This document shows, in pieces, positions 1-64,000 of a stretch of DNA of 64,000 nt (position 1 is the first letter of the stretch; each line of letters opens with the position of its first letter). The notes below the pieces were generated by a model. That model was not told the origin of the DNA. It saw only the letters and a list, made by a program, of their open reading frames with translations, and ran no database searches. Source of the stretch: Agrocybe praecox (Eukaryota; Basidiomycota; Agaricomycetes; Agaricales; Agrocybaceae). The stretch covers positions 3,534,001-3,598,000 of the forward strand of contig OZ024849.1 of the NCBI GenBank assembly GCA_964017145.1. The letters run 5' to 3'. A program made the position numbers and the translations under genes.

Positions 1-480
1 TTTGAAATCCTGAATTAATGTGGGTGCAGTCGTACTATATTACCTGCAGCACTTCCTTTTCTTGTTCGTCATGGGGCCCCGACTTCTTCTTTCCGAGTTC
101 AGTCGCGTTGGATATATTCATGTTATCAAACCTCCTCTTTACCTCCTCGACCTTCTCCCTTTCGGAACGAGCTTCCCAGGGCCGATGTCGCACATCTTAT
201 CTTATCTTTGGCACCTGATCCTGCGAAATAGCCTGTGTCAATCGAGCGCAGGTCCGGTTCGAGACCAATATTATATATCTCTTACCTTACCTTTAGCTTT
301 TTCTCCCTTACTGTCGGATGTGGCGTGCACAAAGCCTACAGTTTATTTATACATACGTACAGGTTACTTGCATACTATTATGGATCTATTTATACGGAAA
401 CGAGCCTCAAAGATAGCTTGCAAGGCTGTGTAAAGGTGTCTTTCCCTTTCCTCCTAACTATCTACTCGAAGCACCTCAGT
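1..480 (+). repeat. Relic flank: D-gene upstream block plus B-gene 3' flank
   Basis: No gene is seen. Bases about 195-290 (CTTATCTTATC, then GCACCTGATCCTGCGAA, then GGTCCGGTTCGAGACC) match the block found upstream of D genes at 19.5, 33.6, 46.2, 48.3, 54.5 and 60.6 kb. Bases about 300-480 resemble the 3' flank of B1 (14.2 kb). The piece is therefore a scrambled remnant of the local duplications. The ORFs here are short and share nothing with the gene families. Confidence 0.5.
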
Positions 481-1103
481 TAGACCGGCTTACTATTATG
501 AATCTATTTATGTGGCTGGGCGAGTTCATCTTCTGAGAGAGAAGATTTGATATTGCAAAACTGTTCATACGCTTCATCGATGGTCGGTTAACTTTCTTAG
601 AATGTAAACAAAGGGATTTGGCACTGGAGCAAAAGGCTCTTGATACCGTTGAATCTTGATATCAATACTTAAGCGGGGAGTATGTAGTATTTATGTACTT
701 TAGAAGCTAAGGAGCATCGGGATTACCAAACGTTAATACTTTCATGGCTTGCCGGCGGCAAGACTCAGGGAAGGGCAATGGTGGCATCAGTGTACGTCAT
801 CGGACTAGTTCTCTTTAGGTTCCCGATGCAACAAATGAAGGATGCCAATCGACTGTCTAACTCGCCTCCCCTTGTATCTACCTAGCGATATATTTAAGAG
901 CAGTTTAAGGTGGAGTATTCTATACCAATCGAACGATACCTCGGTCCTCACTTTGTGCTTTGAGTCTTGGTATTGGTCTACGGATATTAATATCCGTTAT
1001 AGCTTTTCACCGACACTAACCACTCCCCATAAAAGGACTCCCTCCGGATTTTTAACTTTCCCTTCTCCTCTCTCTAACCATACACTCTTTCAGCTGTCTC
1101 GTC
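481..1103. other. No gene seen; 5' flank of A1
   Basis: Nothing coding is supported. Around 915-950 the text (ACCAATCGAACGATACCTC) resembles 51020-51050, so it is probably shared family flank. Confidence 0.4.
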
Positions 1104-2048
1104 ATGCCACAAGATTTTGATTTATCCTCATCTTCTTCGCAAAATAAGAAGGTTTTCAGATGAAGACTGGACCTCCTTCGCCGCCGCCGCCGCCGGTCGG
1201 CACGTCGTCGCACACCCAGGGGGCCCAAATGCCTTATTAACTCTAAGTCCTGCGCTTCCGCTGGGACAGAACACCATATTCACATACATGGAAATCTCAA
1301 TATATCCCAACTCAATAACTTGTACAGCCATTCCCACTCAACGACGAATTCGTACTCGAATTCCAACAACGCGACCACTACTAGTATCCAAGGATCTTTT
1401 AACGACAACTCGAGCTCTGCAAAGCTTGTTACACGCACCATTATAAATGGCAATCGCAATCATGGTAGAGAAGAAATTGGCTTGGCAGAAGATTTACCCA
1501 ATGATACGTTCGAGAATTCAGATATTTTATATCTGCATGGTTATATTAAGACAGATTTACGGAGTCTCGCCATTCAGAGGACCACGATCATCCTATCAAT
1601 CAGATACCTGACGTCAATTGGTCTAATTTGCTCAAGGCGCATCATCAGACGGATCAAGGAGGAGCTGGAGTTGAGATATGCGGACGTTCAGGTATGTCTA
1701 TGTTTCCGTGACACATTAAGTCACACTTACTGACTTTAACTATTGAGGGAATGAAGATGATTCTATCAACCATACAGCTATCGTAAATGGGATTGCAGAT
1801 GCCGAGAATGAGGATCGACTCACAGAAGGTGTGTTCTTATTTCACAACCCTCCCTACAAGTATGGCGCTTACATATGTCTCTGCCGTTTACCGAGAAATT
1901 CATGAAGGACTACATGCAGTACATCCCCCTCTCAGCCAGGTCTATGTGCTCTCTACTCGGTCGGATTTCACTTCTTTCCTTCAGCGTGGGATTGATAGTG
2001 GGGTCTTTGACAGTAGTTAAAGTTAAAACGAAGCATTGTAAATCTTGA
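1104..2048 (+). pseudogene. A1: decayed arginine-rich tail-anchored family gene
   Basis: This is a Family 1, group A copy in the order of intact paralogues. The ATG at 1104 is followed by NKKVFR and then an in-frame TGA at 1161-1163, where paralogues have CGA (Arg). After the stop the same frame continues through the Arg stretch, HIHIHGNLNI, NSNNATTTSIQGSFNDNS and the exon 1 end near 1521. The first intron donor reads AT instead of GT (1522-1523), and the acceptor of the last intron is displaced by a base, with no AG at the homologous position. The C-terminal frame (KDYMQY...GLIVGSLTVV...KS, stop 2046-2048) is still open and hydrophobic. A single C-to-T change at a CpG explains the stop. Called a pseudogene because three independent lesions coincide. 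Confidence 0.8.
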
Positions 2049-2850
2049 ATGCTCATTTTACGTATGATTCTACCGTAGTCTACCAGCAGCGCCTTTCCTT
2101 CCTCCGGCCCGGATTAGCTAGTGTTTTATTTATGCATTAAGTGACCTACTCTAGTATATATCTATAAATATTCCCCGACCTGGGGGCGGCGGTGCTGCCT
2201 GCTGTCCGATGACAACATTCTTTGCTGGCGCTATTCCTATTTACCTAACAAAAAGGTATCAAATAACACATCTTGTATCAATTTCTGCTAGTAATAGGAA
2301 AATCGAAAGCTCGGGCCTACTATATTTGGCATCTCCGATGCATTTATTTATCTGTTCGTGTCAGAAATTTAAAAAGAATTACCCCACGACACAACCACGA
2401 CATGTTAATTTAATATCTGTTTGTGCAGCAGATAGATATAGGCGACAGCAGTGTCGATTTAATGCCACCGGTCAGCCACCGATCTTCTCTATCTCACTGC
2501 TCTTCGCTCAATATCAGCTCGCTGCTTACCTCCAGAGCGTGCGTGTCTATGTCTATATCTATGTACTATATGTGCGTTTCGGAGCAGAACAGAATGGAAT
2601 AGAGCATTGACGATGATGGGGACATGAGTAGATGGAAGTATACCGGTCGCGTGAGCAGTGTAGGAGTTAATCTGAAAGAGTAAGTGCGATGCAGAGTTGG
2701 ATACAGATACAAATATCTTCGATGAAAGGATATAAGCATCACGACTTGGCCAATCGTTCTTCGGTCCTCTCGTGACTCGCATGGTCTATTATTTTATATT
2801 TTATACACCATCCTCTCCATCTCCACATACGCACGAAAATAATCGACTAA
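2049..2850. other. Intergenic; 3' flanks of A1 and D1
   Basis: No gene is seen. From about 2540 the sequence (TATGTACTATATGTGCGTTT, then GGAGCAGAAC) matches the 3' flank of the other minus-strand D copies at 9.7, 15.9 and 25.1 kb. Confidence 0.4.
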
Positions 2851-2857
2851 TCACCCT

Positions 2858-4950
2858 GGACCTAATCCAAGCCACACCGGGACACCGCTCACCCATCTCC
2901 ATCTCCATCTCCCTCCCCATCTGAATCTGCTTCGATAAGTCCCGACACTCGGATTCGGCATAGGTGTCTCGTCGTCCACATCATACTCATAGACGTACCC
3001 ATCGTCGTAATAGGAATCCGAAGTGGTGGTGGGGAGGGGGAATGAGGTGCGTTTTGGAGAGACCGTCACTGTTCGTGGTGGTCGTGCCGATTGTAGGTGT
3101 CAGAGCCGAAGTTGACGTTGAAGTCGAAGAACCCCCCCCCCCCAAAAAAAAAAAAAAAAGCTGAAGTATCAGAGGCTCAACAAGACCCAATCTTCAACAA
3201 CGAACGCAGCCCAGCACGAGCCTCTTCCTATGTCTGATTCTGAACCTGATAGCCTCGCGAGGAGGCGGGAAAGGGAACATGACGACCATAGCTGTGATAT
3301 CGCCATCGTCGGTGGCGTTTTTCTTTTTCATCCTCGTCATCTCCGTTCAGCCCACTTCTCCCTTATAATTCGTCCCCTCTTTCCTCTCTTCATTCGCATT
3401 CTCCCCTCCCTCACCCTGCCTCTATCGTTGACTAACTGTTGCTTATTATGTCGATGAGGATCGCGGATTATGCAGTCGGTACGGCAGTACTCGTAGGCCA
3501 GCGGTGGGTTTTGCTTGCCTAGAAAGAAAAGGAAAGAAAAATGTGATATCACAAAAAGAAGAAATGGGATTAGACGTGCCAGTAAAGAAGGAAACAGAAA
3601 ATAGAGACAGAAAAAGAAACGCGAAGGCGACCGACAAGTCAGAAAAGAAAAGCGCCAAAGGACGAAAAGAGGGGAGAAAGAGAAAGAGGCGTGGGCATTT
3701 CGCTTCGCGTTTGCTTGGGATAAAAAGGGAAAAGGAGGGCTGAAGGGAACGAAAGGGAACGAAAGAAAGGAGGAGGGGAGCAAAGGAGAAAGGAGGGAGG
3801 GGATGGAAAGCAGGCCCGATAGGAAGACAGAAAAGGGAATGAAAGAAAACAGAAAGGAATGTAACGGAGGAAGTCAAGGACGCCAGAAAAGAAAAAACCG
3901 AAATTCACACATAGTGAAACTCACCAACAGAAACCGCCTCAACGTCGGCTCTGTCCACCAGATCTGCGTATTTGACTTCGACACATGTGTAGGGCCGAAG
4001 GAGGGTATGTAGGCGCTCCTGCGGGTGGAAGAAGGAGGAGGGTATTAGTACTCGAGGGAACTGGCTCTGACGACGGGAGGAACAGAGAAGAAACAGACCT
4101 GAAAAAATGCACTTCAATCACGTTCAACGCCTCCGCCTTGTCGAGCGCCTTCTCCTGCTCTACCTCCAATAATTGGATTTTACAATTTTCGGCGTGCGTA
4201 AGGGTGCAGAGATGTATTTAAATTTGGAGTTGGAGTTGGGCGTGCGTCTGGGTTTGCGTCTGCAAGTGGGGCTGAGGCTGAGGCTGGTCAGGAACATGCG
4301 ATAGGGGTTGGGTTGAGGGCTGGGTTTAATATATGAGCCTGCCACTGATGGGTACCTGGGTACCGGTGCTCGTGCTGATCTTAACACGAGAACATGAAAG
4401 TTGGTGGGAGGGGAGAGAAAGGGGCTGACGAAACTGGGATTAGAATCAGACATAAGGAAGGACGAAAGATGGCGCGAAATAGAAAATGTCCACATAATGC
4501 ATGAATGGCAGGTAAAGATGTTACAAGCAGACGTACTATATGCCACAACCGTATATGTATCGCAAGCCGTACTCCTGAGGGGAAAAAAAAGCAGGTAAAA
4601 CAAAACAAGGAAAAGTGTTAACGTTACTCACTCTTCGCCTCAAATCAGTTCAACACAGCCCCTCTCAATGTTCTGGCTCGGAGAACCATGCTTTCGTTGC
4701 ATGAACGAAATCAACTTCTTTAGGGTCCACGGCTGCACGCAAAGAATGGCAACTTCTTCGGTCTTGTTGAAGTTTGTATATATATTTGATAACATGTATG
4801 CAATAGAAAGAGAAAGAGATCAAGCTCAAGCTCAAGTTCGCAGCTCGAGGAAGAAGTGTGGTCCAACGCATGACGTGACATTTCGTGTGGCCTTATTTGG
4901 CTGTGCCCGTGACGTAGGTAAAGATAACCCCACCAAGCTTCTGTCCTGAC
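2858..4950 (-). pseudogene. D1: decayed copy of the large low-complexity gene family D
   Basis: The minus strand reads, in D order: a 5' flank shared with D2 and D4 (4620-4800), the conserved helical segment (QLLEVEQEKALDKAEALNVIE, about 4090-4190), a polypyrimidine intron, a second conserved segment (LHTLLRPYTCVEVKYADL, about 3935-4020), a long purine/pyrimidine-biased intron (about 3500-3900) and a degenerate C-terminal part ending near 2858 with the family's terminal text. Frames shift repeatedly and a C13/A16-type homopolymer run lies near 3131-3158, so no continuous product is predicted. Function of the family is unknown. Confidence 0.65.
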
Positions 4951-5269
4951 GCAACTTGGAACCGAGCTGATGGTTAAAATTGGAAATGAATTACGTTTCT
5001 CGGCGTTACTTGGCCAAAATTAGCACCGTTTCGGCCTTGACCTATTTGACGCTCCATCCCGCAACACGCTTTTGTTCCATTTGTCACGTCTCGTCCGCTT
5101 CACCGGACCCAAATTGAAATCTTTGTCTGTCGCTATTCGGAAGTGTTTTTTGTGAACATGATGAGACGGACAGTCTCACTCATGTATTCTTGTTTTCGTA
5201 GAATCGTAGAATGTGTAAAGCTAAGACATTGGGCAAAAGTGTGATATTCGCTCAATTTCTCAATAAAAA
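4951..5269. other. No gene seen
   Basis: Spacer between D1 and the C2 relic. No homology to the first exon of C1 is visible here, so C2 has lost its 5' half. Confidence 0.4.
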
Positions 5270-5420
5270 GGTGCAGATGCGAGTCAAGGACGAATGCAAA
5301 ACAATAACAAGCATCAACACGATGCCTGGACTATGGTTGTCCGTTCGCCGAAAATAAAAAACTATATACTTCTACGATGTACTTACTATGTAGTACCGAT
5401 TTTTCAATAAATTCATACAC

Positions 5421-5606
5421 TACCTTTATTATCCAACATATAAGTCCGATTATCCAACATACATGTAGGATTGTCTAACATATATATTGGGTTGTCCAAC
5501 ATATGTGTTGGGTTGTCCAACACAAAACTTGGGCTATCCAACATATAGATTCGGTTGTCCAACATATAATTTGGATTGTCCAACATGCATGTTGGATTAT
5601 CCACCA
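5421..5606. repeat. 21-bp minisatellite, left arm of FB1
   Basis: About nine tandem units of a 21-bp period (plus strand type GGATTGTCCAACATATGT). Read on the minus strand they give a 7-residue repeat MLDNPTY. Units differ by scattered substitutions. It lies in inverse orientation to the array at 5784-5990. Confidence 0.85.
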
Positions 5607-5783
5607 TAATTCGAGGCAATTACCTTACTCTCGCTCGGCTATGGTGCCGTCCTTGCCGGCCAATTTTGAGCCCTTTCCTGATTGCCAGGCTTCGGCACCT
5701 ACAAACGGATCCCAACGGCCATCAATAATTCCCGGCATCGCCGGCATTCGAAGCGACTAGATGTATGAGAATGACTCTCAACT

Positions 5784-5990
5784 ATGTTGGATAATACAGC
5801 ATATATATTGGACAATCCAATGTGTATAAAGGATAATACAACACATCTATTGGATAATCCAAGTTGTGTGTTGGACAACCCGACACATATGTTGGATAAT
5901 CCGGTACATGTGTTGGATAACCCGATATATATGTTGGACAATCCTACATGTATGTTGGATAATTGGATTTATATGTTGGATAATAAAGGT
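5784..5990. repeat. 21-bp minisatellite, right arm of FB1
   Basis: About ten tandem 21-bp units of type ATGTTGGATAATCC. They are the inverted counterpart of 5421-5606, so together they can form a long imperfect hairpin. Confidence 0.85.
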
Positions 5991-6280
5991 AATGCATGAA
6001 TTTATTGAAATATCGGTACTACATAGTAAGTACATCGTAAAAGTATATAGTTTTTTATTTTCGGCGAACGGACAACCATACTGGACAGGTTTTTCTATCT
6101 CTTTGTCAAAGACCGCTACGAATATCATTCTAAATATCGAATCTACTGGATAAATGGTGTTCGGTCGTCGCACAACTCTCAAGAGCAGATTATCTTTTGA
6201 TTGTCTTGTTTATGGCTGGTATGATGGTATTAGGAGGTATGGCAGTCAATTTCGGCGTTCAGGGACTGGTGCTGGGGTAG

Positions 6281-8179
6281 TACGTCCGGTAGTACGACTT
6301 GTAGCGTTTCAAACTCTTTTCAATTTTTTATTTTTTGTTATATCCATTATTTCTAATTCTCATCGTACCGATATGGGCGAGCGCCGGCCAAGGGGCAGAC
6401 AATGTGCGGCTTTGATGCGCCGTAGGTCTAAATTTACATTGGATATTAAATTAAGATATTAAAGGTACACGTGTCACATCATATGATATCTTGGAATCCA
6501 AATAAAAGGTGATAAGATTTTAATTCTGGCTCGGTCATCAACGCGTTGAGGTTGATATTTTTTGATACATAGTTAGCTCACCCACCTGGTTTATGTGCCG
6601 GTACCCGGGGAAAAACATCGCTACGATTCGGGCTCCGTGATTTCTCTTTTATAAAGGCTCGGTACATGCTGGGTAATGAGTATCGAATCCTAGATATGTA
6701 GACTAAGCTCGTCCCGTCGTGCACATCGTAATACATATGGTATCGATGCAAGTGCATGAGGATAGCACGCACCAAAGATTCTGAATCATTGAGGCATCAT
6801 AGGTTGATCGTCGGGCGTACGGAGACAGGATTTGCTCGTCGTACTAGACACGGATATTCAACGAAAACGACGAAGAATAGGAAATGGCAGAGGCATCAAT
6901 ATGTGTTCTTTCCTCTCACCTCGCCTCCTCTCTTTTTCGTCCCTTCCGTTTTTTTCCCATGCATTTGTTTACCTCGTCTATTCCCCCCTCTGCCCTTCCC
7001 CTCGTCTCCCTTCCGCGTTTCATTTCTATCACACCCCCTCCAGATCTTCCCTGACACTCTAAAGCCACACATATCCAAGAGATGCGTACCGAATTCCTAA
7101 AGGAGCACCTCCAGGAACATCCCCCCAACTTTGGTTTCATCGACTCGAAGTCAAGTCATTGAGTTACGCACAGGCTTCGGGCATCAATGCAGTTGAATGA
7201 GCCTTTAGTTGATGAGTTTTTACTCATAATTTTTGCTCCTTTTGTTTTTCTCGTTTGACATTTTTCTCTGCGTCTGTGTCCCTTCTCATTGTGGCGTGGC
7301 CTGATCCACATACGCCTGCCTCGTCGATGAACGCTCAATGGAGACTGAGATTTCCAACAATCGCAATTTCAGGTGCTCCGTTACGCGGTACAATACGGTA
7401 TGGCATGCATAGAGTTAGAGCTCTATGCCGTGAGTAGGAGAAATCATGAGAGAGTATCAAGTTACTTATGCGAAAGGCCTGATAATGGGTTAAATGTGCG
7501 GGAGGGGTTAAGAAGTTGTCAGCGCGCTCACTCGTTTCTATGCTCTTTTAGAATGATTGTGTACTGTTCGATCGATCGTTGGGATAATTGTTATACATGT
7601 GGTTTTCGGGTTATCCACGTCTATACGAGTGAACAACTTTGTTCGGTAATGAGGCTTTTGAGTGAAATATTTTCAACTTATAATTTTTCTTTGGTTCGAA
7701 GGACACCATATCTGTCAAACGTCGGTTTTGATGCGTCCAAATCTTACATCCTTTGGACCATAAATATCCTATGCTAACACTACCAAATAGGCGCAACACC
7801 TTGCCTCCGTCATTGCTCGACTAAAAAACCCGTCATCATGCTACTTGTTGCATATGTCGTCGCTTTTATTTATTTATATCTCGGAAGATATAATGTAACT
7901 GTTGACGGACGTAGCAGCAGACAAGACACGCAATGATGCAAGTGGATTGAGCGATGAAGACTACGAGGACAGACGATCTGGTATGTACGAGGAGGCGTGG
8001 CTGTGTTCGGCGACACCCGAGCCTTCCTCAAACAGTAACATTTTCGTGACACCTGGTTCGGCTGTATTTTAAGAGCCTACCGGCACGTGACTCCATATAT
8101 TCGGGGGTACTTATATCCCAATTTCCGGCCCCATTTCTCTCTAACATACTCCCCCTCCTACTACGTCAACTTCAACATA
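6281..8179. other. Unassigned region; possible exon fragment near 7374-7431
   Basis: No Family 1 or D copy is seen. A pyrimidine-rich stretch (6900-7050) resembles D-type introns. An AG-preceded block 7374-7431 (VLRYAVQYGMACIELELYA) followed by GTGAGT looks like a single exon, but no partner exons could be assembled and no family was recognised. The upstream part near 8000-8179 is the A2 promoter region. Confidence 0.3.
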
Positions 8180-8974
8180 ATGCTACAGCATCCAGATGCT
8201 CGCATATCATTAGCAAACAAGAGGGTTTTCAGACGAAGACTAGACCTACTTCGTCGGCGCCGACGGTCAGCTCGTCGTCGCACATCCGTGGGGGCCAAAT
8301 ACTTTCTCGACGCTAAGCACACCGCTATTTCGGGGAAAGGACACCACATACACATACACGGAAACCTCAATATAGGGCAACTAAATAGCCTGTATAACCG
8401 GTCCCACTCAACGACGAGTTTGTACTCGAATTCCAACAACGCGACCACTACTACTATTCAAGGATCGTTTAACGACAACTCGAGTCATCGAAAGCTTTTT
8501 AAGCGTACTATTTGCAACAGGAGTTGCGATCATAGTGGAGATTGACATGACTCAGCAAAGGACTCCGTCAATGATACATTCGAGCATTCAGGTATTTTAT
8601 ATGTCCATCGTGTATCGAGACAAAATTACGAAACCACGTTAATAAGAGCACCACGACACTCCTACCAATAATACAGCTGAGGAAAAGAGGATTAATCACC
8701 CAGAGGCCGTGGATGAGACATCCAAAGCGGGAGTTGGAGAGCATGAGGATCGACCCACGGAAGGTGCGTTCTTATATTGTACTACCTAGAAATTTCATAC
8801 TCACATAAATGTGTGACGTGCATAGAGAACTCTATGAAGGACTACATGCAGTACTTCGCACTCTCAGCCAGGTCCATGTTCTCTCCACCGGGTCGGGGTT
8901 CGTTCGTATCGTTCGGGGTTGGATTTATAGTAGGGTCTCTGGCAGTATTTAGGTTGAAGCACTTCAAATCATGA
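8180..8974 (+). pseudogene. A2: family gene with premature stop, anchor exon intact
   Basis: Exons 8180-8591, 8647-8763 and 8826-8974. The ATG at 8180 gives MLQHPDARISLANKRVF, then the Arg stretch, HHIHIHGNLNI, and NSNNATTTTIQGSFNDNS. An in-frame TGA at 8543-8545 ends the product after 121 residues. Beyond it the frame continues open through two good phase-1 introns to an anchor exon (FVSFGVGFIVGSLAVFRL, tail KHFKS). Two explanations fit: a recent nonsense pseudogene, or a gene that now makes a soluble, anchorless protein. Intact splice sites favour a recent event. The gene has three exons, against four in A3 or A6. A fragment almost identical to its 3' end lies at 24364-24594. Confidence 0.8.
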
Positions 8975-9120
8975 ACACTTCTTTTAAATACACTTTTAGC
9001 ACATTCTACCTGCCGCCGCACTGCCTTCACTATTTTTGCTTTATTCATCCGGCCCGAATAGTAAGTGACTTAACAACTATTTATATCTCCCGTTACTCGG
9101 CAGCGCCGCCCTCTTTTATA

Positions 9121-9308
9121 CATTAAAACCTGTTATAACCCATACCCCTCGGTGGACGTCCCAAGCTATGGGTTATCACAGGTTATGGGTTTAGACAGGT
9201 ATGCTAAAAATAGGCTCGAAAAATCACGCCGACTTGGTGGACTGGCTGGGCTATGGGTTATTACAGGTTATGGGTTTACACAGGTATGGGTTGTGATAGG
9301 TTTTACTG
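9121..9308. mobile_element. MITE-1, TA-flanked 188-bp inverted-repeat element
   Basis: Starts CATTAAAACCTGTTATAACC and its complement starts CAGTAAAACCTATCACAACC. Flanked by TA on both sides (9119-9120, 9309-9310). The duplicated copy of this region has an empty site near 24737-24745 (CTCTTTTATAATTTCATTT). TA duplication and terminal repeats are as in Tc1/mariner-derived MITEs. It contains internal copies of TATGGGTTAT and no gene. Confidence 0.9.
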
Positions 9309-9609
9309 TAATGTCATTTACTTTAGTTTCCCATAACCACTGCCCCTTTTTCGCTCACTGCTCGCCGCTCAATATCGGCTTTACAGTGATCGAAGCCTTC
9401 AGGCTCCAACTCCACCATTCATAATATTCTGGTTTGCCAATTCGTAGTTGCCGATGTGCTAGCAAATCTACTGTCAAGATCATCCTGTCTCTGACGCAAC
9501 AAAAATCTATACGAGCGCGGCAGCCCACTGAGTACTACGTATAAACAAGGAAAGGAAGGAAAAGACTTCTCTCCCTTCTCTTCTTTCTCTATATATCAAG
9601 AATGGTTGC

Positions 9610-12600
9610 GTGAATTTTGGGCGGATGGATGTGCTACGGGGGCCCTAAGTAAGGGCGTAAATGGCAAATGAGTATGCATGTATCTATCCAGGTATATATA
9701 CTATGCCCATTGCAGAGCCAAAGGGAGCAGAACGGAACAGAGTATAGATGATGATGATGGGGAGAAATGAAATGAAATATCAAGGGAAGGATCAATGATC
9801 AACGGATAGAAGTATCGAGGTATGTGGGCGGCATGAGGGTATGTCAGTTACGTTGATTGATGATAGGTATAGTCATAGTTGTGATATTAATCATATGGCG
9901 CGAAATAATACAAGCATATCTTTTGGGTGATTAGTGATTTTTGTGCGTGGAGGGAGGCGAGAGGATGAAGGACTAGGAGAAATAGATAAATGGATGAGAA
10001 GACCTAATCCAAGCCACACTCGGGCTCCGCTCGCCCATCCCCATCTCCCTCTCCCTCTCCATCTGTCTCGCCCGCTCAGCATAAGTCCCAACACTCAGAC
10101 TCGGCGTAGGCGTCTCGTCATCGTCCACATCATATTTATGCTGGTAGTAATCATGAAGCAGCTCTTCCACCTCCATGCGAGGCGCAGACGAATCGGCGAA
10201 AGAGGCTATATCCCAGTGGTTGTTGTGATTGTGATTGTGGTTCATCAACGCTAGAAACCCAGAAGCAGGTATCCGAAGGTGCATTTTGGGAACGTCGTCG
10301 TGCTGGCAATGATGGCGCCGATCGTTGAAGTGGTTAACCTCAAAGTAGAGGGTAAAGTCGAAGCCGATGAATCCCGTGCAACGGCCCAATCATACGACGG
10401 GACAGGCATCAACCCAGGCGGAGGCGGCGTACGCGGGACGCGTTTTCGTCTCCTCGCCAGTCCTCTTCCTCTTCGCCCTCTTGCTGTGCATCCTGCTTCT
10501 CGTGTTCCTTCGCTTTCGCCTTCGCCTTCGCCTCCTAGTCCTCGGACGATCGTATCATCCTCATCTGCACTACCTTCATCTTCATCCTATTCAAACCCAT
10601 CGCCGAAAGAATATTCATCATCACGCCCATCATCTTCATCGTCCCATCCCTCAATCCGTCGCGCATGTCCCCTGTTCAAGTATGCCCACACCCCTGAAAG
10701 AATACGTCCTCAAAGCCCCGTCGTCCTCTGCGTCGGTTTAATCATCGCCGAACTAGAGGCAAAAGCAGAGTTCCAGAGAGAGGAACCAAAGTCGTCCTCG
10801 TGCCCAGAGAAGAACCCCCGAAAAGATCTTAACAAGCGACCTCGCGTTCTTCCTTGGCTAATGTTGTTTCTGCGGTAGTCGTGGTACTGGTGATACTGGT
10901 ACCGGTGGTCGCTGGAGCTTCATCGATTTTGCGTTCGCGTTCGCGTCCATGCTGCTGGAAGAGCTGGAAGAAGAAACCATCCCAGGCAAGTCTCCCAAAC
11001 GCCTGCCCCCCTCCTTTTACTACTACCCCCTCCGCTCCCACCTTTACCCCCGCTACCCCGCATAACAGTACTAGTTCCCCCCCCAACCCTCCTCCTCGAA
11101 CCTCACCAAATCCGCATTCACCAAAAGGATATACGTCTTGTTATGTTTATGATGGTCTTGTTCATGTTTGTTTTATGTAGCGTGATTCATATTTAGGAGT
11201 CGGTGCTGCTAGTTCTACCGTTAATAGTCGAAGTGGTCGAGGAAGAGCCGGTTGGTGATGAATGGAGTCGTCGTGGGCACAGGAGTAATCGGTAGGATTT
11301 AAAGTTGCCTAGAAGGAAACGGGACACGAAAATGAAATGTTAGACATAAGTATTCAAAAGGTCGGAAAACCGAAAAGCATTCGAAGGTTCGAAAGGGGGA
11401 TCAAGAAGGGAGAACACTTGAAAGAGTTCGAGGGACAAGGGAGAAATGGAAGAAGAGAACGAGAAAAGAGAGCGATGAAGGAACGGAAGAGGGAAGGAAA
11501 AGGGGAGAAAATGGCAGAAGGTGGGTAAAGGGAGCGAGCGAGCGATAAAGAACAGAGGGAAACGGACAGAGAGAAGTAGAACACAGAAAGTTTTTGACAG
11601 CAGGAGGGATGAAGAAGCGAACGAAAGGAGAAGCGAAGCAGAGGACAAAAAAGGCAGGAGGGGGAAGGGAAGGACGGAGACAAGGGAAGAAAGAAAGATG
11701 GAGCGAAAAGTGACTAGTGAGAAGGATGGGATGAAATAAGACGAAATACGACGAACGAAGAACGAAAACGAAATACCACAGAAAGCACAAAATAAAGCAC
11801 GACGAAAAACTTACCAACTTGAACTGCCTCAACGCCGCCTGTGTCCACCTCAACCCGTCCAGATCTGCGAATTCGGGTTCGACGCATGCAAAGGGGCATA
11901 AGAGCGTCTGGAGGTCTTGATATAGAGGGGAGGAGCGTTAGCAACGGAGCATGAGGGAAACAAAAGAGACGAGACATGTGGAAAAATGTCTTCTGAGGAA
12001 AAAAGGAAGGAGAGGAAAGATGGGAGAGAAACAAGACAAAGTAAGGAAAAGGAAAAGGAAAAAGAACGCACCTCGGCCACCGTCAACGCATCGACCCCCT
12101 TCGAGCGCCATTTCCTGCTTTACCCCCAATAATTGGATTATACGCTGTTCGGCGGGCGAAAGGGCGCGGAGCTGCATTTGCATTTGCAGTTGGAGCTGGG
12201 CATGCGTCTGGGTTTGCGTCTGCAAGTGGGGGTGGGGTGGAGGCTGGTCGAGAATATGCGATAATATTAGCATTGGGTTGACGACTGGGTATAATATATC
12301 AGCCTGTCATTGGGTGCCCGTGCTGATCCTAACATGGGAACATGAAAGTTCGTGATAAGGGGGAGAAAGGGAAGGATAAAGGGCGGAACCAGAATATGAC
12401 ATAAAGAAGAAAGATCGCGTGAAAGAAAGGGTGTGCACAGAACGCACGAACGACAGGCAGAGATGGCAGTAGAGTTGAAAGGAGGCGTGTATGCCACAGT
12501 CGTATATGCACCATAAGCGAAAGGAACGATGAAATAACGTAAACGGTGCCTCTGAAGCAGGAAAAGCAAGGAAAGGTACTGACGTTACTCACTCTTTACC

Positions 12601-12817
12601 TCAAATCAAATCAAAACAGCCGCTCACATCGTTCCGGCCTGTATAACGATGATTTCTTCGTTGCATGGGATGAAAATCCAGCATCTTTAGGATCTACGAC
12701 TTGTAGAACGATGCCTTCGTTGTATGCATGCGAAGAATGGCACGTTCTTCGGCCTTGTCGAAGTTTGTTTGTGACAACGTGTACTCTGTGTAAGAGAAAT
12801 AAATTCAAAATTTCGAC
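9610..12817 (-). pseudogene. D2: decayed D-family copy
   Basis: On the minus strand the D order is visible: a 5' flank (12570-12800), the helical segment LRALSPAEQRIIQLLGVKQEMAL (about 12090-12185), the second segment with FADLDGLRWTQAALRQFKL (about 11820-11880), a purine/pyrimidine-biased intron (11330-11815), the acidic and Ser-rich C-terminal part, and the terminal WIRS text at about 10003. The frame is broken many times in the C-terminal part. The 5' end runs into the assembly gap. The region is about 4 kb of a segmental duplication shared with D4. Confidence 0.7.
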
Positions 12818-13017
12818 NNNNNNNNNNNNNNNNNNNNNNNNNNNNNNNNNNNNNNNNNNNNNNNNNNNNNNNNNNNNNNNNNNNNNNNNNNNNNNNNNNN
12901 NNNNNNNNNNNNNNNNNNNNNNNNNNNNNNNNNNNNNNNNNNNNNNNNNNNNNNNNNNNNNNNNNNNNNNNNNNNNNNNNNNNNNNNNNNNNNNNNNNNN
13001 NNNNNNNNNNNNNNNNN
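12818..13017. other. Assembly gap (200 N)
   Basis: Exactly 200 N, most likely a placeholder of arbitrary length. The matching position in D4 is near 28237-28260, where the sequence is continuous, so the true gap may be short. Confidence 0.98.
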
Positions 13018-13130
13018 GGCAAATATTTGTTTGTACATATTTGCGGTTTATGAAGCCCCTGCATGACATTACGAAGCTAACGAAAATAGACACAATGATC
13101 TATTTCGAAAGCTTTTTCCCACACAATGAA

Positions 13131-13396
13131 GCCCTGGAATCGTTTCAACATGTGTAGCTTTATTTGGCTATGCTCGTGTTCCGAGTCTTCCGCATTCGGA
13201 CTGTTCAAATTCTGATTACCCCAAACTTAATGTAGCATCACTCAAATCCGATGGCAATGATAGTAATCTTGTTTGTGTTCAAGGAGGATCAGGGGACTAG
13301 CGAGCCACGCGAGTTTGGTGAAAAGGTTAGTTATATGTTACGTCGTTCTGTATATAGAACACATACAAAAAATCGCTGAAGATGCCATCCAAACCC
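13131..13396 (+). repeat. Direct duplicate of 17804-18065
   Basis: From TCGTTTCAACATGTGT to CGCTGAAGATGCCATCCAAA this stretch matches 17804-18065 with scattered differences, including GTTACGTCGTTCTGTATATA. The similarity ends a few bases before B1 begins. It therefore places B1 and the A3 region next to the same upstream sequence. Confidence 0.85.
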
Positions 13397-13406
13397 AGAG
13401 CCGAAG

Positions 13407-14167
13407 ATGTCACCACGCTTAGTGAAGTTTCCGAAACACCGTGTACTCTTTCCACCACCACAACCCCGCAGAATGCTCCTTGTACAAAAGCTACTTCGAC
13501 GGGGGCGTCTTCCAGAGATCCAGGCACTTCGCACTCACATAAATTTTCTTGTCAAGAAATCCACTCCTGCACCCACTGAATATCATATTCATATCCATCG
13601 TAACTTCAACATAAAGCGCCATCGCCGCATCAATATATATGATTATTCCGTGAAGAACACCTATACTAGCTCCAATAACACCACGACCACGACCGTTCAG
13701 GGGTCTTATAACCAGAACTCGGACTTGAAGACAACGTATCTCACGCCCGATGATTCGTACAATGAAAGCGCTTCCGAGTTGGCGTATGATCAAGTGGACG
13801 GCTGTAGCGTCGAGTCTGGTATGTTTCCTTTGCATGTAGATCTGTTTGTATCGTATACAAAACTCCCGGGTCATTACAGTGACGAACAACGGCGCTGATG
13901 CGAACCAAATGGGAGGTGTGGACCGGGGCGATAGTATCAATGTAACTACTCACGTTCAAGGTTAGCCAAATTCGTTCCTCAAGAGTATCAGTAAATCCAC
14001 TGCAGCTCTGACACAACCACATTTTACTCTTAGAGGAATCCATAAATACCTCGGGAACATCGTCCTCAATGGACCTTGCATGCCTTCTTATTTTTCTGTT
14101 CCTTCTCATCTTTATGTTTGGAATCGTAGTAAGGGTTGTCGCAGCAGGCACTCATACCAAGCTCTAG
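13407..14167 (+). CDS. B1: arginine-rich, predicted tail-anchored protein (Family 1, group B)
   Basis: Three exons, 13407-13818, 13880-13960 and 14034-14167, both introns phase 1, give 208 residues. The first 50 residues are basic (RRMLL, LLRRGR). Residues 59-69 read YHIHIHRNFNI and 90-105 NNTTTTTVQGSYNQNS. An acidic region (DDSYNE, ASELAYDQV) follows. The short second exon supplies a polar linker. The last exon starts in Ser/Thr and carries about 20 hydrophobic residues (177-197, ACLLIFLFLLIFMFGIVV), with only HTKL after it, so a tail anchor is predicted. There is no signal peptide. The ATG at 13407 was chosen by alignment to B3. The intact splice sites and open frame argue for a working gene. 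Function is unknown; an amyloid-type signalling role is only inferred. Confidence 0.8.
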
Positions 14168-15060
14168 GTAGATGCATAATATTGTCTTTCATTTATGTTT
14201 AGTTCTTTCCTCCCCACCGTCCGATGAGGCACACACAAAGCCGATATTTATTTATACATATTCAACAACCAATTTAGAGGCGGTGCGGCGTTGTAAAGTC
14301 AAAGGCTGTGTAAATATGAGTTTCCATTTCCTCTTATTTATTTCGTCGAAGCAAGCCAGTGGCTACTTTGCATATCCGTAGAACAGAAGCATAAGCGCAC
14401 GCCAAGTCTTTATAACACGGCGGACATTTCTAATTACGGGGAATGTACTCGTCCAATCAAAAGCCGTCACGGCTGATTTCGGCAGTCACACTCGAAGATC
14501 TCGTGAGTAACTCTCAACTGACATTCTGTACCATCGCCTTATATTTTAGATGTCAAGTGACCGCCAACTCGGCAGAAAACGGCATCTATGACCACTCAAC
14601 GTCACGGCGCTTTGTAAATTTAATTGGACAGGTAACTGGTCGGAACAATCAGCGGCGAGACGGGACAGTTAAATGTCCGTGTAATGGTCGCTGCAGCCGC
14701 CAAGTTGGCTGCTCACGGAATAAATAGATTAGATCATAGGTCATCACGTGTTCTATAGATTACAATTTGCGTTCGCTTACCGAAGCATGATCGCTTCTTC
14801 CTCCACCATGTTGTGCAATTCTGCTGTCTCATCGCAACCCTTGTCATCCGCATAATCTGATGTTCCGCGCGATTTAAATATCCCATAATGCATTAATATT
14901 TTATTACACCGTGAGGAAATACGCATCGTGAATCGGAGCTCATCGCGACATACAGGCGTACCTCACGCCAGTCGGTCGACGCAGCACCCATGCAAGAATG
15001 TCTATCTGAGAGCTCCAAATACCAATATTCACGAAGGATGCTCTACGGTGGCTCGATCCC
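14168..15060 (+). repeat. 3' flank of B1, duplicated behind B2 and B3
   Basis: No gene is seen. The stretch recurs behind B3 (30800-33230, there interrupted by a solo LTR and a TIR element) and, inverted and shorter, behind B2 (28300-29010). It is therefore the empty-site reference for both insertions. Confidence 0.8.
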
Positions 15061-15785
15061 CACCGTGGTCACCACCACTTGCCCACCACCACTCGCTTCT
15101 CAAGGTTGATGAACCTTTCGCCTTGCATATTGCTGAAAAGTAAATAGCACGGTTTCATTTCGAATGGATGATGTTGAGCAGGGATTTGCTGAGTAACCCG
15201 GATACTAAAGCTAGAAATATAATGGATAAACAAAGACCTCCAAAGGATAAAAATGAGAAATAATGCCCAGGGGATAAAGAGAAAGGCGAAAAATGAACAA
15301 TCCTAAGATGAATTATATGACCAAGCAAAAAACGAGAGTAACAGGGAAACATGAAACACGAAATCACGACCCTTGTGTGAGTATCCCGAGAAAATATACT
15401 GGCTACTGGCAAATACTGAACGAATGAATGAAGGAGAGGGACGAGAGAAGATCCACAAGAGAGAAATAATGATGAGATACTCACTACACGAGGCCGCCGA
15501 CCGATAGAGTAGCGTTCGAGCACCCCAGAACATGGAGGCGGAATCGGAAAATTATGACCACACGATTTCATGGTAGAACTTGGCTCAAGAATTTTCATGA
15601 GCATTATTTGGATGCACTTCGATGAATGAGAGAGGCTATAGCTATAAAAGAAACAAGGGGAAAACAGTGACGAATGTAAACGACGACGAAAAGCCATATT
15701 TAGACCTAATTTAGCCCTAACGTTGCACCGCGTGCGCGGCAAGGATAAGAATCTCAATGAGCGGTGCGCGGGAATATTTACCCTA
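15061..15785. other. No supported gene
   Basis: A long minus-strand open stretch (about 15155-15757) starts at a TTG and has no recognisable domain. A GTGAGT site sits near 15480, so a D-like exon remnant is possible but not shown. Confidence 0.3.
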
Positions 15786-15789
15786 AATG

Positions 15790-17745
15790 ACCGCCATAGG
15801 CGGATGGATGTGCGATGGGCGCCCTAAGTACAGGGATAAATGACAGATGAGTATGTATGTATCTTTCCAAGTATATATACTATGTGCGTTGCAGAGCCAA
15901 ACTGGGCAGAACGGAGCAGAGTATTGAAGAGGATGGGGAGAGGTGAGGTGAAATGAAATGACATATCAGTGCAAGGATCATTGATCGATGGATATAAGTA
16001 TAGAGGTATATGGGTGGCGTGCAGGTATGTCAGTTACTTTGATTGATGATAGGTATGGTCGTAGTGGTAATATTAATCATATGGCGCGAAATAATACAAG
16101 CATATCTTTTGGGTGATTAGTTATTTTTGTGCGTGGAGGGAGGCGAGGGGATGGAGGACTTGGAGAAATAGATAAATGAATGAGAAGGCCTAATCCAAGC
16201 CAGACTCGGGCTACGCTCGCCCATCCCCGTCCCCCTCTCTCCATCTGTCTCGCCCGCTCAGCATAAGTCCCAACATTCGGACTCGGCGTAGACGTCTTGT
16301 CGATTTCCACATCATAATCGTGGCCGTAGTAGTCATAAACCAACCCTTTCACCTCCATGCGCGGAGTACTGGAGTGAGAGGCGGCGGTGAAGGAAAAGGC
16401 GGAGGGGGCAGGCGAAAAAGGGCAAATGGTGGTGGTGGTGGTGGTGGGGTGGGGTGCATTTTGGGACGATAGCTAATGGTGCCGGTGAAGTTGAAGCCAA
16501 AGAAGTCGAATTCGAAGTATCCAATAAAGGCGTGGGGAAGGTAGACGACCCCCCTGCTCTTGGTCCTAGTTCTGCTACGCCTCTATCTCCTCGGACAACC
16601 GTGACATCTTCAACCCCACCCTCACCGCCCTCTTCATCCTCCTCTCCATTATTTTCGTCCCCATCTTCGTCGAATCCGTCGAAAGCATATTCGTCGTCGT
16701 CGTCCCACCCCCGCAGTCCACCATTCTCCTCTTCATCCACGTCCTCTTCCCGAAAACCTCCTCCCCCTCCCCATCCCCCATCCGCCATACCGTGCTCCTC
16801 GGGACTACTCGTATCCCTAAACGAATACGTTCTTGATAGCGCCTCGGTCCCCTTTGTAGTAATCATCGCCGAAGTACAAGCAGTCAAAAGAGAGACAGAA
16901 GAGAAGAAAGAATGCGACGGACAAGTTAGGAACGAAAAGGGCGAAAAGCAAGAGAAGAGGGGAGTAAGAGAAAGAGGCGCTTCGCTTTCCTTCTTTCTCA
17001 ATGCCCGAGCAATTCCCAGCGCTCAGGATCGACCCTGCCTAAACTAGTCGGCCTCTTAAGCAACTGTCGTCATCATCGTCGTGCCCGGCGCAAAAAGGGG
17101 ATGCAATGGAACGAAGGAAAAAAGCAAGAAGGGAAGGGAACGAAAGGAGGGAGGGAGGAGGGAGAAACCGCCTCAACGCCGCTTGTTTCCACCCCAACAC
17201 GTTCACGCATGTCAAGGGCCTCAGGAGAGTTCGTAGACGTTCCTGTAGGAGAAGAGGGGTGCATTAGTATCCAGAGCTTAGCGCTTAGAGCTTGTGAATC
17301 ATTTGAGAAGGGGGGTGGAGAGGGATTCGAAGGAGAGGAGATTGGCTTGGGGGGGCGAGACGAAGGAAAGGAAAAAAGCGCACCCTCAGTCATCTTCAGC
17401 GCCTCCGCTTCTCTACCTTCCATAATCCTATTTTGCATTGTTCGGAGCGGGAGAGGGTGTGAAGATGTATTTGTGTTCAAAGCTGGAGATGGAGCTGGAT
17501 ATAATAAAAAATGTTAACAAAAAGGACGAGTGACAGGCAAATTTTACAGTATAGTTGGAAGCAGACGCATGCGTAGAATCAACGCAAGTCGTACCTCTCA
17601 AAAAGGTGTTAGAGTTACTCACTATTCGTCTCAAAAGAGCGGCATCCCCAACATTGTCCACGGCTTTGACGCAACTTGGACAATGTTGCACGCGAAATAT
17701 GTCATATGAGGGAGAAGAGACCAAGCTCGTAGCTTAAAGAGAGTA
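15790..17745 (-). pseudogene. D3: decayed D-family copy
   Basis: The minus strand carries the D terminal text (about 16190), a broken acidic and Ser/Pro-rich part (16330-17000), a polypyrimidine region (17080-17160) and a weak remnant of the first conserved segment (17380-17450). The helical block is much more degraded than in D2 and D4. A short open stretch of 222 codons survives in the acidic part, but lacks the conserved segments in frame. Confidence 0.6.
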
Positions 17746-17803
17746 CTAGTATAGAGCGATGCATGAGGTCGAAAGAGAGAATGACGGGACGGTACCAGCC
17801 TGG

Positions 17804-18065
17804 AATCGTTTCAACATGTGTGGCTTTATTTGGCTATGCTCGTGATCCAAGTCTTCCGTATTTGGACTGTTCAAATTCTGATTACGCCGAACTTGATGTA
17901 GGCAACACCCAATTCCAACGGCAACGATTGTAATCTTTTTTGCGTTTAACGAGGACGAGAGGACTAGCAGCCATGTGCGCTCGGTGCAGAAAGTTAGTTA
18001 TGTGTTACGTCGTTCTGTATATAGAATACATACAGAAAATCGCTGAAGAGGGCATCCAAATCCAG
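17804..18065 (+). repeat. Direct duplicate of 13131-13396
   Basis: Matches the sequence before B1 and then diverges into the A3 promoter region (18070-18476). The duplication boundary lies at the same CATCCAAA text as in the B1 copy. Confidence 0.85.
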
Positions 18066-18476
18066 GTGTGGTAGCAAAGGAGGGCCACGATATGATTAGA
18101 TAAAAAAGAGATAAGATTAATCAGATCAGGTCTTTTGATGGGATCGGTTACATATTTATAGTGTGCCAGTTAACCGGAACGAGCCATGTACGACACGTGC
18201 CGCTTTTAGTTAGCGTAATATACGGGTTATCATTTAGCCAGGCCGCTAAAATTCTCTCCCGAAATAATTAACCATAACCAGAGTAACTGGTTAGTATTAA
18301 TAACGGCACACATCAGTGCTGTTCGGAATGAAGGCTGTGCATTTTTATTCACTGGTTCTGGTCGTCCCTCTCTGCAGTCTCCTCAGTTTTACTTTCCATC
18401 TTCTCTCCAGCCACACCTCCCTCATTTTACTATCCACTGATACGCCAAGATAACACCACAACATTCAAATTCTTAC

Positions 18477-19388
18477 ATGCCATTGAGAAACAAGAAGGTT
18501 CTTAGACGACGGCTCGACAGACTTCGCCGCCGGAAACGGTCCGCTCGTCGTCGCGCTTACTTGGGGGCCAAATACTTTATGAATTCTAACCACTCGGCTT
18601 CTCCCAAGACAGAGAACCACATTCACATACATGGCAACCTCAATATAGCGCAACTCAACAGCCTGTATAACCACAACCACAACAACTCAACGACGCATTC
18701 GTACTGGAATTCCAACAACGCGACCAATACTACGATCCAAGGGTCGTTTAATGACAACTCAAAGTCCTCAAAGCGAGTTACGCATACAGTTCACAAGGAC
18801 AATATCAGTTACGTTGCAGAAGGCTCTGGTCCGGCAGAGGAGTCGGTCAATAATAGGCTTGATCATTCAGGTATTTTATGTTTGTGCGGTAAAATAAGCC
18901 GGACTCACGAACTTTCGACATTCAGAGCACCAGAACAAGTCTACCAACGAGTTAATCCACGTAAAGGCAATAGAACACTTCGAGGATGAGGATCAGACAA
19001 CTGAACCCCTACTTGGAGTCGAAATATGCGAATATTCAGGTATGCCCATCATGGTTCTGTGGTGCATTGAGTCGTACTTACGGACTTCCGTTATTGAGGA
19101 AATCCAGACGCTTCTATCAACCATCAAGCTACTTTGAATGGGATGACAGACGCCGTTAATGAGGATAAACCCATAGAAGGTGCGCTATCGTATCTTACTT
19201 TTAAATATGTACACTCATATAGACCTCTGATGTGCGCAGACAAATCCATGAAGGACTACACGCGGTATTTCTCACTCTCGACCAGGTCCATGTTCACCCC
19301 ACCAGACCTGGTTTCGATTGTTTCTTTGGGCACGGTGATGATCATTGGGTCTCTGGTAATATTCAGGATGAAGCATTTTAAATCCTGA
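18477..19388 (+). CDS. A3: arginine-rich, predicted tail-anchored protein (Family 1, group A)
   Basis: Four exons, 18477-18870, 18926-19039, 19099-19179 and 19240-19388, all introns phase 1, give 245 residues. Residues 10-26 form an Arg stretch (RRRLDRLRRRKRSARRR). HIHIHGNLNI is at 48-57 and NSNNATNTTIQGSFNDNS at 78-95. A charged middle (EDEDQTTE) follows. The last exon carries LVSIVSLGTVMIIGSLVIF (about 219-237) and the short basic tail RMKHFKS. Exons 2 and 3 are 114 and 81 bp, both multiples of three. The Arg stretch could be a nuclear-import or nucleic-acid-binding motif; the basic tail after a single anchor is typical of tail-anchored proteins of the mitochondrial outer membrane or peroxisome. 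Both localisations are inference. The ATG is followed by MPL as in most paralogues. D5 lies 0.66 kb downstream on the same strand. Confidence 0.85.
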
Positions 19389-19519
19389 ACGTGGACAATT
19401 ATTTGGTACAATATTTGATCTCATAAGACTTCTCTTCGTGCTTATAGAACAATATTATCTCGTATTTTTGAACGTGTCAAGAGGCACATGAGATATTGTT
19501 GCTGTGTAGTACGTATGCA

Positions 19520-20049
19520 CTGAATATCCTACCATGTACTATCTTATCTTATCCGTACGCGTCGCGTCCACACGCACCTGACTGTGTGAAGTACTCACGC
19601 GGGTCCGGTCCGGGTTCGAGTATCAATTCCGTGACCGTCCTGTTTGGTTCGTTTGTTTGCTTTTCACTCGCTCGTCCTTCCTCAAGGCTTCACACACCTC
19701 CTCACATCTTTGCTTACACCCCGCATCCTATATATTCCTTCATTGACTTGCCTCCCTTGACCCGAACGACTTAATTTTCATTGTACTTATTCATTTCATT
19801 TATTTCCTGTCTCCTGTTCCCATTGTCGCTGTCGAACTGCTGTATCCACCCTGGTTTTAGATCCGTACCTCCGTCTTCATCGTTATCTTCTCTAGTCTTC
19901 GCTCTTGTATCCCTTTCGACTCGGAAACTACCCTTGTCCGCATCCTACCTAGAAATCCTCGCCCATCCACTCACGCACGCACGCTCTCACTGGCATTGGC
20001 ACATACATTCACGTAAACACTCACAACGACGAAGACGACGACACCGCTC
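19520..20049 (+). promoter_or_regulatory. Conserved upstream block of D genes (D5 copy)
   Basis: The motif order CTTATCTTATC, ACGCGTCGCGT, GCACCTGACTGTG, GGTTCGAG and TTTGCTTTTCACTCGCTCG recurs before other D copies (33.6 kb plus strand; 46.2, 54.5 and 60.6 kb minus strand) and at two orphan sites (0.2 and 48.3 kb). The repeated GATAAG texts on the complement and the ACGCGTCGCGT near-palindrome are possible regulator sites. Conservation shows only common descent. Confidence 0.55.
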
Positions 20050-21330
20050 ATGTCGCCACACCACACCACACCACACTGCCAAATCCAAGTTCTCGCTCGC
20101 AGAACCCAACCACTCCAAAAATCACAGCGGGAATCATAACGGTATGTAAGCACCATCACCATCACCAGCACCGGCGCAGACGACGATGACAAAGACAAAG
20201 ACGAAGGGGGGTATGCAGCAGGCGTACTCGCATCTTGGGAGTGCGTTCTCCCGGGGCAGACGCCTGGGTGTTGATGTTGATACCAACGCCAGCGCCAGGG
20301 TCCAGGCTCGGTCGTGGCAGACCCAGACGCAGCTGCAAACCCTCTCCCGCACCGAACAGAGAAAAATCCGATTATGGGGGGAGGAACAAAAGCTGGCACT
20401 CGAGAAGGCGGAAGCGTTGAAAATGACTGAGGTGTGTTGTTTTCTTCTCTCTTTTGTCTGAGAACGTACCCTCGGAGGATATATTACTAACCTCTCCCTT
20501 CCCTCTAGACGCTGGCAGCATTGGTACTACGAACACGCCCCCCGCAGAGTCGACTTGAGGCGAGGAGGGGGGTCTGGAGGGTCTTTTTGGGGCATTCTGT
20601 TTCTTCTCAGGAGGTTGTGTGGACGGACGATGAGATGAAGATGGACGATAGGGTGAAGATAGACGATGGGATAAGAATACGGACGGACGACGCGGGAATG
20701 ACGAGGGGGAGGAGGGCGGAGGCGGGACTTTCTAGAACGCATTCGTTTGGGGACGTGGGTAGTTTTGAGGAAGAGGTTAAGGGTATTTACCGTGAGGAGA
20801 GGGAGATGGATGGGGAAAGGGAGATGGATGGAGAGATGGATCTGAGGCTCTCGGGGGGTTAGGGAAGGGAGGGAGGGTGAGTGAGAGGGATGTGGATTAT
20901 GATTATGAGATGAGAGGAATGGGAGTGGTGGATTGAGGGGATGGGACGATGGCGATGGTTTCGACGGATTTGGAGTTGGGAAGGAAGATAGTGGAGTGGA
21001 TGAGGGGGGTGAAAATAATACGATCGTTGCAGGACTGGGAGACCGGGAGGGAAGAGCGGGATGAAGAAAGATTACGACGCTGAGTTTAGGGTAAGGATGA
21101 CGCTGTCACCGTCATCACCGTCTTATCTTGTTTGTGCTCACGTCTATTTTCCATACGCTGTCCGCCATTCCATCCTCTCATTTCCCCTCTTTAGCTTACC
21201 AACCTCCCATCTATCACTCTGTACCACTATGCATGTGCATGATCCCGCGCTCCGCCACGCGTGCGCGCATTGCTGAGGCATTTCATCGTTGCACCAATTT
21301 TCGGAGTGGCATAGCGCGTTCGTGACATGG
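20050..21330 (+). pseudogene. D5: decayed D-family copy behind A3
   Basis: The ATG at 20050 matches the D7 start, but an extra run of CACAC text shifts the frame within the first ten codons. The segment (MQQAYSHLGSAFSRG, QTQLQTLSRTEQRKIRLWGEEQKLALEKAEALKMTE) is clear at about 20210-20430, followed by GTGTGT (intron start). The second conserved segment is missing, and the acidic part is shortened and interrupted (20520-21075). Position and spacing behind A3 match A6-D7. Confidence 0.7.
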
Positions 21331-22368
21331 GAATCAACTTGAATAATTTCAATCATAAATACGGCCTCCAAAACTCTTCATTCGGTAGATATCTGGCGAG
21401 TCCACATCTAAACGCTTCGCCGCCCTTGAAAGACATCTACCAATGATCTAGCAGCCGATATAATTGGGGAAATGTTTATGATCATGGTGTTAGATATGGA
21501 CCTTCAAAGCTTCATATTCGTATAGGTGTGGCAGTTTATCAGAATTGCATGCTGGATTAAATTAGGTTAGATTAATAGATCTTGTGCGGCCTGTCTGAAC
21601 TTTCGCCGTGATTATGGTCCGGCTTTGGGGTAATTTAAGCGCCATGTTTTTTTCCCGGAGGACATAAAGGAGACGGAGGGATGGTCACGAGGTGGAGTGT
21701 GGGGTTTAAAAAGAGGGGCATTGAATCTCGATTTGGATGTCTCACTCTTCGGGGTTATCCGGATTCCGATTGTGCCTTGAGCCAATGAGGAATGGGGATG
21801 GAATCCGATGGATGACTAAATAAGGGTTGTTGTTGTTCGTTTATCTGTTGAGCTGACCTTAAAAACGAGTCCTGATAACTGCGACTTTTCGCCTTTTCGT
21901 CATTTCTCCCTTCCACCCAGTTCCTTTTCTGGCCAGTCCGTACTTCCAAGCTCATCGCCCTCTCCGCTTCCCTCAAGCCATCCTCAACAACCCGAGCTGT
22001 CTTTTTTTCCTGTTAGTCTTTTTTATCGTCTTTTTTTTCTTTCTCTTTCGCCCCACCCGCTGTGTGCACCATCATCTAATGCACGCTTGTTTATGCATGC
22101 ACAGGCACCCCGGCTAACAAACAAGCCTGAGTGCAACCTTGGAAATCCAAAGCAAGTTTGATCGAAATCCCCATATAATAGTGATGGTTTGGTTTTGATC
22201 TAACGAGGGAACCGATTTTTATTCACCTAGTACTTAATTTGGTGGTCCGTCTTTGCAGCTCTCCCCAGATTTCTCTTTCTTTCTTTCTTCTCTCCAGCCA
22301 TCCTTTCCTCTTGGCACTATCCACTGATACCACAAGATAACGCCACCACCACTGATTCAAATTCTTAC
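21331..22368. other. Intergenic, upstream of A4
   Basis: No gene is seen. The last 150 bases are the family promoter-like flank, ending in CAAATTCTTACATGCC as in A3. Confidence 0.4.
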
Positions 22369-23234
22369 ATGCCATTGCAAAACAAGAAGGTTCTCAAACG
22401 AAGACTGGACCGGCTTCGCCGCCGGAGACGGTCCTCCCGTCGTCGCGCATCAATGGCGGCCAAATACTTTATCAACTCTAATCACTCCGCTTCTGCTGGG
22501 ACAGGACACCACATACACATACACGGGACTCTCAACGTAGCTCAACTCACCAACTTGTATAACCATGCACAGTCCACGACGAATTCGTACTCAAATTCTA
22601 ACAACGTGACCAATACAATTATCCAAGGGTCGTTTAATGATAACTCTAATTCCTCAAAGAGAGTTACGCGTAAAATTCACAAGGAGAGTATCAATTACGC
22701 TGCAGAAGGATTTGGTCCGGCAGAGGAGTCGGTAAATAATAGGCTCGATCGTTCAGGTATTTATATTTGTGTGGTATATTAGGACAGACTTACAAACCTT
22801 ACGAACTCTCGACATTCAGAGCACCACGACAATTCAATCATCCAGACAGCCGATGTAGATGGGATTTGTGAATGTTCAGGTATGCACCTCATGCTTCTGT
22901 GGTTCATTAAGTCATACTTACAGACTTTCGACATTGAGGAAATGGTCACACTTTTCTCAACCATGAAGCTATTGTGAATGGGATCACAGGCGCCGGAAAT
23001 GAGGATAAACCCACAGAAGGTGCGTTCTTGCATTGTACTCCTACTCAGAAATATGTAAACTCATATAAACCTCTGATGTGCGCAGATGAATCCACGAAAG
23101 ACCACGCTCAGTTCTTCTCAATCTCAACTAGGTCCGTATTCGGCCCACCGACTCTGGTTTCGCTCATTTCTGTCGGCACGGTGATAATCATTGGATCTCT
23201 GGTAATATTCAGGATGAAGCCCTTCAAATCCTGA
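22369..23234 (+). CDS. A4: arginine-rich, predicted tail-anchored protein (Family 1, group A)
   Basis: Four exons, 22369-22756, 22820-22879, 22939-23019 and 23086-23234, all phase 1, give 225 residues. The Arg stretch is RRRLDRLRRRRRSSRRR. HHIHIHGTLNV and NSNNVTNTIIQGSFNDNS follow. The second exon is only 60 bp against 114 bp in A3, but it keeps the frame because it is a multiple of three. The anchor exon reads LVSLISVGTVIIIGSLVIF with the tail RMKPFKS. All splice sites conform to GT...AG. No D gene follows it directly; relics and A5 do. Function is unknown. Confidence 0.85.
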
Positions 23235-23340
23235 ACGTGAACATAGATTTTGTCAGAAATTTGTTCTTAAAAGACTTCTCTTTGTGTTAGTAGAACAATT
23301 CTATTCCACCCGTATTTTTGAATGTCTCCAAGCGCGTATG

Positions 23341-23356
23341 AAAAAAAAAAAAAAAA
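23341..23356. repeat. Poly-A run of 16
   Basis: A homopolymer about 110 bp after the A4 stop codon. It could be a slipped run or the scar of a retroposed end. No target duplication was seen. Confidence 0.5.
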
Positions 23357-23480
23357 GAATTGAACATGCTATCTAATCTGATTGGTGAATAGGTCACGTC
23401 ACGTCGTCGTCATCCCCTTTGCTTTCATGTGGCAATGGTCTCTGCATTCCTCTGCATGTGCTCTGGACGTGACAAGGCAG

Positions 23481-24065
23481 AATACAACATCCAAATACAT
23501 GTGAATATACTGACAGTGCAGCGGCTAACTCGGCGCTTCGTACAACCACTTTGCAAAGAATTCATATGTAATTTCTAATAATGTACCTACTACGACCACA
23601 CACCTTCCCGCGCATTACGATGAAGAGGACGACGTCCCTGATATGGAGGAAGATGGCGATTTCAAAATGGCAGAGAATGAGGATAGATCTTTGGGTACAT
23701 TCCCTTGCTTCTAGATCGCTTTGAAAAATTACACTGAGCCCCGTATTACAGAGCTAAACGATATCGGAGCAGCAGACGGGATATATATGGAGTATAGACC
23801 AGGCAGGCGTATAAGGTGAATAAAGTTACTATAGCTCAAAGTTAGTAGATTGGTGACCATGGAGGATTTAGACGCTGAACGTTTGAACACCTGTTATACA
23901 GTGTATCGTAACAGAACACTGTGTATCTCTTTGAACATAGGCACGGTATTCCTGCTGTGTCATCAACATCGTCTCGAACGAATAGAAGTCACACTCCTAG
24001 CAGGCATCTTGTCAGGAATGATTGTCATCGTTGGCTTTTACACCAAGGTCTGGATGCTGGCATGA
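23481..24065 (+). pseudogene. Divergent Family 1 relic with surviving anchor
   Basis: AEYNIQIHVNI (about 23481-23513) resembles B-group AEYHIHIHRNFNI. Then, after a frame change, NSYVISNNVPTTTT and an acidic stretch (DEEDDVPDMEED) appear. A possible intron at 23694-23751 follows. The 3' end carries a hydrophobic segment VTLLAGILSGMIVIVGFYTK and a stop at 24063-24065. There is no Arg-rich start, so the copy is 5'-truncated. Its upstream text (23400-23490) is repeated inverted at 48895-48990. Confidence 0.55.
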
Positions 24066-24363
24066 CTATTGCAGCTTACGTCCTCCCTCGTTCCACGAAT
24101 TATCAACGGGGCTAGGCTACCTGGCATGCGTACCCACTGATCCTTGCACCCCGCTTCCCACTCTCGAATCCCGTTCATACCCATGAATCAGATGCCGCTG
24201 GAGTAGAAATGGATGACAGCTCATCACACCAACAGTACGGCCTCTGACGTACCTTGTCCCATAGGAGGCATACATTAGTTTATTATTTCCCCACGATGCC
24301 GATGCTTCTTCACGCACACCTTCAATAGGAATATCTGCCACACAGGTATCGTCCACCTTTTGA

Positions 24364-24594
24364 AGATCGACCGACGGAAGGTGCGTTCTTATATTGTACC
24401 CCTACCTAGAAATTTCATACTCACATAAATGTGTGACGTGCATAGAGAAATCTATGAAGGACTACATGCAGTACTTCGCACTCTCGACCAGGTCCATGTC
24501 CTCTCTACCGGGTCGGGTTTCGTTCGTATCGTTCGGCGTTGGATTTATAGTAGGGTCACTGGCAGTATTTAGGTTGAAGCACTTCAAATCATGA
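24364..24594 (+). pseudogene. A5: 3' fragment of an A2-like gene
   Basis: Only the end of the penultimate exon (to 24379), the last intron and the anchor exon (24446-24594, VSFVSFGVGFIVGSLAVFRL) remain. It is nearly identical to 8747-8974. The similarity continues downstream into the D4 region, so this is the left edge of the 4-kb duplication. Confidence 0.85.
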
Positions 24595-24599
24595 ACACT

Positions 24600-25394
24600 T
24601 TCCCTTTACATACACTTTTAACACATTCTACCTGCTGCCGCACTGCCTTCACTATTTTTGCTTTATTCATCCGGCCCGAATAGTAAATGACTGAATCACT
24701 ATTTATATGTCCCGTTACTCGACAGCGCCGCCCTCTTTTATAATTTCATTTACTTTAGTTTCCCATAGCCGCTGCTCCTTTTTAGCTGACTGCTCTTCGC
24801 TCAATAACGGCTTTACAGTGATCAAAGCTCTCAGGCTCCAACTCCTCTATTCATAATATTCTGGTTTGCCAATTCGTACATGCTGATGTGCTAGCAAATC
24901 TACTGTCAAGATTATTTCTCAGACGCAACAAAAATATATACAAGCGCAGCAGCCCGCTAAGTACTACTTATAAACAAGGAAAGGAAGGAAACGACTTCCC
25001 TCCCTTCTCTTCTTTCTTTATATATCAAGAATGCTTGCCTGAATTTATGGGCGCCCTACGTACGAGGGTAAATGGCAAATGAGTATGCATGTATCCATCC
25101 AGGTATATATACTATGTGGGTTGCAGAGCCAAAGGGAGCAGAACGGAACAGAGTACTGATGACGATGGGGAGAGGGAAGAAATGCAATGAAATATCAGTG
25201 GAAGGATCAATGATCGATGGATAGCATGCAGGTATGTCAGTTACGTTGATGGATGATAGGTATAGTCGTAGTTGTAATACCAATTATATGGCGCGAAATA
25301 ATACAAGCATATCTTTTGGGTGATTAGTGATTTTTGTGCGTGGAGGGAGGCGAGGGGATGGAGGACTTGGAGAAATAAATAAATTAATGAGAAG
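24600..25394 (+). repeat. Duplicated flank between A5 and D4
   Basis: Matches 8975-10000 apart from the MITE-1 insertion there. No gene is seen. The empty site for MITE-1 is near 24740. Confidence 0.8.
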
Positions 25395-28250
25395 GCCTAA
25401 TCCAAGCCACACTTGGGCTCCGCTCGCCCATCCACATCCCCCTCTCCTTCCTCCTGTCTCTCCATCTGTCTCGCCCGCTTAGCATAAGTCCCAACAACAT
25501 CATATTTATGCTGGTAGTAATCATAAAGCAGATCTTCGACCTCCATGCGAGGCGCAGACGAATCGGCGAAAGAGGCTATATCCCAGTGGTCGTTGTGATT
25601 GTGATTGTGATTTTTGTTCATCAACGCTATAAACCCAGAAGCAGGTATCCGAATGTGCATCTTGGGAATGTCGTCGTGCTGGAAATGATGGCGCCGATCG
25701 TTGAAGTGGTTAACCTCGAAGTAGAGGGTAAAGTCGAAGCCGATGAATCCCGTGCAACAGCCTAATCATACGACGGGACAGGCATCAACCCAGGCGGAGG
25801 CGGCGTACGCGGGACGTGTTTTCGTCTCCTCGCCCGTCCTCTTATTCCCCGCCCTCTTGCTGTTCATCCTGCTTCTCGCGTTCCTTCGCTTTCGCCTCCT
25901 AGGCCTCGGACGATCCTATCACCTTCATCGGCACTACCTTCATCTCCATCCTATTCATCAAAACCATCGCCGAAAAAATATTCATCATCGTCCGTATCAT
26001 CTGCATCGTCGCATCCCTTCAATCCGTCGCGCATGCCCCCTCTTCAAGAATACCCACGTCCTTGAGAGAATGAGGCCTCAAAATCCCTGTGGTTCTCTCG
26101 CCGGTTTAATCATCCCCGAACTCGAAGCAAAAGCAGAGTTTCCAGAGGGAGGAACCAAAGTCGTCCTCGTACCCAGAGGAGAACCACCGAAAAGACCTTA
26201 ACAGGTGACCTCGCCATCTTCCTCGGCTCGTATCGTTTCTGCGGTGGTGGTGGTGGTATTGGTGATACTGGTGCCGGGCGTTGTGGTGGTGGTCGCTGGA
26301 GCTTCATCAATTTTGCGTCCGCGTCCGTGCTGCTAGAGGAGCAATCGATAGGATTTAGAGTTGCCTAGAAGGAAACGGGACACTAAAATGAAATGTTAGA
26401 AATACGTATTCAAAAGCTCGGAAAACCGGAAAGCATTCGAAGTTTCGAAAGGGGGATCGAGAAGAGCTCTGGGAAGAGTTCGAGGGAGAAGGGAGAAAAG
26501 GAAGAAGAGACTGAGGAAAGAGAGCGCTGAAAGAACGGAAGAGGGAAAGAAAAGGGGAGAAAATGGCGGAAGGTGGGTAAAGGGAGCGAGCGGGCGATGA
26601 AAAACAGAGGAAAGGGGACAGAGAGAACTAGAACACAGAAAGTTTTTGACAGCAGGAGGGATGACGAAGCGAAGCAGAGAACAAAAAAGACAGGAGGGGG
26701 AAGGGAAGGACGGAGAGAAGGGAAAAAAGAAAGAAACTGAAGCGAAAAGTGACTAGTGAGAAGGATGAGATGAAATAAGATGAAAGACGAAGAAAAAAAA
26801 AGAAAATGAAATACCACAGAAAGCACAAAATAAGGCAAGACGAAAAACTCACCATCTGAAACTGCCTCAACGCCACCTGTGTCCACCTCGACCCTTCCAG
26901 ATATTCAGGTTTGACGCATGCGTAGCGTAAAAGCGTCAGGTGTTCCTATGGAGGGGAGGGGGCCGTAAGAGCGTTGGGAGGTGTTGCTATATAGGGGAGG
27001 AGCGTTAGCAACGGAGCATGAAGTGAACAAAAGAGACGAGAGATGTGGAAGAATGTCCTCGGAGGAAAAAAAGGAAGGAGAGGAAAAATGAGAGAGAAAA
27101 AGGACCAAGCAAGGAAAAAGAAAAGAACGCACCTCAGTCACCGTCAACGCATCCGCCCCCTCGAGCGCCATTTCCGGCTCTACCTCCAATAATTGGATTA
27201 TACGCCGTTCGGCAGGCAAAAGGGTGCGGAGCCGCATTTGCATTTGCAGTTGCAGTAGGAGCTGGGCATGCGTCTGGATTTGCGTCTGCAAGTGGGGGTG
27301 AGGCTGAAGCTGAAGCTGGTCAATCCTATATTATCGCATGTTCCTGAGTTGATGACTGGGTATAATACTGTACCAAACTGTATGGTGGCAACGTAACGCG
27401 TAACGCTCCGGCACATTTGTTGCATAACCCATGTACCTGTAACGCATAACGCAGGCCAGGTTGCTAAGACGGCGGCAAGTATTTTTAAGCTCTTTCTTGA
27501 CGAATTTTCGACGAATTTTGCGTTTCTACGTGTAAATATGATGATTGAAGAAAATTGTAACTACTTTGATTTTCGGCGCTTGGTGCCGAGTCAATTTGCA
27601 CCCATGTTGCTTATTTTGGCTTTCGTAACACATAACTCCCCCTCAGGTTGCTAACGCGGCGACGGCTAGAAACGTAACGCACCCTCATCGGGTTGCCACC
27701 ATACAGTTGGGTACAGTATATGAGCCTGTCATCGGGTGTTCGTGCTGATCCCAACATGAGAACATGAAAGTTCGTGATAAGGGAGAGAAAGGGAAGGATA
27801 AAGGGCGGAAGCAGAATATGACATAAAGAAGAAATATCGCATGAAAGAAAGGGTGTGCACATAACGCACGAACGACAGGCAAAGATGGCAGTAGAGTTGA
27901 AAGGAGGCGTGATGCCACAGCCGTATATGTACCATGAGCGAAAGGAACGATGAAATAACGCGAACGGTGCCTCTCTGAAGCAGGAAAAGCAAGGAAAGGT
28001 ATTGACGTTACTCACTCGTTACCTCAAATTAAATCACAACAGTCGCTCACATCGTTCCGGCCTGTATAACGATGACTTCTTCGTTGCATGGGATGAAAAC
28101 CCGACTTCTTTAGGATCTACGGCTTGTAGGACGATGCATTCGTCGTATGCAAGCGAAGAATGGCACCTTCTTCGGTCTTGTTGAAGTTTGTTTGTGACAA
28201 CGTGTATGTAAGAGAAATAACTTTCAAAATTTCAACTTCCAAGTTCCAAC
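25395..28250 (-). pseudogene. D4: decayed D-family copy
   Basis: Collinear with D2. The minus strand carries the 5' flank (28000-28230), the helical segment LRTLLPAERRIIQLLEVEPEMAL (about 27150-27240), the second segment (about 26840-26920), the biased intron (26400-26840) and the broken C-terminal part. A 349-bp TA-flanked element lies at 27368-27716 within the 5' part. Several frame changes exclude a full product. Confidence 0.7.
27368..27716. mobile_element. MITE-2, TA-flanked 349-bp element in D4
   Basis: Starts CTGTACCAAACTGTATGG, and its complement from the other end starts CTGTACCCAACTGTATGG; both continue TGGCAAC. TA flanks both ends (27366-27367, 27717-27718). D2 has the empty site near 12287-12300 (GGGTATAATATATCAGCC). 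The interior repeats GTAACGC and has no gene. It is unrelated in sequence to MITE-1. Confidence 0.92.
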
Positions 28251-28299
28251 GTTTCAATTTCAACATGTGTTGTGGCATTATTTGGCTGTGCCCGTGACC

Positions 28300-29018
28300 T
28301 AACACGGCGACATTTAATTGTCCAGTCCCGCCGCGGATTGTGCCGTTCAGTTACCTGTCCAATTACAAGGCGCCGTGACGTTGAGTGGTCACACATGCCG
28401 TTTTCTGCCGAATGAACTGCGATCAGCAAATATTCAACAATTAATGGCGCCCAACTGACTATATTAATATCAATGATAGCTCTAAAAACTCAATATATAC
28501 TGATACCTACGAGTGCCTGCTAATGAAAGCATGTGATTTTGTTTTGTCACAAGACTTACTGTAGAGAGTCTGTACCTTTTACACACGACACAATTCATAC
28601 TATAAAGCGATGGTACATAGAACGTCAGCAGAGAGTTACCAACGAAATCCTCGCGCGTGACTGCCGAAATCAGCCGTGACGGCTTGTGAGTGGACAGGTA
28701 CATTCCGTGTAAATGGACAGCACAAGCCGCGGCGTGACTGGACGGTTAAATGTCCGCCGTGTTATAGACTTGGCGTGCGCTTATGCTTCTGTTCTATGTA
28801 TATGCAGACTGGCCGCTGGCTTGCTTTCATGAGATATTTCGAAGGAAAGGGAAACTCAAATTACACAGCAACTGCGCATCTCCTTGGGTTGTTGAATATA
28901 AGTACATCTATAGGCAGATTTCATGTATGTATAAATAAATATCGGCTTCGTGTGTGCCTCATCCGACGGTGAGGAGGAAAGAACAACACATAAATGAAAG
29001 ACAATATTACGCATGTAC
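28300..29018 (-). repeat. 3' flank of B2 (inverted copy of the B1/B3 flank)
   Basis: The complement matches 14170-14740 and 30800-31690. No gene is seen. It is part of the left arm of the inverted duplication centred at 29955. Confidence 0.8.
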
Positions 29019-29781
29019 TTAGAGCTTGGTATGAGTGCCTGCTGAGACCACTCCTACTATGATTCCGAACATAAAGATGAGAAGGAACAGAAAGATGAAA
29101 AGGCATGCAAGGTCCATTGAGGACGATGTCCCCGAGGTATTTATGGATTTCTCTAAGGGTATATAACGTGGTTACGTCAGAGTTGCAGTGGATTTACTTA
29201 TACTCTTGAGTAACGAATTTGGCTAACCTTGAACGCGAGTAGGTACATTGATACTATCGCCCCAGTTCACACCTCCCATTTGGTTCGCATCTGCGCCGTT
29301 GTTCATCGCTGCAATGGCCCGGGAGGTTTATATACGATACAAACACAGTTACATGCGAAGGAAACATACCAGACTCGAGGCTACAGCCGTCCACTTGATC
29401 ATCCGCCAACTCGGAAGCGCTTTCATCGTACGAATCATCAGGCATGGAATACGTTGTCTTCAAGTCCGAGTTCTGGTTATAGGACCCCTGGACGGTCGTG
29501 GTCGTGGTGTTATTGGAGCTAGTGTAGATGTTCTTCACGGAATGATCATAAACACTGACGCGGCGTTGGCGCTTTATGTTGAAGTTGCGATGGATATGAA
29601 TATGATATTCAGCGGGTGCCGGAGTGGAGTTCTTGACCAAGAACTTTATGTGAGTGTGACGTGCCTGGATCCCTGGAAGACGCCCGCGCCGAAGTAGTTT
29701 TTGTAAAAGGAGCATTCTGCGGGGCTGTGGTGGTGGAAAGAGAACGGCATGTACTGTGAAGAGTCTTGAGCGATTTGGCAT
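29019..29781 (-). CDS. B2: arginine-rich, predicted tail-anchored protein (Family 1, group B)
   Basis: Exons 29781-29370, 29308-29228 and 29152-29019, phase-1 introns, give 208 residues. The start MPNRSRLFTVHAVLFPPPQ is followed by RRMLLLQKLLRRGR, YHIHIHRNFNI, NNTTTTTVQGSYNQNS and an acidic stretch (DDSYDESASELADDQV). The last exon carries LACLFIFLFLLIFMFGIIVGVV and ends HTKL. All exon lengths equal those of B1. Upstream, CAGATACTCACTGGTTCCAG directly before the start is shared with B3 and, in part, B4. The gene forms the left arm of an inverted pair with B3. Function is unknown. Confidence 0.85.
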
Positions 29782-29914
29782 TTTGTGCTGGAACCAGTGA
29801 GTATCTGAAAGGAAGATGGTGGTGAGGGTAGTTGTGCCCAGGTGTTCATGATTCGGGTTATATAAGTTTCTGAAGTGCTTTGCTTTGCTTATGCTTATGT
29901 AACCACTTAATGCA

Positions 29915-29995
29915 GATCTATTTCCTGAAATCTTTTTCCCATACGTTCCAAATGCTTCCTGGAACGTATGGGCAAAAGATTTCAGGAAATAGATC
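29915..29995. repeat. 81-bp hairpin at the centre of the B2/B3 inverted duplication
   Basis: GATCTATTTCCTGAAATC at the left is matched by GATTTCAGGAAATAGATC at the right, and the arms continue with CCCATACGTTCCA / TGGAACGTATGGG. The loop is about nine bases. It lies between two divergent B genes. Confidence 0.92.
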
Positions 29996-30136
29996 CCCAA
30001 ATAGACTGGGCACAGGCATTGATTACATAAGTGAAGCAAAGCGCTTCAGGAACTTACATAGCCCAGACATGAATGCCTGACCATAATTACCCTCACCACC
30101 ATCTTCTTCCCAGATACTCACTGGTTCCAGAACAAA

Positions 30137-30799
30137 ATGCCAAATTTCTCAAGACTCTTCACAGTACATGCCGTTCTCTTTCCACCACCACAGCCCCGCA
30201 GAATGCTCCTTTTACAAAAACTACTTAGGCGCGGGCGTCTTCCAGGGATCCAGGCACGTCACAATCGCATAAAATTCCTTGTCAAGAAATCTATTCCTGT
30301 ACGGGCTGAATATCATATTCATATCCATCGCAACTTCAACATAAAGCGCCATCGCCGCGTCAATGTATATGATCATTCCGTGAAAAACATTTACACTAGT
30401 TCCAATAACACCACCACCACCACCGTCCAGGGGTCTTATAACCAGAACTCGGACTTGAAGACAACGTATCTCATGCCTGATGATTCGTACGATGAAAGCG
30501 CTTCCGAGTTGGCGGATGATCAAGTGGACGGCTGTAGCGTCGATGACGGTGCTGGTACATACAAACCGAATGGGAGGTGTGGGCCGGGGCGGTAGTGTCA
30601 ATATATCTACTCGCCTTCAAGGTTAGCCAAATTCGTTCCCCAAGAGTATCAGTAAATCCACTGCAGCTCTGACACAACCACATTTTACTCTTAGAGGAAT
30701 CCGGGAACATCGTCCTCAATAGACCTTGCATGGCTTCTCACCTTTCTGTTTGGAATAGTAGTAGGAGTTGTCGCAGCAGGCACTCATACCAAGCTCTAG
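30137..30799 (+). pseudogene. B3: B-group copy with fused exons and frameshift
   Basis: The ATG at 30137 opens MPNFSRLFTVHAVLF and continues through YHIHIHRNFNI and NNTTTTTVQGSYNQNS to the acidic part. The first intron and neighbouring bases are deleted, joining the exons out of frame; a TAG at 30593-30595 ends a 152-residue product without an anchor. The anchor exon (about 30694-30799) also has an 11-bp deletion and a shortened hydrophobic run. It is therefore either a pseudogene or a soluble truncated form. The second intron keeps its GT...AG ends. Confidence 0.8.
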
Positions 30800-30840
30800 G
30801 TACATGCACAATATCGTCTTTCATTTATGTTTAGTTCTTT

Positions 30841-31278
30841 TGTAAGGTACGCACCTTGCGTACGTCCGAAACCGACACAAACACGCCATCTCGATGCGCA
30901 GCCAACATTTCGGACCGAAGCCATTCTCCTTTTTAGCTTAACTTCCTTTCTGCCAGCGAGGCACCCTTAAGGGTTCTCCGTCGCTTGTTTAATTTCTTAT
31001 CTTACCCCCTGAGTATGGATACAGGTAGAATTACATATATAAACGTAGTCCTACTTGTTTGTACTCCCCAGCAGAATTAGTACAGAATACACTTTGTTTC
31101 ACCTTCGTTATCGATCCACGCAACGTACGCTATGCTGTGACCACTATCTAAGCCCCCCACATCTCGTTTCTACTATCCCATTCCTTTGCACCACCTACCA
31201 CAGAGGTTTAGGACCCCCGAGACGATTTCGCCTCGTCTCACCTCTTCACCCGAACTCACAACGATCACCATCGTTTCA
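30841..31278 (+). mobile_element. Solo LTR (438 bp)
   Basis: Begins TGTAAGGTACGCACC and ends GTTTCA (TG...CA), flanked by CTTT (30837-30840 and 31279-31282). The same place is empty behind B1 (TTAGTTCTTTCCTCC, 14199-14213) and behind B2. TATATAAACG near 31038 could be its TATA box. Fragments of the same LTR lie at about 33225-33300 (minus) and about 56188-56265. No internal retrotransposon genes are present. Confidence 0.88.
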
Positions 31279-31971
31279 CTTTCCTCCCCACTCGGATGAG
31301 GCATGCCCGAAGCCGATATTTATTAATACATACGTACAAGCTTTAGAACAGAAACGTAAGCGCACGCCAAGTCTTTATAACACAGCGGACATTTAACCGT
31401 CCAGTCACGCCGCAGCTTGTGCTGTCTAATTACGGGGAATGTACCTGTCCAATCACACGCCGTCACGGCTGATTTCGGCAATCACGCTCGAGGATCTCGT
31501 TAGTAACTTTCAGTTGACATTCTGTACCATCGCTTTATATTTTAGATGTCAAGTGGCCGCCAACGATTGTTAAATTTTTGCTGATCACGATTCATTCGGC
31601 AGAAAACGGCATCTGTGACCACTCAACGTCACGGCGCATTGTGAATATAATGGGACAGGTAACTGGTCGGCACAATCAGCAGCGAGACTGGACAGTTAAA
31701 TGTCCGTGTAATGGTCGCTGCAGCCGCCAAGTTGGCTGCTCACGGAATAAATAGATTAGATCATAGGTCATCACGTGTTCTATAGATTACAGTTTGCGCT
31801 CGCTTACCAAATCATGATCGCTTCTTCCTCCACCAATTCGTGCAATTCTGCCGTCTCATCAGAACCCTTGTCATCCTGCATATGTAATCTAATGCTCCGC
31901 ACGATTAAACCATCCCATAATGAATTAATGTTTTATTTATTAAGTATACCGTGAGGAAATACGCGTTATGA

Positions 31972-33100
31972 CATCAGGAAATCTACAAGTTGTCTTACGC
32001 GTCTTACACGACTTGGTACAGACGCAAAGTGATGTAAGACGCGTAAGTCGCTAAGACCGGGTCACTTGGATAAGAAGTGAATCTCCTGCTCCAAGTGATC
32101 GGTCTTACTCAAGACGTCTCTAAGTTGGCCCAAGTTGCTAAGTCACCAAGTCAGTAAGTCAGATAAGACAGGTATCATAGCTTTCGAGATCACACAATTT
32201 TGTAGTGTAAATTAAAAAATAGTATTCTGACGTATTTACTACAACAAAATTTAAAGCTACACTAGTATGTACGATATTGATAATCACCAGTGTCCTCTTG
32301 GCGATAGCCGTACATCGACAACAGTTTGAGGCAATGGTCACCAATCTTCCCAAATAAAAATTTATATTTGCACTAGATAAAGATTAGCTTTAGAAATATA
32401 AGCAATAAAATAATGCTACCCAAAGCGGAAAAACTGGGGGGGGGGGAATGACGGAAACGGAATCAGCCAAGAATGACACAGAACGGACGGACAGTGTGCA
32501 GAAAGGAAAAGAGAAACGACGCAAGGACAAAAGAACACGGACACAGAAGTGAATAACAGCATCGTTCGTAGTACTACGAGTAGGCGCAAACAGACGGAAA
32601 ACGGAATATCCACCTGAAGTTCTTTGACCACGGTTGAGGTCACGGACAGTGACCGAAAACGAAATGCGGACACTAAACAGACGAAATTTCAGTATGTCAG
32701 TGAATAGAAGAAACTACAGTGCCTACCTGGTATAAAAAAAATTCCCACTAGACCGGCTGTGGTCGGGTGAACCTGTCAGAGCCTTGAGCAGCGCTCAATA
32801 CACCGCTATAATGATCTAAAAAAGACGCACCGTATTTCATCGATTCTCTCTCGAGTTATCCCGGGTAAAATTTCAATCCTTGGGTGCAATGGATCTCCGC
32901 TTGTTCAACGTTCAATCTTGATCATAGGCGCATGGCGAGGAATTTCTGCGAGTTGCTGTGTTGACTCATTAACGAGTAGCTAGAAACGAAAGATGACTTA
33001 CGAACTAAAATGGATCAGAAAACTCTAAGCCAACTTTCAAGTGATCGAAAGTTCTCTAAGACGCGTAAGACGCCCAAGTGAATGTGTAGTTTTCCTGATG
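31972..33100. mobile_element. 1.13-kb non-autonomous TIR element
   Basis: Starts CATCAGGAAATCTACA and its complement from the right starts CATCAGGAAAACTACA. Both ends then carry the subterminal text TCTTACGCGTCTTA, and more copies of TAAGACGCGTAAG or AAGTCAC-type words lie inside. The B1 flank near 14910-14940 (ACGCATCGTGAATCGG) shows the unoccupied form. The target duplication is at most GA and uncertain. No transposase is present. Confidence 0.82.
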
Positions 33101-33224
33101 GAATCGGAGCTAACCGCATCGGACATACTAGCGTACCTCAAGCCATTAGGTTGACGTAGCACCCATGCAAGAATGTCTATCTGAGAGCTCCAACTACCAA
33201 TCTTCACCAAGGATGCTCTACGGC

Positions 33225-33300
33225 GGCTCGATTGAAACGATGTGAACCGTTTTGAGTTCGGGGAAAGAGGTGAGACGAGGCGGAATCGTCTCGGGGCGCT
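33225..33300 (-). mobile_element. Fragment of the solo-LTR family
   Basis: The complement CCGAGACGATTCCGCCTCG matches the 3' part of the LTR at 31220-31240. Only about 75 bp are seen. Confidence 0.6.
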
Positions 33301-33564
33301 TCGCATCTACGGCAGAAATTCATTGATTGGCATCAGTCCGGTCAGGCTTCGTGTGAAGGTAGAATATCTCGTTATGTCTGAACTCCGTTCTGTGTAAGGG
33401 CAATGATTTGGTAGAGCTTTGATTAACGCCACGTACGTTAATATGGCCGTAGGTTCGTGATTACTTATATCTACAATTTGAACCGCGCCCAGGGAATCCG
33501 CGTAGCAAAAAGGGACGGTGGGGTGCGCTGAAGAGCGGATTGAGAAGGATGGATACATAACTTC

Positions 33565-34087
33565 GTGTCACTATACTATCCTATCTTATCTTATCTTATC
33601 TGTACGCGTCGCGTACCCAAGCACCTGACCGTGCGAAGCGGGTCCAGTTCGAGAATAGTCCAATTCAATTCCGTCTTGTTTGGTTTGTTTGTTTGTTTTT
33701 CACTCGTTCGTCTCTCTTTTCTCCATACACCTTCTCACATCTTTGCTTACACCCAGTATCCTATGCCTTGATTTTCTTTCCTCCCTTGACGATTCGATAT
33801 AATTTGTGTCCATTGTCCGTTATACTTATTCATCTCACTTATTTCCTGTTTGCTGTTCCCGTTGTCACTGTCCAGCTGCTACATCCATCATCAACGCTGT
33901 CTGCTCTCGTCCTCGCTCTTGTATCGCTTTCGACTCAGATACTAGCTTCTTCCTCATCCTACTTACATACCTACCCACTAACCCACCTCTTACACGCACG
34001 CACTCACTGGCATTGGCAGCTCTTACACATACACATATACATACATAAAGGCTCACGACGCCAATGACGACGACGAGGTCACCGCCC
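33565..34087 (+). promoter_or_regulatory. Conserved upstream block of D genes (D6 copy)
   Basis: Contains CTTATCTTATCTTATC, TACGCGTCGCGTACCC, GCACCTGACCGTGCGAAG and the following Cys/Ser-rich pyrimidine text in the same order as before D5 and D7. No A gene precedes it, unlike D5 and D7-D9. Confidence 0.55.
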
Positions 34088-36040
34088 ATGTAGCCACACA
34101 CCCAAAGCCAAATCCAAGTTCTTCGACGTACCCACCACCGTCCGCCTCAGCATCGCGAGCGCCAGCATCGTCGGCACCAGCACCATCACCGGCGCAAACG
34201 ACGACGACGACGACGGGGAGTATCCAGCAGGCGTATCCGCGTCTTGAGACGTTTTATCAAGGCGGAGGCGGGGGTATTGGTGTTAGCGTTGGTACCAACG
34301 CCACCGCCACCGCCCAGGCTCGGTCCCAGCAGCTCCAAACGACACAGCTCCACCTCCAGCTGCACACCCTCTCCCGCGCCGAACAGCGTAAAATCCGATT
34401 ATGGGAGGCAGAGCCGGAGATGGCGCCCAAAGAGGCTGAGGCGTTCAAGATGACTGAGGTATGTGTGTTGTTTTCTTCTCTTTGCATCCTTTTTGCCCCC
34501 TCTTTCTTTCTTCGTCCCCGTCCCCGTCCCTTTTTCCCTCTTCTCTCCTCTCCTCTCCTCCCCTTCTGGCCTGCCGTTCTGTCCCTCGCTGCTTCTCTCG
34601 TTCACCTCCTTCGTCCCTGACATCTTTCCTTTCTTTTTCTCTTCCCTTTCCTCCCACCTCTCTTTCCCAAGCGCCCCAGATGCTAATTAACACAACACCC
34701 CCACAGGAACACCTACCCCCCTCCAGTTCTTTGCATGCGACAAAGCTGCATTTGCGCATGTGGACGGGTTGAGGTGGACACAGACAGGCGGCGGTGAGGC
34801 GGTTTTAGTTGGTGTGTGTGTCTGTTCTTTTTCGTTTCGTTTCGTTTCGTCTTCGGCTTCGTTCTACTTTTTCCCATGTTCGTCGGTCTTTTTATGCTCC
34901 TCTTTATCCATTTTCGCTCGCTCACTTCCCCTTCTCTTACTTAATTCTTTCACTTGCTTCCCGTTCACTTCGCTTCACTTCTTCCCCTGCGTTCTTTCCC
35001 CCCTTTCGAATCTTGGAATGCTTTCCGACTTTCCTTCCGATTTTCTATTTCTCCGACCTTTTTGTATATCTCTTTCTAACAATTTCATCTCCTCTCTCTC
35101 TTTTCCTTTTACAGAGGCGGCTTGATGCGAGGAGGGAGTATTGAGAGTCCTTTTTGAGGATTATGATTCTCCTCAGAACCTTGTGAGGATGGACGATGAG
35201 ATGACGACGGACGACGGGATAAGGATGCGGACGGACGATGCGGGAATGACGAAGAGGAGGAGGGAGGCGGCGGGACTTTTGAGGATTCATTCGTTCGGGG
35301 ACGTGAGTAGTTTTGAGGAAGGGGGTAGGGGTATGCGCGGTGCCGGTGAGGGAGATGGAGAGATGGACCTGAGGCTTTCGGGGGGTTATGGAAGCAAAAT
35401 GAGGGAGGGAGGTGGATTATAAAGGGAATGGGCGTGGTGGATTGATGGGGATGAGTATGCTTTCGATGGATTTGGAGATGGGAAGGAGGATAGTGGAAGA
35501 AAATACGTCCCGTGCGTACCGCCCTCGCCTGGGTTGAAATTAGAAACGTTGATGCCTGTTCCTTCGTATGATTGGGCTGGGAGGGGCATGGGAGATGGGT
35601 TATGTGAGGCGAGGCGAGGGTCTCTGATACCATCAGAGAGAACGAAGATTACGACGCTGAGCTCAGGGTGGGTCGTCATCGTCATCGTCTTCCATTTGTG
35701 CTCGCGTTCAATGTTTCAGATGATCTTCTAATTCCCTTCTCCTTAGCTTGCCATCCTCCCATCTATCACTACGTACCACCATGCACGCGCATGATTCCGC
35801 GCCCCGCCACCTTCTCCACCAGGTTGATCATCTAATGGTATGTATCCATCCATTCGGATGAACCTCATTATCCATACGCTGTTTCTCTTAACCTGCGTCT
35901 CACAATCGATATTGTCCGAAGTACCGTCGTCGTTGTCTCAATCGATAAGCCTGCATGCCTTCTCCCTTTCAGCTTTCTGGTCCTGAATAGACGTACGAAT
36001 ACGAGAGGGTATTGATATGATCGTGGAAATGCACGCTGTA
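34088..36040 (+). pseudogene. D6: decayed D-family copy
   Basis: The start codon position reads ATG followed directly by TAG. Otherwise the first exon is well kept: GSIQQAYPRLETFYQGGGG, QLHLQLHTLSRAEQRKIRLW, then GAG and GTATGT at the intron. The second segment is frame-shifted (34708-34805), and the acidic C-terminal part is broken (35120-35690). Its 3' flank to about 36040 matches, inverted, the flank behind D9 (58500-58900). Confidence 0.7.
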
Positions 36041-38660
36041 GGACATAGGTGCGCATTGCGAATTCTGATCCGCTCCGCAGGGTGTTCGTAATGGAGTTTC
36101 TCTGTTATCGCAGTCTAGGTAGGTGGAGTGCGATGATAGCTTTGAAAGAACCGCACGAAAGGACAGTGTTGGAAGATATCGTTTTCAGGTTTCGTGTGCT
36201 AGTTAGGATCGAAAATAAAATACAAATTATTGACGAACGATGAAAGGCGTTAAAGCGCGTGCATAGAACCGTGGAAGGAGGCAAGCCCAAATGTGACGGA
36301 ATGCGGAAGTGGAATTCTACTAGAGCGAGAAGGCCGGTGCTGACAAGGCGCCGTCTGTCTGCGTCATCATCATCCGACCTCTCTATCCTATGCATTCCCA
36401 GCCAACCGACTAACGACGACATTCCGAGCTCCGACCAGAGGAGGTAGTTAACCACCTAGGTACTTGCCACACGCACGCTCGTCCAATGCATGTCCTGGCA
36501 CCTACTCTTCTCTGAACTCTCGGATCTATATCACGATATATTTTTCTCCGGTTCAAATGCGGGCCACAAAAGAATAGATAGATTCGTTGTACCACGCCAA
36601 CGTCCTCGGGCTACCCGCCTCTCCGACAAAACTCCCGCTATTACACATAGATATATACTACTAGTAGTAGACCTCTTTGTATCCAGGGGTCGCTCGTCGG
36701 GCAATTTGAAAGGAATTCATGAACAAATGTGCTATATATTGGGGTTCAAGAAAAAATAGATTATGTTTTCAAACCCAGCGGCATCGCGGCATGGGGATTC
36801 GAATAGCCGAATAGCCGACTTGCAGGGTCTCCCCAAGTCGACTCCTTCCATTCCCATCCGTGCATGACCGCCTTCACCCACTATCTTGCTCCCATCGCAG
36901 AAGGCTACCGCATACTATTTATTCGTAATGGAGATATCTGACATGAAGGTGAAGGTGAGCAAATACTATCAGAATCGAGATGATTACGATACGCTCACAT
37001 CAACACTGTAAACGTCGTCTTCCCGAACGTTAGATATCAGCGCGAGTATCCTCGTTAAAGTTGGGCTGCTGGTTGTCTGGCATATCTAGCCCATTTTGAA
37101 CAACTCTGCGTCTTCCGGATTCGTCAAATCGCTGAGCCAGCTGTTGGAACTTGGGCAGACCGGCTCCTGTTCACCATGCCTACGCACATAGGTAGTCGCA
37201 TATGATTCCAGCCGATCATATCGCGCGCGTGTGATAAATTTCGGGAGACAGTTATGGTGTCCAAAAGCCTGTTAGGCATTGGTTAAGAGACGACCTCTAA
37301 AGGATTCCGTGACGAATGATACTGGGGTCCAGTCGGATAAAAATTCATCGCTAGGATGCTTTTCTTGGTCTTTCATTGTCGAGGATTAAGGAATGATGGG
37401 GGCATGGAGATATTTATCGTGATGAATTTCATGCGAATCAGGATTGGAAGAATGCCAGTGAGCACCTTCACCTCCAACATTTGTCGGGTTTCTGACTTTC
37501 TATCGTTAGTAGTCATTACATGCCGTTGGGCATCAAAACATGCCTATTTCCCGTGGTGGATGGACAGGAAAATGGTGCGATTACCGTTCTAGATGGATGC
37601 TGTCCTGCGGTATGGGTACTGGGTCTAGAAAACGACTTAATTCTATTTCAATACCCCTAAGGATGAAGACGGTACGTACATTCTGTCATATCCATTCGCT
37701 TCCCCGTATGTGGTGCGCAGGCTATCCATAACATTCGTCATGAGCTATTCGAGAGCTGGTGGACACAAACTTCCCTCTGAACCCTATCGAAAGTCTGATG
37801 ACTGCATGCGCACGGCATAGCTTTTATGCCAGAGCGCTGCAGTCTCTGACTACCCTCGCGGGAGTCAGACACCGCTTTTTGTGCGTACAGCTCTCCATCC
37901 TCTACTCGATGATTTGTTTCTACTTATGTAGCATTTTGCGGATGGTGTGTGCTATTCATGAAATATTAGAAAAGGCTTATAAGTAATCAGATAGAGTGGA
38001 ATGTCGTACCCAGGGACTGAAAATTTAAGCTCGGTCGGATCCCATCTCCCAGCTTTCCCGGTCTTGCGGTATTGATGTAACAGACTCATGAGTAGACAAA
38101 GACGGCTCTAAAGAGTTCTTCTAAGCACATATAAGCCGTACCGTAAATGTACCTCATCCTGTTGTTTCCGTCCCTCCATGATCATCTGTGGGTTTGTGTT
38201 ACCGATGGCAAACGCATAATCATGTTTTTACGCGGACCGAGCTCCTGCGATGGGATGGATTTGAGACAGTATGGTTTAGTCATCAATGCAACTGGGAGGG
38301 AAGGAAAAAGAACCAATGTGCCCACCTGTTCGGAATGGCGCGATATGACCGGTTGGTCAATTTTTTGCTTTCGCGGCGTTTTTGTATATTTCAAGGAACT
38401 TGCGGAATCGTTTCCTGACAACAGAGCTTAGAATTTGATTTCGATCAACGTCGTGTCAGACTATTCCAGAAAAACCTCTGACATAAATTCTCTGTCAAGG
38501 GAGAATGATGCAAGGAAATCGGTGGCTGAATTAACTTCAGGTGGAATTCAGGTGGGGATGTCAGCTTAAATTGTGTTTGAACCGCGGAGAAACTAGTTAA
38601 ATAGAACAGTATGACACTCTGATACTCCCAGGGAAATTCATGGAGACCTGCCTGAAGCAA
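36041..38660. other. Large region without a recognised gene
   Basis: The longest open stretch is about 94 codons (38147-38431) and has no family resemblance. No Family 1 or D motif, transposon end or RNA gene was found. Composition is less biased than the D regions. Unique sequence is likely. Confidence 0.4.
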
Positions 38661-38672
38661 CTGCTGCCGGTT

Positions 38673-39228
38673 CTATGAATTGGCCCTTATTTTAGTCGTT
38701 CTACTCGCGGCTGTTATGATCGAAAGATATTTAGTGTTATCCAACTTGTAGCCTTTCGAACTGTCATTTGTATATGAATTGAAACTTTCATTTATAATTA
38801 TATTGCACAAAGACGATTCAGCGAGCATCTTGGCTGGCTCAGCCTGGCTATGCGTTCGTTGATGGCTATGCGTTCGTTGATGTTCCCAGGTCTGAATGGT
38901 GGTCTGTAGACGTAAATACATACACGTATCATATCTCCAAATAGGGGTCAAGTAAAATGTTATTCTCGCTATCCATCTGTCAAGCGATACAAGAGTTTGA
39001 ATTATCATTATAGGACCCTTGGAGTGTGATAGCAGTCGTGTTGTTAGAATTCAAGCTAGCGTTGGTTATGGACTGGTCACATAAACTGCCGAGTCGTCTT
39101 ATGTCGGTGTTGAGATGGACGTGGAAGTGATATTGTGCCTGTGGAGGATTGTATTCCTTGATGAGGTGTATGTTGTTTAAAGCGAAACGACGCGCAATGT
39201 TGGACCAGAGTCCAGAGCCGATATCCAC
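38673..39228 (-). pseudogene. Divergent Family 1 relic
   Basis: Reading from 39228, the frame gives YHFHVHLNTDIRRLGSLC and NSNNTTAITLQGSYNDNS, which match the two core segments of groups A and B. There is no in-frame ATG: the frame opens at GTG inside a hairpin arm, so the 5' end is lost. A stop follows SCIA. Downstream text (38673-38950) has no hydrophobic anchor in a consistent frame. Called a relic. Confidence 0.65.
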
Positions 39229-39323
39229 GGCGGGAAAGCTTCTGACCAGTGGGAAATGACCAATGAATAACAGCCGCTAATCAGCACATTGGTCATTTCC
39301 CACTGGTCAGCAGCTTTCCGTGG
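39225..39323. repeat. Hairpin with about 40-bp arms
   Basis: CCACGG..GGAAAGCT.CTGACCAGTGGGAAATGACCAATG (39225-39265) is mirrored by CATTGGTCATTTCCCACTGG and onward to CCGTGG (39287-39323), with a 21-base loop. It lies exactly at the truncated 5' end of the relic at 38673-39228. Confidence 0.9.
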
Positions 39324-39670
39324 ATGGACTTGTGCACGCTGGGCCGCCAGCACCTGGATTAGATAATATTAATAGACTATTACCCCTGTATTACCCGTTT
39401 TCCAGTTCCCTTAAACACCAGTGCACGACTTGTCCCTGGAATACGCTGGGAAAAAAACCTTCGAAGTTGCTATACTTATATGGTAATCCCGACCCGATAC
39501 ATGTGTACTCGAGGATGCTTTATCAACTTTCCCACGCCTTAAAGGTTTGGCCGCTGTGTCGGCCATCAACATTTAGCTTTATGTTGCGTGCTTTTGATTA
39601 CACATCCTTTCTTACAAATGAAAACAACAAACAGGACAGCCAAGTCGGAAAGTCCCGCCATCTATTTTGG

Positions 39671-39786
39671 GCTGCACCAATTAAGTTGTACCCGGTTTCT
39701 GAAAAAACTGCGTTTGATGGCAGCTAGCGCTGCACCAATGAAGTTGTACCTGGGTTCTAGGAAAACGGTGCATTTGATTGCAGCTA
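39671..39786 (+). repeat. 58-bp tandem duplication upstream of C1
   Basis: Two units starting GCTGCACCAATTAAGTTGTA and GCTGCACCAATGAAGTTGTA, each ending TTGATGGCAGCTA or the like. It is located just before the C1 start and may be part of its promoter. Confidence 0.85.
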
Positions 39787-39833
39787 ACATCCATATATAT
39801 ATAGACGCCCTGCTTCACTATACTTTCCCCGTA

Positions 39834-40515
39834 ATGGGACAATACTCAAGGGTCATTTTCCCTCATCCCCACACACAAGCAACCTTTTACCTACGTCGCA
39901 AGCTGCTACGACGTCGTAAATTATCCAATCGGCCAATTCATCACATTTTCTCTCTTAACATGGTTAATATCCGGCTCAGATCCTCTCCTACTGCACGCAT
40001 CGAGCTACATTTTCATGCCATCGGCGACCTGAGCATTAACAAACTCGTCACTATACACGATAATTCGATCAAATATTCATATTATGATTCCAATAATACG
40101 ACTACAACCACGACTAGGGGATCATATAACACCAAGTCGAATCCCGCATTCTTTACACGTCAAGCTTCCCATGGACATTCGTCCAGCTTGAGCACATCTA
40201 CGCCCACGCCCGGTATGTTTTTTGTTCCATAAAAGATACGCCTTTATTAATATTCGCTTAATTTCTCAATAAACAGATGCAAATGCCAGTCCAGGCCGAA
40301 TGCAAAGCAATAACGAGCATCAACACGATGTTCAGAACGACGCGAATGCCTGGAAAGGTTCGTCTATCTCCTCCTCAAAACTATCATTCTAAATGTTGAA
40401 TCTACCAGACAAATGCCGTTCAGTCGTCGCACAGCTTTCAAGAGCAGATTACATTTTGATTGCCTTGTTTATGGCTGGTATGATAGTATTTATTGGGAGG
40501 ATTTGGAGTCACTGA
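39834..40515 (+). CDS. C1: arginine-rich, predicted tail-anchored protein (Family 1, group C)
   Basis: Exons 39834-40212, 40277-40357 and 40409-40515, phase-1 introns, give 188 residues. MGQYSRVIFP aligns with MPNFSRLFTV of group B, so this ATG was chosen over in-frame upstream ones. RRKLLRRRKL is at 21-30, IELHFHAIGDLSI at 56-68 and NNTTTTTTRGSYNTKS at 87-102. The core Gln is Arg here, unlike groups A and B. The last exon has YILIALFMAGMIVFIG (168-183) and the tail RIWSH. The middle is short and polar. The exon 2 length (81 bp) equals that of B1. It is the only intact C member; C2 is dead. Function is unknown. Confidence 0.8.
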
Positions 40516-42941
40516 TACTCGCGTTAAATATTAATTATGGTGGGATGTCTTGTAGTATCATACAGATTGTCTCTATCGAAACTCCTTTTGATTTCGTGTT
40601 ATATACTTTATTTTCAATTCTTGTTGCCCCTATCGGGGCGAGCGTCGGCCAAGAGGCAGGTAATGTGCGGCTATGATGCGCTGTAGGTCTAAATTTACGT
40701 TGATGAGTACATTGAGATATTCATGGGACGCGCATCAAATCATGTGAATGATATCTCTGAACCGATGAATACGCAAATACACACATACAAGAGGTGATCA
40801 AATCCTAACTTTAGGTCGGTCATCAATGGGACAATGACTACGTAGGATTAGGAGAAGCAGTACTATCAGCTCTGTGTTACTTTACTTTCCTTCCGTGTAT
40901 GTGGGACCTATATCTACCGAGTCCCTCTCGGCATGCGTGTCGTATCGTATCACTGACGATAATGTGTACGTACAGCAAGCGCCGTGCAAATGAGTTCGTC
41001 ATTGGACACTCCGAGACGTTTGGTACGGATTATGCGTATGTGCTACCATATTTGAACTTGCCATGAGTAGATCGACTACGACAACATGGCATATTCATAT
41101 TCCTCCTCAAATTCAATGCGTTCTCGTGGGTGTCCTTGGTCAGAACGGTTTCCTCATCCAGATCATGTACCTAGTATGTGGTTCGTGCTATAAGCAATGA
41201 GAGTTCCACGGACTCGATTCAATTCATCCCTCTTCCCTCGGCCCGCGCGTCCCTAAGTTTCGTGCGAATATCCATAAGTCTGACTAAGTATAGCGTGCCC
41301 ACCTGGATTACGTTCATGCAGAAACTATCTTCAGATCCACCCCCGCTTCCAATTCTTCGTGTTTCGTCTAAGATCCTGACTCGTACCCAAGTGCGTTGGA
41401 GTTTGAACCGAGATCGAAAGCTTTTTTGGTGTGTGGGTCACTGGTAACTCACATTGTCATCACTCTGTCTGCATGATCACCGCTAGAGCACACCATCCAG
41501 GAGCTCGCTGGACTCTAGGAAGCCAGAGGCACAGAAGGGGAAGTGGGATAGGGATCAGGGTGGGGATGGGGATATAGAAGATTTCGTGGAAGCCTAGTCA
41601 CACCGTTTCGTTCCGAAGTGTGGAATTGGTCTGTGAATACTAAACACAGAACACAGAACACAGCGCCTGGTCGTGGGCTGCAGGAGTCGAGAACAACAGT
41701 CGAGAATGGATACAAGGAAAGGGGTTTAAAGAGAATGACGAGAAAGTGTGTGAAGTGAAGTGGAGGGCAGGGTGAGAGAGAGAGAGAGAGCGACAGAGCG
41801 ACACGTGGAAGCACGCGAGCACGGTATATTATATAATACTAAGGATAATAATACACACCCATGGGATCTCGATTGGAGATCGGGATTGATCAGACAAATT
41901 GAGCTTGAGATTGAGTTGATGCACGATACCATCAAAACCCCACGCTTCGTTACATATATACCCAATGACGTCACTCATGTTGACCGGTGCCGGTGACCTT
42001 AACTTGTATCTTCACACGGCTTACAATATTCACACGGCTTACTTACTGTCACTCACTCGCATTCCGGAGTTGCTCGTCATCCTAGGCAACAATACCCAAC
42101 CATCTGCTTAAATATAGAGGTATAGACACACACAGTGCTTTTAAGACGTGAATGTAGTGATACTTATACTATACATACATTAAATAAGGAAGTTATAGGT
42201 TCAGATATACGAGTTTTCGATATAAGCAAAGAAAGTCTCACTCTTAAAATTGCACTGATATGCACTGACATTGGCACGGATGGCCCCACGTACTGTAACA
42301 GACACGCTTTTGCACATTGCACTGACACGATTGTAAGTTATTCGGGAGAATATATTAAATTCGGGCGAGGGAGCCGTTTTTGAGGCGCACATTTTTATGT
42401 GCAATACCACGCATCGTTTGTTTCTTCGTTCGTTGTATGTCAAGAGAGAAAGTAACATCGTTTGAATGATGACAAAAAACGATGCGGTGATAGCAATGTA
42501 CAACAGACAACAAGGAGAATAAGTATGCTGGTACCGTACGACTGAGCGAAGGATCGAGAATTCTCTCTCTATGCCATTGATATATGGTGTAAATGAGTAT
42601 GTATGCATGTATGTATCTATGTGTACAGTGCGAGTGAGTAAACCGCCAATGAAAGGAGCAATGAAGTAGTAGCATGGGGTATCGCGTGCCGTGCCGTGCA
42701 GTGGTCGATATGATTTGATTTGATTGATAGGTAAAGTCGTAGGCGTAGTCGTAACCATAATCATAGTAATAATCATAGTCGTAGTCGTAGGTGGATGGCG
42801 TGAAAGGATATAAGCGCCGGTCTAACAACTCTAAAGTCGTAGTCGTCGTCCCTGTCCCTCTCGCAGCCCTCATGGTCTATTTTATTCTATCCTACCCATC
42901 CCCCTCTCCATCCCTTCGCCCCAAATCAACGCACAGACGAA
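40516..42941. other. Intergenic; turning point of gene orientation
   Basis: No gene is supported. From about 42500 to 42941 the sequence is the 3' flank of D7. Group A genes left of here are all plus, those to the right all minus. Confidence 0.4.
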
Positions 42942-45747
42942 TCACCCAAAAGACCTAATCCACGCCACACTCGGACTTCGCTCGCCCATCTCCATCTCCA
43001 TATCTCTCCCCATCTCCATCTCCCTCTCCATATGCATCTGTATCTGTATCTGCATCTGCTTCGCCCGCTCATCATACGTCCCGACACTCGGACTCGGCGT
43101 AGGCGTCTCGTCGTCGTCGTCGTCCTCATAGTCGTAGTAATCATACACGAGTTCTTCCACCTCCATGGACGGTGGAGGAGAATCGACAGGACGCGCCGTG
43201 ATACCGCCATCGCCATCGCCATCGCCGTCTATAATCAACGCACTATCGTCGTCATTGTGGTTATAGCTAGTCACCGCCAAAAACCCAGTCGCAGGTATCC
43301 GGAGTGGTGGTGGGGGCGGTGAGGTGCGTTTCGGGACGATAATCAAAGGCGTTGGTGCCGGTGAAGTTGCGGTGGACGGTGAGCTCGAAGAAGCAGACCC
43401 AATCTCCAACAAAGACCGCAACCTCGCACGAGCCTCTTCCTGCGTCTCTGCTCGAGCCTGGGGAACACCCTCGCGCGGAGAGGGTATAGGGAACATATCG
43501 ACCATGGCTGTTATATCGCTCTCATCATCCTCATCGGCCCCATCTCCCACTTCTTCTTCGTCCTCCCACACGCCCAGCCCCCATTTCCTTCTCTCGTCAT
43601 CATTCTCCTCCTCTGTCATACCTCCCGCCCCCCCAGCAACGGCCCAATCATACGAAGGAACAGGCGTCAACCCAGGCGGAGGCGGTGTACGGGGGACGTA
43701 TTTTCTTCTTCCCCCTCTCCCTCTCCCTCGTCCGCCTTCTCCTATCGCTCTTCCCTCCCGGTCTCCCAGTCCTCGGACGATCGTATCATCTTCATCCCCT
43801 TCACCCCCCTCATCATCTTCGTCCTCCAGTCCACTATCCTCTTTACCATGTTCAAAGCCGTCGAAAGGATATTCATCCCCATCATCCCATCCCCTCAATC
43901 CCCCACTCCCATTCCCATAATCATAATCTACATCCCTCCCTAACCCCCCGGAAACCTCGGATCCGTCTCCCCATACCCCTCCCCCTCCCCATTGCCCTGC
44001 CTCCTCCCCGCGTATACCCCTATCCATACCCCATTCATCAAAACTACTCACTTCCCCGAACGAACGCGTCCTCGAAGTTCCCGCCGCCTTCGTCATTCCC
44101 GCGTCGTCCGTCCCCATCATCATCTTCATCGCCGAACTCGAAGCAGGAGAATTTTTCATCTCACTCGTACCCATACCCGGAGGGGATTCCTCAAAAAGAC
44201 CCTCAACGCCCCCCCTCCTCGCCTCAAGCCTCCCGTTCGATCCGCTACAAGAAGCATAACCCGCCTTCAATGATTCTCCCAACCCATCGCTCCCCCTAAT
44301 CGTATCCTTCCAATCCTTACTCCTACCACTACCTCCCCAATCGCACTCCTCCCACCGGTCCGAATCCGCATCTACATCCTGGTGCGCATCCTTATTCATC
44401 AAAACGACATACGTCTTATTCTTATCGGTGCTGTTAACGATGGAGGCGGAGGCGGCGGAGGTCATGCAAGTCGTTATGAACGAGTCCGAGCCCGAGCCCA
44501 AGTCCAAATCGCCCTTGTTTTTGTTGTTAGGGTCGAGTGTTGATATAGGAGTAATCCTAATCGTAGGCCGGCGGTAGGACTTGGACGCCTACGAAGAAAG
44601 GTTAGAACGCGATTATTTTTTTAAAATTTAAAAAAAGGTCGGAGAAATATTGAAAGGTAGGAAGGAGAGACGGAAGGGATTCCAAGGTTCGATATTCGAA
44701 ATGACGGGACGAAAAAAAAAGAAGGAAAGAAGGTAGAAAAAAAGGAGGAAAAGAGGGGGCCGAAAACGAGCGAGGGTGAAGGTGAAACGTTAGAAAGGGT
44801 TCACATTCCAAGACAGGGGGAGGGGGGAGTGAGAAGTGAAAGAATTAAGAGAAGGCAAGCAGGTGAGCGAGCGAAAAAGAAAAGGGATACAACAGAAAAG
44901 AATAGAGAGCAGCATAGAAAGACCGAAGAACAAAGGGGAAAGTAGGACAACGACGAAGAGGACGAAAAAAAAAAAAAAGGAAATGAAACGAAAATAATAA
45001 AAATGAAAACCTACCAGCTGAAACCGCCTCACAGCCGCCTGTGTCCACCTCAACCCGTCCAAATCCGCGAATTCAGCTTTGACGCATGCGAAGGGCCGGA
45101 GGAGGGTTTGTAGGTGTTCCTGTGGGGAGGGAGGGAGGGGGTTAGTATCTGATGCGCTTGGGAAAGGAAAAGGAGGGGGGTGAAAGATAGGAGAAAAAGA
45201 AAGGAAAGTGAGGAGAAGAGAGGAAGGAAAAGAAGGACGGACGAGGGAAGGGGACGAGAAAAACGACGGGGAAAAAACGACGGGGGAGAAGGAGAGGAAC
45301 GGGGACGAAGAAAGAAAGAAAACACACCTCAGTCATCTTGAACGCCTCAGCCTCCTCGAGCGCCATCTCCTGCTCTACCTCCCATAATCGGATTTTCCTC
45401 TGCTCAGCGCGGGAGAGGGTGTGCAGCTGGACGTGGAGCTGCGTCGTCTGGGTCTGCTGGGACCAAGACTGGCCGCTGGCGCTGGTGTTGATACCAACAC
45501 CCCCGCCCTGGGAGAACGCACTCCCAAGATGGGGATATGCCTGCTGGATGCTCCCCTTCGACATCTGCGCCGGCGCTGGTGCTGGTGCTGGTGCTGGTGC
45601 TGGTGCTGGTGCTGGTGCTGGTGCTGTTGAGCCAGATGCTAGGGGTGGTGGGTACGTCCGGGGGCTATGCGTACGGTTGTGCTTGTGGTGGTTGGGCGCC
45701 ACGAGCGAGAACTTGCTTTTGGATTTGGCTGTGTGGTGTGGCGACAT
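42942..45747 (-). CDS. D7: intact large, low-complexity protein of family D
   Basis: Three exons, 45747-45328, 45119-45015 and 44588-42942, give 723 residues. Introns are phase 0, 208 and 426 bp, and pyrimidine-rich on the coding strand. The N-terminus is basic and His/Pro-rich with a (PA)n run at 42-60. A Gln-rich stretch leads into a predicted helical block (TLSRAEQRKIRLWEVEQEM, about 110-140) and, across intron 1, EHLQTLLRPFACVKAEFADL and DGLRWTQAAVRRFQL (141-175). The rest is Ser/Gly/Glu/Asp-rich, with acidic runs and proline segments (PRTPPPPGLTPVP), and is probably disordered. It ends GERSPSVAWIRSFG. I recognise no catalytic motif or named domain. It is the only D copy open throughout. 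A6 lies 0.6 kb upstream on the same strand, with the conserved GATA-type block between. Confidence 0.75.
45571..45626. repeat. GCTGGT microsatellite in D7 exon 1
   Basis: About nine copies of GCTGGT (plus strand), encoding the (PA)n run of D7. D8 and D6 have shorter versions. Confidence 0.9.
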
Positions 45748-45769
45748 GGGCGGTGTCCTTGTCGTCGTC

Positions 45770-46290
45770 GTCGTGAGTGCCAGTGCGTAGGTGGGTGGGC
45801 GAGAATGGCTAGCCTAGGTAGGTGGGGTAGGATGAGAGCGGGGGTCCAGTCGAAAGCAATGAGAGAGCAGGGGACGATGATGTTGGTTATGTATGCGCGT
45901 ATGCGCGTATGTACAAGATATAGGACAATGACAATGACAGCAGTCCGACAGCGACAGCGACAATAAGAACAGCAAACAGGAATAGGAATAGTCACAGACA
46001 ATAATGAGATGGATAAGTACAATCGAGACACAATCAAGTCAATAGGACGTATAGCGCCGTGTTAAGCAACAGATGGATGTGAGAAGGTTTGTGTGTGGGG
46101 AAAAGAAAGAAAGGGACGAGCGACTGAGAAACAAACAAACGAACCAAACAGGACGGAATTCGATTTGATTGGGACTGGTCTCGAACCGATGTCCGGACCC
46201 GCGTAATTCGTACATAGCTACTTCACGTGGCACTGTCAGGTGCGTGGTACGCGACGCGTCAGATAAGATAAGATAGTCCACGAGTGGATC
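45770..46290 (-). promoter_or_regulatory. Conserved upstream block of D genes (D7 copy)
   Basis: Complement carries GATAAGATAAGATAG-type repeats, ACGCGTCGCGT, CACCTGAC and GGTTCGAGACC in the same order as before D5, D6, D8 and D9. It lies between A6 and D7. The ATG of D7 follows at 45747. Confidence 0.55.
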
Positions 46291-46346
46291 CGCAGCACAC
46301 GAAGCTATGTAAAGATATTGTACAAAGTAACTGTTCACGCGAACGT

Positions 46347-47266
46347 TCAGGATCTGAAAGGCTTCATCCTGAATACCACCAGAGACCCAATTATTATCAC
46401 CGTGCCCAAGGAAACGAGCGAAACCAGACCCGGTGGAGAGAACATGGACCTGGTTGAGGGTGAGAAATACTGCGCGTAGTCCTTCGTGGATTTATCTGCG
46501 CACGTCAGATACTTATATGAGTGTACATATTTCTAAGTAAAAGTACGATATGAAAACGCACCTTCCATGGGTTTATCCTCATTTTCGGCGCGTGTGATCC
46601 CATCGACGATAGCTTCATGGTTGATAGAAGCGTCTCCATTTCCTCAATAACAAACATTCGTAAGTATAACTTAATGGACGACAAAGATACGATAGACATA
46701 CCTGAACATTCGTCTATTTTGACTCCAAGTGCACCTTCCGTTGTTTGATCCTCAGCCCCAAAGTGTTCCATTGCATTTACGCGGAGTACCTCATTGATAG
46801 AATTGTTCTGGTGCTCTGCATGTCGAGCGTTCGTAAGTCTATCTAATATATCACGCAAACTGAACATACCGGAACGGCCGAGCATATTATTGACGGAGTA
46901 CTCTGGCGGACCAGATCCTTCTGCAGAGTAATTGATATTATCCCTGTGAACTGTACGCGTAACTCGGTTGGTGAAGGTAGAGTTATCATTAAATGATCCT
47001 TGGATAGTAGTATTGGTCGCGTTGTTGGAATTCAAGTACGAATTCGTCGTTGAGTTGTTGTGGTTGTGGTTATAGAGGCTGTTGAGTTGCGCTATATTGA
47101 GATTTCCATGTATATGAATGTGGTGTCCTGTCCTGGCAGTAGAAGCCGAATGGTTAGAGTCGAGAAAGGATTTGGCCCCCATGGATGCGCGACGACGAGT
47201 AGACCGTCTGCGGCGGCGAAGTCTTTCCAGCCTTCGCCTGTGAAGCTTTATGTTTTTTAATGGCAT
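46347..47266 (-). CDS. A6: arginine-rich, predicted tail-anchored protein (Family 1, group A)
   Basis: Exons 47266-46870, 46815-46702, 46642-46562 and 46495-46347, all phase 1, give 246 residues. RRRLERLRRRRRSTRRR occupies 10-26, HHIHIHGNLNI 48-58 and NSNNATNTTIQGSFNDNS 79-96. Exon 2 and exon 3 (38 and 27 codons) form an acidic middle. The anchor LVSLVSLGTVIIIGSLVVF (221-239) is followed by RMKPFRS. The reading frame happens to stay open through the first three exons and their introns, so intron retention would give a longer product without an anchor. D7 lies downstream on the same strand; this is the one A-D pair in which both partners are intact. Confidence 0.87.
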
Positions 47267-47269
47267 ATA

Positions 47270-48130
47270 AGAATTGGAATGTTGTGGTGATATCTTGGGG
47301 TATCAGTGGATATTCCAAATGGATGAAGACTTAACTCAAATATCGCGAGTGTGGCTTGCAGGTCACTTCGAACGAGTTGCAACCGAGGAAAAGATGTATT
47401 TGGCATGCGGTCAAACAAAACAAAACATCGGCCATATTTTCGCCCGGTTGGATGCCGCTACCTCTGGCGTCATCAAAACGTCACCTCACGTGTTCGTGTT
47501 AAAATTTAGACCATCAAGATCCGGTTAATCTTATTTATATATTTTTATCTAATCATATTCCGGCCCTCCTTTACTATTATTTTACATTCCCTTCTTGGGC
47601 GTGGGATGGCAAAAAAGAAGACAGAGACTTTTTAACACATCTTATACATCCTTTGAGTGAATTAAAACTCCCAGGACTATATCTCATTGGATCCTAAGTG
47701 ATGGGGCTACAATCAATGAACAAAATACAGTGCACTGTGGTAACTGTATATATACAGAATAATGCACAGAAAAACCTCCTAAATCGTTGGTTTCTCTCGT
47801 AGTTTCAGTAGTCTCAAAGATGGTGCTTCGAACTAAGTTTATTTAGAAATTCTGTATTGGTCCAAAAGCTACGCCGCTCATTAAAGAGGCACGAGAGGCA
47901 TCCAATTCTCAATTGATACGAAAGCCTTGCCATGCCAGCAGCTCTCGGCGACCATGTTTTTAGTAACTCCGCTCCAAGTGTCACCGATCATCATGGATAG
48001 CATAGTAATCAAACGCTATAACCGTAGGAGTAACCTAGATCCATGTCACCGTTGACAGCTGGGATCCAGTTAATTATAAATTCGAGACCGATGCACCTGA
48101 CTTCGTGATGATGCGGTCTTCACCAACTAC
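47270..48130. other. Intergenic, upstream of A6
   Basis: No gene is seen. 47520-47580 resembles the upstream flank of A3 (GATTAGATAAAAA and AGGAGGGCC texts). Confidence 0.4.
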
Positions 48131-48400
48131 GTTAACTTAAACTTAAATGTCTGTGTATGAGAACGTGATGTTCTGGGTCTAGTGTTGAGAAAATAAAAGG
48201 ACGAGCGAGTGAGAAACAAACAAACAAGAATACGATTAAACAAAAGAGGACGGTATTGATTCTTGAATTCGATTGGGCCCGACCCGGTGTCCGGACCCGT
48301 GTAGCTAAGTACATAGGCAGTGCATTTCGCAGTCAGGTGTGTGGGTACGTACTACGCGATGCGTACAGATAAGATAAGACAGTCGACGAATCACGATGGG
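48130..48400 (-). repeat. Orphan copy of the D upstream block
   Basis: GATAAGATAAGAC, CGCGATGCGTAC, CAGGTGTGTGGG and CGGTGTCCGGACCC are in the order seen before D genes, but no D coding sequence follows in the expected direction. It is a relic of a lost D copy or an independently duplicated block. Confidence 0.65.
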
Positions 48401-49315
48401 ATAAATAGAATGTCCACCTAGATCACCACCACACCAAGCTATGGGTCTATCCTCCACGTACAATCAAAACCAAAGAGGAGACCTGCCATGCCTTTTCGCT
48501 ATGCGGATGCCGCCGTTAACATTGTAGATAAAAGCTTACTAGGGCTATCTTGACGTACGTGGTGCCAATCAAAGCTCAACCCCATCCTTACTATCTTTGT
48601 TGTGTACAAAACAGTCCAACTACGACCACGTTCATCTATTACACAGAACAGACGGACGGGATATTCTACCATCATACCTGGTCCGAAGCCTGAAGAAAAT
48701 AACCGCAACTATTGCCGATCGATAAAACTACGGGGCCGTAGATGCGAGGGGCCGCATATAGTCTGGTATGTATGTCCCTACTAACATCAGAAACATAAAG
48801 ATCAGTGGTGTAATCCGGGTGACACTTACTCTATCAATCAATCTAGTTGATAGAATCATCGTCGTTTTCTCATGGTATTAGGATAGGTGAGTGCGTTTAG
48901 ATGTTGTATTCTGCCTTGTCACGTCCAGAACACCTGCAGAGCAATGCAGGGACTATTAATACACGAATGCGAGGAGGGTAACAACGACGTGACGTGCGCC
49001 CAAATATATCCGGCGTAAAACTATAGTTATTATACTCAGGCAGGCGCTCTAATGATGTCAGTAACCCGTGGCCGCTTCAAATGGAGCCGAACGTACATAC
49101 ACAATTTGTGACAGCGTAACTTTCCATCTGGCCCATTCACTAATCAGATTAAATAGCTGATATCACACATTATTTTATTTTTGGAAGATCTTTCATACGC
49201 CTTTGGACACGTTCAAAAATACGGATGAAATAAGAAATAATATTGTTCTGTAAACGCGAAGAGAAGTCTTATGAGAATAAATTAAATTAAATTTCGTAAA
49301 AATATGTGATCACGT
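48401..49315. other. No gene; relic flank at 48895-48990
   Basis: 48895-48990 is the inverted counterpart of 23400-23490 (GACGTGACAAGGCAGAATAC on the complement), the text before the relic at 23481. The rest is unassigned. Confidence 0.45.
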
Positions 49316-50228
49316 TCAGGATTTGAAAGGCTTCATCTTGAGTACTACCAGCGACCCAATGATTATTACGGTGCCCAAAGAAACGAGCGAAACCAGGCCT
49401 GGTGGGGCGAACATGGACCTGGTTGAGAGTGAGAAATACTGCATGTAATTTTTGACGCATTTCTCTGTGCACGTCAGATGCTTATATGAGTGTACATGTT
49501 GCCAGCTATGAGTACGCTACAATAACGCACCTTCCATGGGTTTATCCTCATTTCCGGAGCCTGTGATCCCACTGACAATAACTTCATGGTTGATAGGAGC
49601 GTCTCCATCTCCTCAATAACAAGCGTCCGTAAGTATAACTTCATGGACCACAAGCATGACGGACATACCTGCACATTCGCATATTTCGACTCCAAGTGCA
49701 CCTTCCGTTGTTTGATCCTCAGTCTTGAAGTGTTCCATTGCCTTTACGTGCAGTATCTCATTGATAGAATTGTTCTGGTCCTCTGAGTAGCCAAAGTTCA
49801 TAAGTCTGGCTTATTTCACTACACAAACGGGAAATACCTGAACAATCGAGCCTATTATTGACCAACTCCTCTGTCGGACCAGATCCTTCTGCAGCGTAAT
49901 TGATATTCTCCTTGTGAACTGTACGCGTAACTCGCTTTGAGGAATTAGAGTTATTATTAAACGACCCTTGGATAGAAGTATTGGTCGCATTGTTGGAATT
50001 GGAGTACGAATTTGTCGTGGACTGTGCGTGGTTATACAAGTTGGTGAGTTGGGCTACGTTGAGATTGCCATGTATGTGAATGTGGTGTTCTGTCCCAGAA
50101 ATAATGTGATGCTTAGACTCGAGAAAGTACTTGGCCGCCATGTGTGCACGACGACTAGCCGCCTGTCTCCGGCGACGAAGCCGGTCCAGTCTTCGTTTTA
50201 GAAGCTGCTTGTTTCTCAATCCCACCAT
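49316..50228 (-). CDS. A7: arginine-rich, predicted tail-anchored protein (Family 1, group A)
   Basis: Exons 50228-49838, 49782-49669, 49611-49531 and 49464-49316, phase 1, give 244 residues. The start MVGLRNKQLL differs from the usual MPL. The Arg stretch is KRRLDRLRRRRQAASRR, more diverged than elsewhere. HHIHIHGNLNV and NSNNATNTSIQGSFNNNS follow. The anchor exon reads LVSLVSLGTVIIIGSLVVL with the tail KMKPFKS. Splice sites are all GT...AG. No D gene follows within 1 kb; the orphan D block (48130-48400) does, which suggests a lost D partner. Function is unknown. Confidence 0.85.
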
Positions 50229-50240
50229 GGAAGAATTTGA

Positions 50241-51256
50241 ATGTTGTGGTATTGTATTAGCGTATTAGTGGATAGTCCCAGCGGCGCCCAAGAGGGAAGA
50301 ATGGCTGCAGAGAAGAAAAAGTCAAACGTCTGGGGGGCTGCAAAGACGGACCAGCGGATTAAGTACCAAGTGAATAAAAATAGATTGTTTCTTCTATTTG
50401 GTTCACCAGTGCAGAGCAGTTTTCAGTCCAGAGTGCCTTATCACTGTCAGGTTTAGTCCTGATAAGGCCCGTTTTTTACATGACCAGACATGCCGAAACA
50501 TACTTAGATCCGACAAATGTATGATTATAATTCGGCTATCAATTTGGGCGATCCGGGGTCACACGCCTCCAAAAGGAGAATGTCATTTATTCTCTGCCGA
50601 GTGCACTTTGAACGTTGAACGTTGAACGTCGAACTGTGAAGAGCTCCGAGCAGCCTATTGTCACTTGCTCCTCAATATCAGTGGCTAATATCTGAGTTTA
50701 CATGGGTGTACTAGACTAATGCAAGAAATTATAAAGATCGCAGTTAGAACTTACGTAGATCCACAGTGGGGGAAAAACTTGTACATATGCAATATATTCT
50801 ATATTGCCAGGGGGTTAAGTATGAAATACAGGCATTTTATCTTACTATTTATGCTAAAAGCGTTGTCGTTCTACTATTCTTTTTGATTCAGTGTAAGAAG
50901 TTCGACCAGGTGCATGTTCGAATGAAGATTCATTTCTGAAGGCCCAAAAATGGTATGCCGTCCGAAGCCGTAAGGGATTTTTCCTCCGGGGATATCATTT
51001 GTTAGCCGACTTATACCGATCGAACGATACCTCTGCATGCACATTTACTAGCTGGTAAACCTGTATGACAGGGCGGTGCACACCCGACTTCCAAGAAACG
51101 GAGGAAAATGATGCAATCCATCGATAATTTATTTTTATTCATTTGGTGCAAAGAAAGTCAAACGTCTGAAATAGATTGTAGGCGAGGGGGAATTAGAGGA
51201 TGGATGGCGGACAGCGAATGGAAAAACAGATGCGAGCACAAATGGGCTAAAACAAT
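50241..51256. other. Intergenic
   Basis: Upstream flank of A7 and unassigned sequence. About 50980-51050 resembles part of the A1 flank. From about 51180 the text is the D8 3' flank. Confidence 0.4.
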
Positions 51257-51890
51257 AGGGCGTTTCAAAGTAGCCCGAATTTCCCAACTTTTGGCCCAAC
51301 TTTTGATCCCAACTTTTGTCCCGATCGCGAAAAGTTGGGAGTCAAAAGTTGGACCAACTTCCGAAAGTCGAGCTCTTGGCCACGACTTTCGGGCTCAACT
51401 TTTGCTTCCAACTTTTTGCACCCAACTTTTCTGCTGAGTACGGTAGCATCCGGATTGGCTCACCCTCCTTGTACCTGTCTCTATTTCTGTCCCTACTCCC
51501 AGTGTACATACAGACTTAGCTCGTATAGGACCTGGTTAAATATAGCAAACACGACAGTTCGTGCTCAAGGTTATTAATTTCCCCTTCAAGCCGACAGTAG
51601 TATGGGAAATTTTCTTCTTCGGTTGCGAGCAAAAGTGCACGGATGAGTGCTTGACACTCAGATGGAACAGGCATTGTAGATGGGATTATAAAATTTGGTG
51701 AGTACAGGCAACACGATGGTGGTAAATAAGAAAATTTGGTCTTACATACCCCACTTTTCTGAAAACGTCGGAGGTGGGGGTTTCACAATCGGAGCTCCAA
51801 CTTTTTGATCGACTTTTCGAAAGTTGAAAGAAAAGTTGACCAGTAAGTTGGGCTGAAAGTTGGGAAATTTCGGCTACTTTGAAACGCCCT
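51257..51890. mobile_element. 634-bp fold-back element with AAGTTGGG words
   Basis: Starts AGGGCGTTTCAAAGTAGCCC and its complement from the right end starts AGGGCGTTTCAAAGTAGCCG, with AAT directly outside each end. Many inverted AACTTTT/AAAAGTT words lie inside the arms. The flanks join without it in the D5 3' region (21060-21150). No gene is inside. Confidence 0.85.
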
Positions 51891-51899
51891 AATAACGAC

Positions 51900-53990
51900 G
51901 ATGACAGCGTCATCCTTACTCTGAGCTCAGCGTCATAATCTTTCTTCGTCCAGCTCAACCCTCCTGGTTTCCCAGTCCTCTGACGATCGTATCATCTTCA
52001 TCCTCCTCTCCACTATCCTCTTTCCCATCTCCAAATCCGTCGAAAGTACACTCAACCCCATCGTCACATCCCCTCAATCCACCACGCCCATTCCATTCAT
52101 AACCCACCTCCATCCCCCTCCCTCTCTAACCCCCCACGAAAGGCTCGGATCCCTCTCACCATTCATCTCCCTCACCCTCACCGTCCTCCTCACCGCGCAT
52201 ACCCCTACTCCCTTCCTCAAAACTACCCAGGTCCCCGAACGAACGCATCCTCGAAAGTCCCGCCGCCACCGCCGTCCGTCCGCATCATCATCACCGAACC
52301 CGAATCCAGTCTGAAGCAATCTTCATCCCATCGTCCATCCTGGGGCGTTGTCGTGGTACTGCAGGTACCGGTACCGGTGGTCGTTGACGTTGCAAATTCA
52401 TCGCCTTCGACTTCCCATTCGTTCCGCCAAAAGGATGAAGAGAAGAAGAGCCAGAAGGAGCCATGCCAGACAACTTTGGTGAATCTCTGCCTCTGCCCTT
52501 CCTACCTGCCCTTCCCCCTCCGCTCTCTCCACTCCCACAACCCTCCTAGTTCTGATCGTATCCTCCAATCCCAATCTTCGAACGTCCCCAAATCCACATC
52601 AGTATACTTATTCATCAAAACGACATACGTCCTATCTCGTCTATACCCAAAACGAAAACCATCCTCGTCATTCCTATTCCCGTTTTTCAACGATAACTCC
52701 GAGTCCGAGGTGCTAATGGAGGCGGAAGAGGTACAAGTCGTTATGAACGAGTCCGAATTGCTGTTGTGATAGGGACAAGTGTTGATATAAGAGTGATCAT
52801 AATCGTAGGCCGGCGGTAGAATTTGCTCGCCTAGAGGAAGAAAAAAGAGAGAAATGAAAACAGATTGTTAGAAACAGGTATTAAAAAAGACAGGAGAGCA
52901 TTCCAAGGTTTGAAAGGGAGAGCATGCACGGAAAGAAAGGAAGAAAGGAGGAGGTAAAAAGCGAGCGAGGGTGAACGGAAAACATTAGAAAAGGATCGAA
53001 GTCGAATGCAGAGGGGAAGGGAGGAGTGAAAGAATTGAAAGGGGGGAATTAGGAGGTGAAGAGCGAGAGACGATAGATGCAAAACGAATAAAAGGGAGAA
53101 AGGGGGAGACAGGGTTGGGGAAAACGAGCAAGCGAGCGAAAAAGGATAGAGAAGAGCATAGAAAGACGGACGAACAAGGCTAAAAGAAGAAAGTCAACCA
53201 AGACGAAGACGAAAATAAAAGAAAGGAAAGAGAACGTACCAACTGAAATTGAAACCGCATCATCGACGCCTGTCTGCGTTCACCTCAACCCGTCCAAATC
53301 CGCAAATTCAGCTTTGACGCATGCGAAGGGCCGGAGGAGGGGTTGTAGGTGTTTCTGTGGAGTGTTGATTAGTATCTGGGGATCTTGGGAAAGGGAGGTG
53401 GGAGGAAAGATAAAGAAATGGAAGGGAAAGAAGGGAGGGACGAAGGAAGGTGAACGAGAGAAGCAACGGAGGAAAGAACGATGGGGGAGAAGGAGAAGAG
53501 AGGGGAGAAGAGAAGAGAGGTATGTAGGGACCGGGACGAAGAAAGTAAGAAAGAAAGAGATGGATGGAGAAGAAAAAAACCCACACACCTCAGTCATCTG
53601 CAGCGCTTCCGCCCCCTCGAGACCCATCTCCTGCTCTACCTCCCATAATCGCATTGCTCTTTGTTCAGCACAGGAGAGGGTGTGCAGTTGGAGGTGGACC
53701 TGCGTCGGCTGGGACCAAGTCTGGGCAATGGTGTTGCTGTTGATACTAACACCCTCGCTTGAGCCCTGGGAGAACCCACGCCCAGGATGTGGATAAATAC
53801 CACCCTTTGTCATCTGTGCTGGCGCTGGCGCTGGGGATGGTGATGGTACCGACGATGCAGAGGCGGGAGGTGGTGGGTACGTCCGCGGACTAAGCGTACG
53901 GTTGCGATTGTTGTGCTTGTGGTGATTGGGTGCCACGAGCGAGAACTTGGATTTGGCAGGGTAATGTGACGAGGCGGGCGGTGTCCGCGT
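51900..53990 (-). pseudogene. D8: decayed D-family copy behind A8
   Basis: The first exon is open (APNHHKHNNRNRTLSPRTYP, QVHLQLHTLSCAEQRAMRLW, to about 53590), but the family start codon reads ATTACC-type text instead of ATG. The second segment (53240-53345) has a changed frame after FADLDGL. The C-terminal part is shortened and broken (51960-52770), and its 3' flank is interrupted by the element at 51257-51890. Spacing behind A8 (0.6 kb) equals that of A6-D7. Confidence 0.7.
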
Positions 53991-54289
53991 CCTCGTGAGT
54001 GTTTACGTGAATGTATGTGCCAATGCCAGTGAGAGTGTGTGTGCGTGCGTGCGTCAGTGAGTGGGTGGGCGAGGATGGCTAGGTAGTTGGAGTAAATGAG
54101 GGCGAAGGTAAAGTCTAAAGCAATATCAGAGCAGAGGATGATGATGATAGTTATGTGCGCACGTATTTATGTATGTGCGTATGTACATAATATCAATGAC
54201 AATAACAGCAGCTCGACAGCGACAATGAGAACAGGAATATGAACAGGAACAGCAAATGAGATGGATAAGTACAATGAAGACACAATCAA

Positions 54290-54540
54290 GTCAATAGGAC
54301 GTATGGCACCGTGTTAAGCAAAGATGGATGTGAGAAGGTGCGTGTGTGGGGAAAAGAAAAGGACGGGAGATAGAGAAACGAACCAAACATTTACCAAACA
54401 GGACGGAATCGAATTTGATCGGGACTGGTCTCGAACCGGAGTCCGGAGCCGGGTAAGCGTACATAGTCAGCTCACGTGGCACGATCAGGTGCCTGGGTAC
54501 GCGACGCGCACAGATAAGATAGTACACGAGTGGATCCTTA
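54290..54540 (-). promoter_or_regulatory. Conserved upstream block of D genes (D8 copy)
   Basis: Complement has the GATAAG-containing text, ACGCGTCGCGT-type palindrome (here GCGACGCGCAC), CACCTGATCG and GGTTCGAGACCAGTCCC. Same position relative to D8 as the D7 copy. Confidence 0.5.
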
Positions 54541-54592
54541 GCACACGAAGCTATGTATAAATATTGTACAAAATAAGTAGCACGTTCGACGT

Positions 54593-55511
54593 TCAGGATC
54601 TGAAATGCTTCATTCTGAATACGACTAGAGACCCGATTATTATCACCGTGCCCAAAGAAACGAGCGAAACCAGACCCGGTCGAGAAAACATGGACCGGGT
54701 TGAGTGTGAGAAGTACTGCGCGTAGTCCTTCGTGGATTTATCTGCACGTTAGAGGTCTATATGAGTGTACATAGTTCTATATAGGAGTACGACACATTAA
54801 CGCACCTTCCGTGGGTTTATCCTCATTTCCGGCGCCTATGGTCCCATTCACAATAGCTTCATGGTTGATAGAAGCGTCTCCGTTTCCTCAATAACAAACG
54901 TCCGTAAGTATAAATTAGTGGACGACAAAAGCATGACGGGCATACCTGAACATTCGCATATTTCAACGCCAAGTGCACCGTTCGTTGTTTGATCCTCAGC
55001 CTCGAAGTGTTCTATTGCCTTTACGTGGAGTACCTCATTCATATAATTGTTCTGGTGCTCTGAATGTCAACCGTTCGTAAGTCCATCATAATATATCACG
55101 CAAACTGAGCATACCTGAACGACCGAGCATACCATTGACGGACTCCTCTACCGGGCCAGATCCTTCTGCAGAGTAATTGATATTATCCCTGTGAACTGTC
55201 CGTGTAACTCGCTTTGTGGAGGTAGAGTTATCATTAAATGGTCCTTGGATAGTAGTATTGGTTGCGTTGTTGGAATTCCAGTACGAATTGGTCGTTGAGT
55301 TGTTGTGGTTGTGGTTATACAGGCTGTTGAGTTGCCCTATATTTAGATTCCCATGTATATGAATGTGGTGTTCTGGCCTGGCAACAGAAGCGGAGTGGTT
55401 AGAGTTGAGAAAGTATTTGGCCCCCATGTATACACGACGACGAGCGGACCGTCTCCGGCGACGAAGTCGGTCCAGCCGTCGTCTAAGAACCTTCTTGTTG
55501 CTCAATGGCAT
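54593..55511 (-). CDS. A8: arginine-rich, predicted tail-anchored protein (Family 1, group A)
   Basis: Exons 55511-55115, 55059-54946, 54886-54806 and 54741-54593, phase 1, give 246 residues. The Arg stretch is RRRLDRLRRRRRSARRR, followed by HHIHIHGNLNI and NSNNATNTTIQGPFNDNS. The core Ser after QG is Pro here, the only such change among the intact members. The anchor exon is open to the usual tail KHFRS. Exon sizes equal those of A6 throughout, so A6 and A8 are close duplicates. It pairs with D8 downstream. Function is unknown. Confidence 0.85.
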
Positions 55512-57090
55512 GTAAGAAATTTGAATATTGTGGTTTTATCTTAGCGTCCGGGGGGAGTGATGAAACTGGTTTGGAGTGAAGGTAGTATCAAGGTAAGTGG
55601 GGTTGGAAAGAAGCCAAAAAATGGCCACGTGAAGTAGCAAACTTACACATTGCTATATAAGGTAACTGTCGGGTAACTGACACACGTCAACACAGGTTTC
55701 AACTTTCCGCATTTCCCAATATGCGCACGTGATATCCTAATAGGGAGTTGATTTGTCAGCCACTCAAAACGGAATGCCATCAAAGGCCATCAATGGCGTG
55801 CCGGAGCGTGCCACACTTATGCACGCTTGTGTATTTTTAGGACTTTCAGCGTGCGAAGCGTGCAAAAAATCTTGTCGTGCACGCTTGTTGCACGCTGAAT
55901 ACTTGAAGTATAAGCAAGTTTACATTCAAGTTTACTCTCGTAGATTGAGACAACAGAGCAGCTCCTTTAAAATCCTGTGCTACTCCGCGTCAGTAAGATA
56001 CTGTTTTATAATATTTTCAACTCCAAAATCTTATATGAACTCTCACACTGACTGTACCTATACATGGTGTACACATAGGAGAGCAAGGATAGTAAGTGTT
56101 AGTGTAAGCACCAAAAGGGGATCTACATGAACTGTAGCATAATATTATTTGTACACATTCACGCCCGAACAGAGCGTCAATATGATGTACTGTAAGGTAT
56201 GCACCTTGCCTACGCCCGAAACCGACACAAACATGCCGTCTCGAAGCACAGCCAAGTGCGCATTCCCACGCACTTGATGCGTCTCCTATAATCAGCGAAG
56301 TTGTATGGTGCGCCGTTTGCACCAAAAATCCCACGCGCCAAGTTTTTTTGATCACTTTCTGTTTCTCACCTCTGATGCACCGTAGCACCTATGTAACTTC
56401 ATATAAGTTAGTAGAATAGTAATTAATATGTTTAGATTAGATTAGATTCCCTGCATGCAAGCAAATAGTGCGACGCTCAGGCACAGTATATCGAGTCTAG
56501 ATGGAATATAAGTCCATTTCTTGTTTGTTTAGCCAGCCGATTAACCTTAATCAAGGGACACATCAGGTTCTCTTGGACGTCGTACTCCCTTTCGCTTTCA
56601 TAATCATCAAACATTATTGGAAGAACTGAATTCCCAGAAGAAAATGCTTCTGAACACGATGTGACACCCAACAGTCTTTAAAATGGATCTGGGCACTGGT
56701 TCAATCTCGCCTACCCTTTGGGGACCTCCTGATTGTTACTCAATTTTCTTTCCCAGCTCTTGACAGCGGCTAAAACTTTTCAAAGTGAGCACTTGGTGCG
56801 GTGAACTCCTGAAGTCGTTAGCGAGATCAACCGTCAGCCAAATTCCGTTCCCAGTTCTTTACTGGGACTAAAGCTTGTAAACGTGAGCACATGGTAAATC
56901 TCACTAAGTTCTAACCATGCTATCAACCAAAATCCAAGAAAGTTGTAAAAATCCTTAATCCTTAGACTTTAATCATGTAATACATCGCATATCCGGCAGA
57001 TAAGCTGCCTAGTCCCGCGCTACGCACTGTTGTTTAAATTTTTGGCTAAATTTATACATGTGTAGAGTCACGCCTGCCCCCAGGAGTCCC
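55512..57090. other. Intergenic with LTR fragment and ~100-bp repeats
   Basis: 55520-55650 is the A8 promoter flank. 56188-56265 resembles the start of the solo LTR (TGTAAGGTATGCACCTTG). 56740-56960 holds two units of a ~100-bp repeat. No gene is seen. Confidence 0.5.
56740..56960 (+). repeat. ~100-bp repeat, two units, downstream of A9
   Basis: Units begin TTCCCAGCTCTTGACAGCGG and contain AGTGAGCACTTGGTGCGGTG and ATCAACCGTCAGCCAAATTC. Same units lie on the other side of A9 at 57960-58215. Confidence 0.8.
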
Positions 57091-57822
57091 TTACAAGTAA
57101 GATACAGCTATATATGCGACTATCATCCCAGCTCCGAAAGCAGTGATTGAGTCATGATGGGATTGGACGAATTTGGCTGCAGCCGCACATCGTTCCATGC
57201 AATTCTTCATACAGTTCCCTGGAAAGTCAGAGATATTTAGGTTTATATTTCCTTCTAAGTGGGAGTGCGAAAATGAACGAACCTCCTGGGATCCTGTCCT
57301 CTACATCAACACGAGTCTCCTCGTTTATGCTTTCAATCTGGTCAGTTGAATTCTGGTTCTCTAGAATCTTGGAATCAGTAAACATGTCCAATGTATACAT
57401 ATATCCATAAATTTAGGGGTACTACCTGAGCGCTCAAACGAAGGGGCCAAACCGTCGGCGGAGCCATGTCTTTCTCCATCCTGGTAACGATTCAGATTCA
57501 GATTGGTACGCATAACGATATTTGCAGAGCTGGAATTGTCATTGAAGGACCCTTGAATGGTGGTAGTGGTCGCGTTGTTGGAATTAATGTATGAATTGGT
57601 CGTTGAGTGGGATTGGCCATAAAAATTATCGAGTCGGCGTATATTGAAGTTTCCATGGATGTGGATGTGGTATTGCTTTGAAGTATAAGAAGAGCGCTGC
57701 ATTTTGAGAAGATATCTAGTGCCCACGAGTAAGCGACGACGTGCTAGATGGCGTCGGTGTCGAATTAGGCGCAACCTATGTCTGAGAATACGGTCCCTAT
57801 TTGCTGTTGAAAGAAGAGGCAT
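57091..57822 (-). CDS. A9: divergent arginine-rich, predicted tail-anchored protein
   Basis: Exons 57822-57426, 57360-57283 and 57218-57091, phase 1, give 200 residues. The Arg-rich start is spread out (RDRILRHRLRLIRHRRHLARRR). YHIHIHGNFNI (51-61) and NSNNATTTTIQGSFNDNS (80-97) are exact family matches. The middle is one 26-codon exon. The last exon has CMKNCMERC, Ala-rich text and a terminal hydrophobic run ITAFGAGMIVAYIAVSYL with no tail after it. The acceptor of intron 1 at 57361 was chosen because an alternative 10 bases upstream would give a stop. It combines A-type core and B/C-type three-exon structure. Flanked on both sides by ~100-bp repeats. Confidence 0.8.
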
Positions 57823-57959
57823 TATGATGAAGCAGGCGTTCAAGTGCACAGTTGATAAAGGGTATAATATGAATGACGAGAACCGAGAGACTTATATGTG
57901 CCAAGTGAGTCAAAATAGAACTGTGGCACTACTTCTTTTGAGGACCTCCGGAGCGGTAC

Positions 57960-58215
57960 TTGTATTTATTTCCCAGCTCTTGACAGCGGCTAAAACTTGT
58001 CAAAGTGAGCACTTGGTGCGGTGAACTCTCGAAGTGGTTAATGAAATCAACCGTTAGCCAAATTCTTTTCCCAGGTCTTGACTGCGCCTAAAACCTGTCA
58101 ACGCCGTGAGAACCTTGTTAAACTCGCTAACCAGTTCGGGAGATTACCGCACCGTCAGCCAAATTCCTTTCCCAGCTCCTTACTGCGACAAAAAATTGTA
58201 AACGCGAGGATATAC
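57960..58215 (+). repeat. ~100-bp repeat, three units, upstream of A9
   Basis: Three imperfect units in the same orientation as 56740-56960. The last unit reads ACCGTCAGCCAAATTC then CCCAGCTCCTTACTGCGAC. Confidence 0.8.
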
Positions 58216-58419
58216 ACCTACTTATATCAGATGCGCGCACGAGAGTGCACGAGCGTGGCATATTCATATTTCTGTTACTAGCATGCCAGTGCGTGCACGA
58301 GCTACGATGCAGATGTCAAGGCAATGCGCATAGCAGTGTACGGATATGGATGTTAATACTTACACCTGTAATTTTGTTTTTATTTCCAAAGTATAGAACA
58401 ATTACCCTGGTTTCCAGGT

Positions 58420-58900
58420 AACATCATGAACAACGACATACTGGCACTAACTGTATTATCGCTCGCAAAATTACATCAACGTCAGCCGAATAAAAAGCAA
58501 CTCCGTTACGAACACCCTATGGAGCAGGACGGAATTCCCAATGCCCACCCACCTTCTATGTCCTACCACGTGCGTTTCCACAACCATATCAATACCCCCT
58601 CGTATTCGTACGTATTCGGGACCCGAAAATCGAAAGGAAGAAAGTATGCAGGTTTATCGATTGAGACGACGACGGCTGTACTTGGTGGGCGAGAAGGTGG
58701 CGGAGCGCGGGATCATGCACATGCAAGGTGGTACGTAGTGATAGATGGAAGGTTGGCAAGCTAAGGAGAGCGGGAATTAGAAGGTGCATGGCAGACAACA
58801 GATGATCGATGAAACATTGGACGCGAGCACAAATGGGTCGATGATCCTTACGAATCGTGGCCCTCCTTGAGTTCAGCGTTGTAATCTTCGTTCTCTCTGA
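58420..58900 (-). repeat. 3' flank of D9, shared with D6
   Basis: Inverted match to 35750-36040 (texts TCAATCGATAAGCCTGCATG and CGTACGAATACGAG on complement). No gene is seen. Confidence 0.7.
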
Positions 58901-60150
58901 TGGTATCAGCGACCCTCACCTCACATAACCCATCTCCCATGCCAATCATACGAAGGAACAGGCGTCGACGTTTCAACCCCGGCGGGGGCGATGCGCGCGG
59001 GACGCCTTTTTTTCCCTCCTCCTTCTCCTATTGTTCTTCCTTCTCGGTCTCCCAGCCCTCCGACGATCGTATCTTCACCCGCCTCGTCATCTTCATCCTC
59101 TCCACTATACTCTTTCCCATGTTCAAATCCGTCGAAAGCATATTCATCCGCGTCATCCCAACCCCTCCATCCACCACTCCCATTCCCCTCATAACCATAA
59201 TCCACCTCCCTCCCTTCCCTAGCACCCTAAAAGCCTCAAATCTCCCTCCCCCACCACGGATACCCCTACCCGCTTCCTCAAAACTACCCAAGTCCCCGAA
59301 CGGTCCCTCCGCTGCCCTACTCCTCCTCGTCATTCCTCCGTCCGCATCCTTATCCCATCGTCCATCCTCACAAACTTCTGAGAAGAAGCGGAATCCCCAA
59401 AAAAAAAAAATCTCAAGACCCCCCTTCCTTGCTTCAAGCCGCCTCTGAAAAAGGAAAAGAGAGAGCAGGGGAGATTGTTAGAAAGAGAGCATTCCAAGGT
59501 TCAAAAGGGGGAGCAAGAACAGAGGGGGAAGAAGTGAAGTAAGAGAAAGGGAAGCGAGCGAGCGAGCGAAGAAAAAAAGGGATAGAGCGAAAATGGATAG
59601 AAAGGGGCATAGAAAGACGGACGAACGAGGGAAAAAGTAGGACGAAGGCGAAACGAAACGAAAAAGAAAACACACCAACTGAAACCGCCTCACCGCTGCC
59701 TGTGTCCACCTCAACCCGTCCAAATCCGCGAATCCAACTTGGACGCAAGCGAAGGTCCGGAGGAGGGTTTATAGGTGTTCCTGTGGGGAGGGAAGGAGGG
59801 GTTAGTAATAAATACAAAGGGACGTTCTGCGACAACAGGGGAGATTTTACGCTGTTCGACGCACGAGAGGGTGTGCAGCTAGAGGTGGAGCTGCGCCGTC
59901 TGCGACCGAGCGTAGGCGCAGGTGTTGGTATCAACAACAACCTCGCCTCCGTCCTGGATAAACGCACTCTCATGATGCGGATAGGCCTGCCGGATACTCC
60001 CTTCGTCATCTGCGTCTGCGCCGGCACTGGTGCTGGCGATGCTGAGGCGGGAGGTAGTGGGTACGTCCGCGGGCTATGCGTATAGTTGTGATTTTGGTGG
60101 TTGGGCTCCACGAGCGAGAACTTGGATTTGGTTGTGTGGGGTAGCGACAT
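58901..60150 (-). pseudogene. D9: decayed D-family copy behind A10
   Basis: The ATG at 60150 opens SLPHTTKSKFSLVEPNH, but the frame shifts near 60015 after MTKG. The helical block (LHTLSCVEQRKI) lies in another frame. Part of it and intron 1 are missing, so the text passes to the second segment by about 59790. The acidic C-terminal part is shortened (58920-59340). A run of A (59400-59410) lies near the exon 3 start. It follows the A10 fragment as D7 follows A6. Confidence 0.7.
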
Positions 60151-60419
60151 GCGCGGTTTCGTCGTTGTCGTTTTCGTGAGTGTTTATGTATGCGCATGCG
60201 TCAATGTCAGTGAGAGCGGTGTAATAGTATGAGTGGGCGAGTGGATATATAGATTGAGGGCGAAGGCAGTGTCCGAGTCGAAAGCTATACGAGAGCAGAC
60301 AGCGATGATAATGATGGAAGTACAGATTCGAAAACAGGATGGGCATAGCAGCTCGACAGAGACAGAGGGAAATGCAAACAGGAAATAAATGAGATGATCA
60401 AGTACATTGGACAATTGAC

Positions 60420-60640
60420 ATAAATTATATCAAGTCGTCAAGAGAGGCAACCCAATCGAGGTACATATAGGATGCGAGGTTTAACCACAGATGTGAGGAG
60501 GGACGAGCGAGTGAAAACAGACAAATAAACCAGACAGGTCGGACTCAGACCGGATATGTACTTCACACAGTCAGGTGCTTGGGTACGCGACGCGTACGGA
60601 TAAGATAAGATAGTACATGGTCGGATAGTATGATGTCCAC
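60420..60640 (-). promoter_or_regulatory. Conserved upstream block of D genes (D9 copy)
   Basis: Complement carries GATAAGATAAGATAG-type text, ACGCGTCGCGTACCC and CACCTGAC. It is shorter than the D7 copy and lacks a clear GGTTCGAGACC. Confidence 0.5.
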
Positions 60641-60831
60641 GTACACGAAGCTATGTATTCATCGTTCTCTGCGTGCTGTTCCCTCCACGTAGCTATGTGT
60701 GTACGTACTACATAGCAACGATATCTGATGTGCCTTTTGACATGTTCAAAAATATGGGAAATAATATTGTTTCATAAACGCAAAGACAAGTCTTAGGAGA
60801 ATAAATTCTTTACAAAATAAGTGTTCAACGT

Positions 60832-61059
60832 TCAGGATTTGAACGGTTTCATCCTAAATACTACCAAAGACCCAATTATTATCACCGTGCCCAAATAAAC
60901 GAGCGAAACCAGACCCTGTGGGGTGAACATGGACCTGGTTGAGAGTGAGAAATACTGTGCGTAGTCCTTCATAGATTTATCTGCGCATATCAGAGGTCTA
61001 TATGAGTGTACATACTTCTACGTTGGGTTACAATACACGAACGCACCTTCCATGGGTCT
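60832..61059 (-). pseudogene. A10: anchor-exon fragment cut by FB2
   Basis: The anchor exon (LVSLVYLGTVIIIGSLVVF-type frame, stop at 60832) and the intron before it are present, and the text ends at the preceding exon (CGCACCTTCCATGGGTCT) where FB2 begins. The rest of the gene is absent on the far side of FB2, so the insertion was accompanied or followed by a deletion. Confidence 0.8.
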
Positions 61060-61179
61060 TATGGCTGTCCGTTTGCACAAAGTAAAAAAGTATATAGTTG
61101 AGCCGTATAATTACTATATTGTATGCATATATGAATGAATATATACATTACCACCATTCTCCGACTCATAAGTTAGGTT

Positions 61180-61320
61180 GTCCAACACAGTTGCTGGATT
61201 ATCCAACATAGTTGTCGGATTATCCAACACATGTATCGGATTATCCAACATATGTGTCGGATTATCCAACATATGTGTAGGATTATCCAACACATGTACT
61301 GGATTGTCCAACACTATGTG
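61180..61320. repeat. 21-bp minisatellite, left arm of FB2
   Basis: About seven units, plus strand type GGATTATCCAACATATGTGT. Inverse of 62070-62240. Confidence 0.85.
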
Positions 61321-62069
61321 TGCCGTTGCGTCCAATATATATCATTTCGCTCGGCTAAGAAAGCCGAGCATGCCGAAGGTCTTTGATTGCCATTTTGATC
61401 TTGTTCACAGCCTGTATCGGCATGGTTCAGTTGGATTCGGCGCGACGCCGTTTTGATGCGGCCATGTATTAGTGCTGCGCATGCAATGCGTCGAAAATGA
61501 TGCGCGTCACGTCCTTCCATATATGGAAACCGCTACTTCCTGGGTGTTCCTCTCGCTCAATTGTGCTGCCCCGCAATGGCAAGACACCAAATATTCAAAA
61601 TAGTTTCGGAAATAGTATGCCAGACATATATAGAGCATTCAATATCAGTTTTGTGGACCCCCGAGGGGTATGCACTATATAAGTATACAATTAAGTGCAT
61701 TAAGTGGCGAATCACCAAGATTTAAGGATCACTCTTTTATTATATTTCTCGATTGAGTCAGAGAAAATTCCAATTGTTATGTGTTAAAAGCAGCGAAAAT
61801 CAGTTGCATACTTGATTTAAACACAGATTTCTCTAAGTCCGCTTGTACGGCAATCTCCGGTTGCTACGCAATGCGCATCATTTTTGACGTATTTCTCGCA
61901 CAGCCACGCGCATCACCAATGTACATGGCCGCATCAGAACGGTGTTGTGCCGAGTTTAACTCAGCCATGCCGATACAGGCCACGAACAAGATCAGAAATG
62001 CAATCACAGACCTTCGGCATGCTCGGCTTTCTTAGCCGAGCGAAATGATATATATTGGACGCAACGGCA

Positions 62070-62240
62070 CACATAGTGTTGGACAATCCAGTACATATGT
62101 TGGATAATCCTACACATATGTTGGACAATCCAGTACATGTGTTGGATAATCCTACACATATGTTGGATAATCCGATACATGTGTTGGATAATCCGACAAC
62201 TATGTTGGATAATCCAGCAACTATGTTGGACAACCTAACT
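62070..62240. repeat. 21-bp minisatellite, right arm of FB2
   Basis: About eight units, type ATGTTGGATAATCC with variants. It translates as MLDNPTH repeats on the plus strand, without any start or context of a gene. Confidence 0.85.
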
Positions 62241-62602
62241 TATGAGTCGGAGAATGGTGGTAATGTATATATTCATTCATATATGCGTACAATATAGTAA
62301 TTATACAGCTCAACTATATACTTTTTTACTTTGTGCAAACGGACAGCCATAGCCGTGTAACGCCTGAGACCGGAGGCCTGATCAATAATTATCCACATTA
62401 GTGATGTTTCTAATTGTCCAAATCAGCTAACCATCAAATTCATGCGGGTTTTTGTCATGGAGTGGCGGCGTTTAGCTATTAAGCTCCCTCACAATGTCAT
62501 TCAGACTTTGGAGATTTGGATCATATAAATAGACAATTATACCATTTAGCTTGTACGTATGTATAGATAAACCATCGGTTTTGTGCACGCTTCATCAAAA
62601 TA

Positions 62603-63375
62603 TTATGCATGAACATAGAGCTCGATGTGAATGGCTGCTGCGACCATTCCTATCATGATTCTAACCAGGAACGTGAAAACGTAATTGAGATCTATTGGAG
62701 ACGCTGTCCCGGAAGGAATTATGGATCCCTCTGAGCGAATAATTGGTTTGCGGCGTCAGCACTGGAGTGACTTGATTGATACCCCTTGGGCAAAAAAAAA
62801 AGTGACTAACCTTGCACTCGAGCAGCTGTATTGGCATTATTTCTCTGGTCCATACGTCCCATTTGGTTCCTATTATCGACATCGCTCGTCGCTATAATGC
62901 ACCTGGAGAATTGAGTACCATACAAACATGGCTTAAGTGAGGGGAGCATACCAGACTCGATGCCAGCGGCACTAACTTGGTCATCCGCCAATTCGGAAGT
63001 GCTTTCCTCGTCCGAACCGAAGCTGTCCCTAATGTGATCGGGACGCTTAGGATATGTGGTCATCAAGTCCGAGTTCTGGTTATAGGACCCCTGAATGGTC
63101 GTGGTCGTAGTTTTATTGGAATTAGTTGCAATCTTCACAGAAGAGTCATATACATTGACGCGCCGCTTTACGGTCAAGTTGCGATGAATATGAACATGGT
63201 ATTGAGCGCGCGCAGGAGCGAACCTCTTGAAGACCAATTTTACGCGAGTGAGATCCACTGGAAGAGCTGAAAGACGATGTCGTCGAAGAAGCCTTTGTAT
63301 AAGGAGCATTCTGCGTAGTTGAGGTGGTGGAAAGAGAACGGAATGTACCGTGAAGAGTCTTGAGTAATTTGCCAT
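62603..63375 (-). CDS. B4: divergent B-group protein, weak anchor
   Basis: Exons 63375-62952, 62891-62811 and 62730-62603, phase 1, give 210 residues. MANYSRLFTVHSVLFPPPQ, RRMLLIQRLLRRHR, YHVHIHRNLTV and NKTTTTTIQGSYNQNS follow the B order. An added stretch (RPDHIRDSFGSDEE) precedes the acidic part. The last exon has YVFTFLVRIMIGMVAAAIHI, a hydrophobic run interrupted by one Arg, and a longer tail IELYVHA; membrane insertion is therefore less certain than in B1 and B2. Splice sites are all GT...AG. It lies next to FB2. Function is unknown. Confidence 0.78.
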
Positions 63376-64000
63376 TTTGTGCTGGTGGCAATGAATACTT
63401 GAGAAGAAGTGGCGCTGAAGAAAAGTGTCCAGGATATCCCAATTTTGTACTTTGTTGTTGAGATAAAATTAGATACACAGGGTACTTTCCCCTGTTTGAG
63501 CGACACGGAAGACGCTAAAAATATGCCTTAGTAGCATAGCAGGCTTAGCATGCCAAACACTTGATTATCATTGCGGTCATAGTGCTTTCTATTCCTGAGA
63601 TTATGACTGCCTGGGAACGAGACAGTGTACGTTCAAAATTGTCTACGTCTAATTTTAGACGGTCTAAAATGACCGTCAAAATGTGAGCGAATTTGCGGGA
63701 AGTTGTGCGTTTAGCGCGCACATCTAAGCTCAAAATTAAGCATTAGATACTGTGATAATATTATGGACCACAGCTGCTTGAGATGCTTAATACATACTCG
63801 TGCCTTTGCGGTTCTGCTGTTTCTCGTATGAGTTGTATATGTACTTAGATACGGTGATATTATAGACCGTAAAAGTGTGACACTGTTCACATCGCTTTCC
63901 AATATGTAATAAACCCATTGGACCTGATGGAAAATAAAGTGCATTGGATTCTTCAATACCCCATTTACTTGAAATCCAAGTATAGGATTCACCGGCACCC
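63376..64000. other. Upstream flank of B4; no gene seen
   Basis: 63376-63400 shares CATTGCCACCAGCACAAA-type text with B2 and B3 before the start. The rest to the window end is unassigned. A small inverted repeat GTCTAATTTTAGAC lies at about 63645. Confidence 0.4.

Follow-up and report, generated by a model that had tools for sequence, protein, structure and literature searches.

The window, by which we mean the whole stretch of 64,000 nucleotides analysed here, is part of contig C10 (3,660,940 bases), 63 kb short of that contig's end, in a 59.17 Mb genome whose short introns, STE3-type receptor cluster and NACHT matches suggest an agaricomycete. Gene A6, on the reverse strand of the window, is borne out by a spliced-model search that recovers a four-exon gene for a protein of 246 residues (Table 1), with introns of 54, 59 and 66 nt. 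Five other full models (18k, 22k, 50k, 55k and C4) have corresponding introns, as does, apart from its last residues, the L010 copy just upstream of the window; agreement is favoured because the models were selected by their likeness to the A6 (46k) model. The A6 protein combines a basic N-terminus, an Asn/Thr/His-rich core (residues 46-100) with few hydrophobic residues, then an acidic linker and, at the C-terminus, a transmembrane segment, the net charge running from +14 over residues 1-45 through -1 in the core and -9 over 101-215 to +3 after the anchor. That anchor, also part of the earlier reading, is the single segment of its kind in A6, the best Kyte-Doolittle value before residue 200 being -0.02; hydropathy was computed for the A6 copy, and the dN/dS alignment shows the segment retained in the other full models. 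No Pfam domain in A6 exceeds its cut-off, the matches below it having E-values of 0.14 and 0.39. The basic N-terminus was also considered as an amphipathic membrane-active helix, a candidate not supported by its moment, which does not exceed that of shuffled sequences (76 to 494 of 500 shuffles were as high across the 19 aligned rows).

Table 1. Genes, family copies and protein segments in the window (window coordinates; residue numbers refer to A6)
Feature	Position	Strand	Basis or remark
Gene A6 (46k), 246 aa, four exons	46347..47266	-	spliced-model search
A6 exons 1 to 4	47266-46870, 46815-46702, 46642-46562, 46495-46347	-	
A6 residues 1-45, Arg-rich basic N-terminus, net charge +14	47132..47266	-	dN/dS 0.48
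A6 residues 48-57, HHIHIHGNLN, alternating-His stretch and first turn	47096..47125	-	H51 19/19; dN/dS 0.04
A6 residues 72-84, STTNSYLNSNNAT, conserved middle block	47015..47053	-	S72, S80, N81, T84 each 19/19
A6 residues 85-96, NTTIQGSFNDNS, second turn	46979..47014	-	N93, S96 19/19; G90 18/19; dN/dS 0.06; recurs in P0001-P0004
A6 residues 221-239, C-terminal transmembrane anchor, then short basic tail	46371..46427	-	Kyte-Doolittle mean 2.56
Full group A model, 245 aa (18k)	18477..19388	+	spliced-model search
Full group A model, 225 aa, shorter exon 2 (22k)	22369..23234	+	spliced-model search
Full group A model, 244 aa (50k)	49316..50228	-	spliced-model search
Full group A model, 246 aa, second turn IQGPFN (55k)	54593..55511	-	spliced-model search
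Group A copy, exon pieces, tentative model	1179..2027	+	
Group A copy, doubtful model, in-frame stop downstream of core	8180..8974	+	
Group A subtype copy (IHGNFN/IQGSFN), first-exon open frame	57361..57849	-	
C-terminal anchor exon without core nearby (fragment)	24445..24591	+	
C-terminal anchor exon without core nearby (fragment)	60835..60981	-	
Group B copy, first exon; downstream splicing unsettled	13473..13820	+	
Group B copy, first exon; no model found downstream	29368..29715	-	
Group B copy, first exon	30203..30550	+	
Group B copy, first exon	62950..63309	-	
Group C copy, core, first Gly absent	38992..39192	-	
Group C copy, core	39849..40160	+	
Second family, one long open frame	within 42942-45747	-	genome search

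A6 belongs to a clustered family. Searched at E <= 10 with a 61-residue query from the core, the genome yields 20 matches: one on C4, one on C7 and the other 18 in the C10 interval 3.514-3.605 Mb; the weakest, at position 3605120 of C10 (E 0.53), itself retrieves 11 matches when used as query, including itself and all on C10. The copies lie on both strands, among long inverted matches and fragments, and in groups B and C the anchor is visible only as downstream hydrophobic open frames whose splicing is unsettled. Retrotransposition of the two outlying copies is unlikely because the C4 copy has lost none of its three introns and the C7 copy has kept intron 1, the stretch around its introns 2 and 3 being missing. 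The C7 copy sits between two similar stretches that we take to be AP-3 beta adaptin-like (L066, C7:1136500-1141942, and L067, C7:1145327-1149000), and the C4 copy near what is presumably a WD-repeat gene. The window further contains a run of 200 N (12818-13017) and two pairs of inverted repeats, each possibly a mobile element: 61157-61468 with 61922-62233 (312 nt, 453 nt between the arms) and 5332-5608 with 5804-6080 (277 nt, 195 nt between the arms).

An alignment of 19 copies, 14 in the window and five outside it (L060 being left out of the 20 places), has seven positions that are invariant throughout: H51, S72, S80, N81, T84, N93 and S96. In the first element the His residues are kept better than the Gly, with H51 in all 19 copies and H49 in 18 as compared with Gly in 13 (Arg in five, Leu in one); a third His is absent from two copies (40k and L010), and the core holds neither Cys nor a further conserved His. 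Since H51 is invariant, H-[IFV]-H describes this element better than a Gly turn does. The spacing of 36 between the two Gly residues was correctly read for A6 (positions 54 and 90); as a feature of the family it does not stand, the offset being 36 in five copies of 19 and 34 in nine, with a range of 30-36. Nor do both literal turns occur in every intact member, as had been claimed: IHGNLN or IHRNFN is found in 11 of the 19 rows and IQGSFN or VQGSYN in 14, the exceptions including the full-model copies 22k (IHGTLN), 55k (IQGPFN) and C4 (IQESFN). The statement that the sequences between the turns vary is only partly right, because four of the invariant residues (S72, S80, N81 and T84) lie there and the middle block TTNSYxNSNN is well kept as part of the conserved unit. 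The alignment, dN/dS and gene models do support, within the searches made, the broader claim of two conserved turns with a C-terminal anchor.

The two turns also resemble each other. Within exon 1 the likeness of IHGNLN to IQGSFN ranks first among 116 six-residue windows, and only two of 7381 window pairs score as high in the 12 group A rows (five of 7381 over all 19). At nine residues the likeness is weaker, with 38 of 6670 group A pairs as high. When the two 21-residue blocks were compared by hhalign, at most three columns aligned, with a score of 5.56 that 96 of 200 column shuffles equalled or exceeded, and which therefore lends no support to a repeat. A 21-residue internal repeat of the HET-s kind was thus not found by this comparison, the pseudo-repeat extending over about six residues.

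Pooled Nei-Gojobori estimates from the 21 pairs of seven full models put dN/dS at 0.04 in turn 1 (residues 48-57) and 0.06 in turn 2 (85-96), and at 0.42 for the whole protein. Elsewhere it is 0.48 for residues 1-45, 0.25 for 58-84, 0.71 for 101-132, 0.36 for 198-220, 0.55 for exon 2, 0.82 for exon 3 and 0.41 for the anchor with its tail. Without L010 the corresponding values are 0.46 for residues 1-45, 0.02 for turn 1, 0.28 for 58-84, 0.10 for turn 2, 0.70 for 101-132, 0.60 for exon 2, 1.09 for exon 3, 0.40 for 198-220, 0.26 for anchor and tail and 0.42 overall. The low ratios in the turns arise partly because synonymous change there is high, dS being 1.25 and 1.00 (near saturation) against 0.45 overall; replacement change is nonetheless low in itself, with pN of 0.047 and 0.061 in the turns against 0.169 overall. 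Among the first exons of 12 group A copies, none of 5000 random 21-codon sets drawn from the exon, and one of 5000 drawn from within residues 46-100, had as few replacement changes as the turns, and the 8-codon windows with the least replacement came from IQGSFNDNS and IHIHGNLN. In five group B copies, 10 of 5000 exon sets and 583 of 5000 within-core sets were as low, so that there the turns stand out from random exon codons and not clearly from the rest of the core. Purifying selection on the core is thus well supported by these codon comparisons; it says nothing on the role of the core and fits a binding motif or a metal site equally.

That the family is undescribed, as proposed earlier, holds within the Pfam, protein, profile, PDB and literature searches made. 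A single-sequence protein search yielded 1210 candidates, none at E <= 1; a PDB profile search gave no matches; Pfam searches with 19 members, for which cut-offs were given for the first member only, produced weak matches to 12 families (best E 0.0086). In prokaryote and viral collections, 8, 95 and 27 stretches fit the patterns searched, none of them encoding a relative, and a further pattern had no match. Four peptide strings from the core were not found in the literature searched, and the titles and abstract openings retrieved on the topic do not name the family. The genome itself holds 19 matches to HIHIHxN (two in the control), 13 of them in the family, and of the six outside it the five that were read are unrelated. 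It likewise holds 20 matches to an IQG-x-[FY]N-type pattern (control 7), 11 in the family and the three read of nine others unrelated, and 15 to a GSFNDNS-type pattern (control 7), 12 in the family and all three others unrelated.

A profile search among the 8000 candidates sharing most words returned one weak hit, P0001, whose database-wide E-value of 6.3 makes for a weak link. Its region 136-180 retrieves four candidates, the query included, and the three relatives, P0002-P0004, are 70-84% identical to it; because these proteins of 135-190 residues are close relatives of each other, they count as one independent occurrence and not four. All carry NSNNxNYTTIQGSYND[NS]S near the C-terminus, matching the second-turn block of the family. 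P0001 and the first exon of A6 share 17 of 29 residues by BLASTP (E 8e-9 for this single comparison), and on an ungapped 20-column profile of the family P0001-P0004 score 51.7-52.1 bits, where family members score 50.4-72.1 and 20000 shuffles of each 75-residue tail reach at most 22.8-29.2. These proteins differ from the family in lacking the HIHIH element and, as judged by eye over the listed part, whose ends may be cut, the C-terminal anchor. P0004 has no clear relative in this genome, its two matches having E-values of 2.08 and 5.61. The shared block may stem from common descent; low-complexity convergence is another possible account of it.

The comparison with amyloid motifs was prompted by the plan of the protein. 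The HRAM rule, in the portion of PMC4518210 available to us, calls for Gly at position 19 and hydrophobic residues at 5, 8, 10, 16 and 18. The Gly is present in 13 of 19 copies in turn 1 and 18 of 19 in turn 2; hydrophobic residues (A, V, I, L, M, F, Y, W or C) occupy the five other positions in 0, 6, 0, 0 and 2 copies of 19 in turn 1 and in 6, 0, 0, 1 and 0 in turn 2, and membership in this motif fails at most positions in both turns. PF11558 is absent from the Pfam matches of the family and has no match in the genome, in a search equally silent in the control genomes. The family shares with the HET-s/HRAM beta-solenoid of ascomycete HeLo proteins two short resembling elements, Gly/Asn at the turn and a protein that possibly acts at a membrane. 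It differs in lacking the hydrophobic core positions, in a likeness of about six residues instead of 21, in its variable spacing, in having no Pfam domain in the searched copy A6 and no NLR partner found and, relative to HET-S, in its order, with the motif mid-protein and the anchor C-terminal. The likeness to the PP motif and RHIM, whose GxQxG segment is given in the part of PMC5485727 we drew on, extends to Q and G within a short polar stretch and goes no further: GxQxG occurs in none of the 19 copies, the family having no residue between Q and G. Judged by these comparisons the core appears to fall outside HRAM, PP and RHIM; it may nevertheless work by assembly, and amyloid-type signalling by the family is possible.

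Our leading reading, offered tentatively, is that these are lineage-restricted tail-anchored membrane proteins whose core would serve homotypic self-association. The C-terminal segment would insert post-translationally, leaving the core in the cytosol. There, H-I-H-I-H and T-T-I-Q-G-S-F-N would form strands, each ending in a turn, that might pack as short beta rungs with stacked Asn, Thr and His side chains, so that family members could assemble with one another at the membrane face. Such self-association would explain a core that stays alike from group to group (A, B and C) between diverging flanks. At the membrane the output might be a scaffold or, in self/non-self recognition or defence, membrane damage, a guess suggested by the clustering of the array and the divergence of its copies. 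Speaking for self-association are the selection in the turns, the IHGNLN/IQGSFN likeness, the seven invariant residues, the anchor, the P0001-P0004 block and the array itself; against it count the shortness of the pseudo-repeat, the hydrophobic-poor core, the high dS in the turns and the weak within-core contrast in group B.

The mechanism closest to the earlier reading, in which an NLR N-terminal motif templates the core in the manner of HET-S, draws on a genome in which at least 88 NACHT matches pass the Pfam cut-off and on the amyloid-like motifs reported on Agaricomycete NLRs in the accessible text of PMC9815663, according to which only 23% of basidiomycete NLR N-termini can be annotated. 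We scanned about 1.3-1.5 kb of DNA upstream of the best 30 of the 88 NACHT loci, in gene-sense frames and by regular expression, and found the turn pattern of the family at none of them; genome searches with the core likewise match only within the family, so that, within the sensitivity of these searches, the expected motif partners in NLR genes were not found. A different GG-type pattern has six matches in five of the 30 loci. At L011 and L024, segments of the form GGxFxx[IV]xGD (VFGGTFTTVEGD and VAGGNFTQINGD) lie just upstream of the NACHT frame; they are probably an NLR N-terminal motif distinct from the family core and, in our judgement, resemble the published mushroom NLR motifs as far as the consulted part of PMC9815663 describes these. 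With those motifs (NLR05, NLR08, NLR22, NLR29 and NLR44 in the same part of that source) the family has in common a mushroom-type genome and short segments that contain Gly and an aromatic residue; they differ in being located on NLR proteins, whereas the turn pattern of the family was not found upstream of NACHT in the 30 loci scanned. Taken with the departures from HRAM and GxQxG, these results leave NLR-templated signalling extremely doubtful. A metal site (zinc, copper or nickel) at the conserved H-x-H(-x-H), in a metal-binding protein that is tethered to the membrane, whether it assembles or not, would account for the better conservation of H49 and H51 than of the first-turn Gly, and it has a parallel in alternating His/aliphatic peptides such as the designed IHIHIQI, described in the section of PMC8431744 at hand as binding zinc and forming catalytic amyloid. 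Most family copies have a like alternation in HIHIH; those peptides, however, are artificial 7-mers. We consider a metal site unlikely, given the want of Cys or additional conserved His in the core, the two copies without the third His and a sole metal-related Pfam match that is weak and confined to one of 19 members (YgjP-like metallopeptidase, E 0.044). A composite, in which HIHIH would bind metal, TTIQGSFN would template and the second-turn block would be portable to another architecture, giving a natural, membrane-tethered, metal-responsive functional amyloid for assembly-based recognition in mushrooms independently of HET-s, PP and RHIM, strikes us as highly improbable.

A less distant competitor of the self-association reading, though still somewhat unlikely in our estimate, is that the core serves another protein as a linear recognition peptide or as a disordered adaptor; the anchor would place it at the membrane, and it would not assemble with itself. 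The short, polar and strongly conserved core in an otherwise drifting protein agrees with this, as do an offset that varies over 30-36, as linkers between binding points may, and the recurrence of the block in the other architecture of P0001-P0004; two resembling turns per chain and the beta-like alternation of HIHIH suggest instead a folded or stacked structure. The cluster also contains a second undescribed family, rich in Asp/Glu, Gly and Pro as read, with 12 matches in the genome, all on C10; three of its open frames were compared with Pfam, and none matched at E <= 1. Its co-amplification with the first raises the idea of a killer or selfish element in which the array would encode a membrane-acting poison and the acidic family its counterpart, the basic N-terminus of the one and the Asp/Glu-rich character of the other fitting such a pairing. 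Only one of the 12 matches, however, is a long open frame; the 11 others are pieces, six of them with internal stops. Pieces of this family lie in the window near 10k, 16k, 25k, 34k, 53k and 59k, among other places. The first family moreover has copies on C4 and C7, where the second has no match, and a killer element seems to us distinctly unlikely.

To our knowledge, few of the molecules by which mushrooms tell self from non-self have been identified. A clustered family that mostly drifts while keeping a short assembly-like core is a concrete candidate for such a role; should the core prove non-assembling, it would still stand as an undescribed motif under strong selection. Since part of it recurs in another protein family, it offers a motif to seek in fungal proteomes. 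Elsewhere in this genome, on contig C2 (G000 C2:1348171-1379441), matches to STE3-type pheromone receptors, of which there are 41 in all, form a cluster that is probably a mating-type locus.
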